Below are positions 1 through 64,000 of a DNA stretch of 64,000 bases, in pieces. The position numbers were made by a program, and so were the translations under genes. The DNA comes from Treponema sp. (GTDB lineage: Bacteria; Spirochaetota; Spirochaetia; Treponematales; Breznakiellaceae). The stretch is from NCBI GenBank assembly GCA_009777735.1, contig WRLF01000001.1:1-64000 (forward strand), in the 5' to 3' direction. The notes beneath the pieces are model-generated. The model worked only from the letters and a program-made list of their open reading frames with translations, was not told where the DNA came from and made no database searches. Within the stretch, counting starts at the first letter, position 1. The number at the start of each line of letters is the position of its first letter.

Positions 1-212
1 TTCTCTGTTTTAAGTTTATTAGGTACATATTGAAGCATAAATCCCAGCTTCTGCACAGCAGCGAGACAGACTTTTGCCGTTTTTAATTTTTTCGGTAAAA
101 GGGGAAAATTCATAGTATTATACTTTATTTCCTCAAGCGCCTCTTCCTCGGAATTAATTCCATTTTTTTGAGAATTATTCCCTATTTGTACAACAATTCG
201 ATTTTTTTTCAA
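1..212 (-). CDS. DUF4116 repeat protein, N-terminal part (runs off window)
   Basis: A reading frame starts with TTG at 212-210, preceded by AAGGAG (complement of 221-226) at normal spacing, and stays open for 70 codons to the window edge. It contains the phrases NFPLLPKKLKTAKVCLAAVQ and LGFMLQYVPNKLKTE, which follow the DUF4116 pattern (LKTAEVCLAAVQ..G..LQYVP..LKT) of short tandem helical repeats common in spirochaete and protist-associated bacterial genomes. The first 30 residues are polar and contain no signal peptide. Molecular function is unknown for this family. Divergent from the FliM-like gene, so the 213-348 gap should hold two promoters. Family assignment is by pattern only. Confidence 0.7.
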   Translation of the reverse strand, partial: MKKNRIVVQIGNNSQKNGINSEEEALEEIKYNTMNFPLLPKKLKTAKVCLAAVQKLGFMLQYVPNKLKTE

Positions 213-285
213 AGTATTATCTCCTTTGCAAACATATATTAATATTAGGCAACTCGGTCTGTCATATGATGATATGATTACATTT

Positions 286-314
286 TTCACTATAGCGCTA
301 TATGACATGGTAAA
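286..314. promoter_or_regulatory. Operator-like element, copy A (upstream of FliM-like gene)
   Basis: This 29-bp stretch begins TTCACTAT, contains TATGACA in the middle and ends GGTAAA. It matches two better-preserved copies at 4031-4059 and 4116-4144 at about 22 of 29 positions. It also contains the perfect palindrome TATAGCGCTATA (291-302). It lies about 35 bp before the start codon at 349, where a repressor or activator could act. The binding protein is unknown; the WYL regulator at 1089 is a candidate by proximity only. Confidence 0.5.
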
Positions 315-348
315 ATGTGTACTATGAATACTATAGGAGAAAATAATA

Positions 349-1098
349 ATGACCGAAGTACTTTCACAGGATGAAATTGACCAACTGTTGACGGCAATAA
401 ATTCTGACAGTTCAAGTAATGCTTTTAATGGCATTGAAGCTTTTGAGCAGTATTTGACCAAACGAACATTCAAACCCGAAAAACCTTATGGCATATTTGA
501 CAAGGATATTTCAATATGCAGATATTTTGATTCAGGAAGCAATGAAAATATCCTTGCAGACATTAAAAGAAAGAATGAAGAACAGGGGTACGGCAATATT
601 AAAATACCCAATACCAATATTACGCTGATTAATTATTCGTTTTGTCATAAATGCAAAACAATATTCAGTTTAAAAGAAGTTACCGAATACTACATGAACC
701 CAAAACCTGATCCCAGGTTTTCTAACAGGGCACGGCAATACCGGGATGATACAAGGGTTTACTGTAAAAACTGCGATTCGTATTTTCTGCCATCACTGGT
801 CATATCAGACGGAACTCCAAAAAATGAAGTGCAATTTCTGTGCAGATCACAAACGATAGAAGCAATAGAAAAATATTTTAAGCAGATAAACATGTACGTA
901 TTAACAAGAAGAAAGAAAAATATTGTTCAAAGAGGCAATTTACGGGCAATAAAAAATGATGTTTATATTAAAGACATGGAAAAAAAACCAACACTAATTA
1001 CCAACATGATACAGTATACCCCGTATAAGTATATTTTAAATCTTATAGACGGGACAAATGTCGAAAAAGGAGATTTGCTATTTAATGAATGGAAATAA
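349..1098 (+). CDS. FliM N-terminal peptide joined to a double-CxxC protein
   Basis: 249 aa of mostly unknown function. Residues 1-17 (MTEVLSQDEIDQLLTAI) look like the conserved start of the flagellar switch protein FliM, the segment that binds phosphorylated CheY; the EIDQLL core is intact. Nothing after about residue 20 resembles FliM: there is no CheC-like middle domain and no SpoA C-terminal domain, and the protein is far shorter than FliM (about 330-350 aa). Instead it has CxxC pairs at C99/C102 and C139/C142, consistent with one zinc-binding fold split by a 36-residue insert, and a Lys/Arg-rich C-terminal third. The start has a GGAG about 10 nt upstream. The stop overlaps the WYL gene start by 10 nt, so the two are probably co-transcribed. 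AT-rich relative to the window. CheY-P binding is an inference. Confidence 0.6.
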   Translation: MTEVLSQDEIDQLLTAINSDSSSNAFNGIEAFEQYLTKRTFKPEKPYGIFDKDISICRYFDSGSNENILADIKRKNEEQGYGNIKIPNTNITLINYSFCHKCKTIFSLKEVTEYYMNPKPDPRFSNRARQYRDDTRVYCKNCDSYFLPSLVISDGTPKNEVQFLCRSQTIEAIEKYFKQINMYVLTRRKKNIVQRGNLRAIKNDVYIKDMEKKPTLITNMIQYTPYKYILNLIDGTNVEKGDLLFNEWK

Positions 1099-2141
1099 AA
1101 ACCAGTATGATGTATAATTATTACATGAAACCCAGAAAAAGCCTCCCTAAAACCGCCTTGCCAAGGATTTACTTTATCGACGATGAAATTGCCTCGGGAA
1201 CATACCCTAATGCCTCCGATCTGGCAAAAAAATACGAAACAAGCTTATCCAGTATCAATCGTGATATTGCCTATATGCGGGATATGATGGGAGCGCCTAT
1301 TGTCTACGACTTTTTCAAAAAGGGCTTTTACTATTCGGAAAAAACTTTCCGGCTTCCTGCCGCATACGCCACTGCCGATGATCTGCTTGCCCTGGGCATG
1401 GCTAAAAACCTTATGGAATTATACCGTGATACCCCCATTCACGAATCCGCATTAAACCTCCTGGAAAATATTACCGCCCCCTTGCAGGGAGACCTCAATA
1501 ATGAATGGTTTATAAACCGCATTGTTATTCCCAAAACCGCATCCGCGCCGGTTAACACAGAAATATGGAATAGCATTATACACAGCCTGCGTGAAAACCG
1601 GACAATTACATTTCAATACCAGGGAGCCAAAGGAATAAATCTACATACCCAGGAAAAAATACGCAGGCCTAAGCTGGAAATGCGCCGCGCACGTCCCTAC
1701 CAACTGCTCTTTGACAGCAGCGCCTGGTATCTTTTTGCCTATGACGAAGACAGGGAAAAAATGAGGATGTTCGCTTTATCCAGAATAACCGATGTATCCC
1801 TCAAAACCGACACTTTCACCATCGAAGAAGGTTTTGACTACCGCAGCCTGGAAGGGGCCAGTTATTTTGGCGTGTACCAAGGCAGAAAAGTATTCAGGTT
1901 TACTATTACAATAAGCGGCGATACCCGATGGATTTCAGAGCGCCAATGGGCTGCAGACCAGCACATACAGGAGACTAAAACCGGTATAAAACTATCCTTT
2001 ACCAGCAATCAATTTGAAAAAGTTCTTGATTGGGTTCTTTCGCAAGGGCCTTTTGCCCGCCCTCTTGCCCCCAAAGCGCTTGTCGAACGCTGGACGGCAT
2101 CCATAAAAGAAATGGCAAAAATGCTTAATGCGAAGGGTTGA
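1089..2141 (+). CDS. WYL-domain transcriptional regulator
   Basis: 350 aa. Residues about 22-80 form a DeoR/HTH_11-like winged helix (ASDLAKKYETSLSSINRDI is the recognition-helix region), followed by a WYL domain (about 165-245) with W213-Y214-L215 inside SSAWYLFAYDEDREKMRMF, and a C-terminal WCX-like extension ending near residue 345. WYL proteins are cytosolic DNA-binding regulators thought to sense nucleic acid or nucleotide ligands, and many control defence or DNA-damage genes. The start overlaps the upstream gene; AGGAG at 1068-1072 is 16 nt away, so an inner Met (residue 7 or 13) is possible. Local regulation of the three operator-like repeats is a reasonable but unproven guess. Confidence 0.85.
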   Translation: MEIKTSMMYNYYMKPRKSLPKTALPRIYFIDDEIASGTYPNASDLAKKYETSLSSINRDIAYMRDMMGAPIVYDFFKKGFYYSEKTFRLPAAYATADDLLALGMAKNLMELYRDTPIHESALNLLENITAPLQGDLNNEWFINRIVIPKTASAPVNTEIWNSIIHSLRENRTITFQYQGAKGINLHTQEKIRRPKLEMRRARPYQLLFDSSAWYLFAYDEDREKMRMFALSRITDVSLKTDTFTIEEGFDYRSLEGASYFGVYQGRKVFRFTITISGDTRWISERQWAADQHIQETKTGIKLSFTSNQFEKVLDWVLSQGPFARPLAPKALVERWTASIKEMAKMLNAKG

Positions 2142-2206
2142 GCAAAAATATGGGAACCAATATAATTATAACAGTGTTCTGCTCGAAACTGATTCCGATA
2201 TTTTTC

Positions 2207-2236
2207 ACACGGAGGCACAGAGGACACGGAGGCACA
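2207..2236 (+). repeat. Direct repeat ACACGGAGGCACA x2
   Basis: The 13-mer ACACGGAGGCACA occurs at 2207-2219 and again at 2224-2236 (17-bp period), just before the nuclease-like gene. Read through in the upstream-extended frame it encodes the phrase HTEAQRTRRHKG. From memory, similar sequence recurs in many unrelated bacterial genomes, often near GxxExxY-type genes, so it is more likely a mobile or repeat sequence than coding. Confidence 0.6.
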
Positions 2237-2268
2237 AAGGTGATAAATTGGAAGAAAAGGAGATATTT

Positions 2269-2940
2269 ATGAAAGAATCTATCATTGAGAGTTTTATTAA
2301 AGAATTTTTTATTAATAAAGAGAATTTTTTTGAATGCAAAAACAATATCGATAGATATACCTATTGGAGTCTTATGCATAAAATCGAAAGACCTATTCAA
2401 GACGATTTCGCATATTTTTTACATAAAAAAATGTCAGAAACTAATATTGTCTCTATTGAATACAGTTTAGGTAATAGAGAAAGTGCTGATATAATGATAC
2501 TTTCAAAAAAAGGTGAAAGGAAAATACTGATTGAATTAAAAGCATGTTTTGCAGAAGACTTAGAAGAAAAAAAAATAAAAACAAAAAGGGGGTACGGGAC
2601 TAAAATTATAAATGATTACAAAAAAAGAAAAAAAATAATTACTGATGAAAAATATTTTATTCTTATAGCATCCTATCATTATGATATGCCAGAAAAAAAT
2701 GATATTGATGATTCATATATCGTTAACTATTCAGATAATATGAAACATTCAACAAAATTAGCAGACGAGAAAAAAAATTATGATGATTTTTTTTATACAG
2801 CTAAAAATAATATTAAAAATTATAAAAAATATAGCAAACAACTTGAATTAAGAGATTCTTGTTCGAACAACATTAAACTGGGAGAAGCATTTGGAATAAA
2901 ATGCGGCCTATACTGCTTTGTATTTAAGGCAAAAAAATAA
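2269..2940 (+). CDS. PD-(D/E)XK nuclease-like protein
   Basis: 223 aa. I chose the ATG at 2269 because AAGGAG lies 7 nt before it; the frame is open back to 2128 but that extension is encoded by a repeat (2207-2236). Around residue 70 the pattern S-A-D-I-M-I-L ... I-L-I-E-L-K-A fits the D-x(n)-ExK core of PD-(D/E)XK nucleases, with the acidic and ELK strands separated by a short KKGERK turn. The rest is Lys- and Asn-rich without other recognised domains. No methyltransferase or helicase partner is adjacent, so this is not a standard restriction system. The gene is strongly AT-rich with runs of A, unlike most neighbours, which suggests horizontal acquisition. Catalytic activity is inferred from the motif alone. 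Confidence 0.55.
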   Translation: MKESIIESFIKEFFINKENFFECKNNIDRYTYWSLMHKIERPIQDDFAYFLHKKMSETNIVSIEYSLGNRESADIMILSKKGERKILIELKACFAEDLEEKKIKTKRGYGTKIINDYKKRKKIITDEKYFILIASYHYDMPEKNDIDDSYIVNYSDNMKHSTKLADEKKNYDDFFYTAKNNIKNYKKYSKQLELRDSCSNNIKLGEAFGIKCGLYCFVFKAKK

Positions 2941-3022
2941 AAACAAACCAACTACCGCCGTATGTTAAATAAAACTAAAACAATAAGAGATAAAAAAAAA
3001 CCCTTTCCGGCTTTCCGATTTT

Positions 3023-4000
3023 ATGGTTATAAATGGAAATAAACTGTCAAATGAAAAAAAACCCAACCATACCATTGCCGCATATAGCTGGGCAATTGCA
3101 TTTAATCCAGCTTTCATATTTTCAAAGTCGGAATATCTGTTTTTCCGTGGAGCATATTATCACAAAATTAATGAATATGATTTGGCATTAAACGATTTCA
3201 TCCGGACTATTCAATTAGATCCTGATTATAGATTTGCTTATTTTGGGTGGGAAGCGGCGTATTTCAGAAAAAACACCATTGGATATGGGCCGTATAGTGT
3301 AGGCCCAGCGCCCGTTAACAACCTGCGTGAATTATACGCTAAGACATACAACCTGCCGGATAATTGGGCATATGATTTTTATTATGATGATGACGGTGAC
3401 ATTAAGCGTAAACCTTATTCTGATTTTATTTATAACGATTTATTTCTGGCCATAGTCTCGGGAGGCTGTCAAAAAGCAATTGATTTTGCAAATACCGCCA
3501 TGGAAAACATAACAAACAGCGATTGGGATAATGCCTATACCAACTTTTGCAATGCCATCAGTGCCGATTCCTTTTTCAAGGAGATTTACACAAAAGAAAG
3601 CAATGAGGTATATATCGAAGCAATCGATAAAATACAACAATCTATAAAAAGAGACCTTGATTACTACAGTAAAACAATAAAACCGGGGTGGCGTGAAATA
3701 ATTCAAAAAGATGATTTTTATCAGGTTTTACAGGAATTTTTGACTAAAAACGGAGAAGATATATTTGACCGGCATAATTTTAACGCTCTATTTGATGATC
3801 ATCTGGGCGGAGAATATAAAAAAGAGGCCGTTATTCTAAAAAATCTACTGGAAAAACAGGTTCACCAGGAAATCCGGGAATCTGAAAATATCGATGAAAC
3901 CAAAGAACAGTTAATCCAAAAACACTCCGGCTCACTGCCTCAAAACAGCGACATTATAACCCGTATAATTCTGATCTTATGCGATTTGCTGAAGAAATAG
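3023..4000 (+). CDS. TPR-like protein of unknown function
   Basis: 325 aa, no signal peptide. Residues about 15-75 look like one or two tetratricopeptide repeats (AYSWAIAFNPAF; YDLALNDFIRTIQLDPDY). The middle is rich in Asp/Tyr and Asn, and the C-terminal 60 residues form a charged helix ending in a hydrophobic IITRIILILCDLLKK. There is no clear Shine-Dalgarno before 3023, and the protein begins abruptly just ahead of a repeat, so the true start could differ or the gene could be 5'-truncated. It sits between the nuclease-like gene and the operator pair of the kinase/VWA operon. TPRs bind peptides or proteins; no partner can be named. Confidence 0.6.
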   Translation: MVINGNKLSNEKKPNHTIAAYSWAIAFNPAFIFSKSEYLFFRGAYYHKINEYDLALNDFIRTIQLDPDYRFAYFGWEAAYFRKNTIGYGPYSVGPAPVNNLRELYAKTYNLPDNWAYDFYYDDDGDIKRKPYSDFIYNDLFLAIVSGGCQKAIDFANTAMENITNSDWDNAYTNFCNAISADSFFKEIYTKESNEVYIEAIDKIQQSIKRDLDYYSKTIKPGWREIIQKDDFYQVLQEFLTKNGEDIFDRHNFNALFDDHLGGEYKKEAVILKNLLEKQVHQEIRESENIDETKEQLIQKHSGSLPQNSDIITRIILILCDLLKK

Positions 4001-4030
4001 CCTAAAAAACAATACTATTTAAGTTTTACT

Positions 4031-4059
4031 TTCACTATATCACTGTATGACACAGTGAA
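4031..4059. promoter_or_regulatory. Operator-like inverted repeat, copy B
   Basis: 29 bp bounded by TTCACT (4031-4036) and AGTGAA (4054-4059), which are perfect inverted arms, with a nested second palindrome CACTGT (4041-4046) / ACAGTG (4052-4057). It is 26/29 identical to copy C, whose start lies 85 bp downstream, about eight helical turns. The dyad symmetry and helical phasing suggest binding of a dimeric regulator on one DNA face, upstream of the kinase/VWA/ligase operon. Confidence 0.6.
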
Positions 4060-4115
4060 TGCTGTATGATGCATAGTATATAAGGCATGTTGAAAACAAT
4101 AATTTTAAAATATTT

Positions 4116-4144
4116 TTCACTATGTCGCCGTATGACACAGTGAA
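4116..4144. promoter_or_regulatory. Operator-like inverted repeat, copy C
   Basis: Same 29-bp element as copy B, with arms TTCACT (4116-4121) and AGTGAA (4139-4144) and the shared core TATGACACAGTGAA. It ends about 30 bp before the start codon of the first operon gene (4176), so binding here could cover the transcription start or 5' UTR. It differs from copy B at three positions, all in the left half. Confidence 0.6.
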
Positions 4145-4175
4145 AATAGTAGAATTGAAGTACAAGGAGAAAGCA

Positions 4176-4769
4176 ATGGGTAAAAACCTGGTTTTTAATC
4201 TGCATGGCCGCCTTTTTACAACAGAGTCGGTAAAGATTGAACGGAAAAAACTGTATGGTTTTAGTAAAACGCTTGTGTACGATGAAAACGGTCATGAATG
4301 TGAAACGGTAAGTCTTGATGAAGGAGCTTGCGGCATCATCCCCAGGGGAGGTCTGGGGCTGGGTATACTGTCACCCGAAGGTATATGGGTGGAACGGAGC
4401 GCGTTAAAAGCCGTTGATATGCATGGCCGGGATGCGCCGCTGTTTGAATCAAGCTACGACTGCACAACAACGCTTGATACCAGAATAGCAACAGAAGATT
4501 TTCTGGACTATTGTATTACCGGGTTTTACGAACTGCCGGGTAAAGATTTTGCCCAGGCCATTGGCGATGCTATCTATGCGTTTGATTATTGTTACCGCGC
4601 AAGTTATGAACCTTCAGCTGCTTTTATTTTAGCCGCCGGGGAAAGCGCTTTTTTACTGACAGGGCATAAAGCCAAGTTTGAAATGCTCAGTCTGCCCGAG
4701 GAAGTTACTCTTGACGATGATGCAGAAGAAATCGATGAGAGTGACGAAATTGATTTTTCAATGATATAA
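4176..4769 (+). CDS. Unknown protein, first gene of kinase/VWA/ligase operon
   Basis: 197 aa from the ATG at 4176, which has AAGGAG 6-7 nt upstream; the frame is open further back only through the operator element. I do not recognise the family. It is probably cytosolic (no signal peptide or membrane segment). The N-terminal half is rich in beta-type residues (LVFNLHGRLFTTESVKIERK), a Gly-rich turn (PRGGLGLGIL) follows, and the last 25 residues are an acidic tail (DDDAEEIDESDEIDF). A 12-nt gap separates it from the next gene, so it belongs to the operon. The acidic tail could be a protein-interaction or regulatory segment, but no function can be assigned. Confidence 0.65.
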   Translation: MGKNLVFNLHGRLFTTESVKIERKKLYGFSKTLVYDENGHECETVSLDEGACGIIPRGGLGLGILSPEGIWVERSALKAVDMHGRDAPLFESSYDCTTTLDTRIATEDFLDYCITGFYELPGKDFAQAIGDAIYAFDYCYRASYEPSAAFILAAGESAFLLTGHKAKFEMLSLPEEVTLDDDAEEIDESDEIDFSMI

Positions 4770-4781
4770 GCGGAGAAATTT

Positions 4782-5474
4782 ATGAGAGCGATTAATCTGG
4801 CGAACAGCCAAAAACGGGACGCTAAAATTGGCTTTGAACCTAAAGCAAAGAAAAGTTTTATTAAAATGATCCTTGCCGACGGCAGGGAAAAGAACAATGT
4901 CCAGTTTCTTAAAACAAAGCACAGTATGCGGTCGCTTTTACGGCAATACAATACACCGGATGAAATTAAAAACGCCATAATCCAGGGGGATCCGGAAATT
5001 GATATTGAAAACGGTGGTCGTCTTATCGAAAAAACACGCCGGATGTATGTAACAGGCGCAAACGAAACGGCCTACTCTGTTTCGCTGGTACAGGCAGTGT
5101 ATGACGCAAGCGGCAATGAAATCGAAAAGCGCGAGCTTGCTAAAGTACCGTCAAATATTGGCACAGATATTCCGGTAAAGTGGTCGGGAAAAGAATTTCC
5201 CAAAGAAGAATCGGTCAGAAAATTTGTATTCAGCAAAAAATATCAACTAAGGCATACATCGGGAATCACATTTGATTTTCTGTATGACATGGCAAAATAC
5301 CTTCACGAAAGAAATACCATGATGTTTGTCGGAGGCGGCAAAAAAGGAAACGAACCGCTGGTATTATGCGCAGGAGGAGAACCCTACCGGGGCTTCCTCG
5401 AAGGCAGGGTCAGTGAAAATGCTTACTGCCTCATCCTGCATCTCAGTTCAATGGAAATTAAACAGGGAGCATAA
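4782..5474 (+). CDS. Unknown protein, second gene of kinase/VWA/ligase operon
   Basis: 230 aa, unrecognised. No signal peptide. The N-terminus is basic (KRDAKIGFEPKAKKSF). The second half carries a hydrophobic stretch (GITFDFLYDMAKYLHE), a Gly-rich turn (MFVGGGKKGNEPL) and GGEPYRGFLEGRVSENAY. Preceded by a GGAG 6 nt before its ATG and followed one nucleotide later by the VWA-ligase start, so it is translationally coupled to it. The VWA-ligase frame extends upstream into this gene, but no ribosome site supports such a start. Its placement directly before the ligase fusion suggests it may be a partner of that protein; this rests on gene order only. Confidence 0.65.
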   Translation: MRAINLANSQKRDAKIGFEPKAKKSFIKMILADGREKNNVQFLKTKHSMRSLLRQYNTPDEIKNAIIQGDPEIDIENGGRLIEKTRRMYVTGANETAYSVSLVQAVYDASGNEIEKRELAKVPSNIGTDIPVKWSGKEFPKEESVRKFVFSKKYQLRHTSGITFDFLYDMAKYLHERNTMMFVGGGKKGNEPLVLCAGGEPYRGFLEGRVSENAYCLILHLSSMEIKQGA

Positions 5475-5475
5475 T

Positions 5476-7557
5476 ATGACCTTACTTACTAATCCAGAAA
5501 AAATTCCAGGAAAAACAATCACCTTCTTTTTTGTCGTGGAAAATTCCGCCGCCATGAAGGGGCTAAAGCTGCAAACAGTTAATACCGCATTAGAGCATTA
5601 TACCGCTGTTTTACAATACTATGCTGCGGTAAAAGCGCAGACGGAAATCAGAATTGCCCTGCTGACATTTGCCGAAGATGTCCAGTGGCTGACTGAAAAA
5701 CCCCTTGCCGCAGAAAGTTATGTATGGTCACCCATATCCGAAGCCGAAAACGATACAGAGACGGCTGTTTCTTTGGGCCCTGTGTTTTCAGAGCTTAATC
5801 AAAAGCTTTCAAAAAATGTTTTTATGGATTCGCTCTCAGGAGCGCTGCCTCCGGTCATTGTTATGTTTTCTGCAAGCCCCTGCCCGGATAACGATGCAAC
5901 AATGCAAGAATCATTGCGCCTGCTTGAAAAAAACAACTGGGATAAAAACGCGCTCAAACTTGCTTTTGCCATTGGAAAAACAGCAAACTGCGAAGTGTTG
6001 GAAAAATGGACCGGCTGCGCAGGGCTGACTCTGCCGGTAAAAAACCCCCAGATGCTCCTTGAATACGCCGGGGCAACCGGACGCCTCTGTACGGACATTG
6101 CCATCAATCATGATTTTGATCGGCAACTTACACTGAAAAATGCCATTGCCGGTATTGTATTGCCTGCAAAGACAGTCGGTGTAACACTTGCTACAGCGCC
6201 GGATATTACGGACAGTCCCGAAGCAAAAGGCTTATCAGCAATTGCTGTTGAGTATAAAAATGCAATAACAAAAAACTATGTGTCCCTTAATCCTTCTCAC
6301 ATTGATGAGAGAATAGGCGGCAGTAAATATTACATTACCCGCAAATATGACGGCATACTTGCGATTGTCTCATGGAACGGAAATTCGCTTGTCGCCGTCA
6401 ATTCCAGCGGAAATCCCATTAAAAACTGCAACTGCTTTGACCAAACCGCATCTGTGTTAAAAAATGCAGGAATTACAAACCTTATTTTCGCGGCTGAACT
6501 GTATGCTGACGAAAGTAACGGCAGGAGCCGGGTAAGCGACGGTCTTTCCGCGCTGGCTGCAGACGGATCAGCATTACGATTGGCGCCATTTGATATTATT
6601 TATCAGGGAGAAAAACCGCTGCCGTATAATGAAACATACCGTAAGCTGCAGGACATTTTTAGCGATAATGTCCATTGCAAGCCCGTACGGTACATAGAAG
6701 CAAACTCCAAAGCAGAAATAAAACAAATTTTTTCCAAGTGGGTAGAATCAGAAGGAAGCGAAGGGCTAATTATAAGGAGCGAATTTCCTATCATCTATAA
6801 ACTCAAGCCAAAAATTTCTGTAGATGCCGCCGTTGTGGGCTTTTCCGAATGCAGCGATGTTAAAGGGCAAATTCGCACCCTGCTCTATGCTTTGCGAACC
6901 GAGAGCGGCGAATATCAAATTATCGGCAGAACGGGCAACGGTCTATCGGCAGAACAAAGATCGCAACTTTTTACACAGCTTATGCCGATGAAAATACCAT
7001 CACATTATCTGGAAATTGATTCCAACCGCCTTGCGTTCCACATGATACGCCCCGAACTGGTTATCGAACTTTCAGTTAATGATGTTATTACCGAAAATAC
7101 ATCCGGTAGTATCAAAAATCCGCTGTTAAATTATACCAGCAATGAAATGAAACAGATCGGGAGCTACCCTGGTTATAGTTTTATTTCAGCAGTCATTGAA
7201 AGGATACGGGAAGATAAAACAAACAGTATTAGAGATGTATCTATTGCACAGATTAGCGGACGTGGTACTCCATTAAGCAGCGAATCGAGCGTAAAACAGG
7301 ATAGGTCTTCATCAAAACTTTTAAGGCGGGAAGTATGGACAAAAGGATCTGCCGTACAAAAGCTGCTTGTATGGAAAACCAATAAAGAACCGTTCAGTTA
7401 TCCCGGTTATGCCGCTTCATGGACTATTTTTAATCCGAACATAGCAGAACCGTTCAAAGTGGAAATGCGTATAACAAATTGCGAAAAACAAATACACCAG
7501 CTTGCCGGGCAATTTGTGGTAAAAAATATCAAAGCGGGCTGGATAAGGAGTGACTAA
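5476..7557 (+). CDS. Degenerate VWA domain fused to ATP-dependent DNA-ligase-type core
   Basis: 693 aa from the ATG at 5476 (GGGAG 7 nt upstream). Residues 1-200 form a VWA domain clearly paralogous to the protein at 8842, but the metal site is broken: DTSGS is replaced by ENSAA (22-26) and the third-loop LSDGEP by FSASPC (131-136). Residues about 265-545 carry the nucleotidyltransferase ligase motifs: motif I K290-Y-D-G, motif III around AAELYAD (339-345), motif IV EGLIIR (429-434), motif V KLKP (442-445), then an OB-fold region with IIGRTGNGLS and MIRPELVIEL as in DNA-ligase C-termini. Lys290 would be the adenylated residue. A C-terminal extension (about 620-693) is unassigned. It probably seals nicks in DNA or RNA, or transfers nucleotides, in a complex organised by the VWA module. 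The substrate is unknown. Confidence 0.8.
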   Translation: MTLLTNPEKIPGKTITFFFVVENSAAMKGLKLQTVNTALEHYTAVLQYYAAVKAQTEIRIALLTFAEDVQWLTEKPLAAESYVWSPISEAENDTETAVSLGPVFSELNQKLSKNVFMDSLSGALPPVIVMFSASPCPDNDATMQESLRLLEKNNWDKNALKLAFAIGKTANCEVLEKWTGCAGLTLPVKNPQMLLEYAGATGRLCTDIAINHDFDRQLTLKNAIAGIVLPAKTVGVTLATAPDITDSPEAKGLSAIAVEYKNAITKNYVSLNPSHIDERIGGSKYYITRKYDGILAIVSWNGNSLVAVNSSGNPIKNCNCFDQTASVLKNAGITNLIFAAELYADESNGRSRVSDGLSALAADGSALRLAPFDIIYQGEKPLPYNETYRKLQDIFSDNVHCKPVRYIEANSKAEIKQIFSKWVESEGSEGLIIRSEFPIIYKLKPKISVDAAVVGFSECSDVKGQIRTLLYALRTESGEYQIIGRTGNGLSAEQRSQLFTQLMPMKIPSHYLEIDSNRLAFHMIRPELVIELSVNDVITENTSGSIKNPLLNYTSNEMKQIGSYPGYSFISAVIERIREDKTNSIRDVSIAQISGRGTPLSSESSVKQDRSSSKLLRREVWTKGSAVQKLLVWKTNKEPFSYPGYAASWTIFNPNIAEPFKVEMRITNCEKQIHQLAGQFVVKNIKAGWIRSD

Positions 7558-7558
7558 T

Positions 7559-8845
7559 ATGGAAGATTTGAAAAAAGGATTGGTGTTGCAGACCTGCTCC
7601 GGTAAAACCGTAAAGGTACAGGAAAAACTGGGAGAAGGCGGACAGGGAGCCGTTTACCGGGTAGCAAACAACAGTAAGCAAAAAGCCCTCAAGTGGTATC
7701 ATAAAAACGCCCTGAAGAATCCGGTGAAATTTTATGAAAACCTGGAATCCAATATCGCCAAAGGGGCTCCGACAAAATCTTTTTTGTGGCCGCTCGATCT
7801 TACCCAAAAAACCGATGATGGCTTTGGCTATATTATGGATCTGCGCCCCGGGGAGTATAAGGATTTTTCCCTTTTCCTTTTGGCAAAAGAAAAATTTGCC
7901 AGCGTAACGGCAATTACCAATGCCGGCCTGCAGATCATCGAGTCGTTCCGGGAATTGCATAATTCCGGCTACAGCTATCAGGATTTGAACGACAGCAATT
8001 TTTTTGTTAATCCCAAAAACGGCGATGTGCTCATTTGTGATAATGACAATGTGGCGGAATACGGAAAAAATCTGGGGATTGCCGGCAAATGCCGCTACAT
8101 GGCGCCGGAAGTAGTGTTGGGCAAAGAATTACCCAGCATACACACCGATAAGTTTTCTCTGGCTGTGGTGCTTTTTCTCCTGCTTATGAATAACCATCCG
8201 CTGGAAGGAAAACGTTCCTATCCGCCCTGCATGACCGAAGCCCTTGAACGGAAAATATACGGCGAAGAGCCGCTGTTCATTTTCGATGAAGCCGATGATT
8301 CAAACAGCCCGGTGCCTGGGATCAACAATAATGCGATTAAACGCTGGCCTGTTTACCCTGACTATGTCCGCAGGAAATTTACCGAAGCATTCAGCCAGAG
8401 CGCCATGAAAGATCCTGCAAAACGGGTTATCGAAAAAGACTGGCTGAAAACCTTTATACGTCTTCGCAGTGAAATATATAAATGCCAATCCTGCGGTGAA
8501 ATCTTTTTTGCAGATCCTGTCCATGAAACTCCGTGTCCGTTCTGTCAGAATATTCAGCGTTTTAACCAGCATATTGTATTGCCAAAGATGCCTATTGCCA
8601 TACATGACAGGACAAAACTTTTTGAATGTCATATTGATGCAGACAGCGACGATTTTAAAACCATTGCCGCAGAATCGGTACGGAACGAATCTACGGGATT
8701 AACGGAATTGAAAAACCGTTCAAAGAAGGCATGGCTTATAATCGACAGCAATGGAAAGCAAACATCAAAAGCGCCGGGAAAAACAGTGCCTGTTGAAAAA
8801 GGTACTCAAATAATATTTGGTAATACCAAAGGAGAGATCACATGA
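7559..8845 (+). CDS. Ser/Thr protein kinase with C-terminal zinc ribbon (TerY-P-type)
   Basis: 428 aa from the ATG at 7559 (AAGGAG 8 nt upstream; a GTG three codons earlier overlaps that site). Kinase features: glycine loop GEGGQGAV (25-32), VAIK-type lysine K45 (ALKWY), catalytic loop YQDLNDSN with D142, DND at 161-163 in place of DFG, and APE (182-184). HRD is changed to YQD, as in other bacterial kinases of this class. C309/C312/C326/C329 (CQSC...CPFC) form a zinc ribbon. The last 80 residues form a beta-rich domain ending in GTQIIFGNTKGEI. The kinase plus zinc ribbon next to TerY-like VWA and PP2C genes is the described TerY-P triad. It should phosphorylate operon partners, reversed by the PP2C at 9615. 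Cytosolic. Confidence 0.88.
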   Translation: MEDLKKGLVLQTCSGKTVKVQEKLGEGGQGAVYRVANNSKQKALKWYHKNALKNPVKFYENLESNIAKGAPTKSFLWPLDLTQKTDDGFGYIMDLRPGEYKDFSLFLLAKEKFASVTAITNAGLQIIESFRELHNSGYSYQDLNDSNFFVNPKNGDVLICDNDNVAEYGKNLGIAGKCRYMAPEVVLGKELPSIHTDKFSLAVVLFLLLMNNHPLEGKRSYPPCMTEALERKIYGEEPLFIFDEADDSNSPVPGINNNAIKRWPVYPDYVRRKFTEAFSQSAMKDPAKRVIEKDWLKTFIRLRSEIYKCQSCGEIFFADPVHETPCPFCQNIQRFNQHIVLPKMPIAIHDRTKLFECHIDADSDDFKTIAAESVRNESTGLTELKNRSKKAWLIIDSNGKQTSKAPGKTVPVEKGTQIIFGNTKGEIT

Positions 8846-9621
8846 GTCTAAACGAAGCAGTAGAAGCAATCCCCAGAAAGTCAATGGTTCTGTTCTTTTT
8901 GATTGACACATCGGGAAGCATGTCGGGTTCCAAAATCGGCGCGGTAAACGCCGCCATTGAGGAAGTCATTCCGGAATTGAAGGATATTTCTGCAAACAAT
9001 GCAGATGCCGAGGTGAAAATTGCCGCTTTGGAATTTTCTCATAGCGCAAGCTGGATTACCAGTGCAGGCCCCGTTCCCGTTGATGATTTTAGTTGGCGTT
9101 ATGTTGACGCAGGCGGCAATACTGCCATGGGAGAAGCCTTTCATAAATTGAACGAAGCCCTGTCAACAAAAACATTTATGCAGGATGCCGTTGGATCTTT
9201 TGCACCGGCAATTTTTATGCTTTCTGACGGTGAACCCACCGATGACTTTGCCGGAGGACTTGCTGAATTAAAAACAAACAACTGGTTTAAAGCGGCAATC
9301 AAAGTTGCTGTTGCCATTGGCGATGATGCCAATAAAAACCGCCTGGCCGAATTTACCGGCTCCATGGAATCTGTTTTGGAAGTGCATAATGCCGCAATGC
9401 TGCGCAAGATGATTAAATTTGTATCTGTCAGGGCTTCCCAGGTGGCAAGTAAAAGCGTTCAGGTTAATAGCATAAAACCTGCGGCTATTGCGGTTAATGG
9501 CCAGGACAATGAAAATCAGGCTGTAGATGCAACAGCGGCCCCGGTAAAACAAGCGGCGCTCAATGAGCAGCTTGCGCAAATAAAAGCAGAAGCTGCAGCC
9601 GGCGGAGATGATGAATGGTAA
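8842..9621 (+). CDS. TerY-like VWA-domain protein with intact metal site
   Basis: 259 aa; its start overlaps the kinase stop by ATGA (8842-8845). The VWA domain spans about residues 13-205. The metal-ion-dependent adhesion site is complete: DTSGS (22-26), the loop threonine T94 in GGNTAMG and D129 in LSDGEP. After residue 205 there is an Ala/Gln-rich linker ending in GGDDEW. TerY-like proteins are cytosolic adaptors thought to assemble complexes through metal-dependent ligand binding, and they occur as a triad with the kinase and phosphatase seen here. Its sequence parallels the degenerate VWA of the ligase fusion (for example KNNW/TNNW and AFAIG/AVAIG), indicating duplication within this system. 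Confidence 0.87.
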   Translation: MSLNEAVEAIPRKSMVLFFLIDTSGSMSGSKIGAVNAAIEEVIPELKDISANNADAEVKIAALEFSHSASWITSAGPVPVDDFSWRYVDAGGNTAMGEAFHKLNEALSTKTFMQDAVGSFAPAIFMLSDGEPTDDFAGGLAELKTNNWFKAAIKVAVAIGDDANKNRLAEFTGSMESVLEVHNAAMLRKMIKFVSVRASQVASKSVQVNSIKPAAIAVNGQDNENQAVDATAAPVKQAALNEQLAQIKAEAAAGGDDEW

Positions 9622-10400
9622 AAGATATGACTTTTTCAGCATTCAATGTAAGCTGTATCGGCGCATCCCACCTTAAGACGAACAAACCCTGCCAGGATTA
9701 TTCTGCCTGCTGGAATTCAGGCGCCATGGCGATAATAGCCGTCGCTGACGGTCACGGCGCCGAAATCCATTCCCGCAGCGAACGCGGGGCGCGTTTTGCG
9801 GTTGAAACAGCGATTGAATGCATCAGGGAATTACTCATGTTAAAAGATTCATTGTTGCCCAATCCCTCTGAAGCATTATGCACTCTTGAAAAAAGCATCA
9901 TCGCATCCTGGCAGGAAAAAGTTGCCGATGACATACGAGGCGATCCCATAGCAGGCGATGCGGTTAATCATTATGGGACTACCCTGCTTGCAGCGGCAGT
10001 TACCCAGAGTTATTGGTTTGCTATCCAGATTGGTGATGGAAAATGCGTGGTTATTAATAAAAACAACCGTTTTAGCCAGCCTGTTCCCTGGGATGAACGC
10101 TGTTTTTTGAACAGAACAACTTCCATCTGCGATGAAAATGCATGCGATCTGTTCCGTCATTTTTACAGCGAGCATATACCTGCTGCCATATTCATTGGGA
10201 GCGATGGCATTGATGATTCGTTTCCCATAAATGAAAATGAAAAACACCTTTCGCGATTTTACTGGAAGGTTTTTCGCAACTTCATTGTGGAAGGAAATGA
10301 TAAAGGCAGAGAACAATTGCAGGAGATCCTGCCTTTATTCACCCAAAAAGGCTCAGGAGACGATGTTTCCATAGCCGGTATTATCAGGAGATTTTTATGA
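9615..10400 (+). CDS. PP2C-family Ser/Thr phosphatase
   Basis: 261 aa, overlapping the VWA gene by 7 nt; a second Met at residue 5 is an alternative start. PP2C metal-binding motifs are present in order: CQDYS (26-30), VADGHG (43-48, Asp45 and Gly46), GTTL, IQIGDG, GSDGIDD and GDDVS near the C-terminus. It should be a soluble Mn/Mg-dependent phosphatase that removes phosphate added by the kinase at 7559. The order kinase, VWA, PP2C with overlapping stop and start codons indicates stoichiometric co-production. No extra domains are seen. Confidence 0.9.
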   Translation: MVKDMTFSAFNVSCIGASHLKTNKPCQDYSACWNSGAMAIIAVADGHGAEIHSRSERGARFAVETAIECIRELLMLKDSLLPNPSEALCTLEKSIIASWQEKVADDIRGDPIAGDAVNHYGTTLLAAAVTQSYWFAIQIGDGKCVVINKNNRFSQPVPWDERCFLNRTTSICDENACDLFRHFYSEHIPAAIFIGSDGIDDSFPINENEKHLSRFYWKVFRNFIVEGNDKGREQLQEILPLFTQKGSGDDVSIAGIIRRFL

Positions 10401-12037
10401 ACATGCTTGATCATTTTGAAAAAATCATCAGTCTTGTGAAAAAAAACGGCCTTAATGATGGATTTTTTGAATCTGCACAAGAACATCTTGATGCGGCTGC
10501 ATCTCTTTTTCATACCAATCCTGTCCAGACTGTACTTTTTGCCATTCTCCTTGATAATTACAACAAAAGAGATTACTATTCTGCCGAAGATATTTCCAAA
10601 ATAATCAAATGCGGGAGGTTGCAATTTCTAAAATTTCTGGATGATTTTGACGATTTAAGGCGAAAAAGATTGATCAGGAAAAAAGGCAGCTGTGAGAATT
10701 TTCCCAGATATCATATCCCAATGGATGTCATCAATGCTGTCCGGAAGGGCATTGAATATCAGGATACAACCTATGAAAACTTAAGCCCGGAAGAATTTTT
10801 TGACCTCGCCCAAAAATTGATTGATGATGCAGATGATTATGAACCAGACACATTGGAAGATGAAGTAAATTACTTGCTTGATTGTAATAAAAATATCTGT
10901 TTTGTCCAAAAATCAAAAGAATATGATTTGGGCGAAGGATCGGTGTTGATATTACTTGCTTTCTGCTGTGCTTTGCTGCATGAAAATAAGGAAATTCTTG
11001 AAATTGACGAATTAAGATTTAAATTACGTGAAATTTTTGGACATCATCATGTGCGGCAAATTCTTGGCCGTTTTAAATCAGGCAAACATAAATTATTCGA
11101 AAAAGAGCTTATTGAATACGACTGTTTGGACGGACTGGCTGACACAGAACACGTGCGCCTTTCTCAAAAAGCAATAGACGAATTCCTTGATGATGTTGAT
11201 ATAAAAGAAAACGCAAAACGCAAAGGCAAAGATTATATTCATGTGAATAAAATCCCTGAGAAAAAGCTTTTTTACAGCAATAAAATAAATGAGCGTATCG
11301 TTGAATTAACTGCTTTGCTAAAGGAGGAAAATATAACCATAATCCAAAAACGCCTGTCTGAAAACGGCATGCGTACCGGCTTTGCCTGCCTGTTTTCCGG
11401 CCCGCCGGGAACCGGTAAGACCGAGACTGTCTACCAGATAGCACGCGAAACAGGACGCGATATATTGTTGGTTAATATTGCTGAAACTAAAAGTATGTGG
11501 TTTGGTGAAAGTGAAAAGCGCATTAAAGCTGTTTTTGACCGTTATCGGGGAATAGTAAAAAGCGGAGGTCTTGCACCAATACTCTTATTCAACGAGGCTG
11601 ATGCGATTCTGGGGAAACGGCGGGAATTGGCAGCGTCACGCAGCGGTCCAGGTCAAACCGAAAATGCCATACAGAATATCATCCTGCAGGAAATGGAAAA
11701 CCTCAACGGCATCCTCATTGCTACCACCAACATGACCGTCAACCTTGACAAAGCTTTCGAGCGCCGCTTCCTGTACAAAATCGAATTTGATAAACCGGAT
11801 GCCGAATCAAAAAAAATGATCTGGCAAAGCCTTCTCCCCGACCTCTCCACTGAGGATGCTTCCCGGTTCTCGGTGCAATATGATTTTTCCGGCGGTCAGA
11901 TAGAAAACATCGCCCGTAAAAGTACCGTTTCCAGCATACTCAAAGGTTCGATTCCGGATTCTTCGGTTTTGGAAACTTTTTGCAAGGAAGAATCGCTGGA
12001 AAAAACCGCCGTTAAAATTGGTTTTTCTGCTGATTAG
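10397..12037 (+). CDS. AAA+ ATPase, last gene of kinase/VWA/ligase operon
   Basis: 546 aa, ATGA overlap with the PP2C gene. Residues 1-290 form a mostly helical region with two stretches resembling winged-helix or TPR-like folds (YYSAEDISKIIKCGRLQFLK). The AAA+ module follows: Walker A GPPGTGKT (335-342), Walker B LLFNEAD (396-402) with Asn399 where Asp is usual but Glu400 kept, sensor-1 IATTN, and the ERRF arginine-finger region. The overall class is Cdc48/FtsH-like (ATPase central domain). It may remodel or load partners such as the ligase fusion on nucleic acid. The D-to-N change in Walker B could slow Mg/ATP turnover. An AGGAGG at 12036-12041 overlaps its stop codon. Confidence 0.85.
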   Translation: MNMLDHFEKIISLVKKNGLNDGFFESAQEHLDAAASLFHTNPVQTVLFAILLDNYNKRDYYSAEDISKIIKCGRLQFLKFLDDFDDLRRKRLIRKKGSCENFPRYHIPMDVINAVRKGIEYQDTTYENLSPEEFFDLAQKLIDDADDYEPDTLEDEVNYLLDCNKNICFVQKSKEYDLGEGSVLILLAFCCALLHENKEILEIDELRFKLREIFGHHHVRQILGRFKSGKHKLFEKELIEYDCLDGLADTEHVRLSQKAIDEFLDDVDIKENAKRKGKDYIHVNKIPEKKLFYSNKINERIVELTALLKEENITIIQKRLSENGMRTGFACLFSGPPGTGKTETVYQIARETGRDILLVNIAETKSMWFGESEKRIKAVFDRYRGIVKSGGLAPILLFNEADAILGKRRELAASRSGPGQTENAIQNIILQEMENLNGILIATTNMTVNLDKAFERRFLYKIEFDKPDAESKKMIWQSLLPDLSTEDASRFSVQYDFSGGQIENIARKSTVSSILKGSIPDSSVLETFCKEESLEKTAVKIGFSAD

Positions 12038-12064
12038 GAGGTATATCTTGCATGATGTTGTTAA

Positions 12065-12625
12065 ATGTGTAAAATAAAACTTGACACATTGAATGCGGAG
12101 AAAGACATGAAAGAAGTGTTTGAACAGGCAATAAGGGGGCTGGCGTTTGAATACGCAGTAGTACCGACTTCGGCTATCGCATTTTCACGTGAATTACAAA
12201 AATCTTGTGAAACTAATATTTGCGGAAAGTACAATAAATGCTGGACTTGTCCGCCGGCAATTGATTCCATTGACATTCAAATAAAAAAAATTATCGCATT
12301 TTCATCTGCATTTGTCTTTACCACAAAATCCACGCTGGAGGATTCTTACGATTATGAAGGGATGGTAAAGGCAAAAGAATACCATGACCGGCTTACCGCC
12401 GATATGCATGAGCGGTTTGGAAAAACCAACCCTGTTTTCGGAGCCGGCGGTTGCACCATTTGCAAGGAATGCGCATATCCCGAACCATGCAGGTTTCCGG
12501 AAAAAACTTTCACCTCTATAGAAGCAGCGGGAATCAATGTAACGGAACTTAGTCATGCCGGAAAGCTGCGATATAACAATGGTGCCAATACAGTCACCTA
12601 TTTTTCAATGATTCTGTTCAATTAG
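12065..12625 (+). CDS. DUF2284 metal-binding protein
   Basis: 186 aa from 12065; an inner ATG at 12107 has a better GGAG spacing and would give 172 aa. The family signature is a set of conserved cysteines in two groups: CGKYNKCWTCPPA (about 58-70) and GCTICKECAYPEPCRFPEK near the C-terminus, suited to an iron-sulfur cluster or corrinoid-related metal. DUF2284 proteins are common in anaerobes, often near methyltransferase or corrinoid genes, but the biochemical role is not established. Placement 11 nt before a RACo-like gene supports a corrinoid/methyl-transfer context. Cytosolic. Confidence 0.82.
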   Translation: MCKIKLDTLNAEKDMKEVFEQAIRGLAFEYAVVPTSAIAFSRELQKSCETNICGKYNKCWTCPPAIDSIDIQIKKIIAFSSAFVFTTKSTLEDSYDYEGMVKAKEYHDRLTADMHERFGKTNPVFGAGGCTICKECAYPEPCRFPEKTFTSIEAAGINVTELSHAGKLRYNNGANTVTYFSMILFN

Positions 12626-12636
12626 AGATTTTCGGT

Positions 12637-14193
12637 ATGTCTGAGAAAAAGCTTACTTTTTTAATAACTATACACCAACGCAGTATCTCCGGAAAAGATG
12701 AAAGATCGTTTACCTGTGAGGCGGAGAGCGGAGAAACCATTGCCCTTGCCTGCGCCCGTGCGGGATTTTTTTTACCCACTCCATGCGGCGGGCAAGGACG
12801 ATGCAAAAAATGTAAAGTACAGCTTCTTGAAGGACATGTTTCCGGCGGAACATTGTTAGGTGATATGCCGGATAACGAAGGCTGGATATGCGCCTGCCGT
12901 GCAAGGCCGGCTTCCGATATTACCATTTCCTGTCTTTCATGCGGAGAATTGGGAATTAACGAAGTTCTTGCAGAAAAAACCGAAAACCGGTTTCTCCCTT
13001 CCGGCGCCGGTATCAAACGCGCTGGGGTTGCGGTTGACATTGGTACCACCACAGTTTCAGCAAAGCTTATCGACCTGGAAACATTATTGACCCTGGAAAC
13101 AATTTCGGAATTAAACGATCAATGGGTCTATGGCGCCGATATTATGAGCCGTATCAGTGCAGCAAAAAAAGGCGAAACAGAGAAGCTTTTTATGCTGATA
13201 AACCGCCAAATAGAAAAAATCCTTACAGCGTTCAGAGAACTGAGGGACATACATACAGTAGAAAGACTCTCGGTGAGCGGTAATACGGTAATGCTGCACC
13301 TTTTCCTCAATGTTGATCCTTCAGGAATGGGAGCCAAGCCTTTTACACCGGCTTTCCTTGAAGAAAAAGTGCTACAAGGAAAAACTATTTCGCTTTCAGT
13401 TGAGCAGGTATTGGTTCTGCCTTCAATTGCAGCATTCATCGGAGGGGACATTACCGCAGGGCTTGCAGCTCTTGACATCACTAACATACCCGGACCATCT
13501 CTGCTTGTTGATATAGGCACAAACGGAGAAATGGCATTGGTAAAAGACGGAAATATTTATTGTTGCTCAACAGCAGCAGGCCCGGCTTTTGAAGGCGCCG
13601 AAATTTCCTGCGGCGCAGGCGGAATCAAGGGGGCTATCAGCGGGGTGCGGTTCGCGGAAAATGATGAGACAACAGCATTTTCAATTACCACCATCGGGAA
13701 TGTTCCGCCTGTGGGCATCTGCGGTTCCGGCCTCATTGACGCCGTTGCGATGATGCTCAGAAAAGGAGTGATTGATGAGGCCGGCTATATGGCTGCCCCG
13801 GAAAAAAAATTCATTTTGGCTCCCGGTATTTCTATATCACAAAGGGACATACGTCAGTTCCAGTTGGCAAAGAGCGCGATCTTTTCCGGCATTAGGATAC
13901 TATGCAAAACATGCGGACTTCATACGAAAGATATTCACAATGTGTTTATCGCCGGAGGCTTAGGTTTTTTTATCAACAAACATAATGCGGTAACTGCAGG
14001 GATTTTTCCGAAAGAATTCCTTGAAACGATCTCCGTAAGCGGAAATCTGAGCCTCCGAGGCGCCGAAGAATGCCTGACCGACAGCGGGTTTTTGGAGAAG
14101 TGCAAACACATAATCAGCCGGTGTTCGGTAATCGATCTTGCAACAGACTCGTCATTTACCGATGAATTTTCCGAGAATATGTTTTTTCATTGA
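12637..14193 (+). CDS. RACo-like corrinoid-activating ferredoxin/ASKHA protein
   Basis: 518 aa. The N-terminal 100 residues form a 2Fe-2S plant-type ferredoxin domain (C50, C56, C59 and a Cys in WICAC, 85 or 87). After a linker comes an actin-like ATPase fold (DUF4445) with VAVDIGTTT as phosphate-1 loop, LLVDIGTNGEMAL and GLGFFINKHN. This architecture is that of reductive activators of corrinoid proteins (RACo, RamA-like), which use ATP to reduce Co(II) to Co(I) in methyltransferase systems. No corrinoid protein or methyltransferase is in the window, so its client is elsewhere. In a homoacetogenic or O-demethylating anaerobe it would act in the Wood-Ljungdahl or methoxyl-demethylation pathway. 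Its stop overlaps that of the convergent uridine phosphorylase gene by 7 nt. Confidence 0.87.
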   Translation: MSEKKLTFLITIHQRSISGKDERSFTCEAESGETIALACARAGFFLPTPCGGQGRCKKCKVQLLEGHVSGGTLLGDMPDNEGWICACRARPASDITISCLSCGELGINEVLAEKTENRFLPSGAGIKRAGVAVDIGTTTVSAKLIDLETLLTLETISELNDQWVYGADIMSRISAAKKGETEKLFMLINRQIEKILTAFRELRDIHTVERLSVSGNTVMLHLFLNVDPSGMGAKPFTPAFLEEKVLQGKTISLSVEQVLVLPSIAAFIGGDITAGLAALDITNIPGPSLLVDIGTNGEMALVKDGNIYCCSTAAGPAFEGAEISCGAGGIKGAISGVRFAENDETTAFSITTIGNVPPVGICGSGLIDAVAMMLRKGVIDEAGYMAAPEKKFILAPGISISQRDIRQFQLAKSAIFSGIRILCKTCGLHTKDIHNVFIAGGLGFFINKHNAVTAGIFPKEFLETISVSGNLSLRGAEECLTDSGFLEKCKHIISRCSVIDLATDSSFTDEFSENMFFH

Positions 14194-14942
14194 TTATCTT
14201 CAGTAATAAGTATCCGTACCGCTTCAACCGCTGTTTGTATTGCCAGGCTCGTGTCATGGCTCTGAGGGTTGCTCAAACCGATGCGCTCCCGTTCCTGGTT
14301 CCACACCACATTGAGTACACAGCCGGCACGGGCCCCAAGGATCTGGCTTACGATATACAAAGCAGCACTTTCCATTTCCGAAGCAAGACATCCGGCTTTT
14401 TTCCATGCATCCCACTTGTCTTTGAGATCATAACCGGAGGGCATCCGGTCAGGGCTGTGCTGGCCGTAGAAGGAATCCTTACATTGGACAATTCCGGTAT
14501 GCCAGCGCACATTGAGATTTTTTGCAGCTTCAACAAGAGCGTTGGTGATCTCCAGGTTTGCCACAGCAGGAAATTCAATCGGGACATATTCCTTAGTCGT
14601 TCCTTCCATGCGTATTGCTCCGGTGGCAATAACCACATCACCGCCGGTTACCGGCAGCGCAATGCCTCCGCAGGTACCAATCCGGATAAAATTGCGTACT
14701 CCGGACAGATACAGCTCTTCTACTGCTATTGCAGTAGACGGTCCGCCCATGCCGGTGGACATCACCATAACCGTTTTCCCGGCTAAAGTACCAAGCCAGG
14801 TTGTATACTCACGGTTTTGACAGTGAAAGCGAGGGTTATCCAGATATGAAGCAATTTTTTCTACCCGACCGGGATCTCCGGGGAGAATCGCATATAAAGC
14901 GCCGTGACTTCCATCAAATCCTATGTGGTATTGTTTTTCCAT
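14187..14942 (-). CDS. udp: Uridine phosphorylase
   Basis: 251 aa from the ATG at 14942, right after the M48 stop; the frame extends upstream into the protease gene but 251 aa matches the family length (about 253). Phosphorylase motifs: ILPGDPGRVEKIA near residue 20, a phosphate-binding STGMGGPSTAIAVEEL, IRIGTCGG and the base/ribose-binding ASEMESAALYIVS. Converts uridine and phosphate to uracil and ribose-1-phosphate in pyrimidine salvage; cytosolic hexamer in the family. Purine phosphorylase specificity is less likely given the overall Udp-like C-terminus. No Shine-Dalgarno is visible, consistent with coupling to the preceding gene. Confidence 0.85.
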   Translation of the reverse strand: MEKQYHIGFDGSHGALYAILPGDPGRVEKIASYLDNPRFHCQNREYTTWLGTLAGKTVMVMSTGMGGPSTAIAVEELYLSGVRNFIRIGTCGGIALPVTGGDVVIATGAIRMEGTTKEYVPIEFPAVANLEITNALVEAAKNLNVRWHTGIVQCKDSFYGQHSPDRMPSGYDLKDKWDAWKKAGCLASEMESAALYIVSQILGARAGCVLNVVWNQERERIGLSNPQSHDTSLAIQTAVEAVRILITEDNQ

Positions 14943-14943
14943 T

Positions 14944-15804
14944 TTAGTGGGAGTTATTTTCCATGTAATGTAAAAAACGGTTTTGCCTGGCAGATCGGGT
15001 ATTGGATACCCGGTAACGGGCTGCAGCCCGTTCTGCGGCAACTATTCGCTGAGAAGGAAGCGGATGGGTATTATTCAAACCGCCATAATGGCCCGGAGAT
15101 GTTTCAAGCTCCCTGAGCAGTTCGACAAGCGCCATGTGATCATACCCAGCAGAAGCAAGCAGTATAAGGGCATATCTGTCAGCTTCAAATTCCTGCAATT
15201 GGGAATAGCCTCTTGCAAATAGAATATTAACGAATTCATGAACCGGCTGTGTAAAAACCTGCTGTGCCTCCGCCGAAATTTCACTTTCTGCAAGACGAGA
15301 CAACCTTTGCTGCTCCTGTGACAAATCATTGATAAGCCGATCCTGATAAATTTCCGCAAGACCGTGGCGAAGCTGTATGTGGGCAATCTCATGCGCTAAA
15401 GCTGCGGCAAGCATATCCTCGGAGGCGGCCAGGTTTACAAGACCGCTGGAAAGAAAAATATGTCCGGCGGGTGTTGAAAAAGCGTTGGGAACATCACTGT
15501 CAAGAATTAACACGAAATAGCCGTTAAACCAGTCTGGCATAGGGGAATTAATCGTCAGTGCACGGCATATTAAGCCAAGGTACTGCACCATGTCAGGTCT
15601 TTGGTTACAAATCTCATAACGGCTCAGGATATTCGCAGCAACAGCCCTGCCAATATAATAACTGTCCTGGGGAGAAAAACCTTCGGCAACAGAGCTAACT
15701 ACCCTGTCCAGACGGGAAAGCGCATCTGCGGCGTTTCCACTTTGGGCATGGACAGTTATTGAGAATAATAAAAAAAGCGCTAATAACACTATAAGCCTTT
15801 TCAT
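14944..15804 (-). CDS. M48-family metalloprotease, secreted
   Basis: 286 aa with a cleavable signal peptide (KRLIVLLALFLLFSITVHAQ). The zinc site is present as HEIAH (family HExxH) in AALAHEIAHIQLRHG, and a third ligand in QEFEADRYAL (ExxxD). The preceding FSTPAGHIFLSSGLV is the M48 substrate-groove strand. No TPR tail or HtpX-type membrane helices, so it is closer to short periplasmic BepA/LoiP-type proteases that act in envelope quality control. It follows three envelope lipoprotein genes on the same strand and is directly followed by udp. It is likely periplasmic and may handle misassembled outer-membrane proteins. Confidence 0.85.
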   Translation of the reverse strand: MKRLIVLLALFLLFSITVHAQSGNAADALSRLDRVVSSVAEGFSPQDSYYIGRAVAANILSRYEICNQRPDMVQYLGLICRALTINSPMPDWFNGYFVLILDSDVPNAFSTPAGHIFLSSGLVNLAASEDMLAAALAHEIAHIQLRHGLAEIYQDRLINDLSQEQQRLSRLAESEISAEAQQVFTQPVHEFVNILFARGYSQLQEFEADRYALILLASAGYDHMALVELLRELETSPGHYGGLNNTHPLPSQRIVAAERAAARYRVSNTRSARQNRFLHYMENNSH

Positions 15805-15809
15805 TATAA

Positions 15810-16640
15810 TTACTCATTAGTTGCTATTGCTAAAGTCCAGACAGACAGATTCAGGGGATCGGTCCAGCTTTCAATAACATAAAAATTGATGATTGTACCG
15901 GACACATTCATTTCACTTGCGGCTGATTCGCTAAAATCAAAAACACTGGCACCCTGATAACTGTGAGTTTCGCTACTTATATAGCTTCCCTTGTTTCCAA
16001 TAATATTGATAACTGCCATTTCATACGATTTTACAAATGTATCATGGTGAGAGTTGTGGCGGTCGGAATATCCTATACCTACTGAATAGCCGCCAATTTC
16101 AACCGGAGGCGAATCTAACCACAGGGGACGACTGCCTCCCGAAGAATGTCCCGAAGCCAAAGGCATTACCGGGCCGGAAGGCGCTCTTGCAACAATAAAC
16201 AATGCGTTGTTATTTTCAAAAATATCATTTTCAGGATCAAATTCAAGTTGTTCAATAAATTTTTCAAGATCGTTATCATAATGTAATTGATATTCTGAAA
16301 TGAAACTGTCATCGAATATGCTTCTGCCGGTATGTTCGTTCACAGAGTAGCTGCCGCTTACAGAGTTAAAAAAGGAAAATTTTCGCGCGGCATCTTTAAG
16401 GGCATTGTTGATGGATTCCTGTCGATCGGAAAATAATACTGAAACGCCAACAAATACCAGACCTCCACGGGAACCTGAATGTTGATAAGTCTGCGGTAAG
16501 TCAGGCAGGTCGTTATCCTGTGTCTGTGCAGTGCTTAAACAAGCAAGAATCGCAAAAAAGCCAAAAGCACAGACCAGAATGAAACACAATGCGCGACGCA
16601 TAGTGCCACGGCTAAAGCCACGAGATACGTCACGCATCAT
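15810..16640 (-). CDS. Envelope lipoprotein of unknown function
   Basis: 276 aa. Residues 14-35 are a signal sequence (MRRALCFILVCAFGFFAILA) followed by a cysteine that could be lipidated under the relaxed spirochaete lipobox; the initial 13 residues may not be translated (inner Met at 16601). The start lies 8 nt after the LPP20-like stop. The mature region has repeated aromatic/Asn-rich beta stretches and two conserved-looking phrases, ALKDAARKFSFFNSVSG and SYEMAVINIIGNKGSYISSETHS, reminiscent of the LPP20 fold's helix-strand pattern. It probably works with the neighbouring LPP20-like proteins. Function unknown. Confidence 0.65.
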   Translation of the reverse strand: MMRDVSRGFSRGTMRRALCFILVCAFGFFAILACLSTAQTQDNDLPDLPQTYQHSGSRGGLVFVGVSVLFSDRQESINNALKDAARKFSFFNSVSGSYSVNEHTGRSIFDDSFISEYQLHYDNDLEKFIEQLEFDPENDIFENNNALFIVARAPSGPVMPLASGHSSGGSRPLWLDSPPVEIGGYSVGIGYSDRHNSHHDTFVKSYEMAVINIIGNKGSYISSETHSYQGASVFDFSESAASEMNVSGTIINFYVIESWTDPLNLSVWTLAIATNE

Positions 16641-16648
16641 ATACTACA

Positions 16649-17215
16649 TCAGTCAGTTGAAACGATTCGGGGAGTCGACTGTTGTTGCAGTTGATGATCC
16701 AGTTGATCGAGAGCCCGGGCTGACATGAATTCGGCAAAATCAGCAGCTTCATTGTTGACAGCATTGACATACTGTCCTCGTGCATCAGCTTTCCTCATCT
16801 CAACACGTACCCACCATGTACCATCGGGCATCTGTTCCTGCCGATTGACGGTAGCTCCGGAAATACTATTATTCACAACAGTCCTAGTGATGTTTTCAAT
16901 AGCCTGGATTGACCTGGAATCGTTGATGAGCCCTGCTTCACCAGCATAGTCTGTCATCATGCCCTGAATTTGCACATTAACTTCCTCTGCAACAGCTCGC
17001 CGCGCACGGTTTGTTGCCGTTTGCCTAGCCAAGCTTTCATTTTGCAGCCTCGCATCGCCGATACCCCAGAAAACATCTACTGGCGGTCTTTCATTCAGCC
17101 ACGTTGGCGAGTTTCCCTGAGCCACAGGCGCAGGCGCAGGTTCCGGTGTGCCTCCGCAACTCATCATCAGTGCCATTGCAATAACGGCAACAAACAGTAC
17201 ATTAATTTTCTTCAT
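16649..17215 (-). CDS. LPP20-like lipoprotein
   Basis: 188 aa from ATG 17215, with GAGGAG 8 nt upstream (complement 17224-17229). Type II signal peptide MKKINVLFVAVIAMALMMS then Cys-Gly-Gly; a Pro/Ala-rich linker follows. The folded domain contains VFWGIGDARLQNESLARQTA and NRARRAVAEEVNVQIQ, the pattern of the LPP20 family, a surface lipoprotein fold known in Helicobacter and frequent in spirochaetes. A paralogous domain appears in the gene at 17301. It is anchored in the outer or inner membrane by lipid. Specific role unknown. Confidence 0.78.
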   Translation of the reverse strand: MKKINVLFVAVIAMALMMSCGGTPEPAPAPVAQGNSPTWLNERPPVDVFWGIGDARLQNESLARQTATNRARRAVAEEVNVQIQGMMTDYAGEAGLINDSRSIQAIENITRTVVNNSISGATVNRQEQMPDGTWWVRVEMRKADARGQYVNAVNNEAADFAEFMSARALDQLDHQLQQQSTPRIVSTD

Positions 17216-17277
17216 AAAATGCACTCCTCATAAATATTTTTTCAGTTTCATAAGAAACCTACTTCCACAATTAATGC

Positions 17278-17299
17278 CTGTCCGCCAAAGTACGGACAG
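17278..17299 (-). terminator. Hairpin after the 17301 gene
   Basis: CTGTCCG (17278-17284) and CGGACAG (17293-17299) form a perfect 7-bp stem with an 8-nt loop, immediately past the stop of the lipoprotein gene on the minus strand. No T-run follows, so it may be an attenuating or processing hairpin rather than a strong terminator. Confidence 0.4.
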
Positions 17300-17300
17300 A

Positions 17301-18530
17301 CTAGTGCTGCGGCATTAAGGCAGCAAGGTACTCTTTAAATAAAGAGGCATACCTTTCGTTTACTATTCTTTCCATTAAAATAAATGCCCGGTTCTCCGCC
17401 TGGGGAAGCGTTGTATGACCTTCTCTGTCGGTGAAGTTAAAGGACAGCAAAACCGTATCTGTTGCATTTTCAACCAAATCCGCGCTGACGGTAAAGCGGA
17501 CAAATAAATTGGGGTTACCGGGAAATACAGATTCTTCCATACTTATGGTTACTTCCAATGTATAGGGAGGATTGTTCCCCCGTGTTCGAAGCCCTTCTGT
17601 ATTTAAAACACCGGCAAAAGCATCACGGACACGGTTGCCCCGGTCGCCTGTAACCTGTACTCCGACAGAAATATTTCTAATAATATTAGACGCTTCTATA
17701 TTTAGCGCATCGGCACTGGTCAGGTTTAATGATGATGTCGTTCCGCCAACCTGCGTAACAACACTGGCATACTGGGCATTAATACCGGAAATAAGGGCTG
17801 CCAGCTTGTAACGGGCATAACCGTCAAATGTATTTTTTTCGGCCGAAGTCATTGAGATAAGTCTTTCGATGTTCGCAAGATTTACGCGGATCATCTCGGT
17901 ATAAACGGTTATTGTTCTTTCCCTGTGCAGATATGCCAGAGCGTATACCATCCCTCGGCCATTTTCCCATACACGGCCAATTTCCGCGCCAACTAACGTA
18001 TCAAGCGAGGCAGCGGTAACAATTGAATCTCTAATGGCAGTATCATCTGATACGGTAACAATCCCGCTTCTGACCGCCTCAGAATACACCGTGACTATTT
18101 CAAAGTTTGCCTGTATTGACTGGCCAAAAATGGCTGTAAGCGCAGCAAACGCACTTTTTTCCGCATCCGCACGGTTTGCGGCGTAGCCCACCGCTGCAAG
18201 ATACGTATTTCTGGGATATGCGGTATAAGGATCAAGCACCCAACTGGGTTCCGACCCGCCGCTTGTTGCCTGAACAGTGGATACAGGGATGTATGTCCCT
18301 GTTCCGGAGCCTGAGGTTCCAGTACTGACGCTTTGTGTTCCTGTGCCGGAGTTTCTGCCGCTGAGGACATCGTCCAGCCTGCGGGCAGCATCCTGCGCCG
18401 CCGCATCTGCCTCAGCGCTCATATCCGGGCCGCGGGAAGGCTGGGCTTCCTGGCTGCCCCCTGCCTGAGTATTTACGGTACACGCAAAGAAAAAGATACA
18501 TAATAAATATATCATTCGATTAAAAAACAT
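17301..18530 (-). CDS. LPP20-domain lipoprotein with long linker
   Basis: 409 aa from ATG 18530 (AGGTGAG just upstream). The N-terminus MFFNRMIYLLCIFFFAC is a lipoprotein signal with Cys17. Residues about 25-95 are a Ser/Thr/Gly linker (SGTGTQSVSTGTSGSGTG) of low complexity. The core (about 100-220) has YLAAVGYAANRADAEKSAF, the LPP20-type motif shared with the protein at 16649, then a C-terminal domain with FVRFTVSADLVENATDTVL and NRAFILMERIVNERYASLF. It is probably an envelope-anchored protein. A poly-G tract lies about 150 bp upstream and could modulate expression. No enzymatic motif. Confidence 0.72.
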   Translation of the reverse strand: MFFNRMIYLLCIFFFACTVNTQAGGSQEAQPSRGPDMSAEADAAAQDAARRLDDVLSGRNSGTGTQSVSTGTSGSGTGTYIPVSTVQATSGGSEPSWVLDPYTAYPRNTYLAAVGYAANRADAEKSAFAALTAIFGQSIQANFEIVTVYSEAVRSGIVTVSDDTAIRDSIVTAASLDTLVGAEIGRVWENGRGMVYALAYLHRERTITVYTEMIRVNLANIERLISMTSAEKNTFDGYARYKLAALISGINAQYASVVTQVGGTTSSLNLTSADALNIEASNIIRNISVGVQVTGDRGNRVRDAFAGVLNTEGLRTRGNNPPYTLEVTISMEESVFPGNPNLFVRFTVSADLVENATDTVLLSFNFTDREGHTTLPQAENRAFILMERIVNERYASLFKEYLAALMPQH

Positions 18531-18680
18531 AACCTCACCTGCTTTAACGCTATTTATGTCCATAATATATCATGCGTTTATTACTTTGTCTAGTACAAAA
18601 TGGAATAAACAGTATTTATAAAATAAACCTGAAATAATGGCAATAGTTACTGTTTAACGATAGAACCAACCAGCCTCGCC

Positions 18681-18698
18681 TTTTTTTTGGGGGGGGGG
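18681..18698. repeat. Homopolymer tract T8-G10
   Basis: Eight T (18681-18688) then ten G (18689-18698), then CGGCGGGG, between an outer-membrane protein gene (ends 18762) and a lipoprotein gene (starts 18530), both on the minus strand. Long G tracts slip during replication; in Treponema pallidum such tracts lie by promoters of surface-protein genes and alter expression. Here it would be about 160 bp upstream of the 18530 start. Confidence 0.75.
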
Positions 18699-18761
18699 CG
18701 GCGGGGATGGTTGGCAAAGCAGATTCGCATTTTGTGTTTTTAATACGCCAAAAAGTGCTCT

Positions 18762-19412
18762 TTAGAACATCCAGCCCAGGCCGACTTTGAGCAGGAGGCC
18801 GTGGCCAATTTTAAGTCCCAAATCCGCTTCCCCGCCGACAGGTATTGCAGCGCCATAAATTACATGACTTCGCAGGAACATGGTATCGCTAAAAAAGAAA
18901 TCCAGCCCCAAGCCAGCGCGCAGCCAAATATCATGCCACCACCCTGAACTAAATCCTTCATATTCTCCCGTTTCATCACCCAATGTAAACTCAAAATCAA
19001 CCCCTGCAGTGGGGAAAATTACCAGTGAATCTGAAACAGGAAAGGGGTATTTTCCGTAAATACCAAGTTGCAAAGCTACCGTATTTTCAAGGCCAGTTTG
19101 AGAACCGGAAATAACTTCTGTATAGCCACCAGAAGAAACTGACATTGAATCAGGGTTTTTATAAAGCAGACCCAAATTAAACTCAATAAACCGGCTTAAG
19201 CCCAAAAAGGCAAAGGCTCCAAACCCTGTACGCTTCATTGTCCAATCCCATTCTTCTGTATAGTGATTATATCCATCATACCATGGAATCTCAACAACCC
19301 CTTTTGAATTACCGGTATTAAACATAAAACCAAAACCAAAAGCCCTTTCCATGGTAAATGCTCCGGATGATGCAATCGCTAAAAACAAAACCACTCCGAT
19401 AAATTTTTTCAT
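18762..19412 (-). CDS. Predicted outer-membrane beta-barrel protein
   Basis: 216 aa with signal peptide (KKFIGVVLFLAIASSGAFT) and a mature part made of alternating aromatic/polar strands (FGFGFMFNTGN; FIEFNLGLLY; WLRAGLGLDFFFSD). It ends in LLLKVGLGWMF, a C-terminal Phe as used for BAM recognition. The size suits an 8-strand barrel of the OmpA/OmpW kind. It heads a minus-strand gene run of envelope genes. No ligand can be predicted. Confidence 0.75.
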   Translation of the reverse strand: MKKFIGVVLFLAIASSGAFTMERAFGFGFMFNTGNSKGVVEIPWYDGYNHYTEEWDWTMKRTGFGAFAFLGLSRFIEFNLGLLYKNPDSMSVSSGGYTEVISGSQTGLENTVALQLGIYGKYPFPVSDSLVIFPTAGVDFEFTLGDETGEYEGFSSGWWHDIWLRAGLGLDFFFSDTMFLRSHVIYGAAIPVGGEADLGLKIGHGLLLKVGLGWMF

Positions 19413-19521
19413 TCTTTTCTCCTTAAAAACAGCCTAATAAGGCTTTATAATTTACATGGAGAATCTCCATGTTCTGAATCAGCGCTTAATAATAGGCTGA
19501 AAATCATACAGTATTTTCCAA

Positions 19522-20427
19522 TTAAAACTGCTCCGAGGCCATTGCCAGAATTACCGCAGTTTGCACATCCAGGGCCCTGGCCCGCAGGCGTCGGGTGCTT
19601 CCGGTTCCGCTGACATTACCGGTAATGACAATGGAAGCCCCAAGCTGTCTTCCCAATGCGACAGCAGAATTATCATCAACATCCCCGGAAAGCTGAAAAT
19701 TTGCTTCTGCCCGTATCAAGTCAAGGTTTCTGCGATCAACAACCGTAAATCTTCTGGCATTGACAATAAGGAACACCAATTCATCTATTATGAATTCAGA
19801 CAAATAAGGGTCGTTGCTTGAAATGCTTAACACTGCCAGCCTGGAGCCATCGGGAAGGGAATCCATCAATTCATGCGCCGCTCTAATTACCGCATGTTCA
19901 ATAGAACCGCCACTGACGGGAGGCGCAGGCGGGGCAGTAGGCGCCATTCTTGCAACTGCGGTATCAGTAACGGCTGCAGGTGTGACAGACCCGTTTCCAG
20001 TCAGGGCAGTCGTGCTTTGGACATTCAGGCTGAGCAAGGCCCCATACCGCAGTGTCATGCCAATAATGATACAGTTTGAATGGGAATTCACGGTTACCTG
20101 CCTTCTGGTACCTATATTCCACTGGCCGTTCCTCGCCAGGGTTGTATCAGCCGCTTCAATGACATTGTGCCCGTTTTGCACAATTATCATTTCCTTTGAT
20201 CTTGGATGTACGTGGGCGGCAATGGTACCGTTTATCCATACTGCTATATCACGGATGGAATTTTCTGCATTAATGATGATTTCCGATTGCCCAGCTCTGG
20301 CAATTGTATTGGGAGCGTTTGGCACTGCCAGCCTATCCTGAGAAGCCAGGTCAGGCACAATGCATAATCCGAAAAATATAACTAGATGCCGAAAAATATT
20401 CATCCGAAAATTCCGCATTATAATCAT
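19522..20427 (-). CDS. CsgG-like envelope protein
   Basis: 301 aa. Start at 20427 is supported by GGGAGAAG upstream. Signal sequence about residues 9-29 (FRHLVIFFGLCIVPDLASQ). Residues about 30-150 are a beta-rich domain, then an Ala/Pro linker (MAPTAPPAPPV). Residues 170-300 match the CsgG/LpoB-like fold: RLAVLSISS, ELVFLIVNARRFTVVDRRNLD, and LGRQLGASIVITGNVSG. Such proteins build or regulate outer-membrane secretion or peptidoglycan synthesis complexes; in Treponema they are common and uncharacterised. It is divergent from the XRE regulator, with operator-like repeats between them. Confidence 0.72.
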   Translation of the reverse strand: MIIMRNFRMNIFRHLVIFFGLCIVPDLASQDRLAVPNAPNTIARAGQSEIIINAENSIRDIAVWINGTIAAHVHPRSKEMIIVQNGHNVIEAADTTLARNGQWNIGTRRQVTVNSHSNCIIIGMTLRYGALLSLNVQSTTALTGNGSVTPAAVTDTAVARMAPTAPPAPPVSGGSIEHAVIRAAHELMDSLPDGSRLAVLSISSNDPYLSEFIIDELVFLIVNARRFTVVDRRNLDLIRAEANFQLSGDVDDNSAVALGRQLGASIVITGNVSGTGSTRRLRARALDVQTAVILAMASEQF

Positions 20428-20436
20428 GCTCTTCTC

Positions 20437-20477
20437 CCATATTACTAATATAACGCTATCGTATAGCCATATTACTA
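20437..20477. promoter_or_regulatory. Operator-like repeats in divergent promoter region
   Basis: CCATATTACTA occurs twice (20437-20447 and 20467-20477, 30-bp period, about three helical turns), the first copy inside the palindrome ATATTACTAATAT (20439-20451). Between them is GCTATCGTATAGC (20455-20467), arms GCTAT/ATAGC. Positioned between the CsgG-like gene and the XRE regulator gene, it is a likely binding site for that regulator. Confidence 0.5.
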
Positions 20478-20532
20478 CATATATATCGTTATTGTCAACA
20501 GAAAATTGCGGACATTTGTGTATTGTAAATAA

Positions 20533-20859
20533 ATGGGTTTCCGTGAAAATCTAAAACAGGAATTGAGTTTTAACGGTATGCAGGTAAAAGAGCTTGCGGT
20601 TGCAGCGGGTGTACACAAGAGAGCCTTGGATACCTACTTACTCACTGAAAACGCTTCAATGCCCCCTGCCGATACTGCTGTCCGTATTGCGCAGGCATTG
20701 GGGGTAAGCGTTGAATATCTGATAACAGGCGAAAACATTGTTTTACCGCAGGATATCCGCCAAATCATCCGGAATTTGACACGGCTCTCCAAAAAAAACC
20801 GCCATATTACGGCAGTATTGACCAAAGCCCTTCTGGATAGTCAGGAAGACAAACAGTAA
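20533..20859 (+). CDS. XRE-family (Cro/CI) HTH regulator
   Basis: 108 aa. Residues 5-65 form a five-helix lambda-repressor-like domain: MQVKELAVAAGVHKRALDTY is the helix-turn-helix, followed by PADTAVRIAQALGVSVEYLI. The C-terminal 40 residues are a basic helical tail. A small DNA-binding protein, probably a repressor of its own divergent promoter region, where repeated CCATATTACTA sites lie. No linked toxin is coupled to it; the VapBC pair downstream has its own promoter. Its regulon is unknown. Confidence 0.85.
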   Translation: MGFRENLKQELSFNGMQVKELAVAAGVHKRALDTYLLTENASMPPADTAVRIAQALGVSVEYLITGENIVLPQDIRQIIRNLTRLSKKNRHITAVLTKALLDSQEDKQ

Positions 20860-20891
20860 ATATATAATAGCCCGAAAACGCCGCACTGCAA

Positions 20892-20920
20892 TTGACAAAC
20901 ACAGAGGTTATACCTATACT
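20892..20920 (+). promoter_or_regulatory. Sigma-70-type promoter of vapBC-like operon
   Basis: TTGACA (20892-20897), 17-bp spacer, TATACT (20915-20920). Near-consensus, about 40 bp before the antitoxin start codon. Confidence 0.75.
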
Positions 20921-20944
20921 TATACTTGCAAGTATACTTGCAAG
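20921..20944. promoter_or_regulatory. Autoregulatory operator of vapBC-like operon
   Basis: Perfect 16-bp palindrome TATACTTGCAAGTATA (20921-20936) followed in an overlapping register by TATACTTGCAAG (20933-20944); CTTGCAAG therefore occurs twice. Directly downstream of the -10 element, the expected position for an antitoxin ribbon-helix-helix repressor complex. Confidence 0.7.
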
Positions 20945-20959
20945 CGAGGAGTATAGATA

Positions 20960-21211
20960 ATGGCACAGTTATCCCTATACATTGAAAACTCTATGGCAAA
21001 CCGGCTGAGCAAAGCCGCAAAAATCAGCAAATGCTCAGTCTCAAAATATGTTGCAGCGCTTGTTTCTGAACATTTGTTAAAAAACGAATCAGAAGATCAA
21101 AAAAAACAGATTCTAAATCAATTATGCGGTGCTATGAATGATCCAACTTTTACTATGCCTTCTGAGCTTTCATGGGAAGACGAAATTCCAAGGAATTTTG
21201 ACCTTATATGA
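20960..21211 (+). CDS. VapB-type ribbon-helix-helix antitoxin
   Basis: 83 aa, GAGGAG before the ATG. The N-terminus AQLSLYIENSMANRLSKAA has the short beta strand and helix of ribbon-helix-helix DNA-binding proteins, followed by SKCSVSKYVAALVSEHL. The C-terminal half (WEDEIPRNFDLI) is acidic and probably wraps the toxin. It should neutralise the PIN-domain toxin of the next gene and repress the operon with the palindromes upstream. The stop overlaps the toxin start by ATGA, which favours antitoxin excess. Confidence 0.82.
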   Translation: MAQLSLYIENSMANRLSKAAKISKCSVSKYVAALVSEHLLKNESEDQKKQILNQLCGAMNDPTFTMPSELSWEDEIPRNFDLI

Positions 21212-21609
21212 CTTATTTTCTTGATACCAACATCTGTATTTATTACCTTAACAACTCCAACCCTAACCTCAGCAAGAAACTAAAAAAAATGCCGACAACA
21301 AGCATACAAATTCCATCGATAGTTGCCGCCGAACTTCTGTACGGTGCGGAAAAAAGCGTAAAAAGGGAAAATAATATTCAGCTAATAAACACGTTTCTTT
21401 CGGTTTTTGAAATAATCAATTTTGATGAAAAAGCAGCCGGATACTATGCGGCTATCCGTGCGGAACTTGAACGCAGAGGGCAGATGATTGGTAGCAATGA
21501 TATTATTATCGCCGCAACCACCCTCGCCTGCAACGCTACTCTCGTTACCCATAACACCGGCGAATTCTCCCGCATTAAAAAACTAAAAATAGAAGACTGG
21601 ACAGCGTAA
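21208..21609 (+). CDS. vapC: VapC-type PIN-domain toxin
   Basis: 133 aa. PIN-domain acidic residues are in place: Asp6 in FLDTN, Glu in AAELLYGAE (about 43), Asp in GSNDIIIAA (about 97), with a polar THNTGEF near the C-terminus. VapC toxins are Mg-dependent ribonucleases that cut tRNA or rRNA, inhibited by VapB. The gene is intact, so the module is probably active. A 111-bp inverted-repeat structure follows. Confidence 0.87.
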   Translation: MTYFLDTNICIYYLNNSNPNLSKKLKKMPTTSIQIPSIVAAELLYGAEKSVKRENNIQLINTFLSVFEIINFDEKAAGYYAAIRAELERRGQMIGSNDIIIAATTLACNATLVTHNTGEFSRIKKLKIEDWTA

Positions 21610-21612
21610 AAT

Positions 21613-21723
21613 AGGTAAAAGAAAAAAAGGAAAAGTGAGGAAGAGGCTCAGCGGGTTACCATCAAAGATATGACTGCTGTCTATGCCTTGACGGTAATCC
21701 GAGCCACTTCCTACCTTTTACCT
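21613..21723. terminator. Long imperfect hairpin between convergent genes
   Basis: AGGTAAAAG (21613-21621) pairs with CTTTTACCT (21715-21723), and inner segments continue the stem: GGAAGAGGCTC against GAGCCACTTCC, and GGTTACC against GGTAATCC. It lies between the toxin gene and the convergent nifJ stop. It could act as a bidirectional terminator or be a remnant of a small inverted-repeat element. No consistent T-run is present. Confidence 0.5.
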
Positions 21724-21725
21724 TG

Positions 21726-24700
21726 TTAAAACGGTCTTTCCGATAAATACTTATACTCTTTCCACACCCGTTCCGCTTGGGCTTTAGCCTTGGCAAGCAG
21801 GGCATCAGCTCGTGCCGAATCGGCGGCCTTGAGGCTCTTGAAGCGGACTTCTTTGTACATGAAGTCTTCAAGGCTGGTCGTCGGGTCTTTGGAGTCAAGC
21901 TGGAAGGGGTTTTTGCCCTGATCTTTAAGCCGGGGGTCATAGCGGTACAGGGGCCACAAGCCGCTGGTAACAACTGCCTTACCTTGCTCAAGTCCCTTAC
22001 TCATGTCAATACCGTGGCTGATACAGTGGGAGTAGGCGATGATCAGTGATGGGCCGTCGTAGGCTTCAGCCTCGCGGAACGCTTTGATCGTTTGGGCCAT
22101 GTTCGCGCCGAGAGAAATTTTGGCGACATACACATAGCCGTAACTCATGGCTATTGCGCCGAGGTCTTTTTTGACAATGTCTTTTCCGGAGTAGGCAAAC
22201 TTGGCAATGGCGCCGACCGGGGTAGCTTTGGACATCTGACCGCCGGTGTTGGAGTACACTTCGGTGTCCATACAGAGCAGGTTTACATTCTTGCCAGAGG
22301 CAATAACATGGTCTAAACCGCCGAAGCCAATGTCATACGCCCAGCCGTCACCTCCGAATGCCCACACGGATCGCTTAACAAAATTATCGGCAAGGGAAAG
22401 GAGCAGTTTTGCCAATGGCTTGGTATCTTTTGCCAAGGCAGCTTTGAGCGCATCAACATTTTTCCGTTGTTCATCAATGGCGGCATCGTTGGCCTGGTCA
22501 TTGGCTAGCAGTTTGTCAATAATGGTGCCGGCAATACCTGCTTTTTTCGCCTGTGCAGCAATTTCGCGGGCGTGAACGGCCAGTTTGTCGCTGGTTAACC
22601 GGAAGCCCATAGCAAATTCGGCGGCATCTTCAAAGAGGCTGTTTGACCATACCGGGCCGCGGCCGTCTGAACGCCGGCAGTACGGGGTTGTGGGTAGGTT
22701 GCCGCCGTAAATCGAGGAACAGCCGGTGGCGTTGGCGATGATCGCCCGGTCACCGAAAAGCTGTGACATAAGTTTAACGTAGGGTGTTTCACCGCAGCCG
22801 CCGCACGCCCCGGAGAATTCAAACAGGGGGCGCTTGTAGGCAAGGGCCTTGGGTGAACTGAGTTCGCCTTCTGCCGGAGTCTCCGGCAGGCTGAGGAAGT
22901 AATCCCATACCGCCACTTGTTCAGCGTGGTATTCATGATCATCAGAATAGGATTTCCAGGAAAGCGCGCAGGGTTTACTCGTGTCTTTTGACATGGGGCA
23001 GATATTGAAGCAGACGCCGCATTCATAACAGTCTTCGGCGCCAATAACCAATGTTGCTTTCTGGCCTTCTATCGGCCTGGGTTTTATTTCGGCAGCCTTG
23101 AAGCCTGCAGGGGCCTTTGCCAGATCAGCATTGCTGAGGTTTTTAAAACGCATACAAGCGTGGGGACACACAACCGTACAGTTGCCGCACTGGATGCACA
23201 CATCGGGATTCCAGACAGGAACCCGCTCAGCTACGGAGCGTTTCTCGTACTGGCTTGTTGCGGTGGGGAATGTGCCGTCTGCGGGGATTTTGCTCACCGG
23301 CAGGGTGTCGCCCTGCTGTATCGACATGGTTCCCAGCACTCCCTTGATCCACGGATCCTTTGCGGTGGCAAACGGTTTTTTCATCCGGATTTTCCCTTCG
23401 GTTTTGGAAGGATACATCACCTGTTCTGTTGCATTCAGGGCTGCATCAACGGTTTTGTAATTTTTTTCAACAACATCGGCACCCTTCTTGCCGTAGGATT
23501 GCTGGATGTGTTCTTTCATGTGCTGTACCGCTTCTTTTTCCGGCAGTACACCGGAAATCTTGAAGTAGGCGGCCTGCATGACGGTATTAATACGGTTACC
23601 CATTCCGGTTTTACGTGCTATCTCGGCAGCATCAATAACATAGAATTTTACCTTTTTTTCGATAATGCGCTTTTGTGCTTCTGTGGGAATATTCGCCCAA
23701 ACATCGGCAGCCTTGAAAGGACTGTTGAGGAGGAAGGTACCGCCGTCTTTAATTTTGGAGAGCATATCGTACATTTCCATGTAGGAAAACTTGTGGCAAG
23801 CCAGGAAGTCCGCTTTCGTGATAAGGTAGGGGCGGCGGATTTTGCCCTTGCCGAAGCGCAGGTGGGAAACGGTAAAACCGCCGGATTTCTTGGAATCATA
23901 CGAAAAGTACGCCTGGGCGTTGAGGTTGGGCCTTACTTCGCTGATAATTTTAATCGAGTTTTTATTGGCACCGACCGTCCCGTCAGCTCCGAGTCCATAG
24001 AACAGCGCTTCGTTCATACCTTTTTCTTCAAGCACAAACTGTTCGTCATAGTCCAGGCTCTTGCCCAGAACGTCGTCCTTGATACCAACGATAAAGTTGG
24101 CTATCTTCTCGCCGGAAAGGTTGTCAAAAACTGCTTTGACCATTGCCGGAGTAAATTCCTTGGAGCCGAGTCCGTAACGGCCGCCGAGTATGAGAGGAGT
24201 ACCGGTAAATGGAACAGCCTTGGCAGCCTGCATTTCGCTGATGGCAGTGCGTACATCGGCATACAGCGGCTCGCCCGGTGCGCCGGGGTCTTTCGTGCGG
24301 TCAAGAACGGCAATGGCTTTTACCGTAGCGGGGAGGGCTTTCACAAAAAGTTTCGCGTCAAAGGGCCGGTACAACCGCACTTTCACCATGCCGACTTTTT
24401 GACCTTGCTTAACCATATGGTCGATGGTTTCTTCGCACGTGTCAGCTCCGGATCCCATGATGATAACAACTTTTTTCGCATCCTTTGCGCCGTAGTAGTC
24501 AAAAACTTTATATTTGCGTCCGGTGAGTTTGGCGTATTTATTCATTTCCGCCTGTACGATTCCCGGTACTGCATTGTAATACTTATTTACTCCTTCACGG
24601 CCCTGGAAGTAGGTGTCGGGGTTTTGGGCAGTTCCCCGGATAGTGGGTTTTTCGGGGGTAAGGCCGCGGTTACGATGGGCAGCCACCAGGTCGTCATCAA

Positions 24701-25286
24701 TCATCTGGTGCATTACCTCATACGAGGCTTCTTCAACTTTTTGCAGCTCATGACTCGTGCGGAAGCCGTCAAAAAAATGGAGGAAGGGAACACGGGAACG
24801 CAAGGTAGCAGCATGGGAGATAACCGCCAGATCCATTACTTCCTGAACGCTGTTCGAGGCAATCATTCCCCAGCCGGTCTGTCGGCATGCCATCACATCC
24901 TGGTGGTCGCCGAAAATCGAAAGGCTTGATGTCGCTAAAGCCCGCGCGGAAATATGAAACACTGTCGATGTTAGTTCCCCGGCAACTTTATACATGGTGG
25001 GGATCATCAGTAAAAGCCCCTGGGAAGCGGTAAAAGTGGTGGACAATGCGCCCGTCGTAAGCGCTCCGTGGACCGCAGCCGCAGCTCCCGCTTCGGACTG
25101 CATTTCCACAACATCGGGAATGGTTCCCCATAAGTTCTTGCGGCCCTGGGCAGAAAACTCATCGGAGAGCTCTCCCATGGGACTGGAGGGGGTAATCGGG
25201 TAAATCGCGATTACTTCGCTCAATGCGTGGGCAACGTGTGCCGCTGCGGTATTTCCGTCAATCATGACCATTTTTTTCTCAGGCAT
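21726..25286 (-). CDS. nifJ: Pyruvate:ferredoxin (flavodoxin) oxidoreductase
   Basis: 1186 aa, the length of single-chain PFOR. Start at 25286 with AAGGA upstream. Domain I begins MVMIDGNTAAAHVAHALSEV, with IYPITPSSPMGE in the TPP-binding area. Two 4Fe-4S motifs lie near residue 696 (CIQCGNCTVVC, HAC) and 751 (CYECGVCFNICPM), and a further cluster is supplied by CGGCGETPY and GCSSIYGG. TPP/Mg binding is at about 981 (GDGWAYDIGFGG ... NTGGQMSKATP). Converts pyruvate and CoA to acetyl-CoA and CO2, reducing ferredoxin; cytosolic, central in fermentation and in acetogenesis. Monocistronic as seen. A 589-aa open frame on the opposite strand is a composition shadow. Confidence 0.96.
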   Translation of the reverse strand: MPEKKMVMIDGNTAAAHVAHALSEVIAIYPITPSSPMGELSDEFSAQGRKNLWGTIPDVVEMQSEAGAAAAVHGALTTGALSTTFTASQGLLLMIPTMYKVAGELTSTVFHISARALATSSLSIFGDHQDVMACRQTGWGMIASNSVQEVMDLAVISHAATLRSRVPFLHFFDGFRTSHELQKVEEASYEVMHQMIDDDLVAAHRNRGLTPEKPTIRGTAQNPDTYFQGREGVNKYYNAVPGIVQAEMNKYAKLTGRKYKVFDYYGAKDAKKVVIIMGSGADTCEETIDHMVKQGQKVGMVKVRLYRPFDAKLFVKALPATVKAIAVLDRTKDPGAPGEPLYADVRTAISEMQAAKAVPFTGTPLILGGRYGLGSKEFTPAMVKAVFDNLSGEKIANFIVGIKDDVLGKSLDYDEQFVLEEKGMNEALFYGLGADGTVGANKNSIKIISEVRPNLNAQAYFSYDSKKSGGFTVSHLRFGKGKIRRPYLITKADFLACHKFSYMEMYDMLSKIKDGGTFLLNSPFKAADVWANIPTEAQKRIIEKKVKFYVIDAAEIARKTGMGNRINTVMQAAYFKISGVLPEKEAVQHMKEHIQQSYGKKGADVVEKNYKTVDAALNATEQVMYPSKTEGKIRMKKPFATAKDPWIKGVLGTMSIQQGDTLPVSKIPADGTFPTATSQYEKRSVAERVPVWNPDVCIQCGNCTVVCPHACMRFKNLSNADLAKAPAGFKAAEIKPRPIEGQKATLVIGAEDCYECGVCFNICPMSKDTSKPCALSWKSYSDDHEYHAEQVAVWDYFLSLPETPAEGELSSPKALAYKRPLFEFSGACGGCGETPYVKLMSQLFGDRAIIANATGCSSIYGGNLPTTPYCRRSDGRGPVWSNSLFEDAAEFAMGFRLTSDKLAVHAREIAAQAKKAGIAGTIIDKLLANDQANDAAIDEQRKNVDALKAALAKDTKPLAKLLLSLADNFVKRSVWAFGGDGWAYDIGFGGLDHVIASGKNVNLLCMDTEVYSNTGGQMSKATPVGAIAKFAYSGKDIVKKDLGAIAMSYGYVYVAKISLGANMAQTIKAFREAEAYDGPSLIIAYSHCISHGIDMSKGLEQGKAVVTSGLWPLYRYDPRLKDQGKNPFQLDSKDPTTSLEDFMYKEVRFKSLKAADSARADALLAKAKAQAERVWKEYKYLSERPF

Positions 25287-25351
25287 ATCTTTTCCTTTTT
25301 AAAGTGGTATAGAGGGATTGTAAACCGGAAATGGAATTTATTCAAGTAAGT

Positions 25352-25447
25352 GGTAAGGGACATGTACAGTGGTAAGGGACACACACTTTTTTGGGAAGGG
25401 GGAAGTCCAAGGTGTGGAAACTTGGAATTCGGGGGACACACACTTTT
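25352..25447 (+). repeat. GGGACACACACTTTT repeats upstream of RAYT
   Basis: GGGACACACACTTTT occurs at 25376-25390 and 25433-25447. Just before the first copy, GGTAAGGGACA is itself duplicated (25352-25362 and 25371-25381, 19-bp period). The copies lie in the nifJ/RAYT intergenic space. A third exact intergenic copy is at 28445-28459. They may be REP-like sequences associated with the adjacent transposase. Confidence 0.65.
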
Positions 25448-25501
25448 CACATTTTTTCAATTTTATTCAAGCAAATTGCAATTTCCCGCCATATATAAGG
25501 T

Positions 25502-26002
25502 ATGAGACAAAGAAGACATTTGGAACAAAATGCCGCCTATCATGTCACGGCAAAAATTAATCGCGGGGAATTGGTTTTCAATGAAATTGCTATGCGTGCG
25601 CTTTTTCTTGTTTATTTTGAACGCGTGAAGAAAAAGTATTCGTGCACCATCTACAACTTTTGTATCATGGGTAATCACATTCACTTCGCTATCCGGCCCG
25701 AGCAAGACAGTTCTTTGTCAAAAATCATGCAATGGCTGCTGGGTAACTACGCCAAAGCCTGGAATAAAGCACATGGGGTCAAAGGCCATTTATGGGGCGA
25801 CCGTTTTTTTTCGAGCATAATAAACAACCGCAAAGATTTTTTGAAAGTTTTTAAGTACATCAGCAACAACCCAGTAATAGCCGGGCTTGTGAAGAAAGCT
25901 TCAGAATGGGAGGATAGTGGTGTTTGTCACTTTATGAAAGGCGAAACCAGCATCCTCGACATCCCGCCATGGCTGGAAGCCGAATATCAAGCGTTTTTCT
26001 GA
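25502..26002 (+). CDS. REP-associated tyrosine transposase (RAYT, IS200-like Y1)
   Basis: 166 aa. HUH motif in GNHIHFAIRPEQ, and the catalytic tyrosine in LLGNYAKAWNKAHG. GHLWGDRFFSS is characteristic of the RAYT branch (usual GHLWQGRF). It lacks the paired TnpB and canonical ends of IS200. RAYTs are single-copy domesticated nucleases thought to move or maintain nearby REP repeats; repeats fitting that idea lie upstream. No clear Shine-Dalgarno; the 3' end overlaps the convergent rnhA gene by 16 nt. Appears intact. Confidence 0.85.
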   Translation: MRQRRHLEQNAAYHVTAKINRGELVFNEIAMRALFLVYFERVKKKYSCTIYNFCIMGNHIHFAIRPEQDSSLSKIMQWLLGNYAKAWNKAHGVKGHLWGDRFFSSIINNRKDFLKVFKYISNNPVIAGLVKKASEWEDSGVCHFMKGETSILDIPPWLEAEYQAFF

Positions 26003-26508
26003 ACTGAAGCAATCGCCTGCTGAGTCATACGGTCGCAGCGTTCATTGTACTCAATCCCCGAATGGCCGCGAACCCATTCCCAGTTAAGCGTTACTCCCTG
26101 GAGCGTTAACTCACCGGAAATGGCCTCAAGTTCAACCCATAAATCCTGGTTTTTTACCGATTTTTTATCACTGGTCCGCCATGAATTTTGCTTCCATTTG
26201 TGGATCCACTCGGTAATGCCTTTCTGGACATACTGGGAATCGGTATATACAACAGCTTTCCTGGGAACACTTGCGTTTCTTTCAGAGGCGTTCCGGTTTT
26301 TTAGTGTCTGCAGCGAATTAATAACCGCAATAAGCTCCATGCGATTATTGGTTGTGGCTTTTTCTCCACCAAATTCCTCTGCCAGAAGTGTGTGTCCCTG
26401 AAATGTCTCCTGTACAATGATATATGCCCAGCCGCCTGGGCCGGGATTGCCCGAACAGCCCCCGTCGGTGAAGATTTTGAGAGGGCTATAAGTCAGGGAT
26501 GCTTCCAT
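25987..26508 (-). CDS. rnhA: Ribonuclease HI
   Basis: 173 aa. Catalytic acids present: Asp in IFTDGGCSGNPGPGG, Glu in NNRMELIAV, Asp in VYTDSQYV and Asp in NERCDRMT. Cleaves RNA of RNA/DNA hybrids; cytosolic. The loop before the catalytic Glu is a few residues longer than in Escherichia coli RNase HI, and it contains the QGHTLLAEEF stretch encoded by a copy of the GGGACACACACTT motif (26386-26398). The start codon overlaps the preceding stop as TAATG, so it is coupled to the flavodiiron gene. Confidence 0.92.
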   Translation of the reverse strand: MEASLTYSPLKIFTDGGCSGNPGPGGWAYIIVQETFQGHTLLAEEFGGEKATTNNRMELIAVINSLQTLKNRNASERNASVPRKAVVYTDSQYVQKGITEWIHKWKQNSWRTSDKKSVKNQDLWVELEAISGELTLQGVTLNWEWVRGHSGIEYNERCDRMTQQAIASVQKNA

Positions 26509-28382
26509 TATTCCTGTAACTCCATATCAGCCTTGGGATGTTTGCACAGCGGGCAGATGTAATCATCGGGCAATTCGCCGTCGGATTCCTGGATGTATCC
26601 ACAGATTTTGCAGACATATATTCTTTTGCCTGCGGTTTGCGGTTTGATTACCGGTTTCGGCTTGATGTTGTCAAAATAGTATTGGTAGGTAAGCGAAGGA
26701 ATGTTTGATAACACCGCCGCTTCCGAAACGTGCGCGACAAACAGAGTGTGTGTCCCGTAATCTGCCGCGGCAACAACCTCCCCCGAAAAAAAAGCGTTTG
26801 TGTCACGGGTTATGTAATACAGCCCGTTAACACTTTTTTCGCAGGAATCTTCAAAACCGGCGAATTTATCGGTATCGCGGCTGCTTTGGAACCCGAATTG
26901 TTTAAAAATATCAAAACGCGATTCAGTCGTAAGTACCGATAAATTGAATTTTTTTGAGGCGGAAATTAGATCGTGGGTGTAGTTTAACTTATTTACAGCA
27001 ATGACAATCTGTTTGGGATTGTCGGTAATTTGCATGACTGTGTTGATAATGCAGCCTCCAGCCTTGACAGTCTCGGCTGGCGAACTTGTCGAGCCAGCAG
27101 TTAACACAAAAAGCCCGTAAGTCAGCTTGAAAAATGCATTCGGTTCGACTTTATGTTCGTGTACAATGATTGTGTCACGTTTGGGGAATGACTCGATAAT
27201 TACCTTTGCCAGGCTTTCGATCTCGGTGAGGTTGTTCTGCTTAACACTTGACTTGAGGGATATGGTGTTTTCCAAAAATTTTATGTTTTGGAGCGGCGAC
27301 AAGATTTCTTTCATCAATTGACCCGAAAGGGCCGCCCAGGAACCGTTTTCGATAAACGCAATGGTTCTGTTTTGTATATTGTGGGCTGCAATGTCATGCA
27401 GGAGTGTCTCCATAGTAATAAAAATATTCGCATTGTAGGTTGTTGCTGCAAAAACAATGTGGCTGAATCTGAACACATGTGCAAGCACAAATGAGGGGTG
27501 CGTAACGGAAACATCGAACATGGCGATTTTTTTTACCCCTCCTTCGGCAAGTTTTGTTGCGAGGATATTCGCGGCGTTTTCGGTGTTACCGTAAACAGAG
27601 GCATACGCGATTAATACACCTTCTTCTTCAGGGATATACGCACTCCATTTTTGGTATTTATCGATAAAATTGCTAATATTTTTCCGCCAGATTGGCCCAT
27701 GCAACGGCAGGATCGCGGCTATTTCAAGGTTTGCCGATTTACTAAGGAGCACTTGTACCTGAGCGCCGTATTTTCCAACGATATTGGTGTAATATCGCCG
27801 CGCTTCGTCTAAATAATCGCGGTCAAAATCAACCTCATCGGCAAAAATGTTTCCGTTAAGTGTCCCAAATGTTCCGAAAGCGTCCGATGAATACAGGTAT
27901 TTGTCTGTCTCGTCATGTGACACCATAACTTCGGGCCAGTGAACCATTGCCGCTGTATAAAATTTGAATCTGTGCCTTCCCGTGCTGATTTCATCACCTT
28001 CTTTTACAATAACCGCATGTTTATCCACATCAAAATTGAAAAATTGCTGTATCATGGGAAATGTTTTTATATTGCCGATAATTTTTACATCAGGATAGCG
28101 GAAAACAAGCTCGCCAAGAGTTGCACAATGGTCGGGCTCTACATGGCTTATAACGACAAAATCAAGTTTTCTGTTCTGCAGCAAATAGCTTAAATTTTCA
28201 AAAAATACTCCGCTGACCGAATTGTCAACACAGTCAAAAAGGATCGTTTTTTCATCCAAAACCAGATAGGAATTATACGAGATCCCGTTTGGGAGAGGAT
28301 GAGCGCTTTCAAACAAAGCCAGCCGTTTATCATTTGCTCCGACCCAGAAAACATCATCGTTTATTGCCCGTGTGTTATGCAT
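26508..28382 (-). CDS. Flavodiiron protein fused to flavin reductase and rubredoxin
   Basis: 624 aa from ATG 28382 (AAGGGGG 6 nt upstream); the open frame extends to 28475 through repeat sequence. Domains: diiron beta-lactamase-like domain (about 1-250) with ligands in HVEPDHCATL, HWPEV, DAFGTFG and PLHGPIW; FMN flavodoxin domain (about 255-395, YASVYGNTENAAN); flavin-reductase-like domain (about 410-570, FVLTAGSTSSPAETVKAGGCI); rubredoxin (last 45 residues, CKICGY and CPLC). Reduces O2 or NO to water or N2O with electrons from NAD(P)H via its own reductase and rubredoxin, protecting anaerobic enzymes such as the adjacent nifJ product. Cytosolic. Confidence 0.9.
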   Translation of the reverse strand: MHNTRAINDDVFWVGANDKRLALFESAHPLPNGISYNSYLVLDEKTILFDCVDNSVSGVFFENLSYLLQNRKLDFVVISHVEPDHCATLGELVFRYPDVKIIGNIKTFPMIQQFFNFDVDKHAVIVKEGDEISTGRHRFKFYTAAMVHWPEVMVSHDETDKYLYSSDAFGTFGTLNGNIFADEVDFDRDYLDEARRYYTNIVGKYGAQVQVLLSKSANLEIAAILPLHGPIWRKNISNFIDKYQKWSAYIPEEEGVLIAYASVYGNTENAANILATKLAEGGVKKIAMFDVSVTHPSFVLAHVFRFSHIVFAATTYNANIFITMETLLHDIAAHNIQNRTIAFIENGSWAALSGQLMKEILSPLQNIKFLENTISLKSSVKQNNLTEIESLAKVIIESFPKRDTIIVHEHKVEPNAFFKLTYGLFVLTAGSTSSPAETVKAGGCIINTVMQITDNPKQIVIAVNKLNYTHDLISASKKFNLSVLTTESRFDIFKQFGFQSSRDTDKFAGFEDSCEKSVNGLYYITRDTNAFFSGEVVAAADYGTHTLFVAHVSEAAVLSNIPSLTYQYYFDNIKPKPVIKPQTAGKRIYVCKICGYIQESDGELPDDYICPLCKHPKADMELQE

Positions 28383-28444
28383 AAAAAGCCCCCTTTTCAA
28401 TGTTTGTAGTATGCTCATTTTCCCCGAATTCTGCAAGTAGAAAA

Positions 28445-28459
28445 GGGACACACACTTTT
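28445..28459 (+). repeat. GGGACACACACTTTT copy
   Basis: Exact 15-bp match to the two copies upstream of the RAYT gene, here between the divergent flavodiiron and groL genes. Confidence 0.6.
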
Positions 28460-28483
28460 CTGCCTCTTTTTCCACAAAACCAC

Positions 28484-28512
28484 TTGCCTGTTTTACGGTA
28501 ATTTAGTATTTT
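28484..28512 (+). promoter_or_regulatory. Possible groL promoter
   Basis: TTGCCT (28484-28489), 17-bp spacer, TATTTT (28507-28512), about 80 bp before the ATG. A CCCC/GGGG hairpin (28540-28552) lies in the leader. No CIRCE element (TTAGCACTC/GAGTGCTAA) is present, so HrcA control is not supported. Confidence 0.35.
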
Positions 28513-28584
28513 ATACTTGGGTTTATACTAAGCCCGCTGCCCCTTGTTGGGGTATATTTTATTATTCAAGCACATGAGGAGTAA

Positions 28585-30234
<1,650 letters not shown>

Positions 30235-30237
30235 GAA

Positions 30238-30515
30238 GCTATTTGCGCCATTAAAACGGCGCAAATAGCCCCGATAGACGGCATTTCGCACAGGGTGTAA
30301 CGCCGTCTATCGCAGGTGTTTACGTACATCCCTTCAGGACGTCGTAAACACCCATAGGCGCCATTTAAACAGCGCAAATAGCTCCGAAAGACGGCTTTTC
30401 GACCAAGAAGCAACGCCGTCTATCGCAGGTGTTTACGTACATCCCTTCGGGACGTCGTAAACACCCATAGGGGCTATTAAAACGGCGCGATTAGCCATAT
30501 TTATGGGCTAGCCCC
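30238..30515. repeat. 113-bp tandem triple-hairpin repeat (2 copies plus part of a third)
   Basis: This gene-free stretch starts 3 bp after the groL stop. Copy 1 contains three perfect or near-perfect hairpins: GCTATTTGCGCC/GGCGCAAATAGC (30238-30249/30258-30269), GATAGACGGC/GCCGTCTATC (30273-30282/30302-30311) and GGTGTTTACG/CGTAAACACC (30315-30324/30343-30352, extended by CCC/GGG around a TTC loop). The same order returns 113 bp later with compensating or loop changes, then a partial third unit forms GGGGCTA/TAGCCCC (30470-30476/30509-30515). The first hairpin may also serve as the groL terminator. The block looks like an intergenic BIME/REP-like cluster. Confidence 0.85.
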
Positions 30516-30604
30516 TAGAGACTAAAAAGCTAGCGTTTTTTTTCTATAAATGCTGCTATTGCCGACTTTTTTATAGCAATGACGGCTTTTTTTAAACAGG
30601 GTAC

Positions 30605-30634
30605 TTGCCAAAATGCCGATATATATGGTATAAT
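30605..30634 (+). promoter_or_regulatory. Promoter of the LysM/M23 gene
   Basis: TTGCCA (30605-30610), 18-bp spacer, TATAAT (30629-30634), 30 bp before the TTG start codon at 30664. Confidence 0.55.
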
Positions 30635-30663
30635 GATTTAATAAACCCAATGGAGTTCGGTTT

Positions 30664-31677
30664 TTGAGGTATATGAAGGCTTTTTTAGACAGAATAAGTA
30701 AAATAAGCATTGAAAAACAGCAATATTTATTTCGTCTTGCGGTTGTTTTCTGTTTATGCTGGACACTCTTACCGGGAATTCTCTCATCAGTGATGGAAGC
30801 AGGCCTTGTTTTCGGGCAGTTACAGGAACTGGGAGCGGCACAAACCGGCATGGGTGGCGGCGGTTACCTTGAACCAATTTCCGAAGATGATATACTGGAT
30901 ATGGCTGAACCTGCAGAAATACACGAATTGGAACCGGAATCCTTTTCAAGAACCCGGCCTTTGCTGTACGGCTCTTATTCGATTAAACAAGGCGATGTCA
31001 TTGGGAACATAGCGGCTAATTCCGGGCTCCATCAGGATACGCTTATCTCGGTAAACAATATCAGAAATACACGGCTTATACAGATAGGGCAGGTTCTGCA
31101 CGTACCGAATCAGGACGGAATATTACATACAGTCAAACAGGGCGAAACGCTGCAAAGGATAGCAACTACATACCGTCAGGATATCGCCGCAATTCAGTTG
31201 GCGAACGAACTTTTTGGGGACAAGATACAGCCTAACACCGCATTATTCATCCCGGGGGCACGGTTGCCTTTGGTTGAACAGCAGGAAAGAATCGGTACAC
31301 GGTTCATATGGCCGGTGTCAGGCCGCATTACATCATCGTATGGGAACCGTAGGTCGCCGTTCAGCGGGATAGTACAGTTTCACAACGGTATTGACATAGC
31401 CGCCCGCCATGGCACGCCTGTGCGGGCTGCAATGGCTGGCCGGGTTACTTCTGCCGGCTACGATGATGTGTGGGGCAATACAATAGTAATAACTCAGGGT
31501 AATTACAGGACATTTTATGCACACATGAGTGAGATCCATGTAGCGACCGGAGCGCATGTAACAGCCGGACAGCGTGTTGGATCTGTCGGGAGTACCGGTA
31601 TCAGTACCGGCCCTCATCTGCATGTTACCATTTACCGAAATGGTGTAACGGTAAACCCACGTATATATTTACGATAA
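30664..31677 (+). CDS. LysM-domain M23 peptidase
   Basis: 337 aa. I keep the TTG at 30664 because GGAG sits 8 nt before it; ATG 30673 is too close to its GAGGT. Residues 22-45 are a membrane anchor or uncleaved signal (YLFRLAVVFCLCWTLLPGIL). Two LysM repeats follow (about 104-148 and 155-198: YSIKQGDVIGNIA, HTVKQGETLQRIA). The LytM/M23 domain is at about 210-335, with zinc ligands in FHNGIDIA and GPHLHV. It is a periplasmic peptidoglycan endopeptidase or, if inactive, an amidase activator; the H-x(n)-D and HxH ligands look complete, so activity is likely. Monocistronic. Confidence 0.88.
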   Translation: MRYMKAFLDRISKISIEKQQYLFRLAVVFCLCWTLLPGILSSVMEAGLVFGQLQELGAAQTGMGGGGYLEPISEDDILDMAEPAEIHELEPESFSRTRPLLYGSYSIKQGDVIGNIAANSGLHQDTLISVNNIRNTRLIQIGQVLHVPNQDGILHTVKQGETLQRIATTYRQDIAAIQLANELFGDKIQPNTALFIPGARLPLVEQQERIGTRFIWPVSGRITSSYGNRRSPFSGIVQFHNGIDIAARHGTPVRAAMAGRVTSAGYDDVWGNTIVITQGNYRTFYAHMSEIHVATGAHVTAGQRVGSVGSTGISTGPHLHVTIYRNGVTVNPRIYLR

Positions 31678-31682
31678 ATTAA

Positions 31683-32324
31683 TTAATGCAGCCCGTAAAC
31701 CTCGTTTGCATCAAGCACGTATAAAAGACCATTGCCGGGTTCGTCTATTTTTATATACTCTCTTATCGAATTAACGATATTATCTTTATTCTCACTTTTT
31801 GTAATTATAAAAACCTCTTCTTTTTCCGGTTCAATTTCCATGGAAAAAAACTTCTGGACTTCATGGACTCCTGCTCCCCGTGCATTTATGATGGTTCCGC
31901 CTCGTGAACCTGCTTTCTTTGCGGCTTCTATGACTTCTTCCGCCCTGCCTTTTTCGACAATAACAAATATGATCTTATGCATGCCCTGTTCTCTCCCGGT
32001 GCTGTTTATATCGCTGACTGTATTTTTACTGCCAATGAATTCTGAAACGGAATATGAAAACGCAATCCCGTGATGCGGTTTTTCAAACTGCATTTCTGTG
32101 CCGATGCCCTGTAGCGCTTCACCGGCCAGTTCATTTTCCACCACCATTGATATGATTTCTTTTCTTTCTTCGTTAATTGCCAAAAAATTCATCAGAGGGT
32201 TGCAGATGGTTCCCCTGCCTATTGAGGTAGTTTCACCTTTTATTCCGTATTTTTTGGCAATTTTATAGACTTTAGAAGCATCGCCCATGTTGACCACGCA
32301 GCAAATTAAACTAAAACCAGACAT
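31683..32324 (-). CDS. PII-like protein with two tandem domains
   Basis: 213 aa. Two GlnB/PII-like ferredoxin folds: residues about 1-100 (SLICCVVNMGDASKVYKIAK) and 115-205 (HKIIFVIVEKGRAEEVIEAA, GSRGGTIINARGAGVHE). The second half carries the GTIINARG loop typical of PII-like proteins linked to membrane transporters. It lies 6 nt downstream of a DUF1538 permease gene on the same strand, which matches the known pairing of PII-like proteins with DUF1538 channels. It probably binds a nucleotide or carboxylate and gates the permease. Cytosolic. Canonical T-loop Tyr for uridylylation is not apparent. Confidence 0.8.
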   Translation of the reverse strand: MSGFSLICCVVNMGDASKVYKIAKKYGIKGETTSIGRGTICNPLMNFLAINEERKEIISMVVENELAGEALQGIGTEMQFEKPHHGIAFSYSVSEFIGSKNTVSDINSTGREQGMHKIIFVIVEKGRAEEVIEAAKKAGSRGGTIINARGAGVHEVQKFFSMEIEPEKEEVFIITKSENKDNIVNSIREYIKIDEPGNGLLYVLDANEVYGLH

Positions 32325-32330
32325 ATTTTT

Positions 32331-33818
32331 CTACACTCCGACTTTCCTGGATTTTATTTTATAGATAAAACCCAATATCTGCAAGGCTATAACCGGCATC
32401 ATGGTCACCATGACAATTACACCGAATGAATCCCGAAGGACATCGGCATGAGGAATAGCTTCTGCCACACCTTGTGAGTAAGCCAAAATAAAAGTGACAG
32501 TCATGGGACCGGACGACACCGCGCCCGAGTCAAAAGATATGCCGGTGAACATTTTCGGCGTGAAAAACATCATAATCAATGCAAAAGCATATCCGGGCAG
32601 GATATAATGCCAAAGGTTTATTGTATCGGGATCGGCTATTATTTTCAGCACATGCAAGCCTACAGCAAATGCCATGCCTATAGCGAGAAATGTCAGTACG
32701 GTTTTCCTTTTGAGATATCCGCTGGTTACATCTTCTATTTGATGGGTCAGTACATACACGGCAGGCTCTGTCAGAATAATAAGCATACCCAGTACTGCAC
32801 CTAATCCAATGGGGATAGCGTGGTGATATTTTGGATTTGCCAATTCGTACCCAATTACTCTGCCCATTTCCATAAATCCGGCGTGCACGCCGACAAAAAA
32901 CAGCACTAGCCCGATATAGGTATATATAAAACCCATAATTATTCTACGGAAAGCAATTCGCGGCAAACGCAGTTTAAATTTCTGGAAAAAGATAAATATT
33001 AGAAAAATGGGCAGCAATGACTGTAATGTCACGAGCGGCTCTTTCTTTAAATAATAAATAAAGGGAGCTATCAGGTTTGAACGGTCATAAAATTCCGGTA
33101 TTTCCTGAACCCCGGTCATATCACCCGGTTTTATAAAAAAATTTAACATCAAGAGGCCGAATATTGCGCCGGCTGCCATTAGCCCGACTAATCCAAAGCT
33201 GTTTTCTTCAGCAGATATACTGTCTTTTTTCATGGAAGCCATACCCAGAGCCAGGGCAAGGACGAGGGGAACTGTAATCGCGCCGGTAGCTGCGCCGGAA
33301 GCATCGAAGGCAATTGCCATAAAGTCCGGAAAGATTAATGCCAGAGAAAATGCAAGAGTGTACGCTATGGCCAGTACTATACGCAGGGAAAAATTCTTTA
33401 CTATTCTTACTGCCCCAAAAGCCAGCATCATTCCTGCTCCTAACGCAACAAGAGTGCGAATGGTGGTGACTGAAATAAGGTTATTGGTGATATTGGCAAA
33501 CTGGACAGCCAAAACATTGACATCAGGCTCGGCAAAATTAACAAAAAACCCCAGAATAAAAACGGTAATGATGATAAACCATAATTTGTTGGATTTAACA
33601 AAAACCGTTCCCATGTGATCGCCAAACGGTAAAATGGCTAATTCAATACCGAATAACAGAATAATTAAGCCTATCTTTACGGCAAGCGCACCTATCAAGA
33701 ATTGAAAAAAGTGAATGTTTTCTACGGGTACAATGGTAAAACGAAGAACAACAACAAACAAAACGACCGGTAAAACGGCAATTATAACTTCTTTGGTTTT
33801 GTGCAATAAAACATTCAT
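32331..33818 (-). CDS. DUF1538 integral membrane transporter
   Basis: 495 aa with about a dozen hydrophobic helices. The protein is internally duplicated: two halves each carry a Gly/Ala/Ser-rich loop (AFDASGAATGAITVPLVLAL about residue 170 and SFDSGAVSSGPMTVTFILAY about 430), a hallmark of the DUF1538 family and of pore-lining re-entrant loops. Located in the inner membrane; substrate unknown. The PII-like gene immediately downstream is its probable regulator. Confidence 0.85.
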   Translation of the reverse strand: MNVLLHKTKEVIIAVLPVVLFVVVLRFTIVPVENIHFFQFLIGALAVKIGLIILLFGIELAILPFGDHMGTVFVKSNKLWFIIITVFILGFFVNFAEPDVNVLAVQFANITNNLISVTTIRTLVALGAGMMLAFGAVRIVKNFSLRIVLAIAYTLAFSLALIFPDFMAIAFDASGAATGAITVPLVLALALGMASMKKDSISAEENSFGLVGLMAAGAIFGLLMLNFFIKPGDMTGVQEIPEFYDRSNLIAPFIYYLKKEPLVTLQSLLPIFLIFIFFQKFKLRLPRIAFRRIIMGFIYTYIGLVLFFVGVHAGFMEMGRVIGYELANPKYHHAIPIGLGAVLGMLIILTEPAVYVLTHQIEDVTSGYLKRKTVLTFLAIGMAFAVGLHVLKIIADPDTINLWHYILPGYAFALIMMFFTPKMFTGISFDSGAVSSGPMTVTFILAYSQGVAEAIPHADVLRDSFGVIVMVTMMPVIALQILGFIYKIKSRKVGV

Positions 33819-33869
33819 TTACCTTAGTTTATAAGATTGTTTTATGAGAGCGCAAGAGATTTTTCCAGA

Positions 33870-34712
33870 TTACTTAAAAACATCTTCCAAAAAGACCGCA
33901 ATCCCGTCCTCGGCGTTGGAACCGAAAACAAAATCCGCTGCCTGCCGTACTGTATCCTTGGCGCCGGATGGGGCAGCTGAAAAACCGGCAACGCTGAACA
34001 TGGGCAGATCGTTTTCTTCATCTCCAAAGGCCATTACCTCTTCCGGCTTTAAACCCCGGCAGTCCAAAACGGTTTTCAAACCTTCGCCCTTGGATACTCC
34101 TGCATTCATTATTTCCAGAAAGGTCGGGTAACTGTGCGCCATGTAAATCCGGGAACCAAAACGATCGGTCATTTTTTGACGAATCTCATTATGCAGAGCG
34201 GAATCGGTAATAAACATTGCTTTAATGCCGCCTTGCATACCGGGTGCAGCCAGCGCTTTTTTCATGTCTGTCACCACCGGGGTAATACCGGTATGCCTCT
34301 GGTACATCTCCGATTCCGGGCGCTGTTTTTCAATGAGCAGTGCCTCCCACGGGCCGTCTTGCGGCGGAAAAAACACCTGGTAATGAACATCCATGCTCCG
34401 TGCCAGATCGATCCCATAATCAACTATTTCAATGTCCATCAAATTGGAATAAAGTACCTTACCATCAGGTACATCCGCTACTTCGGCTCCATTGAAAAAT
34501 ACCATGGGACCGCCGGCTCCAATAGCATTGTAATACCGGCTGGATGACTCAATTGCCCTGCCGGTACAGATTATCACCTGAATCCCCCTTTGCATGAGCT
34601 TTTTCAGGCATTGTATGGTTTTATTTCCCAGAGTGTTATCGGGCCGAAGCAAAGTTCCGTCAAGGTCAATGGCAAGAGCCTTAATTTCCGAAGGGGTAAG
34701 TGTTTTCTGCAT
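33870..34712 (-). CDS. Cof-type HAD phosphatase
   Basis: 280 aa from ATG 34712; the open frame reaches 34862 across the divergent glyA start, which makes the longer form unlikely. HAD motifs: IDLDGTLL (motif I, nucleophile Asp), ICTGRA (motif II), a Lys in AGVSKGEGLK, and FGDEENDLPMF (motif IV). The C2B cap fits the Cof subfamily, soluble sugar-phosphate or nucleotide phosphatases with broad specificity. Substrate cannot be told from sequence. No Shine-Dalgarno is evident. Confidence 0.87.
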   Translation of the reverse strand: MQKTLTPSEIKALAIDLDGTLLRPDNTLGNKTIQCLKKLMQRGIQVIICTGRAIESSSRYYNAIGAGGPMVFFNGAEVADVPDGKVLYSNLMDIEIVDYGIDLARSMDVHYQVFFPPQDGPWEALLIEKQRPESEMYQRHTGITPVVTDMKKALAAPGMQGGIKAMFITDSALHNEIRQKMTDRFGSRIYMAHSYPTFLEIMNAGVSKGEGLKTVLDCRGLKPEEVMAFGDEENDLPMFSVAGFSAAPSGAKDTVRQAADFVFGSNAEDGIAVFLEDVFK

Positions 34713-34748
34713 GGTTTTAGTGTACCGGAATACACAGGTATCGACAAC

Positions 34749-34760
34749 AGTGTGTCCCTT
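34749..34760 (-). repeat. AAGGGACACACT motif copy (minus strand)
   Basis: The complement of 34749-34760 reads AAGGGACACACT, a shortened copy of the GGGACACACAC motif, between the divergent HAD and glyA genes. Confidence 0.4.
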
Positions 34761-34801
34761 TAACCCTTGAAACGTCACCCTCATTCGGTGTAACCTAAAC
34801 C

Positions 34802-36316
34802 ATGAACACAAACCCTGTTGCCGCTTACCTGGCATCAACACCGCCGGCAAAAGTAGATACAAGCTTACTTGCCTATCTGTGCAATCTCACCGAAACAGCA
34901 AAAACCGCACCTGAAATTTCCAAGTATATTGTCAGAGAACTGGAAAATCAACGAAAGCGGACAAAACTAATCGCCAGTGAAAACTACTGCAGCATGGCGG
35001 TTCAACTTGCAATGGGCAATCTCCTGACAGATAAATATGCCGAAGGCGTTCCCGGACGCCGGTTCTACGCAGGGAATGAAAACATTGACTATGTCGAATC
35101 CCTTGCCGCCGAAGAAGCATGTAAGCTTTTTGGCTCAGAATATGCCAATGTGCAGCCCCACTGTGGCGCGGATGCCAACCTGCTTGCCTATTGGGCAATC
35201 CTAACTACGCGAATCGAAAAACCAATGATGGAAAAACTGGTCGGCGGCGGGACAAACCTCTACAAGCTCACCAATGATCAATGGAAGGAACTCAAAACCG
35301 CCCTGGGGGGTCAGCGCCTATTGGGACAGGACTACTATTCGGGAGGGCACCTTACCCATGGGTACCGCTACAATCTCTCAGGAAAATTATTCGATGTTTT
35401 CAGCTATTCGGTGTCCAAAGAAACAGGCCTTTTGGATTATGATGAGATTGAAAAACAAGCTCTTGAAGTACGTCCCTTCATCCTGTTATCCGGCTATTCC
35501 GCTTACCCCCGAAAAATCAACTTCAAGCGGATGCGGGAGATTGCCGACAAAGTTGGCGCGGTCTTCATGGTTGACATGGCTCACTTTGCAGGCTTGGTAG
35601 CGGGAAAGGTTTTCACCGATGAATACGATCCCGTACCCTGGGCGCATGTCGTCACGACCACTACCCACAAGACCCTGCGCGGCCCCCGTGCCGGTATGGT
35701 GCTGTCGACATCCGAATTTGCCGATGCACTGGACCGCGGCTGCCCGATGGTCATGGGCGGTCCGCTGCCCCATGTAATTGCGGCTAAGACCGTTACTTTC
35801 CGTGAAGCTGCCATGCCGGAATTCAGGCATTACGCACAAAGCATTGTCGATAATTGTAAAACCCTTGCCGCTGCCTGTATGAAAAACGGACTGAAAGTGC
35901 TGACCGGAGGGACAGACAACCACCTGATGCTGATCGACGTACACAGTATCGGGCTTACCGGCAGGCAAGCGGAAAGTGCCCTGCATGAATGCCGCATAAC
36001 GCTAAACAGAAACAGCCTGCCGTTTGATCCCAACGGCCCTTGGTACACTTCCGGACTCCGTTTAGGAACAGCTGCTGTTACCACCCTTGGTATGGGAGAA
36101 GCGGAAATGGAAGAAATAAGCTCAATTATGGCGCTGGTACTCAGGGGAACCAGCCCGGCACCGGGTGAAAAAGACCCTTTGGTAAAAAGCAGAGCCAAAT
36201 ACCTTGTAGACCCTGCCGTTAAGACAGAAGCGATAGAACGAGTACAAAACCTGCAGGAACGCTTTCCCGTGTACCCGGAATTGGATCTGGAACTGCTTAA
36301 AAAGGCTTTCTATTAA
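34802..36316 (+). CDS. glyA: Serine hydroxymethyltransferase
   Basis: 504 aa. Fold-type I PLP enzyme with the lysine in TTHKTLRGPRAG, LIASENYCS near residue 58, YAEGVPGRRFYAGNE, and NVQPHCGADANL. Interconverts serine and glycine with transfer of a one-carbon unit to tetrahydrofolate; cytosolic, feeding C1 metabolism. The chain is about 80 residues longer than the enterobacterial enzyme (417 aa): a 30-residue N-terminal extension and an insertion around residues 135-185 (MEKLVGGGTNLYKLTNDQWK), as in other treponemes. No riboswitch is recognisable in the 89-bp divergent gap. Confidence 0.95.
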   Translation: MNTNPVAAYLASTPPAKVDTSLLAYLCNLTETAKTAPEISKYIVRELENQRKRTKLIASENYCSMAVQLAMGNLLTDKYAEGVPGRRFYAGNENIDYVESLAAEEACKLFGSEYANVQPHCGADANLLAYWAILTTRIEKPMMEKLVGGGTNLYKLTNDQWKELKTALGGQRLLGQDYYSGGHLTHGYRYNLSGKLFDVFSYSVSKETGLLDYDEIEKQALEVRPFILLSGYSAYPRKINFKRMREIADKVGAVFMVDMAHFAGLVAGKVFTDEYDPVPWAHVVTTTTHKTLRGPRAGMVLSTSEFADALDRGCPMVMGGPLPHVIAAKTVTFREAAMPEFRHYAQSIVDNCKTLAAACMKNGLKVLTGGTDNHLMLIDVHSIGLTGRQAESALHECRITLNRNSLPFDPNGPWYTSGLRLGTAAVTTLGMGEAEMEEISSIMALVLRGTSPAPGEKDPLVKSRAKYLVDPAVKTEAIERVQNLQERFPVYPELDLELLKKAFY

Positions 36317-36322
36317 ATACAC

Positions 36323-36451
36323 ATGGAAGCATTTCCGGTCTTACTCATAGTCTTTGGAGCGTTTCTGGCACAGGCAGCAGCTTTTTTTATTGTTTTTTGG
36401 ATAAATCGCAAAAGGGCAAGCAAGGATAGAGAAACGGTTGAACATGAATGA
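36323..36451 (+). CDS. Small single-span membrane protein (42 aa)
   Basis: An ATG at 36323, 7 nt after the glyA stop, opens a 42-codon frame with sequence MEAFPVLLIVFGAFLAQAAA then a continuous hydrophobic run to FWINRKRASKD and a charged C-terminus. The helix (about residues 4-27) followed by Arg/Lys predicts N-out/C-in insertion. Its TGA overlaps the ATG of the DUF2156 gene (36444) by 8 nt, as expected for a translated coupled gene. There is no Shine-Dalgarno; translation would depend on glyA termination. Function unknown. Confidence 0.55.
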   Translation: MEAFPVLLIVFGAFLAQAAAFFIVFWINRKRASKDRETVEHE

Positions 36452-37385
36452 CCAAGGGCAAATCCCCTGTTACCCTGATTTTGCACCTCTGTCAATTGAT
36501 CAAAAAACTGTCATGCATCCCCGCCTGTCATTAACTGCCGACGGAGTCTCTGAGTTCACCTTCTCCGGATTGTACCTTTTCAGAAACCGTTATAGTTACC
36601 GTGTCAGCCGGAGCGGGCCAAATGGCGGATTTATCATTTCCGGCATACAACCCGAAACAGCGCCTGACGCGGCACAAACATTTTTTATGACACCCTGCGA
36701 ATCCCCCGAACGTGATATCCTCAAATCCCTTTTAAAAACACATGATTACTGGAAAAACATTTCCAATACCGTGCTTGAATCATCACGACTGCAATTGATC
36801 TACGGGCAGCCCGGTGAACAGGAATTTCTTATCAACGAAGACCGTAATAACTTTGACTATCTTTATTTGCGTGATAAACTGGCCGAACTGAAAGGAAAAA
36901 AGTATCATAAAAAGAAAAACCTGGTAAATCAATTTAGAAATGCCTATGCCCATGAACAACAACCATTAACACAGGAGCTTGTACCCCAAGCCATGGAAAT
37001 CCTGGACCAATGGCGGCAGAACAAAGGCGAAGACGGCGATTATTGGGTAGCACGGGAAGCGCTGGAACTGTTTGGGTTCCTTACTTTGCGCGGATATATT
37101 TTCTTTGCCGACGGTAAACCTGCGGCTTATTGCCTGGGTGAAAGCATCGCCAAAGGAAAGATGTTTGCCGTCCATTTTGAGAAAGCAATTGATCATTACA
37201 AAGGAATTTATCAATATATGAACCAGGCATTCGCTTCCGCTTTGCCCCGTTTTTTTACTTACATCAACCGTGAGCAGGATCTTGGCGATGAAGGGTTGCG
37301 TCAGGCAAAAATGACCTACCGGCCGGATGATTTTGTAAAAAAATATTCAGTACGGTCATACAGGAATTCACCATGCATTACTTAA
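36444..37385 (+). CDS. DUF2156 protein (GNAT-like, PG-lysyltransferase C-terminal fold)
   Basis: 313 aa from ATG 36444 (a TTG two codons earlier is also open). Contains DRNNFDYLYLRDKLAELKGK, YHKKKNLVNQFRN, YIFFADGKPAAYCLGE and INREQDLGDEGLRQAKMTYR, which follow the DUF2156 pattern of a double GNAT fold related to the C-terminal part of MprF and to tRNA-dependent aminoacyltransferases. It probably acylates or aminoacylates a lipid or peptide, but the substrate is unknown. It overlaps the rlmB-type gene by 13 nt and forms an operon with glyA. Confidence 0.82.
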   Translation: MNDQGQIPCYPDFAPLSIDQKTVMHPRLSLTADGVSEFTFSGLYLFRNRYSYRVSRSGPNGGFIISGIQPETAPDAAQTFFMTPCESPERDILKSLLKTHDYWKNISNTVLESSRLQLIYGQPGEQEFLINEDRNNFDYLYLRDKLAELKGKKYHKKKNLVNQFRNAYAHEQQPLTQELVPQAMEILDQWRQNKGEDGDYWVAREALELFGFLTLRGYIFFADGKPAAYCLGESIAKGKMFAVHFEKAIDHYKGIYQYMNQAFASALPRFFTYINREQDLGDEGLRQAKMTYRPDDFVKKYSVRSYRNSPCIT

Positions 37386-38119
37386 CCGGCTTTCATGCCA
37401 TTGAAGAAAGAATAAAGTCATCAAGAACCAATAGTTCGGACTGCGGCCCATTGCTAATGGCAAAAGCCGGCCCGCGAGCAAGGGAGCTTGTCAATCTTGC
37501 CGTCAATTGTAAAATACGTGTTGACCGGGTAGGCACGTTTGATCTTGACCGGTTTGCCCCCGGCAATCGCGGAATAGCGCTGCAAGTTCCCGACTCAAGC
37601 CCTGACAGCGCTGATGTAAGCACGGAGGAATTTATCGGCGGATTGGGGGATCAGGCTGGTGCTCTGGTAATTATTCTTGATGACATCACCGATCCGCATA
37701 ACTACGGCGCAATCCTCCGTTCCTGCGATCAGTTCGGCGTTGATCTGGTAATCAGCCGCAACAGGCGTAACGCAAAACATGCTGACATAATTTCCAAGAC
37801 ATCGGCGGGAACCGTATCCTGGGTTCCGCAGGCGGAAACGGCCAATCTTGCACGGACAGTGGAGCAGCTTAAAAACGCAGGATTCTGGATCTATGGCGCG
37901 GATATACAGGGCGATCCGGTATATGAGAAAGATCTACGAGGAAGGACAGCCTTGATACTGGGCAGCGAAGGATCGGGTATTTCCCGGCTGCTGCGGGAAA
38001 GCTGCGACGGCTTTGTGGGGATACCATCACAGGGCAAAATTGATTCACTTAACGTATCAGTAGCAGCCGGAGTATTGCTTTACGAAGTGCAGCGGCAAAA
38101 GTCAAAGGGAAAAAATTAA
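37373..38119 (+). CDS. rlmB: TrmH/RlmB-family rRNA 2'-O-methyltransferase
   Basis: 248 aa. Short N-terminal substrate-binding domain (YLTGFHAIEERIKS) and SPOUT methyltransferase domain: motif 1 DDITDPHNYGAILRSCDQFG, motif 2 LILGSEGSGISRL, motif 3 SLNVSVAAGVLLYE. Methylates the ribose of a guanosine in 23S rRNA (G2251 for RlmB); a tRNA target (TrmH) is less likely with this N-domain. Cytosolic, knotted dimer in the family. Ends directly at the convergent stop of the kinase at 38120. Confidence 0.87.
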   Translation: MHYLTGFHAIEERIKSSRTNSSDCGPLLMAKAGPRARELVNLAVNCKIRVDRVGTFDLDRFAPGNRGIALQVPDSSPDSADVSTEEFIGGLGDQAGALVIILDDITDPHNYGAILRSCDQFGVDLVISRNRRNAKHADIISKTSAGTVSWVPQAETANLARTVEQLKNAGFWIYGADIQGDPVYEKDLRGRTALILGSEGSGISRLLRESCDGFVGIPSQGKIDSLNVSVAAGVLLYEVQRQKSKGKN

Positions 38120-40054
38120 TTATCCTGCCGTATGTTTCTTCTGTTTACTCTTTGGAATCCACTTTTCAAGCATCATATTCAGCATGATTGTATCAATGGG
38201 TTTTGGCAGAAAATCGTTAAAACCATTTTCCAAAAACATTTCCTTTGCACCGGCAATGGCACTGGCGGTAAGCGCAATAATGGGCACATTTGCATAGTAT
38301 GAATCGCCGCTGCCCATTTCTCTTATCCGGTGTACGGTCTCAATGCCGTCCATATCGGGCATCTTGTGATCCATAAAAATCACATCAAAATCTTTTGATT
38401 GCATCGCCTTGATCGCATCCATGCCGCTTTTGCATAAAACAGTCTGTGCATTGTAAGGCTGGAGCAAACCTTTTGCCACCTTCAGATTCGTAATAATGTC
38501 GTCCACAATAAGTACTCGTGCATCCGGAAGGGAAATACTCACAGTTGCTTCATTGCTGTCATTGTAAGGAAGATAACTTGAAGTTCCGTTCAGGATGCCC
38601 GCTATTGAAACAGAATAAGCCGGCATGGCAAGGATATTCATATTCGCATCGGGAATTGCTTCACCAAATTCGGTAAGTACGATGATTTTTATATGTCCTT
38701 TATTTTTTGTTATTATCTCTTCGTTTTTTACATACAGGAAGAATGATATGAAAAGAAAATTTCCTGCCTTCATTTTCATTTTTTCATACAGATTAGAATC
38801 GTTTTCAATAACTGTAAAATCTACGCCAAGATTACCAAGTGAAAAGGCGATAGAGTCGGTGTACATTTGCCGCTGCTCGTAGAGGAGCACTTTAATCTCA
38901 TTCGGATTCTCAATGGATGCCAATTTATTAAAAAAATTATACTTTTGCGGTATTTTTACGGTAAACGTGCTGCCAATACCATATTCGGACTGAACTTTAA
39001 TTATTCCGCCCATTGCATTGATAATGTTGTTGGTTATTGCAAGCCCCAGCCCGACTCCTTCTTTTCCCTTGTTTTTTTCCACTTCAAACTGGGTAAAATC
39101 ATCGAACAGCTTACCTATATCTTCCTGCTTTATGCCTCTGCCGCTGTCCATTACTTCTATTACAAGGTTAATACTGTTATCACCGGCAAACTCATTATAT
39201 ACGGCAAAAGATACATATCCTTTTTCCGTGTACTTTACCGCATTATTCAGTATATTGAGAAGCACCTGACGGATTCTTGTCTCGTCACCGAACAGCGTAT
39301 CCGGCATATTACTGTCAACATTTACCACAAACTGTATCTGAGAATCTATAGCTCTCATTCTGATAATACTGACCACATCATTTATCAGTGAAGATACCGA
39401 ATAATCAGTCTGAATAATTTCAACATTCCCTCTCTCTATCTTGGAAAAATCCAAAATGTCATTGACAATGGACAAAAGATTTACACCCGCCTGCTTTACC
39501 GTTAAAATGTGTTCTTTTATTGCAGCCGGTTCATTTTCGCGCAGAGCAAGCTCGGTCATGCCGATAATGGCATTCATGGGAGTTCGTATTTCATGGCTCA
39601 TCTTGGCAAGAAAGTTGCTTTTTGCCTTGCTTGCGGCATTCGCCTGCCAAAGTGCTTTTTCTGTCTTTCCCTGTTCAAGTATTTTTATTTGATTCTTTAT
39701 TCTCAATTTAACGACAGCGGAAGAAAACGGTTTTATAATATAATCTGCGGCTCCCAAAGCCAGGCCTCTTTCCTCATCGTCGGTCTTATCAAGCCCGGTA
39801 ATAAAAATAACGGGAATGTTCTTTGTTTTTTCAGACTTTTTCAATACGGCAATTACTTCATATCCGTCCATTCCGGGCATGATAATATCCAGCAGGATTA
39901 TATCGGGTTGTTGTTCTTCGGCGGCTTCTATGGCGTTCCGCCCGTCTTTTGCGACGTAAACAGTATACTCGGATTTAAGGATATGGGTGAGAAATAATAA
40001 GTTTGTATTTTCATCATCAACAATAAGTACACTGCTTTTTCCGTTTTCATTCAT
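38120..40054 (-). CDS. Hybrid histidine kinase REC-HisKA-HATPase-pseudoREC-REC
   Basis: 644 aa, soluble. N-terminal receiver (D56 in ILLDIIMP), coiled linker, HisKA with the phospho-histidine near 152 (MSHEIRTPMN), HATPase with GLGLAITNNII, then a receiver-like segment with no phospho-acceptor (about 400-500, KVLLYEQRQMYTDS) and a final receiver with Asp near 561 (VIFMDHKMPDMDG). No sensor domain, so input is presumably phosphate or protein contact at the first receiver. Last gene of a nine-gene operon; starts 8 nt inside the previous gene. The first receiver is a close paralogue of that in the gene at 44561. Confidence 0.88.
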   Translation of the reverse strand: MNENGKSSVLIVDDENTNLLFLTHILKSEYTVYVAKDGRNAIEAAEEQQPDIILLDIIMPGMDGYEVIAVLKKSEKTKNIPVIFITGLDKTDDEERGLALGAADYIIKPFSSAVVKLRIKNQIKILEQGKTEKALWQANAASKAKSNFLAKMSHEIRTPMNAIIGMTELALRENEPAAIKEHILTVKQAGVNLLSIVNDILDFSKIERGNVEIIQTDYSVSSLINDVVSIIRMRAIDSQIQFVVNVDSNMPDTLFGDETRIRQVLLNILNNAVKYTEKGYVSFAVYNEFAGDNSINLVIEVMDSGRGIKQEDIGKLFDDFTQFEVEKNKGKEGVGLGLAITNNIINAMGGIIKVQSEYGIGSTFTVKIPQKYNFFNKLASIENPNEIKVLLYEQRQMYTDSIAFSLGNLGVDFTVIENDSNLYEKMKMKAGNFLFISFFLYVKNEEIITKNKGHIKIIVLTEFGEAIPDANMNILAMPAYSVSIAGILNGTSSYLPYNDSNEATVSISLPDARVLIVDDIITNLKVAKGLLQPYNAQTVLCKSGMDAIKAMQSKDFDVIFMDHKMPDMDGIETVHRIREMGSGDSYYANVPIIALTASAIAGAKEMFLENGFNDFLPKPIDTIMLNMMLEKWIPKSKQKKHTAG

Positions 40055-43010
40055 GACGGCTATCCCATTTTTCTTTTAAACTTAAAAGTGTATCGGCTGC
40101 GTCTTTAAAATTGAAATCTTCAATTTGCCGCACAAGCTCCTGTGTACCCGGAACAGCGCGGATATCATCAAGAAGATCAATACATTCGGAATTAACATTA
40201 AAAAGCATGGGTTCCAGTTTTTTAAACAAAGCCAGCACCTGTGCTGTGTCCGGAGCCGAACCGCAATGGGGACTCTGAATATTATTCTGTACGGCGGATT
40301 CGTCAATTAAAGGGCGTAATTCTTCAATGACTGTGATCAATTCTCTTTCGAGAATATTCATTTTATTTTCGCTTATGGATTCAACTCCTTCTTTAAGCAG
40401 AGTCTCAATTTCTGCGGCGGCGTTTCTCAAAGCGGTCTTGCCAAGGAGCCCTGCATTTCCCTTTAAGCTGTGCGCCAGCCTGTGTGCCAATTTTATATCA
40501 CCTGCGGTTAATGCATCTGTTATTTCAGTGTGAATGGTTTTATAAATCTTAAAAAAATTGTTACGCAGTTTTTTCTGCAGCGCATCATCTTTCTCATTAT
40601 CATTAATTGGGCCGGTTGCGCCTTCATTTTTTACGGGAGAAAGGTATTTTAGCAATACGTACCATAATTCCTGAGAGGTAAAAGGTTTTCCAAGGCAGTC
40701 AATCACCCCCTGTTTTTTATATCTTCCCAGATCATTGGGCATAATATTTGCTGTCATCGCAACTATTGGGGTTTTTGTATCCATTGCCATGATTTTTGAC
40801 GTGGCTTCCAGTCCGTCCATAACCGGCATGAACATATCCATAAAAATAAGATCAAAAGGTTTTTCGCCCTTTTTCTTCCGCTCCTTGACCATCTCCACGC
40901 CGATCCTGCCATTCTCTGCAACCATTGTCTTTAATCCAACACGTGCAAGATGTTCGCATACAACATCCTGATTCATCGGGTTATCTTCGCAGATTAATAT
41001 TAAGCCGTCGAAGTATGGCTTTTCAATATTTTTTATTTTATCGCCGAAGGGAGACTCATCAAACTCGTCAACAACCTTAAATGGAATTTCAAAACTAAAA
41101 CTACTGCCGGAGCCTGGAGAACTTTCAATCATCAGCTGCCCGCCCATTAAATCTACAATATTATTGGCAATTGCAAGCCCAAGCCCCGTTCCGCCGTAGT
41201 TGCGCGTTGTGCTAGAGTCCCCCTGAACAAACGGTTCCAACACCTTTTTAATTAGTTCGGTATTCATGCCAATGCCGCTGTCTTTTATAACAAAACGTAC
41301 GGTAGTTTTATCGTGGTTTATATTTATTATCTGCGTTGAGAATTCAATTATGCCGGCATTGGTAAATTTTACCGCATTTGAAAGAAGATTCATAAATGTT
41401 TGATACAGCTTGATAGGATCACCTATGAATATTTTATCTGCAAGCGGATCCGTGTTAAATATTAAATTAAGCTCTTTTTCCTTAACATCCGGCAGAATGG
41501 CAGACTGGCAGCGGTATAAAACTTCCTGTAATTTAAATGGTATATTTTCAAGTTCGATTTTGCCGGATTCTATTTTGGAAATATCCAGGATATCGTTTAT
41601 TATATGCAATAGTACTTGAGCATTTTCATTTATTTTATTTAAATAATCTTCAACTTCGGGTGCCAGCCTCTCATCCAGTAAATCCAGGGCAAGTTCGGTA
41701 AAGCCCATGATGCTGTTCATGGGGGTCCGTATTTCGTGACTCATATTTGCCAAAAATTTGCTTTTGGCCTTGTTGCTCTCTTCGGCTATTTCTGCTCTGC
41801 GCATTTCTTCAATGAGGGCTTTTTGTTCGCGCAAATCCCTGATGTATCCTGCCATGATATATTCGCCTTTAAACATGACACGAACCATGGTAACTTCACA
41901 GGGCAGGGGAGTACCGTCCAGCAGCTGATACATCCACTCAAACCGGAGATACCCTTTCTCAAAAGCTGCGTCAAGGTATTCCATTTTAAGTTCATTCGAT
42001 CTGCGTCCGCATGGCTGGAACTCAGGGATTATTTCATTAAATCGTTCCTGATATTCTTCTTTGCTGGTTACGCCTACCAAATCAAGCGCTTGCTGGTTAC
42101 AGTCAATAAATTTGAAATTCCGTCCGAAAAGCCTGCATGCAAGAGGCATTGCATTAAGCATAAGCCGCATACGCTCCTCTTCTTCATACACCCGTTCCAT
42201 CATTTTATTATGTTCACGCAAATCCCGGGTATAACCTGCCACTGCAAAATCGTCCTCGTATTGCACCTTGACAAGGACGACTTCCGCGGGCATGGGTGTG
42301 CCGTCAAGCATCCGGTAAGTCCACTCCAGGGAATGGCTGCCTTTCCTGAAAGCCTCTTCAATGCATTTTTCAACTTTATCAACAGAACGCTGGCCGTCAG
42401 GCTGGAATTCGGGATACACCTCGGAATATCTGTCAAGACATTCTTGTTTATCCTTAAACCCAAAAAGTTTAACCGCCGCTTCATTGCAGTCGATCAATTT
42501 CTTTTTGCTGTCCCACAGCCGGGCGCACAATGGAGTCTTATCCAGCAGTATCTTTGTGCGCTCATTTGCCTTGGTTATTTCACCTACCATTACTTCCAAA
42601 TTGTCTGAATAATCCTTTACCGCCTCTTCAATACGCTTATAAAGGATCTGGTTTGAAATGCGTTTTTGCAGAAGAGGTCCGGAAAAAGGTTTGAAAATGT
42701 AGTCCACCGCACCCAGTTCAAAACCTTTTCTTTCGCTTTCTTCATCGCTTCTCACCGTGAGAAAAATCACCGGAATATCCTTGTATCGCACGTCTTCTTT
42801 TAGTTTCGTAATTACTTCAAAGCCGTCCATATCGGGCATTTCAACGTCCAAAAGAATCAGATCGGGTATGTCATGCTCAAGATTCTCAAAAAGCGTGGCG
42901 GCTGATTGAATGGTATACACTTTATAAAAAGCCTGCAGCAGGCTTTTCCCCTGGTTGAGCGTAGCAATGTTGTCGTCTACCAATGCGATCTTATAGCGCA
43001 GACTTTCCAT
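40047..43010 (-). CDS. Hybrid histidine kinase REC-PAS-PAS-HisKA-HATPase-REC-Hpt
   Basis: 987 aa, soluble. AGGAGG precedes the start. Receiver 1 (D55), two tandem PAS domains (about 155-270 and 285-400, each starting LLDKTPLCARLW or MLNAMPLACRLF), HisKA (His near 424, MSHEIRTPMN), HATPase (GTGLGLAIANNIV), receiver 2 (Asp near 721, LIFMDMFMP), Hpt (His near 846, AHSLKGNAG) and a helical tail. All modules for a complete phosphorelay are on one chain. PAS domains may bind a small ligand or haem. Its Hpt plus tail resembles the stand-alone protein at 45162. Confidence 0.9.
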   Translation of the reverse strand: MESLRYKIALVDDNIATLNQGKSLLQAFYKVYTIQSAATLFENLEHDIPDLILLDVEMPDMDGFEVITKLKEDVRYKDIPVIFLTVRSDEESERKGFELGAVDYIFKPFSGPLLQKRISNQILYKRIEEAVKDYSDNLEVMVGEITKANERTKILLDKTPLCARLWDSKKKLIDCNEAAVKLFGFKDKQECLDRYSEVYPEFQPDGQRSVDKVEKCIEEAFRKGSHSLEWTYRMLDGTPMPAEVVLVKVQYEDDFAVAGYTRDLREHNKMMERVYEEEERMRLMLNAMPLACRLFGRNFKFIDCNQQALDLVGVTSKEEYQERFNEIIPEFQPCGRRSNELKMEYLDAAFEKGYLRFEWMYQLLDGTPLPCEVTMVRVMFKGEYIMAGYIRDLREQKALIEEMRRAEIAEESNKAKSKFLANMSHEIRTPMNSIMGFTELALDLLDERLAPEVEDYLNKINENAQVLLHIINDILDISKIESGKIELENIPFKLQEVLYRCQSAILPDVKEKELNLIFNTDPLADKIFIGDPIKLYQTFMNLLSNAVKFTNAGIIEFSTQIININHDKTTVRFVIKDSGIGMNTELIKKVLEPFVQGDSSTTRNYGGTGLGLAIANNIVDLMGGQLMIESSPGSGSSFSFEIPFKVVDEFDESPFGDKIKNIEKPYFDGLILICEDNPMNQDVVCEHLARVGLKTMVAENGRIGVEMVKERKKKGEKPFDLIFMDMFMPVMDGLEATSKIMAMDTKTPIVAMTANIMPNDLGRYKKQGVIDCLGKPFTSQELWYVLLKYLSPVKNEGATGPINDNEKDDALQKKLRNNFFKIYKTIHTEITDALTAGDIKLAHRLAHSLKGNAGLLGKTALRNAAAEIETLLKEGVESISENKMNILERELITVIEELRPLIDESAVQNNIQSPHCGSAPDTAQVLALFKKLEPMLFNVNSECIDLLDDIRAVPGTQELVRQIEDFNFKDAADTLLSLKEKWDSRHE

Positions 43011-43037
43011 AATAAGACCTCCTCTTTCTTCCTTACT

Positions 43038-44561
43038 TTAACATAAATATTTCCGTAATGTCTCTAAAACTAAATCAATTTCAAGAGGCTTTCCAATATG
43101 CCCGTTCATACCTGCCTCATAACATGCATCTTTATCGTCTTTATTGACATTTGCCGTCATGGCTATTATAGGAATATCCTTCGAGAATGCCGCTTCAATG
43201 GCCCGGATTCGGCGTGTAGCTTCTATTCCGTCCATTTTGGGCATCTGTATATCCATAAACACCATATCGTATTTTTCCGGCTCCCGTGTAATCAGGTCCA
43301 ATGCTTCTATACCGTTTTCCGCACAGTCTATTAACACTCCTGTTCCTTCCAGTAACGCCATGAATATTTCCCGGTTAATTTCTATATCATCAACAACAAG
43401 CAGGTTTTTACCGGTAAACTCTACGCCGTGTGAAACGGGATCGTTTTTACCGCGTTGTACTTTCACGGTGAAAATAAAACGGCTGCCTTTTCCGGGTTCG
43501 GACTCCACCCAAATTCTGCCGCCCATAAGCTCGATAATATTCCTGGAAATTACCAGCCCTAAACCGGCACCGCTGTATTCGCGGCTTTTACCGCTCTGTG
43601 CCTGCGTAAAAGCGTGAAATAGTTTCTCCTGCTGTTCATTAGAAATGCCTATTCCATTGTCGGATACCTCAATGCGCAGCTCGCAGTTTCCGTCAGTTTC
43701 ACCAACGAATGATGCTTCAAGGCAGATATTGCCTCCTCTGGGAGAAAATTTTACCGCATTGGACAGAAGATTATGTACAACCTGAGCTAAACGCTGGTCG
43801 TCTCCCATAAGAAAATACGGAATAGCAGTATCAATATTCATGGTTATTTGCTGCTGTTTTTCATCCGCCAGAAAAATAATGCTTTCCGTTACTGTTTGCA
43901 GCATACGCCCAAAGTTAAACTCCATGGGAACAAGTTCCAGCCTGTTTGTATCAATTTTCGCCATATCAAGAACATCGTTAATAATACTAAGCAGATGGGC
44001 GGAAGCATCTCCGATTTTTTTTAATGCCTGGTTTTTCTGATCTGTATCATCTGATTTTATGGCTATATTCGTCATACCTATGATTGCGTTCATTGGTGTA
44101 CGCATTTCGTGGCTCATATTGGATAAAATCTCGCTCTTTGCCTTGTTTTCGGCGTTCACCTGCCAAAGTTCTTTCTCGGTTATTCTCTGTTCGATAATTT
44201 TTATTTGATTTTTTATTCTAAGTTTAACGACAGCGGATGAGAACGGCTTTGTTATATAATCCGAGGCTCCCAAAGCCAGGCCTCTTTCTTCATTGTCGGT
44301 TTTATTAAGCCCGGTAAGAAAAATAATGGGAATGTGCCTTGTTATATCATAATTTTTTAGAAGGGAAAGTACTTCATACCCGTCAATTTCCGGCATAAGG
44401 ATATCCAGAAGTATCACATCGGGTAAATAATGTATCGCCAGTTCAATACCGACTCGTCCGTTTTTTGCGGCATAAATGGTGTACTCAGGGCTTAATATAT
44501 GAGTCAATGATATGATATTAGTCTTATCATTATCCACGACAAGTACACTGTATTTATCCAT
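43038..44561 (-). CDS. Hybrid histidine kinase REC-HisKA-HATPase-REC
   Basis: 507 aa, soluble. Receiver 1 (D53; the acid pair is DN rather than DD), HisKA (His near 152, MSHEMRTPMN), HATPase (GAGLGLVISRNII) and receiver 2 (Asp near 434, MVFMDIQMPKMDG). The linker after receiver 1 (VVKLRIKNQIKIIEQ) is nearly the same as in the gene at 40054, indicating duplication. No sensor or transmembrane segment. It overlaps the Hpt gene by 8 nt, and could pass phosphate to that Hpt. Confidence 0.9.
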   Translation of the reverse strand: MDKYSVLVVDNDKTNIISLTHILSPEYTIYAAKNGRVGIELAIHYLPDVILLDILMPEIDGYEVLSLLKNYDITRHIPIIFLTGLNKTDNEERGLALGASDYITKPFSSAVVKLRIKNQIKIIEQRITEKELWQVNAENKAKSEILSNMSHEMRTPMNAIIGMTNIAIKSDDTDQKNQALKKIGDASAHLLSIINDVLDMAKIDTNRLELVPMEFNFGRMLQTVTESIIFLADEKQQQITMNIDTAIPYFLMGDDQRLAQVVHNLLSNAVKFSPRGGNICLEASFVGETDGNCELRIEVSDNGIGISNEQQEKLFHAFTQAQSGKSREYSGAGLGLVISRNIIELMGGRIWVESEPGKGSRFIFTVKVQRGKNDPVSHGVEFTGKNLLVVDDIEINREIFMALLEGTGVLIDCAENGIEALDLITREPEKYDMVFMDIQMPKMDGIEATRRIRAIEAAFSKDIPIIAMTANVNKDDKDACYEAGMNGHIGKPLEIDLVLETLRKYLC

Positions 44562-45162
44562 TGCAGAACTTTCCTTCTTTTCTTAATTTTTCCAAAGTAA
44601 AAGCGGCCTGCTCAAATTCAAAATCCTCTATTTGCTGCACGAGTTCTTCCGTTCCCGGGATTGAACTGATTATGCCAAGCATGTTTATACACTCCGGGTT
44701 GAAGTGCATGAGCAGGTGCTGTAACTTTTCAAAAATCTCCTGCACTTCATTCGAATTCGGAATTAGGTATATTGGATTCGAAATATTTGTCTCCGACATG
44801 AGTTTGAGTTTCTCAAGAACCAGCTCCAACTCATTTTTCAGTGTTTTCCTCAGTGAATCGAGAATATACACTTCACCCGTATCTCCTGTTTTTTTCATTC
44901 GCCGCACACGTGAAAACAGAGCTTCTGCAGATTCTGCGGCTTCCTGCAGCCGCTGTTCGCCAATCTGCCCGGCATTACTTTTTAAAGAATGAGCTATCTC
45001 TTCTGCCAATTTTATATTGCCTTCATCAACAGCTTTGATTAATTCGTCATATTTAAATTGATTGTTTTTTACAAAATATTGCCTTAAAATCTTCTGTAAT
45101 TCTTCTTCCCGCGCTGATTCGGCTGTATTTTGCTGGCTTTTATCCATGCTTACACTAACCAT
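44554..45162 (-). CDS. Stand-alone Hpt phosphotransfer protein with helical tail
   Basis: 202 aa. Hpt helix with phospho-histidine H58 in AEEIAHSLKSNAGQIG. The C-terminal half (about 125-202, FEKLQHLLMHFNPECINML and LVQQIEDFEFEQAAFTLEKL) matches the tail of the 987-aa kinase, so this looks like a detached copy of that Hpt-tail module. It shuttles phosphate between receivers; the two overlapping or adjacent genes (receiver 45555, kinase 44561) are probable partners. The second Met at residue 6 is an alternative start. Confidence 0.85.
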   Translation of the reverse strand: MVSVSMDKSQQNTAESAREEELQKILRQYFVKNNQFKYDELIKAVDEGNIKLAEEIAHSLKSNAGQIGEQRLQEAAESAEALFSRVRRMKKTGDTGEVYILDSLRKTLKNELELVLEKLKLMSETNISNPIYLIPNSNEVQEIFEKLQHLLMHFNPECINMLGIISSIPGTEELVQQIEDFEFEQAAFTLEKLRKEGKFCNG

Positions 45163-45171
45163 TACCTTTCA

Positions 45172-45555
45172 TCAAATATGCAAATGATGTTTTATTCGAT
45201 GCAGTAATTCCGGTGCAGAAAACGGTTTTGTGATAAAATCATCCGCACCCAGGCTGAATCCTTCATTTTCGCTTTCCTTATCATTTTTTGATGAAAGAAA
45301 TATAACAGGAATATCCCTGTAACGAATATCGGACTTTAATTTTTTAATAACCTCAAACCCATTCATCCCGGGCATTTCTATATCCAGAAGGATCAAATCG
45401 GGTATATCATGTTCAAGATTTTCAAAAAGCGTGACAGGCGACTGAATGGTATAAACCCGGTAATGTTCCTGCAACAGGATTTTACCCTGATTCAGGGTTG
45501 CCATATTATCATCAACCAATACTATTTTATACCGGGCAGTATCCACGATTGCCAT
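45172..45555 (-). CDS. Stand-alone receiver domain
   Basis: 127 aa, a single CheY-like fold: acid pair VDDN (14-17), phospho-acceptor D58 in LILLDIEMPGMNG, switch Ser/Ser in FLSSKN, Lys in TKPF. It is very close to the N-terminal receivers of the 43010 and 50641 kinases (TLNQGK..., LEHDIPDLILLD), so it is a third copy of that module. No output domain: it would act as a phosphate sink or protein-interaction switch. Separated by 3 nt from an upstream Hpt gene and 9 nt from a downstream one. Confidence 0.87.
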   Translation of the reverse strand: MAIVDTARYKIVLVDDNMATLNQGKILLQEHYRVYTIQSPVTLFENLEHDIPDLILLDIEMPGMNGFEVIKKLKSDIRYRDIPVIFLSSKNDKESENEGFSLGADDFITKPFSAPELLHRIKHHLHI

Positions 45556-45558
45556 TCC

Positions 45559-45924
45559 TTATTTTTTGCTAGCATCATATTGCTCCAGCCATTTGCGTAT
45601 GTCGTCAATAAGTTTTTCTGCCTGTTTTAAGAAATTTTGGTTTTCAGCTAACACGCCGGACAAATCACCGGCTTTGGCTTTTTTTTCAAGATTCAAAGCA
45701 GCTATTCTTGTTTCTTCCGCGCCGATAGCTGTACTGGTTCCTTTAATACTATGTATGCAGACAGCATAATCTGCCAATGTTTCTGCCGAAACTTCACGCA
45801 GCTTATCTAAAATCGCAGGTGTAACGGAAACATAGGAACGGCAAACTTTTACATACAAATCTGTGTCATCTTCATAAAGATCTTCCACTTTTTCCAAATC
45901 AACACCGGGTATTTGAATTATCAT
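45559..45924 (-). CDS. Stand-alone Hpt protein
   Basis: 121 aa, GAGGAG before the start. Phospho-histidine H58 in AVCIHSIKGTSTAIG, four-helix Hpt length. The opening IPGVDLEKVEDLYEDD parallels the Hpt domain at the end of the 1231-aa kinase (IPGLDLDKGIAHFGF), which points to a shared origin. It probably relays phosphate among the cluster receivers. Soluble. Confidence 0.85.
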   Translation of the reverse strand: MIIQIPGVDLEKVEDLYEDDTDLYVKVCRSYVSVTPAILDKLREVSAETLADYAVCIHSIKGTSTAIGAEETRIAALNLEKKAKAGDLSGVLAENQNFLKQAEKLIDDIRKWLEQYDASKK

Positions 45925-45934
45925 AACCGCTCCT

Positions 45935-48508
45935 CTATTTCATAAATTTTTCCACTCTCTCCAGTAATTCACTTTTTTTGGTTGGTTTTTTGATATAATC
46001 AACAGCCCCCATTTTTTGTGCCCGGTTCTTGTCCACAGGATCGTCCGATGACGTAAAAATAATTATGGGAACATGATGCAAATTACCTATGGCCTTTATC
46101 CGGTCAAAAGTATCCCAGCCATCCATGTCAGGCATGACTAAATCCAATAATACCACACCGGGAACAAGACCCCGGTAAAAGAGTGTCAGAGCTTCCTGGC
46201 CTGATTTAACGGTTATAACATCATAAATATTTTCAAGCATACCTTTTGTTGCGGTAAGATGGGTTACATCATCATCCACAACAAGGATTTGTTTCCTTTC
46301 GTTCCCGGTAGAAACTTTAAATTTTTCCGATTCCTGTTTAAGATCGGAAAAGTTCCGGTCATTTTCCGCACTCATTTCATCGACATGCTTTACAGCAATC
46401 TGTATCTCAGTCATGGCGCCGCTTAATACATCGTTCATCCCCTGTACAACCTGATTGCTGATACTGATAAATTCATGGGTTTTTTGGATCAATTCCTCGC
46501 CTGATCCTGACATATCTGCGGCCCCTTTTTTAACCGATAATGTAATATCCCTCAGACGACCAACGGATTCCAGTATTTGCCTCCCCCCTACTTCCTGCTC
46601 TTCCATGGCACTGCGGATGTTTTGCTCATGTTCTGAAACTGTTCTCACGCCTGTGTCTATGGCATCAAAACGGGAAAGCACATCATTCGAGGATTTCGTA
46701 ATACTGTCTATGGAAGCTTTAATTTTTTTAAGCATTGAAGCAGTGGTTTTTGACTGCTGTCCCGATGATTCGGCAAGTTTGCGAATCTCGTCGGCTACCA
46801 CCGCAAAACCTTTACCTGCATCCCCCGCATGAGCCGCTTCGATTGCGGCATTCATTGAAAGCAGATTAGTCTGACTTGCGATATTGTTCATGACCGAATT
46901 TATTTCAAGCAGACCCTCGGAATCACGTGCTATTTCCTGTATTGCCTGCGCCACTGTCTGGAGCCCCGTCTTGCCGTGTTCCGACGCATCGGCAAGAGCG
47001 TTGACATTTTTACTGTTTTCAACCAATGTTCTGGTAACAGATTGAATATTGGCAGTCATTTCTTCAATGGCAGAAGATGATGTATTGACACTCTCAGACT
47101 GTTCGTCAACCAGTTTATTCATTGTATCAATATTGATTTTAATGGTTTCCACCGCTTTGTTTGCTTCTACCTCTTCTTTTTTCTGCTTGTCTTCAAGAAC
47201 TTTCATGGTTTCAAAATTTTCAGTAATCCGATCTACTGCCTTTGCTGTTTTACCCATATTGGATGTAAGCTCAAAACTGGTATTGGTGAGCGCGTTGACT
47301 TTATTCTTTATTGTCCCTACAAGTTTCCTGATTTTTTCGATGGTCAGGTTGAAATAATGAGCAAGGTCGCCGGTCTCGTCTTTCGTAAGGATGACAATGC
47401 TGTGGGTAAGATCCCCTTCGCCTTCCGATATATCTTTAAGGGTGTCGGTAACAAGAACAATGGGCTTTGTAATCAGAGTGATAACAAAATATATAATAAA
47501 TGCCGCCATGATTACTGCCAAAACTCCCAGTATGACAACAAATGTGCCGAGTTCATTCATTTCCGATAAAACATACGATTCTGAAATAACAAGCATTACT
47601 GACCAACATGCACCTGAATTGCCAATTTCAATGGGAACCATGACAATCTGGACATTACTATTGAGCAAAGGAGAAAAAGCCCTGCATTGAAAAGTCTTTC
47701 CATCGTACACAGCCTGATTGGCTTCCTGAATATAATCGCCGAATACTGTTTCAACATCAAGCAGAGTCCTTCCTATACGCTCCGGCGCCATGTGTCCCAA
47801 AATTAATCCATTCCCCGAGAAAATCGTTAGCGCTGTAACTTCATCAATGTTTCTTATAACTTCCAGAACCGAAGTTTGTATGGGAGCTATATCAATAAGT
47901 GTGCCAACGCCGCCGACAACCTCATTTGTGCGGGGGTTTATAATAGGAACCATTACCCTGTACACAAATGTATCCCTTCCGTCAATTGATCGGGGGATGG
48001 GATGTTCATACCGGTCTTTTCTTGCGTTGGGGCCGTTTATATAAGCTGTGAAAGCCGGTATATCGGCATTGGCTCGCAGCGTTACCTCCCCCCCTTCTCT
48101 CGTAAAGGTCGCTGCATATTGCCCGGTATCGGTTGATCCGGGCCGTCCTATATAGCTGCTGTCCATGCCGTCAACGGCATCCGGCTTCCATGTTGTATAG
48201 ACCAACAGCAGGGTTTTATCCGCATTCACCGTACTAAACATCAAATCATCAAAACGATCCCTTCTTGCGGTTGCAGGCAGGTTTTCATAATCACCCATGA
48301 TGGCAGCCAGCGTACGCAGCGTCTGGAGATAATTATCTGTTTGCCGTCTGAAATATTCAGCTTCGTAGCTGGCAAAATTCATTATGCTTCGGATGCTTAA
48401 CGACATTGTTATATTGGATCCGCGCTGCAAAAAAAGCACAACTATTCCGGTAAGAACAACTACCATTATGGCGATAACAATAATGCTCAACTTGATTTTG
48501 ATTCTCAT
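45935..48508 (-). CDS. Methyl-accepting chemotaxis protein fused to a receiver domain
   Basis: 857 aa; AGGAGG 6 nt before ATG. TM1 (7-27), a large periplasmic dCache-type sensor (about 40-310, [20 protein letters not shown] region), TM2 (about 322-347), HAMP, then the methyl-accepting signalling domain with the CheA/CheW-binding tip [20 protein letters not shown] and [10 protein letters not shown]. From about 736 to the end is a CheY-like receiver ([21 protein letters not shown]). A receptor carrying its own receiver could be tuned by the surrounding phosphorelay. Ligand unknown (dCache often binds amino acids). Located in the middle of the kinase operon. Confidence 0.9.
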
Positions 48509-48565
48509 TTACTACCTCCTAAAATGATCCAAATATAAAGAAATAACACTTACCATACTATATTA

Positions 48566-50641
48566 TCACATTTTTCCATTCTTAGCAAATGAAAAATCCG
48601 GATTTATCCATGTTCTCAGTATGGAATCCAGGTGCATGATGTTGATAGGCTTGGATATAAAATCCTGAAAACCGTTGGAATAAAACATATCCTCTGTTCC
48701 CGCAATGGCATTTGCCGTTAAAGCTATAATTGGTATTTGCTGTGCGTATTCAGTACCAAGATTCCGGATGGCTATTGCCGTTTCTATGCCGTCCATTCCC
48801 CCCGGCATCATGTGATCCATGAAAATAGCATTGTAAACAGGTTTTTTATTCTTAATCAAATCAACAGCCCCCTGCCCGTTTAATACACAGTCTACCTGCA
48901 TTTTATACTTGCCCAGAAGTCCTGCCGCAACATCAAGATTGGGCTGCATGTCATCAACCACCAGTACTTTAGCAAAACTTAAATCGGTACGTACAAGTTT
49001 ATTTCTGGCAATTTTTTTATCTTCTGTGTAGCGGAAATTTTTAATGTTTTCCATAACAGCAGGGCCTATTGTCGTAGTACTGTAACATTTTTGACGTATA
49101 CGGACGCGGTAAACAGAACCCTTTTCAAATTCACTTTCAACGGATATTTCACCGTTCATCATTTCTACCAGTCTCTTTGTGATGGACAACCCGAGTCCCG
49201 TGCCTTCTGTTTTTCTGTTCGTCTCGCTTTCAACCTGATAATAATCCGTAAAGAGTTTTTTTATATCTTCTTCGTGTATACCGATACCCGTATCGCTGAC
49301 TGTAATATTCATCCATACCTGACCGCTCATTGATCGGTCAGGCTCAGCGGTAATTCCCAGGCTGACTGTACCCTTCTTTGTATATTTAAACGCATTGCTT
49401 AACAGATTGTTGATTATTTGCTTTACCCGCAAATCGTCTCCATATAGGTTGTACGGCAAATTCTCATTAATATTTAACACGAATGTTATGGGTCTATCTT
49501 CAATGCGCAGCATACTAAAAGTTATTATTTCATTAAGGAGGCTGGGTACTTCATAGGTAACAGGCGTTAATTCCAGTTTTCCGGCCTCTATCTTTGATAT
49601 GTCCAAAACATCGTTAATAAGCCGCAGCAATGTATTTCCCGCAGCGCCTATTTTCATTAAATTTTCTTTATAGTCAGGAGCAGGGGTGTCTTCTTCCAGC
49701 ATTAAGCCGGTAATCCCCAAAACCACATTCAAAGGGGTACGCATTTCGTGGCTCATATTCGCAAGAAACCGGCTTTTTGCCTTACTGCTTTCCTCGGCTA
49801 ATTCCGCCCTGCGCATTTCCTTAATAAGTGTTATTTGCTCACGCAAGTCACGGGTATACCCGGCCACGATATAGCCGTCCCGGTATTCTACCTTGACAAG
49901 AACAACCTCTGCCGGAATGAGTGTGCCGTCAAGCATTTTATATGTCCACTCAAAAGCGTATTTTCCTTCCTTAAAAGCTTTATCGAGGCATTTTTTGACT
50001 TTTTCAACCGAGAGTTGCCCATCCGGCTGATATTCCGGATATAACTCGGAATATCTTCTCATACATTCTTCTTTATCCATAAAACCGAAAAACTCAACTG
50101 CCGCTTCATTGCAATCGATCATTTTTCCGTCACTGTCCCACAGCCGAGCACACAGCGGCGTTTTGTCGAGTAACATTCGTATACGTTCGTTTGCTTTGGT
50201 TATTTCACCGGCCATAACTTCCAGACTACCGGAAGAATCTCTTACAGCGGCCTCAACGCGTTTATAAAGGAGCTGATTGGAAATGCGTTTTTGCAAAAGA
50301 GGGCCGGAAAATGGTTTTGTAATATAATCCGCAGCGCCAAGTGAAAAACCTTTTCGCTCACTTGCTTCATCGCTTCTTGATGTAAGAAATATTACCGGAA
50401 TGTCCCGGTAACGAATGTCTGCTTTCAATATCGCTATTGCTTCAAAACCATCCATCCCGGGCATTTCCACATCCAAAAGAATCAGGTCTGGTATGTCATG
50501 CTCAAGATGTTTAAAAAGTGCAGCGGCTGACTTAATGGTAAATACCATAAAAAAAGCTTTTAACAGGCTTTTCCCCTGGCTGAGTGTGGCTATATTATCA
50601 TCAACCAAAACTATTTTATACCGGGTAGTATCCACTGTCAT
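48566..50641 (-). CDS. Hybrid histidine kinase REC-PAS-HisKA-HATPase-REC
   Basis: 691 aa, soluble, ATGA-coupled to the 1231-aa kinase gene upstream. Receiver 1 (D57), PAS (about 150-270, LLDKTPLCARLWDSDGK), HisKA (His near 297, MSHEMRTPLN), HATPase (GTGLGLSITKRLV), receiver 2 (Asp near 606). Receiver 2 reads MDHMMPGGMDG, one residue longer than the MP-x-MDG consensus in its paralogues. The N-terminal half is nearly the same as in the 987-aa kinase (one PAS instead of two). Confidence 0.9.
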   Translation of the reverse strand: MTVDTTRYKIVLVDDNIATLSQGKSLLKAFFMVFTIKSAAALFKHLEHDIPDLILLDVEMPGMDGFEAIAILKADIRYRDIPVIFLTSRSDEASERKGFSLGAADYITKPFSGPLLQKRISNQLLYKRVEAAVRDSSGSLEVMAGEITKANERIRMLLDKTPLCARLWDSDGKMIDCNEAAVEFFGFMDKEECMRRYSELYPEYQPDGQLSVEKVKKCLDKAFKEGKYAFEWTYKMLDGTLIPAEVVLVKVEYRDGYIVAGYTRDLREQITLIKEMRRAELAEESSKAKSRFLANMSHEMRTPLNVVLGITGLMLEEDTPAPDYKENLMKIGAAGNTLLRLINDVLDISKIEAGKLELTPVTYEVPSLLNEIITFSMLRIEDRPITFVLNINENLPYNLYGDDLRVKQIINNLLSNAFKYTKKGTVSLGITAEPDRSMSGQVWMNITVSDTGIGIHEEDIKKLFTDYYQVESETNRKTEGTGLGLSITKRLVEMMNGEISVESEFEKGSVYRVRIRQKCYSTTTIGPAVMENIKNFRYTEDKKIARNKLVRTDLSFAKVLVVDDMQPNLDVAAGLLGKYKMQVDCVLNGQGAVDLIKNKKPVYNAIFMDHMMPGGMDGIETAIAIRNLGTEYAQQIPIIALTANAIAGTEDMFYSNGFQDFISKPINIMHLDSILRTWINPDFSFAKNGKM

Positions 50642-53600
50642 ACTTCCTTTCTGTCTCTCAATGATGAGAGTTTATCAATAATTAATCCGTATTTCCCCTG
50701 ATCCACATTATCACGCAGCCATGCGGCAAGTCCCTCATCCCGGCTATATTCACAGCATTCTATCTCAGCCATTGCCGCGTCTATCTTATCAATGTCATAA
50801 CTTTCGCAGGACTTGAGAAGATCGGCCAGAATCAGATCATCCGGCTTTTCCCTGACGGGTTTCTGATTCTTTTCACTCTTTAAAATAACATTTTCTATAT
50901 CGGTCAGAAGCTGTAAAATTATATCAAGAAACTTTTGATTTGCGGAATTCACAAAATTATAATCACCGGCTACAGCCGCTTTCTCCAAAGTCTCTGCCGT
51001 ATCACCCGCATTTTCCGCAAATATCCCCCGGAGTGACCCTTTGATACCATGAACTGTTACCGCATATTGATCCAGATTATCCTCAGTAACTTTACTGATT
51101 AAATCAAGAAGCGGCCGGGTATTTCTAACAATAGACTGCAGCACATTCAAATATGCTTCTTCGTTAAAACCGAAGTGTGCTATACCCTTATCCAAATCCA
51201 AACCGGGAATGTCTTCCAATAATATTTGCCTTTCTTTTCCTTTTCCGGTTCCGATAGTGATGAGTTGATCCGGCAGCAGGGCTTCCGCATCTTTGTCCCG
51301 AACCCACTGTCTGAGTACTGTGTCAAGCCGGGCAAGATCTATTGGCTTAGAAATAAAATCCTGAAAGCCTTTACTTAAAAACATTTCCCTGTTTCCAATG
51401 ATCGCATTGGCAGTAAGCGCAATTAAAGGCACGGTTTGGGCGTAATCGCTTCCGATGTTCTCCCGGATTACCCTTGCTGCTTCTATTCCGTCCATTTCGG
51501 GCATCATGTGATCCAAAAAAACAGCGTTATACCTGACTTTTTCGCTGCGAATAGCGTCTATAGCCTGCTGCCCGCCGGTGACACAGTCTATTTTCATCCC
51601 ATAGAGTCCCATAAGCCCTTTGGCTACATCAAGATTAGTGGGGTTATCGTCAACAATAAGCACCCGTGCATACGACATATTAATACGGGTCATTTTAACA
51701 CTGTCAAATTTTCTAATCGAGTAATCAAACTTTTTTAAACTTTCGGCAATATCCGGTCCTATCACGGCATCGCTGACATACTGCTGTTTTAGTTTAACAG
51801 TAAAAACGCTGCCTGTATGGTATTCACTTTCAACCGTTATGGAGCCGCCCATCATCTCGGCTACCCTTTTGGAAATGGAAAGCCCCAGCCCCGTTCCTTC
51901 CGTTCTGCGGCTGGCGAAGCTGCCGGTATGAACGCTGCCGTTCCTGCTTTCTTCTTCCATCTTTGCATAAAGTGTAAAAAGCTTACCCATATCTTCCGGT
52001 TTAATGCCTATGCCCGTATCACGAACCCATGCTGTTAATAAAACCGTATCATCATGGCAGCGCTCGCTACGCAGCCCCAATTCTACAGTTCCCTCTCTGG
52101 TAAATTTGAACGCATTTGAAAGAAGGTTGTTCAGGATCTGTTTTATCCGCAGCTCGTCGCCGTACAGGTAATTGGGTAAATCTTCGTGTATATTCAGGAT
52201 AAGTTCGACTGGTTTATCGCCTATATACATAATGCTTTGTGAAATGGCATCATTCAGCAGGCTGGGAACATCATATTCGCGCGGATGCAGTTCCAGTCTG
52301 TCTGCCTCTATTTTTGAAATGTCTAAAATATCGTTGACTAAATTTAAAATTGTTTCTCCGGCCCTGTACACTTTTACCAAATTTGAATGAGTCTCATCAT
52401 CCAGTTGCACAGTCTCCAGGGTTAATTCGGACAGTCCAAGCACGGTGGTAAGAGGGGTTCGCATTTCGTGGCTCATGTTTGCAAGAAAATTGCTTTTTGC
52501 ACGGGAAGCAGCCTGAAGTTCCTGCTGGAATTTGTCTTTTTGCCTGTTATGCCTGTTGTTGATAAAAAGGAAAACCCCGATTCCGATTATCAGCAAAGTG
52601 CTGACAATGGAAAGAACCACCATGGCGATAAAAAATTCCGGATTGGATTCCCAGACAGAAGGAACTCTGTTAATAATTTCAGCACCGCCGGGCAGATCCC
52701 CTGTTCTTACATTAAACCGGTCCATCTGGTTTTGGTCAAATACCCAGCGGTTAAACCCGGAAGAATCATGTATAATAGGTATATCTTCGGCAATGCCGCC
52801 ATCCAATAGTTCCCTAAGCATTCCGGCTATTGCTTCGCCGTATCTTTGATAGTCAAGACTTTTTCCGCCTATTGCGTTATACGCCATATCAGTGGAGTAA
52901 ACAGATAATACCGGAACAGCGGAGTTACGCTCCAGCAACCGCCTCATTTCACCGAGAGAATAATATTGATGGTCAGCATCAACAAAATACGAACCCACAA
53001 AAACGAGGCTGTCTTCCGGCAGGGAATTTATCTGTTCAAGCAGCGAAGCGCAGTCCGCATCTTCGTTGTATTCAATGCGGATCCGCCCTTCCAGCGGCTT
53101 AAGTCCGGCTTCAATGGCGTTCCGGTATTGCTTACCTTCGGAGGTATAATCATTTACCACAAAAACAGTGTTCGTACCGGGAAAAATCGAGAGAGCAGCC
53201 TGTATGGTTTCATAAGCTTCAATGCTTTTTACAATACCGGTAAAGTGATTCTCGTTATCCAAAATGATCTCACTGTACCGTTCGCTTACACCGTAAAACA
53301 ATACCGGGACATTACGAAAAAAAAGATAGTAATAGTCTTTAAGAAAATCCAGCGCCGTATCACCGGAAACAATTACGGCAACGACATTTCTTGGTACGCT
53401 GTCTGCCCGGAGCAGAGCAGCAATATTAGCCATGCTGTATTGCCCCCTGGTAAAACGCCTGGCGTCTATGTTAACAGTTATCCAATCAACGGACATATCA
53501 TCTTCAAATTGCTTTCTCAGCGCCACGCTGAATTGGTCTTCTCTGCCTATTTCAATGTTTGATGAAATGATATGGACAATGGTATTTTTCTGCCCTGTCT

Positions 53601-54333
53601 CCAGCATGGGAAGATCAAGAAGTATTCGTTCGGCAACTCCGGCATTGAACATGTATTCCAGTGCAGCGGAAAGATGAGGAACGAGAACTTCATGTTTATT
53701 GTTCAGATACAAATACTCGGTAAGTTGATCCACCTGACCCACCCGAACCACACTAAGCCGTGCTCCCAGGGTCTCATACTCTCTTTCGGCTAAAACAGCA
53801 ACATCAAATTCGCCGTTGACTACCCCATTCAGCACCGCCCGGTTCGTCACTCGTTCTATGATGACTGCATTTGGGGCAAAACGTGCCAGCCTTTCCAGTA
53901 TATACGTGCGGTTTTCAAGCATTCCTACCTGCAGACCGTCAAGTTCAGCCCAGCTGTTAATTCGTATGTCACTGCCTTCGCGGGCAAATACCCGGACATT
54001 GATATTTTCCAGAGGAACCGGCACCTGTATCAGGCCGGTATAGACAGAATGCAGGTTTGGATACCCTGCAATTACGCCATCAACTGTTCCTTCATTTGCC
54101 TGGATATATCCTTCCCTGACAATAGGCATCACAAAATCGACGCTGTACCGGATATTTTTTAGAGCCTGATAGAGCAGCCGGTCTATTGAAATAGGCCCGT
54201 TATCGGTCGTGGCAATAATCAGATGCTCCTGGTCGGCGGGATTTGATAAAGTGGTCTGCGAAAAAACCGGAAATGCAGAAAAAACCACGGTCGTAAATAA
54301 TATAACAACATACGGAATAAAGCTGCTTTTCAT
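50638..54333 (-). CDS. Periplasmic-binding hybrid kinase SBP-ABC_sub_bind-TM-HisKA-HATPase-REC-Hpt
   Basis: 1231 aa, first gene of the operon. Signal peptide (about 1-26). Residues 35-245 resemble a type II solute-binding domain (SBP_bac_3: LIIATTDNGPISIDRLLY); residues 250-530 resemble a type I periplasmic-binding fold as in ABC_sub_bind proteins (FFRNVPVLFYGVSERY, VFVVNDYTSEGKQYRNAIEA). TM at 568-591, HisKA H622, HATPase (GTGLGLSISKRV), receiver (Asp near 940), Hpt (His near 1094, TVHGIKGSLRG). Two stacked binding modules could sense two ligands. The product could be the membrane input for the whole cluster. The divergent MCP gene starts 193 bp away. Confidence 0.88.
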   Translation of the reverse strand: MKSSFIPYVVILFTTVVFSAFPVFSQTTLSNPADQEHLIIATTDNGPISIDRLLYQALKNIRYSVDFVMPIVREGYIQANEGTVDGVIAGYPNLHSVYTGLIQVPVPLENINVRVFAREGSDIRINSWAELDGLQVGMLENRTYILERLARFAPNAVIIERVTNRAVLNGVVNGEFDVAVLAEREYETLGARLSVVRVGQVDQLTEYLYLNNKHEVLVPHLSAALEYMFNAGVAERILLDLPMLETGQKNTIVHIISSNIEIGREDQFSVALRKQFEDDMSVDWITVNIDARRFTRGQYSMANIAALLRADSVPRNVVAVIVSGDTALDFLKDYYYLFFRNVPVLFYGVSERYSEIILDNENHFTGIVKSIEAYETIQAALSIFPGTNTVFVVNDYTSEGKQYRNAIEAGLKPLEGRIRIEYNEDADCASLLEQINSLPEDSLVFVGSYFVDADHQYYSLGEMRRLLERNSAVPVLSVYSTDMAYNAIGGKSLDYQRYGEAIAGMLRELLDGGIAEDIPIIHDSSGFNRWVFDQNQMDRFNVRTGDLPGGAEIINRVPSVWESNPEFFIAMVVLSIVSTLLIIGIGVFLFINNRHNRQKDKFQQELQAASRAKSNFLANMSHEMRTPLTTVLGLSELTLETVQLDDETHSNLVKVYRAGETILNLVNDILDISKIEADRLELHPREYDVPSLLNDAISQSIMYIGDKPVELILNIHEDLPNYLYGDELRIKQILNNLLSNAFKFTREGTVELGLRSERCHDDTVLLTAWVRDTGIGIKPEDMGKLFTLYAKMEEESRNGSVHTGSFASRRTEGTGLGLSISKRVAEMMGGSITVESEYHTGSVFTVKLKQQYVSDAVIGPDIAESLKKFDYSIRKFDSVKMTRINMSYARVLIVDDNPTNLDVAKGLMGLYGMKIDCVTGGQQAIDAIRSEKVRYNAVFLDHMMPEMDGIEAARVIRENIGSDYAQTVPLIALTANAIIGNREMFLSKGFQDFISKPIDLARLDTVLRQWVRDKDAEALLPDQLITIGTGKGKERQILLEDIPGLDLDKGIAHFGFNEEAYLNVLQSIVRNTRPLLDLISKVTEDNLDQYAVTVHGIKGSLRGIFAENAGDTAETLEKAAVAGDYNFVNSANQKFLDIILQLLTDIENVILKSEKNQKPVREKPDDLILADLLKSCESYDIDKIDAAMAEIECCEYSRDEGLAAWLRDNVDQGKYGLIIDKLSSLRDRKEV

Positions 54334-54413
54334 ATGAAAATAATACCATAAAAACCGGCAGTCAACAAGTAATTTCGAATGTTTCCTAAACCGACAACCC
54401 TCAGACGCAAACA

Positions 54414-54425
54414 GTGTCTGGCACC
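54414..54425 (+). repeat. GTGTCTGGCACC motif
   Basis: GTGTCTGGCACC lies in the divergent gap between the 1231-aa kinase and the MCP gene. From memory, this type of sequence recurs as short dispersed repeats in many genomes, often near RAYT-type genes. Only one copy was found in this window. Confidence 0.3.
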
Positions 54426-54526
54426 ATTTTCATTTCAAAAAACAATTATATATGATTGAAACTCTTCTCAATATATGATTAAATCAATTCACAATAAGAG
54501 TACATTAATTACAAAAGAGGTAGAAT

Positions 54527-56656
54527 ATGAGCAGTACATATCAGGGAAAATCAACTCAAAAACGCCGAATATCAGCAAAGCTTATTGTCGCTGTCTTTTC
54601 GGTTGTTTTATTCTTGATTTTTTCCATAAGCGGCAGTATTGCATTTTTCCTTTCAATGTCCCGTATAACCTATGCAAACGCAGGCTTTGAACTCGCAAAT
54701 TCTCTGGAAATTGAACGTATCAAACTGGAAGCTTCGGTAAACAGTGAAATCGCAATAGCCCTGAAAATGGCTTCTTCGCCTTTAATTATACAGCACTTCC
54801 TTAATCCCGGAGATAATGCCTTGCAAAGATTAGCTTTTGATGAGATAGAAGGTTACCGGCAGGCATTTGAAAGCAAGATAACTTTCTGGGCAAGCGATAT
54901 TGACAAGGAATTCTACTTTGACGAACAAAATCATTATACAATTGATGCAGAAGACCCCGATAATTACTGGTATAATATGACATTGCATGAAACGGAAAGT
55001 TTTAATTTTAATATAAACTACAATCCGGAAATACAGAGAACCATGCTCTGGATTAACGCAACTGTTTTTGATTCAAGACGTACACCTATCGGCCTTGTCG
55101 GAACAGGTATAGACCTGACAAATTTTACCGATAATATTTACCGAAATTATACTGCCGGAGGCGAATTATACTTATTCAACAGTTATAATGAAATCACGGG
55201 GGCAAATGATGCAACGCTAATTGTGGATAAAGCTACTCTTGATGGAGTGTTGGGCAATATCGGAACGGAAATTCTTGCAGCGGTAAATACTTTAGTTTCA
55301 GATGAAAGTAAATATTTTCGTTTTGAAGGCAAAGAGATTGCTGTAATTAGAGTTCCCTCTCTTGACTGGTATATTACCGCTATTATTTCCATTTCTGCTG
55401 CGGATATTCTCAATTCATCAATGACAGTGCTTTTTATAGTTATGCTGGCAGGTATTGCTGTTATTTTCATTATTTTTTATCTGTTTATTTCATGGCTTAT
55501 TAAACCTTTAAACATTATAATGACAACTCTTGGAAAAATTACCGATGACTGGAATCTTTCCCGGCGGCTTGATATCCGGCGAAGTGACGAAACCGGGGCT
55601 TTAGCGGATTTTATCAATCTGACATTCGGGAAAATTTGCAGTCTGATAAAAAAAATCAAGACAGAAGCAGAGAATCTTTCCAACATTGGAAATGATCTTG
55701 CGGCAAATATGAATTTAACAGCTGCGTCAATGAGTAAAATTACCGTAAATGTCAGTAATGTTAAGAGCCGGATATTAAATCAAAGCGCCAGTGTAACGGA
55801 AACCAATTCTACAATGGAACAGGTCATTGTAAACATCAATAAACTTAACGGGAATATAGAAGGCCAAAGCAACAATATAAACAAAGCTTCTTCTGCCATT
55901 GAAGAAATGGTAGTTAATATAAGCTCTGTTATAGAAACGATTGTAAAAAATACCGGGAATGTGGATTCTTTGAAAGAAGCTTCGGAAATAGGCCGTACAG
56001 GATTGAATGATGTGGCATCGGACATTCAGGAAATTTCCCGCGAATCCGAAGGTCTTTTGGAAATTAACTCGGTTATGGAAAATATCGCAAGCCAGACAAA
56101 CCTCCTCTCAATGAATGCTGCGATTGAGGCAGCTCATGCCGGTGAAGCAGGCAGGGGATTTGCTGTTGTTGCCGACGAAATCCGAAAACTTGCCGTAAGC
56201 TCCGGCGAACAATCAAAGACAATAGGAGCCGTACTAAAAAAAATCAAGAGCTCTATTGATAAGATAACCAGATCTACGGAAAATGTGCTTAATAAATTCG
56301 AAGCGATTGACTCCAATGTTAAATTAGTTTCGGTACAGGAAGAAAATATCCGTACTGCAATGGAAGAACAGGGAATCGGAAGCAAACAAATTCTTGATGG
56401 AATTAGTGAAGTAAAAGAGATTACCCGCGATGTAAACAGCGGATCAAATGAGATGCTTCAAGGTGCAGAGGAGGTAATCAACGAAAGCAAAAACCTTGAG
56501 AAATTGACACATGAGATTACTCTTGGAGTGAATGAAATGGCGACAAGCGCCGAACATATCAACATGGCAGTACACCACACAAACGAAATAAGCAACAGAA
56601 ACCGTGATGCCATAAATGTATTAATTCAGGAAGTTTCCCGTTTTAATATTGAGTAA
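54527..56656 (+). CDS. Methyl-accepting chemotaxis protein
   Basis: 709 aa; AGAGG upstream. TM1 (about 18-42, [20 protein letters not shown]), periplasmic Cache-like sensor (about 45-300, [19 protein letters not shown]), TM2 (about 305-330), HAMP ([18 protein letters not shown]), signalling domain with tip [19 protein letters not shown] and [10 protein letters not shown]. Same hairpin-tip sequence as the receptor at 48508, but without a receiver. Divergent from the kinase operon, so coexpression is plausible. Ligand unknown. Clearly more AT-rich than the operon. Confidence 0.92.
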
Positions 56657-56671
56657 TGTTAACCTGCCTTG

Positions 56672-57802
56672 CTATTTCTCCAGCAAATACAAGTATTCGG
56701 TAACGTGAATATCACGATCGCCAATTTCGGCAAGATTTTTCAGATTACGGCAGCCGCGAAATGTATTATAGGATGTTTCCAATACCTGTACTTTACCGTT
56801 TTTTTTCAGCATTTTATTCATTTCATCAACGGAAATAAACCCTTCTGAATTAAATGAAATTAAAACATATTTTGCTTTTATATTATTCACTAAATCAGAC
56901 AATGCGGAATAAGCATACTGTTTTTTATTATATGCAGAACGATTCCAGTTGTTCGGTATTCCGGAGACACTACTGATATTTTCCGGAAATTTATTTTCGA
57001 GTATAAGGTTAAGCATAAAATAATTTGATCCGTAAGGATGCTGATTATAAGGCGGGTCCAAATAGGCAAAATCCACTTCCGGTACTTCTTTCATAATCTG
57101 ATTTGAATCTCCGTTGTATACCGAATAGCTGCAATTAAAATTACTGAATACGGGAAAAGGCAAAACAATATTTCCCTTAATACGAAAAAGAGCATCGCTG
57201 TTACTGCCGCCGAATTGGCCCAGCCCGGTTCTTTTATTTTTATGAAATCCCTTAAATACACCGGAAGTATTTGCATGAACAGATGCTTTTGCAATTAATG
57301 GAGCAAGAAAATATTTTCGGTATTCAATTGAAACAGATTCAATTAAACTGCGCATAGTGTCAATATACATAGCATTTCTGCGTGTGTAAAAAACCCGCTC
57401 GTTTTTTTCTATATTATTATCGTTTTTGGGAGAATATAATTCGGTGATTATTCCTTTTTCCAATGGATTGTTCTCAATGTTTTCAATAAGTTCATTATAT
57501 ATATCATTTAAAACCATCAAATTTATTTCGTCTTTATTTGATAAATAACATTCACCGGTAACAGCGGCATATTTTTCCAGATCATTAACAAAAAGGCAAT
57601 TTGAAAACTGTTTACAATGACGGGCTACAATACCTGAACCGGTAAAAACATCAAAAATATCCAATTTTTCTTTATTAAGACGTTTTTGAACAATCCGGAT
57701 CCCTTTTGTGATAAAGTCCAAAAGGGAACGCTTATTTCCGATATATGTAATAATTTGTTGTGTCAAAAAATCCCGGTTTTCAAAACAAGCAGGCTCGGAC
57801 AT
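56672..57802 (-). CDS. Orphan adenine-specific DNA methyltransferase (D12 class)
   Basis: 376 aa. SAM-binding motif in IFDVFTGSGIVARH (about 50), catalytic DPPYNQHPYGSNYF (about 242) where DPPY is the N6-adenine signature. TYIGNKRSLLDFI at the start matches the family's opening. No restriction endonuclease or specificity gene nearby, so it is an orphan modifier or defence remnant. Recognition site unknown. AT-rich. Convergent with the MCP gene; 11 nt after the UPF0210 gene on the same strand. Confidence 0.85.
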   Translation of the reverse strand: MSEPACFENRDFLTQQIITYIGNKRSLLDFITKGIRIVQKRLNKEKLDIFDVFTGSGIVARHCKQFSNCLFVNDLEKYAAVTGECYLSNKDEINLMVLNDIYNELIENIENNPLEKGIITELYSPKNDNNIEKNERVFYTRRNAMYIDTMRSLIESVSIEYRKYFLAPLIAKASVHANTSGVFKGFHKNKRTGLGQFGGSNSDALFRIKGNIVLPFPVFSNFNCSYSVYNGDSNQIMKEVPEVDFAYLDPPYNQHPYGSNYFMLNLILENKFPENISSVSGIPNNWNRSAYNKKQYAYSALSDLVNNIKAKYVLISFNSEGFISVDEMNKMLKKNGKVQVLETSYNTFRGCRNLKNLAEIGDRDIHVTEYLYLLEK

Positions 57803-57813
57803 ACTCCAAAAAC

Positions 57814-59175
57814 CTAGTTCCTGAACGAATGCACCGGCGCAGGTATTCTGCCGCCGCGGCTGATGAAGACATCGCTTCGTGCTGAGTTAACCGCCATGAC
57901 AGGTGCGCCGCCCAGCAAGCCGCCAAACTCGGCCCAGTCGCCGGCTTTTTTACCCGGCACAGGAATGATCCGCACAGCAGTGGTTTTATTGTTCACCATG
58001 CCGATAGCCATTTCATCCGCGATGATTGCAGAAACTGTTGCGGCGCTGGTATCACCGGGAAGAGCGATCATGTCAAGGCCGACAGAACAGACCGAGGTCA
58101 TCGCTTCAAGTTTGTCCAGGGTTATCGTGCCGTTTCTTACAGCGGCAACCATACCTTCATCTTCGGAAACGGGAATAAAAGCCCCGGAAAAACCGCCGAC
58201 ATGGGTGGAAGCCATGATGCCGCCTTTTTTTATCATATCGGTAAGCATTGCTAAAGCTGCTGTCGTACCATGGGCACCGGCGGATTCAAGACCCATTTCC
58301 TCAAGGATTCTCGCTACAGAATCACCCACCTCCGGTGTAGGGGCAAGGGAAAGATCCAGTATGCCAAAGGGGACACCCAGCCGCCGGGCAGCTTCCATCC
58401 CAACGAGCTGGCCCATGCGGGTAATTTTAAAGGCTGTTTTTTTAATTACATCGGCAAGCTCGTCAAAGCCGGCACCCTGAAGATTTTCGAGGGCGGCTTT
58501 TACTACACCGGGGCCGGAGACACCAACATTCAGGCAGCTTTCAGCCTCGCCTACACCATGAAAAGCGCCCGCCATAAAAGGATTGTCCTCCGGGGCGTTA
58601 CAGAATACAACCAGCTTTGCACAGCCTATGCCGTCTCTGTCACCGGTTTTTTCGGCAATTTCCTTGATAACAATGCCCATGCGTTTAACCGCATCCATGT
58701 TAATGCCGCTCTTCGTAGCAGCCACATTGACCGAAGCACATACCCTTTCCGTTTGCGAAAGTGCCTGAGGCAGTGAAGCAATCAGACGTTCGTCACCGTC
58801 GGTAAAACCTTTTTGCACCAGAGCGGAAAAACCTCCGGTAAAATCAATACCCAGTTCAACGGCAGCTTTATCCAGTGTTTGCGCAAAGGGAGTAAAATCC
58901 GTTTCCGTACAGGAGGCTGCAATCAGGGCTATGGGTGTAACTGCTATTCGTTTATTTATAATGGGTATGCCGTATTCAAGTTCAATGTCTCTGCCTGTTT
59001 TTACGAGCGGGCCGGCTACGCGCATCAGTTTTTCACGGATTTTTCTGCGGCACTCATCGCCGGAAGGAGAAATGCAGTCAAGTAGGGACACACCCAGAGT
59101 AATGGCGCGTATGTCCAGATTGTACCGTAAAAACATATCTACGGTTTCTTTTATTTCCAGCGGTGTGAATAACAT
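57814..59175 (-). CDS. UPF0210/DUF711 family protein (PFL-like)
   Basis: 453 aa, close to family length (about 450). Conserved stretches include [39 protein letters not shown], and [18 protein letters not shown]. The fold is related to glycyl-radical pyruvate formate-lyase chains, but the Cys-Cys and Gly-radical motifs of true PFL are absent, so no radical chemistry is predicted. It is widely paired with an ACT-domain (UPF0237) gene, seen here 5 nt upstream. Biochemical role unknown; cytosolic. Confidence 0.88.
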
Positions 59176-59180
59176 AATTT

Positions 59181-59450
59181 TTATACACGATGCATTGCAG
59201 AAAAAACTTTTTCATGCATCATACTGATGGAGACATTAAACGACTCACCCATTTCCGCAAGTTCATTTTTTACATCATCAAGCGCTTTTACAGCAGATGA
59301 AAGATCCACTACCATCATCATGACAAAATTACCGCTGAGTATGGTTTGACTGATATCAATAATGTTTATGTTCTGTTCCGCCAGATATCCCGATACTCGG
59401 GCAATTATCCCTACTTTGTCCGAACCTACAACGGTGATTATTGCATTCAT
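59181..59450 (-). CDS. ACT-domain protein (UPF0237)
   Basis: 89 aa, one ACT domain: [45 protein letters not shown] domains bind amino acids or similar ligands allosterically. It is coupled to the AI-2E-type permease (ATGA, 59447-59450) and precedes the UPF0210 gene, the usual pairing. It probably regulates that protein. Confidence 0.88.
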
Positions 59451-60601
59451 ACCTGTTTTTCCTTTTCATCTGTCTGCTCACCGCCATCCGCCTGTTCCTG
59501 TGAGCCGATTTTATGTTCTGCCAAAAACAGATCCAGGACGGTGAGGAAAAAGATCACCACCATCGGGCCAAGAATAAACCCGTTAATACCCATGGTGAAT
59601 ATACCGCCGAGTATGGCAAAAAATATTATTAACGGGTGAAGCTGTATCCGGTCCTTGAGAAAAAACGGTCTGAGGATATTATCCGTACCTGATATAAAAA
59701 CCATTGAAACAATCATGAATATCACGCCGCCTGCAATATCTCCGCTTGCTATTCTGAGAATGCCAAGAGGTATCCAGATTATTGTTGCTCCGAACATGGG
59801 AATGAACACAAGGATAAAAGTGAGGACGGCAAAAACGAGAGAGCCGTTTATTCCAAAAATGGAAAAGATAATAAAAGCAATAACCGACTGCAATGCAGCT
59901 ACAATAATATATCCAAATAACAGGTTCCGGGTTATATCCTTGAATTTTCCCGTGAGCGCACTGATGTATTCGGTTTTAATCGGAATTGCCCGCAGAACAA
60001 GCCGTGCAAGATACGGGCCGTCGATAAAAAAGAAAAACACCGAAAATGATATGAGCAGCAAACCCAATGAAAACCCGCCGACATTCCGGGCAATATTGCC
60101 GCTGAGATGCAGCGCCTGCTGCGGAAGAGCACTGACCAGTGAATTGAGCTGTAGAATAATTTCATCCGCAGTAATGGGTATTTGCCCGGCGGAAATATTC
60201 CGGACAAATTCCGCAATGCTCTCAATGAATTCGCTCAGGTATTCGGGCCTCTCATTCAGAAGGGTGTAGAGATGCCGGCTCAAATCCATCAACTGCTGGA
60301 AAAATATCCTAATTCCGAAAGTGATGGGGAGGAGGATTATTACCAATGTTCCAAGGGTAAAAACCCCGGCCCAGACATTGCGGAGTATTTTTCCTTTTAT
60401 TGTGTCAAAGCTAAGATTTTTAATTACCATGCGGTGCAGGGGACTTAACAGGATGTACAGCAGGATTGCCCAGAGTAAAGCGGTAAAAAAAGGCCTGATA
60501 ATACCGAGTACAGCAATAAAAAGAAGGACGAGAATGGCACCCAGGACATAGCTTTGTATTGTCCATCTAGGGGGGTGTAATTTAGGTTGTGACTTGCTCA
60601 T
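59447..60601 (-). CDS. AI-2E-family membrane transporter
   Basis: 384 aa, seven or eight hydrophobic helices (YVLGAILVLLFIAVLGIIRPF; LVFAVLTFILVFIPMFGATIIW) with the conserved PMFGATIIWIPLG region of the family. Inner-membrane permease; members export autoinducer-2, Na+/H+ or other solutes, so the substrate is undetermined. The C-terminal tail is charged (EEQADGGEQTDEKEK-like). Its start overlaps the stop of the TPR gene by ATGA. Confidence 0.88.
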   Translation of the reverse strand: MSKSQPKLHPPRWTIQSYVLGAILVLLFIAVLGIIRPFFTALLWAILLYILLSPLHRMVIKNLSFDTIKGKILRNVWAGVFTLGTLVIILLPITFGIRIFFQQLMDLSRHLYTLLNERPEYLSEFIESIAEFVRNISAGQIPITADEIILQLNSLVSALPQQALHLSGNIARNVGGFSLGLLLISFSVFFFFIDGPYLARLVLRAIPIKTEYISALTGKFKDITRNLLFGYIIVAALQSVIAFIIFSIFGINGSLVFAVLTFILVFIPMFGATIIWIPLGILRIASGDIAGGVIFMIVSMVFISGTDNILRPFFLKDRIQLHPLIIFFAILGGIFTMGINGFILGPMVVIFFLTVLDLFLAEHKIGSQEQADGGEQTDEKEKQV

Positions 60602-62814
60602 AATCCTGCTAGTATTCGTTCTGCTTCAGCTCTGCCTCTGTAGGCTGCGTTGCGCTCCAGGAGATCGCTCAGGTGGTGCCGTGCATCATCAGCCATTCCC
60701 AGACTGACGAGGGTTTTTCCCAGTTCAAAAAGAGCGTCCCAGTTGTTGGGAGCAAGCCGAAGAACCGCCTGGTATGAATTTTGTGCCTTTGCGAGATCAC
60801 CGGCGCTGGCGTATGCGCGCGCCAGATTAAGATGCACGACAGAACTGTTTGACACCGCCCTGATTGCACGTTCGTAATGTTCTACGCTGGCAGCCCAGTT
60901 TTCCATTTTTGCGTACACCGCACCAAGATTGTTATTTACCTCAAAATTATTTGCATCAATTCTGTGCGCTGTAAGCAGGTTCCGTATCCCTTCATCAAAA
61001 TCATCCCGTGCCAGAAAAATAGTTCCAAGATTGATGAGCGGCCGCAGGTAAGTCCTGTCCAGCGACGCTGCCCTTTGATATGATGCGATGGCTTCTTCGA
61101 TACTTCCGACAGACTCATGAGCCAGGCCGAGAGTGTAGGCATAAATGGCGTTATTTGAATTACTGTTGTATGCATGGCTGGCAAAGGAAACAGCTTCGGC
61201 GTTTTTATTGAGGGCAAGTTTAACTACCGCCATATTATAGTTCGTCTGGGCATCGTTAGGGGCCATCTGTAAAGCCCGTGCGAAGGATTGTTCCGCAGCC
61301 GCATGGCTGCCTGTCTCGCTTTGAGCCCAGCCAAGTTCCTGCAATGATGCAATATCGTTGGGGCTGTGTCTGAGGGCGTTCGTATAGGCGTTTACCGCAC
61401 CCTGGAAATCCCTGTTGGCAGTGAGAATGCGGCCTATTTCCCGGTGGGCAAGAGCATAATCATCTTTTATTGATACTGCCCTGCGGTAGGCGGCAAGGGC
61501 ATCATTGGGGCGGTTCAGCCTTCGTAAGGTTCCGCCCAGATTATACCAGCCAATTTCGCTTTGGGGGTTTATCCTGGTGCAGGTTTCAAAGGCTGACCGG
61601 GCCTCGGCAAAACGGCCGGCCGAAAAATAACTCCGTCCCAGTTCAAAAGCATAAACAAAGTTATTGGGATCCAAACGGGATGCCTCCCGTAATGCAGTTA
61701 TGGCATTTTCCCAATTTCGTTGATCGCGGTATAATTTTCCCAGTGTAAAATGCGGGTAGGCGCGGCTGGGATCTTTGGTGATGGACTCCCGTGCCAGGGT
61801 CTCAGCTCTCCTTGCAGCCTCGGCGCCTGCAGAGGTAGAAGGCTGACGGGCATAAGCCGCATACCATGCGTCAGCCATTTCTTCAAGTTTTTGCGCTTCA
61901 AAACGGTTTTCACCCGGCGGCATGTTTGCGCGGGCCTGGGCAAAGGTTCTGTCTGCTGCGGCAAAATCGTTCCTTTGCACTTCGCCAATAGCCTGGGAAA
62001 CGAGATTGTTTACCGTCCGCATTTTTTCCTGTAATTCCCGCGATGCGCGTGCAAGCTCTTCCTGCTCCGCCCTGCGCCTTGCTTCTGCTGCTTCACGCTG
62101 CATCTGAGCTTCTGCTGCCATAGCTTCACGCTGCATCTGAGCTGCTGCCGCAGCCTCGCCGTTAACTGAAGCTGTTGCCTGGGTTGAAGCTGCTGCCTGG
62201 GTAAGGCCCTGTTCCCGCAATATCCTGTCCTTTAATGCAAGCAATTCCGGATTGTCGGGATCATTGGCAAGAAGCCTGTTTACAAAATCCAATGCCTGAT
62301 CATGATCCCCGGAAGCAAGAATCTGTTCTCCGAGTATTCTGTTCCGCAGGGCAATCAGTTCCGGGTTGTCGGGATCTGCGGCAAGCAGGCTGTCAATAAA
62401 TTCCAGCGCACGGGTATAATCTCCCGAGGCAAGCAGTTGTTCTCCCAGAATTCTGTCTCTCAGGGCAAGCAATTCCGGGTTGTCAGGGTCTGCGGCAATG
62501 AGGCGGTTAATAATTTCCAGTGCTTGCAGGAATTCCCCCGATGCCAAAAGCTCCCGTGCCAGTGCTAGTTCTCTCTGCAATATCTGTTCTTCCGGCGATA
62601 AAACAGTTTCATTCCGGTGATCATTTCTGTCAAACACGCCAAACCGGTCCAGCAAGAGGAAACCCACCCCGCAGGTAAGCAAGATAATAAAGACAAGCCC
62701 TGTTATACCTATGGCCAGCAACCGTTTATCATGTTTTTTTGTTTCGTCTGCGGCTTTAAGCAGCCCTTTGTTTGAGTTATTCAAGTTCGAATTCTCCATC
62801 ATATCCTTCAACAT
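60598..62814 (-). CDS. TPR repeat protein with membrane anchor
   Basis: 738 aa from ATG 62814, chosen because AGGAG lies 6 nt upstream (62821-62825). It overlaps the previous gene by 38 nt. One TM helix (about 33-53, LLAIGITGLVFIILLTCGVGF) after a short cytosolic segment. Then three 35-residue repeats of the form LASGxxxxALxxINRLLAADPDNPELLALRDRIL, an Ala/Gln/Glu-rich coil (about 185-245), and at least nine canonical TPRs to the C-terminus. It probably organises an envelope or cell-wall protein complex together with the next upstream TPR protein. Confidence 0.82.
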   Translation of the reverse strand: MLKDMMENSNLNNSNKGLLKAADETKKHDKRLLAIGITGLVFIILLTCGVGFLLLDRFGVFDRNDHRNETVLSPEEQILQRELALARELLASGEFLQALEIINRLIAADPDNPELLALRDRILGEQLLASGDYTRALEFIDSLLAADPDNPELIALRNRILGEQILASGDHDQALDFVNRLLANDPDNPELLALKDRILREQGLTQAAASTQATASVNGEAAAAAQMQREAMAAEAQMQREAAEARRRAEQEELARASRELQEKMRTVNNLVSQAIGEVQRNDFAAADRTFAQARANMPPGENRFEAQKLEEMADAWYAAYARQPSTSAGAEAARRAETLARESITKDPSRAYPHFTLGKLYRDQRNWENAITALREASRLDPNNFVYAFELGRSYFSAGRFAEARSAFETCTRINPQSEIGWYNLGGTLRRLNRPNDALAAYRRAVSIKDDYALAHREIGRILTANRDFQGAVNAYTNALRHSPNDIASLQELGWAQSETGSHAAAEQSFARALQMAPNDAQTNYNMAVVKLALNKNAEAVSFASHAYNSNSNNAIYAYTLGLAHESVGSIEEAIASYQRAASLDRTYLRPLINLGTIFLARDDFDEGIRNLLTAHRIDANNFEVNNNLGAVYAKMENWAASVEHYERAIRAVSNSSVVHLNLARAYASAGDLAKAQNSYQAVLRLAPNNWDALFELGKTLVSLGMADDARHHLSDLLERNAAYRGRAEAERILAGL
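62220..62535 (-). repeat. 105-bp intragenic tandem repeat x3 in TPR gene
   Basis: Three consecutive 105-bp units encode nearly the same 35 residues (ALEIINRLIAADPDNPELLA, ALEFIDSLLAADPDNPELIA, ALDFVNRLLANDPDNPELLA). DNA similarity between units is high, implying recent in-frame duplication and possible length variation among strains. Confidence 0.75.
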
Positions 62815-63559
62815 CTTCGGCTCCTGTAGATAAACTCTGACTCGCTCCGGCAGCGGACTGGAGCGATGCGGCAACATCTTCCAACAGACGCTGCCGCCGT
62901 TCAGCTTCGACACGCTGTCTTTCTGCCTCCATACGGGCAGCTTCTTCCGCAGCAAGCCGTAGTCTTTCAGCTTCGGCACGCGCCCGTTCTGCATCAAGAC
63001 GGGCCATTTCTTCCGCAACCAGTCTTCGTCTTTCAGCTTCCGCTTGCTCCGCTCTTATGAAGGCAGTCATCCGCTCAATTGACTGGCGCTGAGGGGCGCG
63101 CGGCTCAAGCAGGAGGTACTGCTCGTAGTCGGCAATTGCTTCCTGAAGCGTGCCTTTTCGTATGCGGGCATTTGCCCTGCCCAGCCAGGCTGAAGAATAC
63201 ATGCGATCAGCACTTATCGCCCGGGTAAACATTGCTTCGGCTTCTGCAGCAAAACCGCTTCTGAAATACGCATTACCAAGGTTGCTTGCGACTGTTGCGG
63301 TGAGATGCCCTGCCCTGTCCAGGACTTGCCGGTACACGACAATGGCCTCATCGACCCGGCCCAATTGTTCGTATGAGATTCCAAGGTACAGATAAGCCGT
63401 TACATTGGATGGATTCTGTGCTATGGAGCTTTCCAGGAAGATCACCGCTTCCTGCGGATTGTTTTGCATGAACAGTTCTTCGCCTCTGGCAAAGCTGTCC
63501 TGCCCAAAGCTCCAGGCAGAACCCAGTAGAATCAACACAATCCAACAGATTATTTTCAT
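62777..63559 (-). CDS. Periplasmic TPR protein with coiled-coil tail
   Basis: 260 aa, signal peptide about 1-19 (ICWIVLILLGSAWSFGQ). Residues 22-155 are three to four TPRs (EEAVIFLESSIAQNPSNV-like, AYLYLGISYEQLGRVDEAI). Residues 165-230 form an Ala/Glu/Arg coiled coil (AEAERLRLAAEEAARMEAER). The last 15 residues are acidic (EDVEGYDGEFELE). Shares its promoter region with the divergent metallophosphoesterase gene. Likely a periplasmic scaffold, paired with the overlapping TPR gene downstream. No enzymatic motif. Confidence 0.82.
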   Translation of the reverse strand: MKIICWIVLILLGSAWSFGQDSFARGEELFMQNNPQEAVIFLESSIAQNPSNVTAYLYLGISYEQLGRVDEAIVVYRQVLDRAGHLTATVASNLGNAYFRSGFAAEAEAMFTRAISADRMYSSAWLGRANARIRKGTLQEAIADYEQYLLLEPRAPQRQSIERMTAFIRAEQAEAERRRLVAEEMARLDAERARAEAERLRLAAEEAARMEAERQRVEAERRQRLLEDVAASLQSAAGASQSLSTGAEDVEGYDGEFELE

Positions 63560-63627
63560 ACCCCCTCCTTCAGGAAAACTATTTCATATTCCCGGCCAAT
63601 ATAATAGAATGTAAGTAAGGAATAGTT

Positions 63628-63708
63628 ATGCTATTTTCGGCTGCACAATACCAACTTATTGTCATTATCGGAATATTTTCTCGTATTCCAAAGCATGGCT
63701 ATATATGA
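63628..63708 (+). CDS. 26-codon leader ORF coupled to metallophosphoesterase
   Basis: ATG 63628 has AAGGA 6 nt upstream and encodes 26 residues (MLFSAAQYQLIVIIGIFSRI then PKHGYI), ending TGA at 63706-63708, which overlaps the ATG (63705) of the next gene. The next ATG lacks its own Shine-Dalgarno, so the leader may provide translational coupling. The peptide is hydrophobic. Whether it has a function of its own is unknown. Confidence 0.4.
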   Translation: MLFSAAQYQLIVIIGIFSRIPKHGYI

Positions 63709-64000
63709 AAATACTCTGCATTTCGGATCATATTGACCCTTTGGTCTATTCAAATTCGATTAAGGCACGATATGCAGACATTGATTATATCCTGAGCGCC
63801 GGTGATCTTCCCCTTGATTACCTTGATTTCATTGTCTCAAACCTGAACAAGCCTCTGTTTTTTGTTTTTGGGAACCATCATGTCCAGAAACTGACAGAAA
63901 ACAACTATCAGGACTGCGGCTGTATCCACGTTGGATCAAAAGTACAAAGAGAAGAAGGCCTTATTGTCGCCGGGCTGGGCGGATCAATGCGTTATAATAC
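63705..64000 (+). CDS. Calcineurin-like metallophosphoesterase, N-terminal part
   Basis: 98 complete codons to the window end. Starts MKILCISDHIDPL, with metal-site motifs CISDHID (D-x-H), SAGDLP (GD) and VFGNHH (GN-H), then GLIVAGLGGSMRYN. These are the first three metal-binding motifs of the calcineurin-like superfamily. Members hydrolyse phosphodiesters or cyclic nucleotides; the substrate is unclear because the C-terminus is cut off. Probably cytosolic, no signal peptide. Confidence 0.82.
   Translation, partial: MKILCISDHIDPLVYSNSIKARYADIDYILSAGDLPLDYLDFIVSNLNKPLFFVFGNHHVQKLTENNYQDCGCIHVGSKVQREEGLIVAGLGGSMRYN

What the first reader, a model, noticed from the sequence alone, without database searches (positions are those of the whole stretch)
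4176..12037. Seven-gene TerY-P-type operon with a VWA-ligase fusion: candidate uncharacterised stress or defence system
Order: two unknown proteins, VWA-ligase, kinase with zinc ribbon, TerY-like VWA, PP2C, AAA+. Several junctions overlap by 4 nt or a few nt, so products are probably made together. The kinase/VWA/PP2C set matches the TerY-P triad proposed from comparative genomics of ter and phage-defence loci. Here no terB/terC/terD/telA is in the window; instead a ligase and an AAA+ ATPase accompany the triad. Hypothesis: a phospho-switch controls an ATP-dependent complex that repairs or seals nucleic acid under stress or phage attack.
Basis: partly seen in the sequence, partly recalled or inferred. 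Interest (0 to 1): 0.9.

Follow-up and report, generated by a model that had tools for sequence, protein, structure and literature searches.

The report
Hidden two-part Ku end-joining module
Two unknown proteins beside an unusual DNA ligase are predicted to fold like Ku, the ring that grips broken DNA ends, so this bacterial operon probably encodes an unrecognised break-joining machine wired to a protein-kinase switch.

Summary
The operon is real: U1, U2, VWA-ligase, kinase with zinc ribbon, TerY-type VWA, PP2C, AAA+ at 4176-12037. It is two cassettes joined. Kinase/VWA/PP2C is an ordinary TerY-P triad that also occurs without the ligase genes. U1-U2-ligase is a conserved three-gene module, in that order in 17 of 21 ligase loci and in 5 of 5 new genomes found with U2 alone. 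U1 and U2 have no Pfam family. In structure searches all 50 rows shown for each model are Ku or Ku-bearing NHEJ/DNA-PK entries, and U2's top two viral hits are phage Ku. The ligase resembles the end-joining ligase domain, below its cut-off. Some relatives add a primase-HAD protein or SbcC/RecB-like genes. Best reading: a divergent, probably heterodimeric Ku end-joining system, here under a phospho-switch. Weak points: no sequence similarity to Ku, moderate models, overall TM-scores near 0.4, no experiment.

The parts
4031..4059 (.). 29-bp operator-like element, copy 1 (imperfect palindrome, 20 of 29 positions self-complementary)
   Evidence: Both copies and no third in the window (the pattern was built from them); direct repeat, which listed no inverted repeat at its settings; self-match
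4116..4144 (.). 29-bp operator-like element, copy 2, 85 bp after copy 1 and 31 bp before U1
   Evidence: one search lists this copy as a terminator-like hairpin on the - strand, an alternative reading
4176..4769 (+). U1, 197 aa: predicted Ku-core-like fold, acidic C-terminal tail with an invariant DF
4782..5474 (+). U2, 230 aa: predicted Ku-core-like fold
5476..7557 (+). VWA-ligase, 693 aa: degenerate VWA (about 1-200), ATP-dependent DNA ligase catalytic and C-terminal domains (about 278-581), family-specific C-terminal region (about 600-693)
7559..8845 (+). Protein kinase with C-terminal zinc ribbon (TerY-P kinase)
8842..9621 (+). TerY-type VWA with intact metal site
9615..10400 (+). PP2C phosphatase (alternative start 9627)
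10397..12037 (+). AAA+ ATPase; its AAA domain resembles IetA, CdvC and CDC48 models
   Evidence: unlinked full-length relatives
3023..4000 (+). TPR protein with a C-terminal domain of about 62 aa shared with proteins near triads in relatives; probably associated

Best explanation
U1-U2-ligase is a divergent bacterial non-homologous end-joining module. U1 and U2 are Ku-fold proteins that probably pair (a heterodimer, as in Ku70/80, rather than the usual bacterial homodimer), grip double-strand DNA ends and recruit the ligase, which seals them. In some relatives a separate protein with a primase-polymerase domain and a HAD-like phosphatase domain would fill gaps and clean 3' ends, doing the jobs of LigD's other two domains. 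In this lineage the module has been joined to a TerY-P triad: the ligase carries a TerY-like VWA with a broken metal site that would dock it to the TerY/kinase/PP2C complex, so that phosphorylation and dephosphorylation switch end joining on or off; the AAA+ ATPase probably remodels or releases the complex. Shown: gene order, conservation, domain content, invariant ligase motifs, predicted folds. Inferred: pairing, DNA-end binding, joining, control by the triad, role of AAA+.
For: Order U1-U2-ligase in 17 of 21 ligase loci; of the other four, L025 and L038 are cut by the contig end inside U2, L043 is broken and shows only part of U2, L041 has neither. A search with U2 alone in 246 genomes found 6 (one being the centre), and 5 of 5 new ones have U1 before and ligase after, the ligase only in part in L151 and U2 split in L149. 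Pairwise distances of the three proteins correlate at r 0.96-0.97 over 17 loci (shared descent alone also gives this). Ku-bearing entries fill the 50 rows shown for U1 (of 597) and for U2 (of 752), and phage Ku leads the viral models for U2. KxDG and further ligase motif residues are invariant in 22 of 22 rows; TIGR02779, the end-joining ligase domain, is matched by 22 of 22. Primase-HAD partner adjacent in L038, L039, L040, L042 and L149 and enriched among U2 carriers in one phylum sample (p 0.001 without the centre at a cut of 100 bits, 0.0017 with every hit). SbcD/SbcC-like genes after the ligase in L028, SbcC-, RecC- and RecB-like genes after it in L036, a RecB-like gene before U1 in L028. 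No standard Ku in 23 of 23 ligase-bearing genomes. Triad and module in two different orders in the window and L019, both with a VWA-ligase fusion. Ligase-AAA+ fusion in L150.
Confidence: 0.62

Rival explanations
1. An RNA-repair system: the ligase seals cleaved RNA and U1/U2 are SPOC- or Ku-like barrels that bind RNA or protein; the HAD-like domain heals RNA ends.
For: One partner weakly matches HAD_SAK_2, a model named for RNA-repair proteins, below its cut-off; CoCoNuT systems with TerY-P are predicted to target RNA (title and passages of PMC11090510); SPOC domains are near matches.
Against: The ligase profile's solved matches are DNA ligases (36 of 36 rows named DNA ligase or DNA ligase-like) and its family matches DNA/NHEJ ligases; neighbours in L028 and L036 are SbcC/RecB-type DNA-end enzymes.
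Confidence: 0.15
2. An anti-phage system in which triad, AAA+ and ligase sense and act on invading DNA; end joining is part of the immune response.
For: TerY-P triads occur in CoCoNuT loci, and TerY-P-like modules are cited there as stand-alone defence (PMC11090510, passages); type I restriction genes follow L150; the AAA domain matches IetA models, the kinase PD-T4-6 and mad6 models, TerY the TerY model weakly.
Against: PADLOC has nothing for U1, U2 or the ligase of the window and only two single-member weak hits among 18 U2 proteins; no relative of the VWA-ligase in 50,697 phage records, none confirmed in viral contigs. Neighbours were scanned only selectively, so absence of defence genes elsewhere is not shown.
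Confidence: 0.14
3. Two unrelated neighbouring cassettes with no functional link; the VWA fusion and shared operon are accidents of one lineage.
For: Each cassette occurs alone; the AAA+ gene has unlinked relatives in many genomes of the genus.
Against: The same combination in a different order in L019, with the ligase fused to a VWA in both and kinases 71% identical; tight, overlapping junctions.
Confidence: 0.08

Closest known systems
Bacterial two-component NHEJ (Ku homodimer + LigD)
   Same: Predicted Ku-core-like fold; ATP-dependent ligase whose best NCBI model is the NHEJ ligase domain; polymerase- and phosphatase-like domains available in some relatives
   Different: Two different Ku-like genes instead of one; no detectable sequence similarity to Ku; ligase and polymerase on separate polypeptides; HAD-like domain instead of LigD's phosphoesterase; extra ligase C-terminal region
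Eukaryotic Ku70/80 (and INTS13/14, seen as structure hits)
   Same: Two distinct Ku-core-like chains; VWA domains in the same system (vWA of Ku70/80 seen in passages of PMC11936186)
   Different: The VWA sits on the ligase or on separate genes, not on the Ku-like chains
TerY-P triad (as described in passages of PMC11090510)
   Same: Kinase with C-terminal zinc ribbon, TerY VWA, PP2C; a second VWA with a damaged metal site and a p97-like ATPase are also reported there for Type III-A CoCoNuTs
   Different: Coupled here to a Ku-like/ligase module; no McrB-type GTPase or coiled-coil nuclease found in the operon
Primase-polymerases of the AEP superfamily (Pfam AEP-TOTE; CAPP-type chain 7nqf by PDB match, its name from recall)
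   Same: AEP domain of the partner protein
   Different: Joined to a HAD-like C-terminal domain and placed next to the U1-U2-ligase module

Membership tests
Ku (PF02735) | Sequence match to the Ku profile | tested here: not met
   0 of 18 U2 and 0 of 18 U1 members list it at E up to 10; hhalign and hmmsearch negative
Ku (PF02735) | Ku-core fold | tested here: met
   On predicted models of moderate confidence only; whole-length TMq 0.43 and 0.38
Ku (PF02735) | Dimeric ring that binds DNA ends | not testable with these tools
   Needs biochemistry or complex prediction
LigD | NHEJ ligase domain at the curated cut-off | tested here: not met
   TIGR02779 is the window protein's best model but at 51.8 bits against 227.75; matched by 22 of 22 members, their scores not shown
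LigD | Polymerase and phosphoesterase domains in the same protein | tested here: not met
   None in the window protein; separate AEP-HAD protein in some relatives
ATP-dependent DNA ligase superfamily | KxDG lysine and further motifs plus C-terminal OB domain | tested here: met
TerY-P triad | Adjacent kinase with zinc ribbon, TerY VWA with metal site, PP2C | tested here: met
Ter (tellurite) system | terB/terC/terD/telA nearby | not tested
   Window proteins beyond the neighbourhood were not scanned
IetAS defence | IetA ATPase with a protease partner (partner from recall) | tested here: not met
   The match covers the AAA part only; no protease among the ten proteins between 2128 and 12625 scanned
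CoCoNuT / McrBC | McrB-type GTPase and coiled-coil nuclease | tested here: not met
   None among the operon's proteins by Pfam

The most novel reading that the evidence does not exclude
Bacteria possess a second, ancient or independently derived end-joining lineage with a heterodimeric Ku (U1/U2) and its own ligase family, unrecognised because its sequences no longer resemble Ku; in spirochaetes it is run by a kinase/phosphatase/VWA switch, a bacterial counterpart of phosphorylation-controlled eukaryotic NHEJ with VWA-bearing Ku.
Probability: 0.43. Interest if true: 0.93.

Novelty: new variant of a known kind. Interest (0 to 1): 0.82.

Why it matters
If true, end joining in bacteria is broader than Ku+LigD, exists in genomes that score as Ku-negative, and already has a two-subunit Ku. 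It would supply an untapped ligase/Ku set for DNA-end chemistry, a concrete target for the long-hypothetical TerY-P phospho-switch, and a test case for how VWA domains and Ku cores came together.

Tried and rejected
Sequence proof that U1/U2 are Ku: three attempts used a Ku profile that I had built partly from wrong strands or frames, and a fourth had only 6 Ku sequences; the corrected one (28 of the 30 Ku loci, the two with a stop inside the match or broken left out) was also negative. In one search the 12 weak hits printed are all U2 members (best E 0.025 against 36 sequences), which is not significant. U1 against U2: z 3.5 against column shuffles (2.0), hhalign probability about 2% at non-collinear positions; I do not claim it.

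The ligase as a phage or plasmid gene: no match in phages, none confirmed in viral contigs; in plasmids only the VWA part, in 2 records.

The AAA+ gene as a conserved part: hits of 300 bits or more in 11 of 59 relatives, the window's own included (by the rows shown); the 9 loci checked have none of the other genes in flanks of up to 1.5 kb. Only the L150 fusion links AAA+ and ligase.

Promoters: 15 sigma-70-like sites in 2900-12700 against 20.6 in shuffles, so none is evidence. The 29-bp elements could also be hairpins: see parts. A genome-wide count of them could not be made; only the window was searched. Base composition does not mark the operon as foreign.

Papers: ten searches listed none that describes U1/U2/ligase as a system, going by titles and starts of abstracts; several lists were capped (for example 20 of 107, 25 of 154, 10 of 547) and one search found nothing. 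Passages were read of PMC11090510, PMC5862659, PMC11936186 and PMC7159879; no paper was read whole. Two likely sources are not held: Burroughs and Aravind 2016 on RNA repair and Anantharaman et al. 2012 on ter systems; from recall the latter named the TerY-P triad and may mention ligases, so prior mention cannot be excluded.

Full report
WHAT IS THERE. Pfam finds an ATP-dependent DNA ligase (catalytic domain E 4e-6, C-terminal domain E 9e-8), a protein kinase, a VWA, a PP2C and an AAA domain; nothing meets its cut-off for U1, U2 or the ligase's N-terminus. That N-terminus matches separate VWA genes at 25-37% identity. Its metal site is broken (ENSAA), while that of the separate TerY gene is intact (DTSGS). 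Two 29-bp elements 85 bp apart lie just before U1 and nowhere else in the window; each is self-complementary at 20 of 29 positions, but the repeat finder listed no inverted repeat at its settings and one copy reads as a terminator-like hairpin on the other strand. A WYL-type regulator is encoded at 1089-2141; that it controls the operon is a guess.

TWO CASSETTES. In 59 relatives the VWA-ligase finds matches in 8 genomes, the window's own included; outside the window's own gene they cover only the VWA part. In 392 genomes of the phylum the ligase part is found in 4: the window's own, G260 (one contig), G258, and fragments in G122. In G260 the order is kinase-TerY-PP2C-U1-U2-VWA-ligase, without the AAA+ gene. 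In G258 there is U1-U2-ligase alone, the ligase having no VWA. The kinase finds matches above 150 bits in 7 of 198 genomes of the class. Of 9 fetched kinase/TerY regions (5-20 kb), 7 show kinase, TerY and PP2C in a row by the ORF script (the kinase split in L092); an eighth (L095) has kinase and PP2C there and TerY; the ninth (L094) is a short contig with part of a kinase and nothing flagged by the script. No ORF of the 9 regions matches U1, U2 or the ligase part. So triad and module are separable, and the window and G260 hold two arrangements of their union, both with a VWA fused to the ligase.

THE MODULE IS WIDE BUT RARE. One scan of 84,980 species genomes with the ligase gave 21 loci, a lower bound since it relies on two short patterns. 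By record titles these are Spirochaetia, Zoogloeaceae, Actinomycetes, Bacteroidales and relatives (Rikenellaceae, Prevotella and others), Cyanobacteria, Planctomycetota, Verrucomicrobia, Acidobacteriota and Granulosicoccaceae, which I count as eight phyla. Most are metagenome bins whose labels can be wrong; Prevotella sp. ne3005 and Prevotellamassilia timonensis An873 are named strains. L024 is the same record as the G258 contig, which places the window's genome in the phylum of Spirochaetia. U1 and U2 precede the ligase in 17 of 21, which by title come from six of the phyla; L025 and L038 are cut by the contig end inside U2, L043 is broken and shows only part of U2, L041 has neither. In L029 and L032 leucine-rich-repeat genes lie between U2 and ligase. 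A U2 profile finds 1 of 296 genomes in the phylum of G435 (the centre itself) and 6 of 246 in the phylum of G445 (centre included); 5 of 5 new ones carry U1 before and ligase after, the ligase partial in L151 and U2 split in L149. The ligase profile in 249 genomes of the phylum of G448 finds the centre at 624 bits and 38 other genomes at no more than 60 bits; the long frames among these, about 850 aa, look like LigD by their length.

THE LIGASE. The KxDG motif and other motif residues are invariant in the 22 rows aligned (L043, the duplicate L020 and the G122 fragments were left out). All 22 match the end-joining ligase domain TIGR02779 and a second DNA-ligase model, 19 match LigD; for the window protein TIGR02779 is the best but at 51.8 bits against a cut-off of 227.75. 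The solved matches are DNA ligases. A conserved C-terminal region of about 90 residues has no Pfam name.

CONTEXT SAYS DNA ENDS. Neighbours were scanned selectively (30 proteins, L049 among them being non-coding as given). A protein with an AEP primase domain (PF22548, above its cut-off in 2 of 4, just below in the other 2) and a HAD-like C-terminus (below Pfam's cut-offs in L038 and L039, unlisted in L040 and L042; a solved chain matches this part at E 1e-7) lies beside the module in L038 (4-nt overlap), L039 (opposite strand), L040 and L042 and in L149 (split frames). Of 23 ligase-bearing genomes 5 have it in full, one of them with a stop inside. In the 246-genome sample it is enriched among U2 carriers: matches of 100 bits or more in 4 genomes, 3 of them U2-positive; without the centre p 0.001; with every hit (16 genomes) p 0.0017. 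L028 has a RecB-like gene before U1 and, after the ligase, a calcineurin-like phosphoesterase (4-nt overlap) and an AAA_23/SbcC-like gene; L036 has SbcC-, RecC- and RecB-like genes after it. L040 has an exo/endonuclease-phosphatase gene after the ligase and L038 a HerA-like gene. Standard Ku is absent from 23 of 23 ligase-bearing genomes, against 24 of 150 with it in one phylum, Fisher p 0.047; the comparison mixes phyla and incomplete bins and is weak.

LINKS TO SWITCH AND ATPASE. VWA genes recur near the module: fused to the ligase in the window and L019, downstream in L025, and a CoxE-type VWA with DUF5682 and a MoxR-like AAA gene upstream in L148. In L150 the ligase shares one 1043-aa frame with an AAA domain (PF00004, E 4e-40) that also matches the window's AAA+ (29% over 191 residues), followed by type I restriction genes. 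In CoCoNuTs a duplicated VWA with a damaged metal site and a p97-like ATPase accompany TerY-P (PMC11090510, passages). This supports, without proving, a VWA-mediated dock and AAA+ remodelling here.

VERDICT. Ku-like fold of both unknowns: about 0.85. DNA end joining as their job: about 0.7. Control by the triad: about 0.6. A defence purpose: about 0.3 as a partial role. No description of this module was found in the held papers by ten searches (listed under tried and rejected), but two relevant papers are not held.

Noticed in passing
window 3023-4000; L090 (1), L091 (4), L098 (4), L019 (1): A domain of about 62 aa (QGExIL...DYxxxEYKxE) recurs in proteins near TerY-P triads, also joined to TPR or FGE-sulfatase parts; no Pfam name found for it in the window protein.
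   Followed up: partly
window 1089-2141: WYL-type regulator; possible reader of the elements upstream of U1.
   Followed up: no
window 2128-2940: Low-GC (27%) gene with a very weak restriction-enzyme R N-terminus match (E 0.064, below cut-off); possibly a nuclease.
   Followed up: no
window 10397-12037: Walker B of the AAA+ protein reads LLFNEAD, with Asn where Asp is usual.
   Followed up: no
L036 8053-9240; L019 5168-6331: FGE-sulfatase domain in the frame that carries U1 in L036; FGE-like proteins upstream of the triad in L019, by clustering and sequence look only.
   Followed up: no
L029, L032: BspA-type leucine-rich-repeat genes between U2 and ligase in Prevotella-type genomes.
   Followed up: no
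L148, L149: Module beside MoxR-like AAA, DUF5682 and CoxE-VWA genes (L148) or SWIM and DUF5691 genes (L149).
   Followed up: partly
L040 9035-11293: Ligase frame with about 300 extra N-terminal residues of unknown kind.
   Followed up: no
L150 2404-5535: Ligase in one frame with an AAA domain, followed by type I restriction genes.
   Followed up: partly
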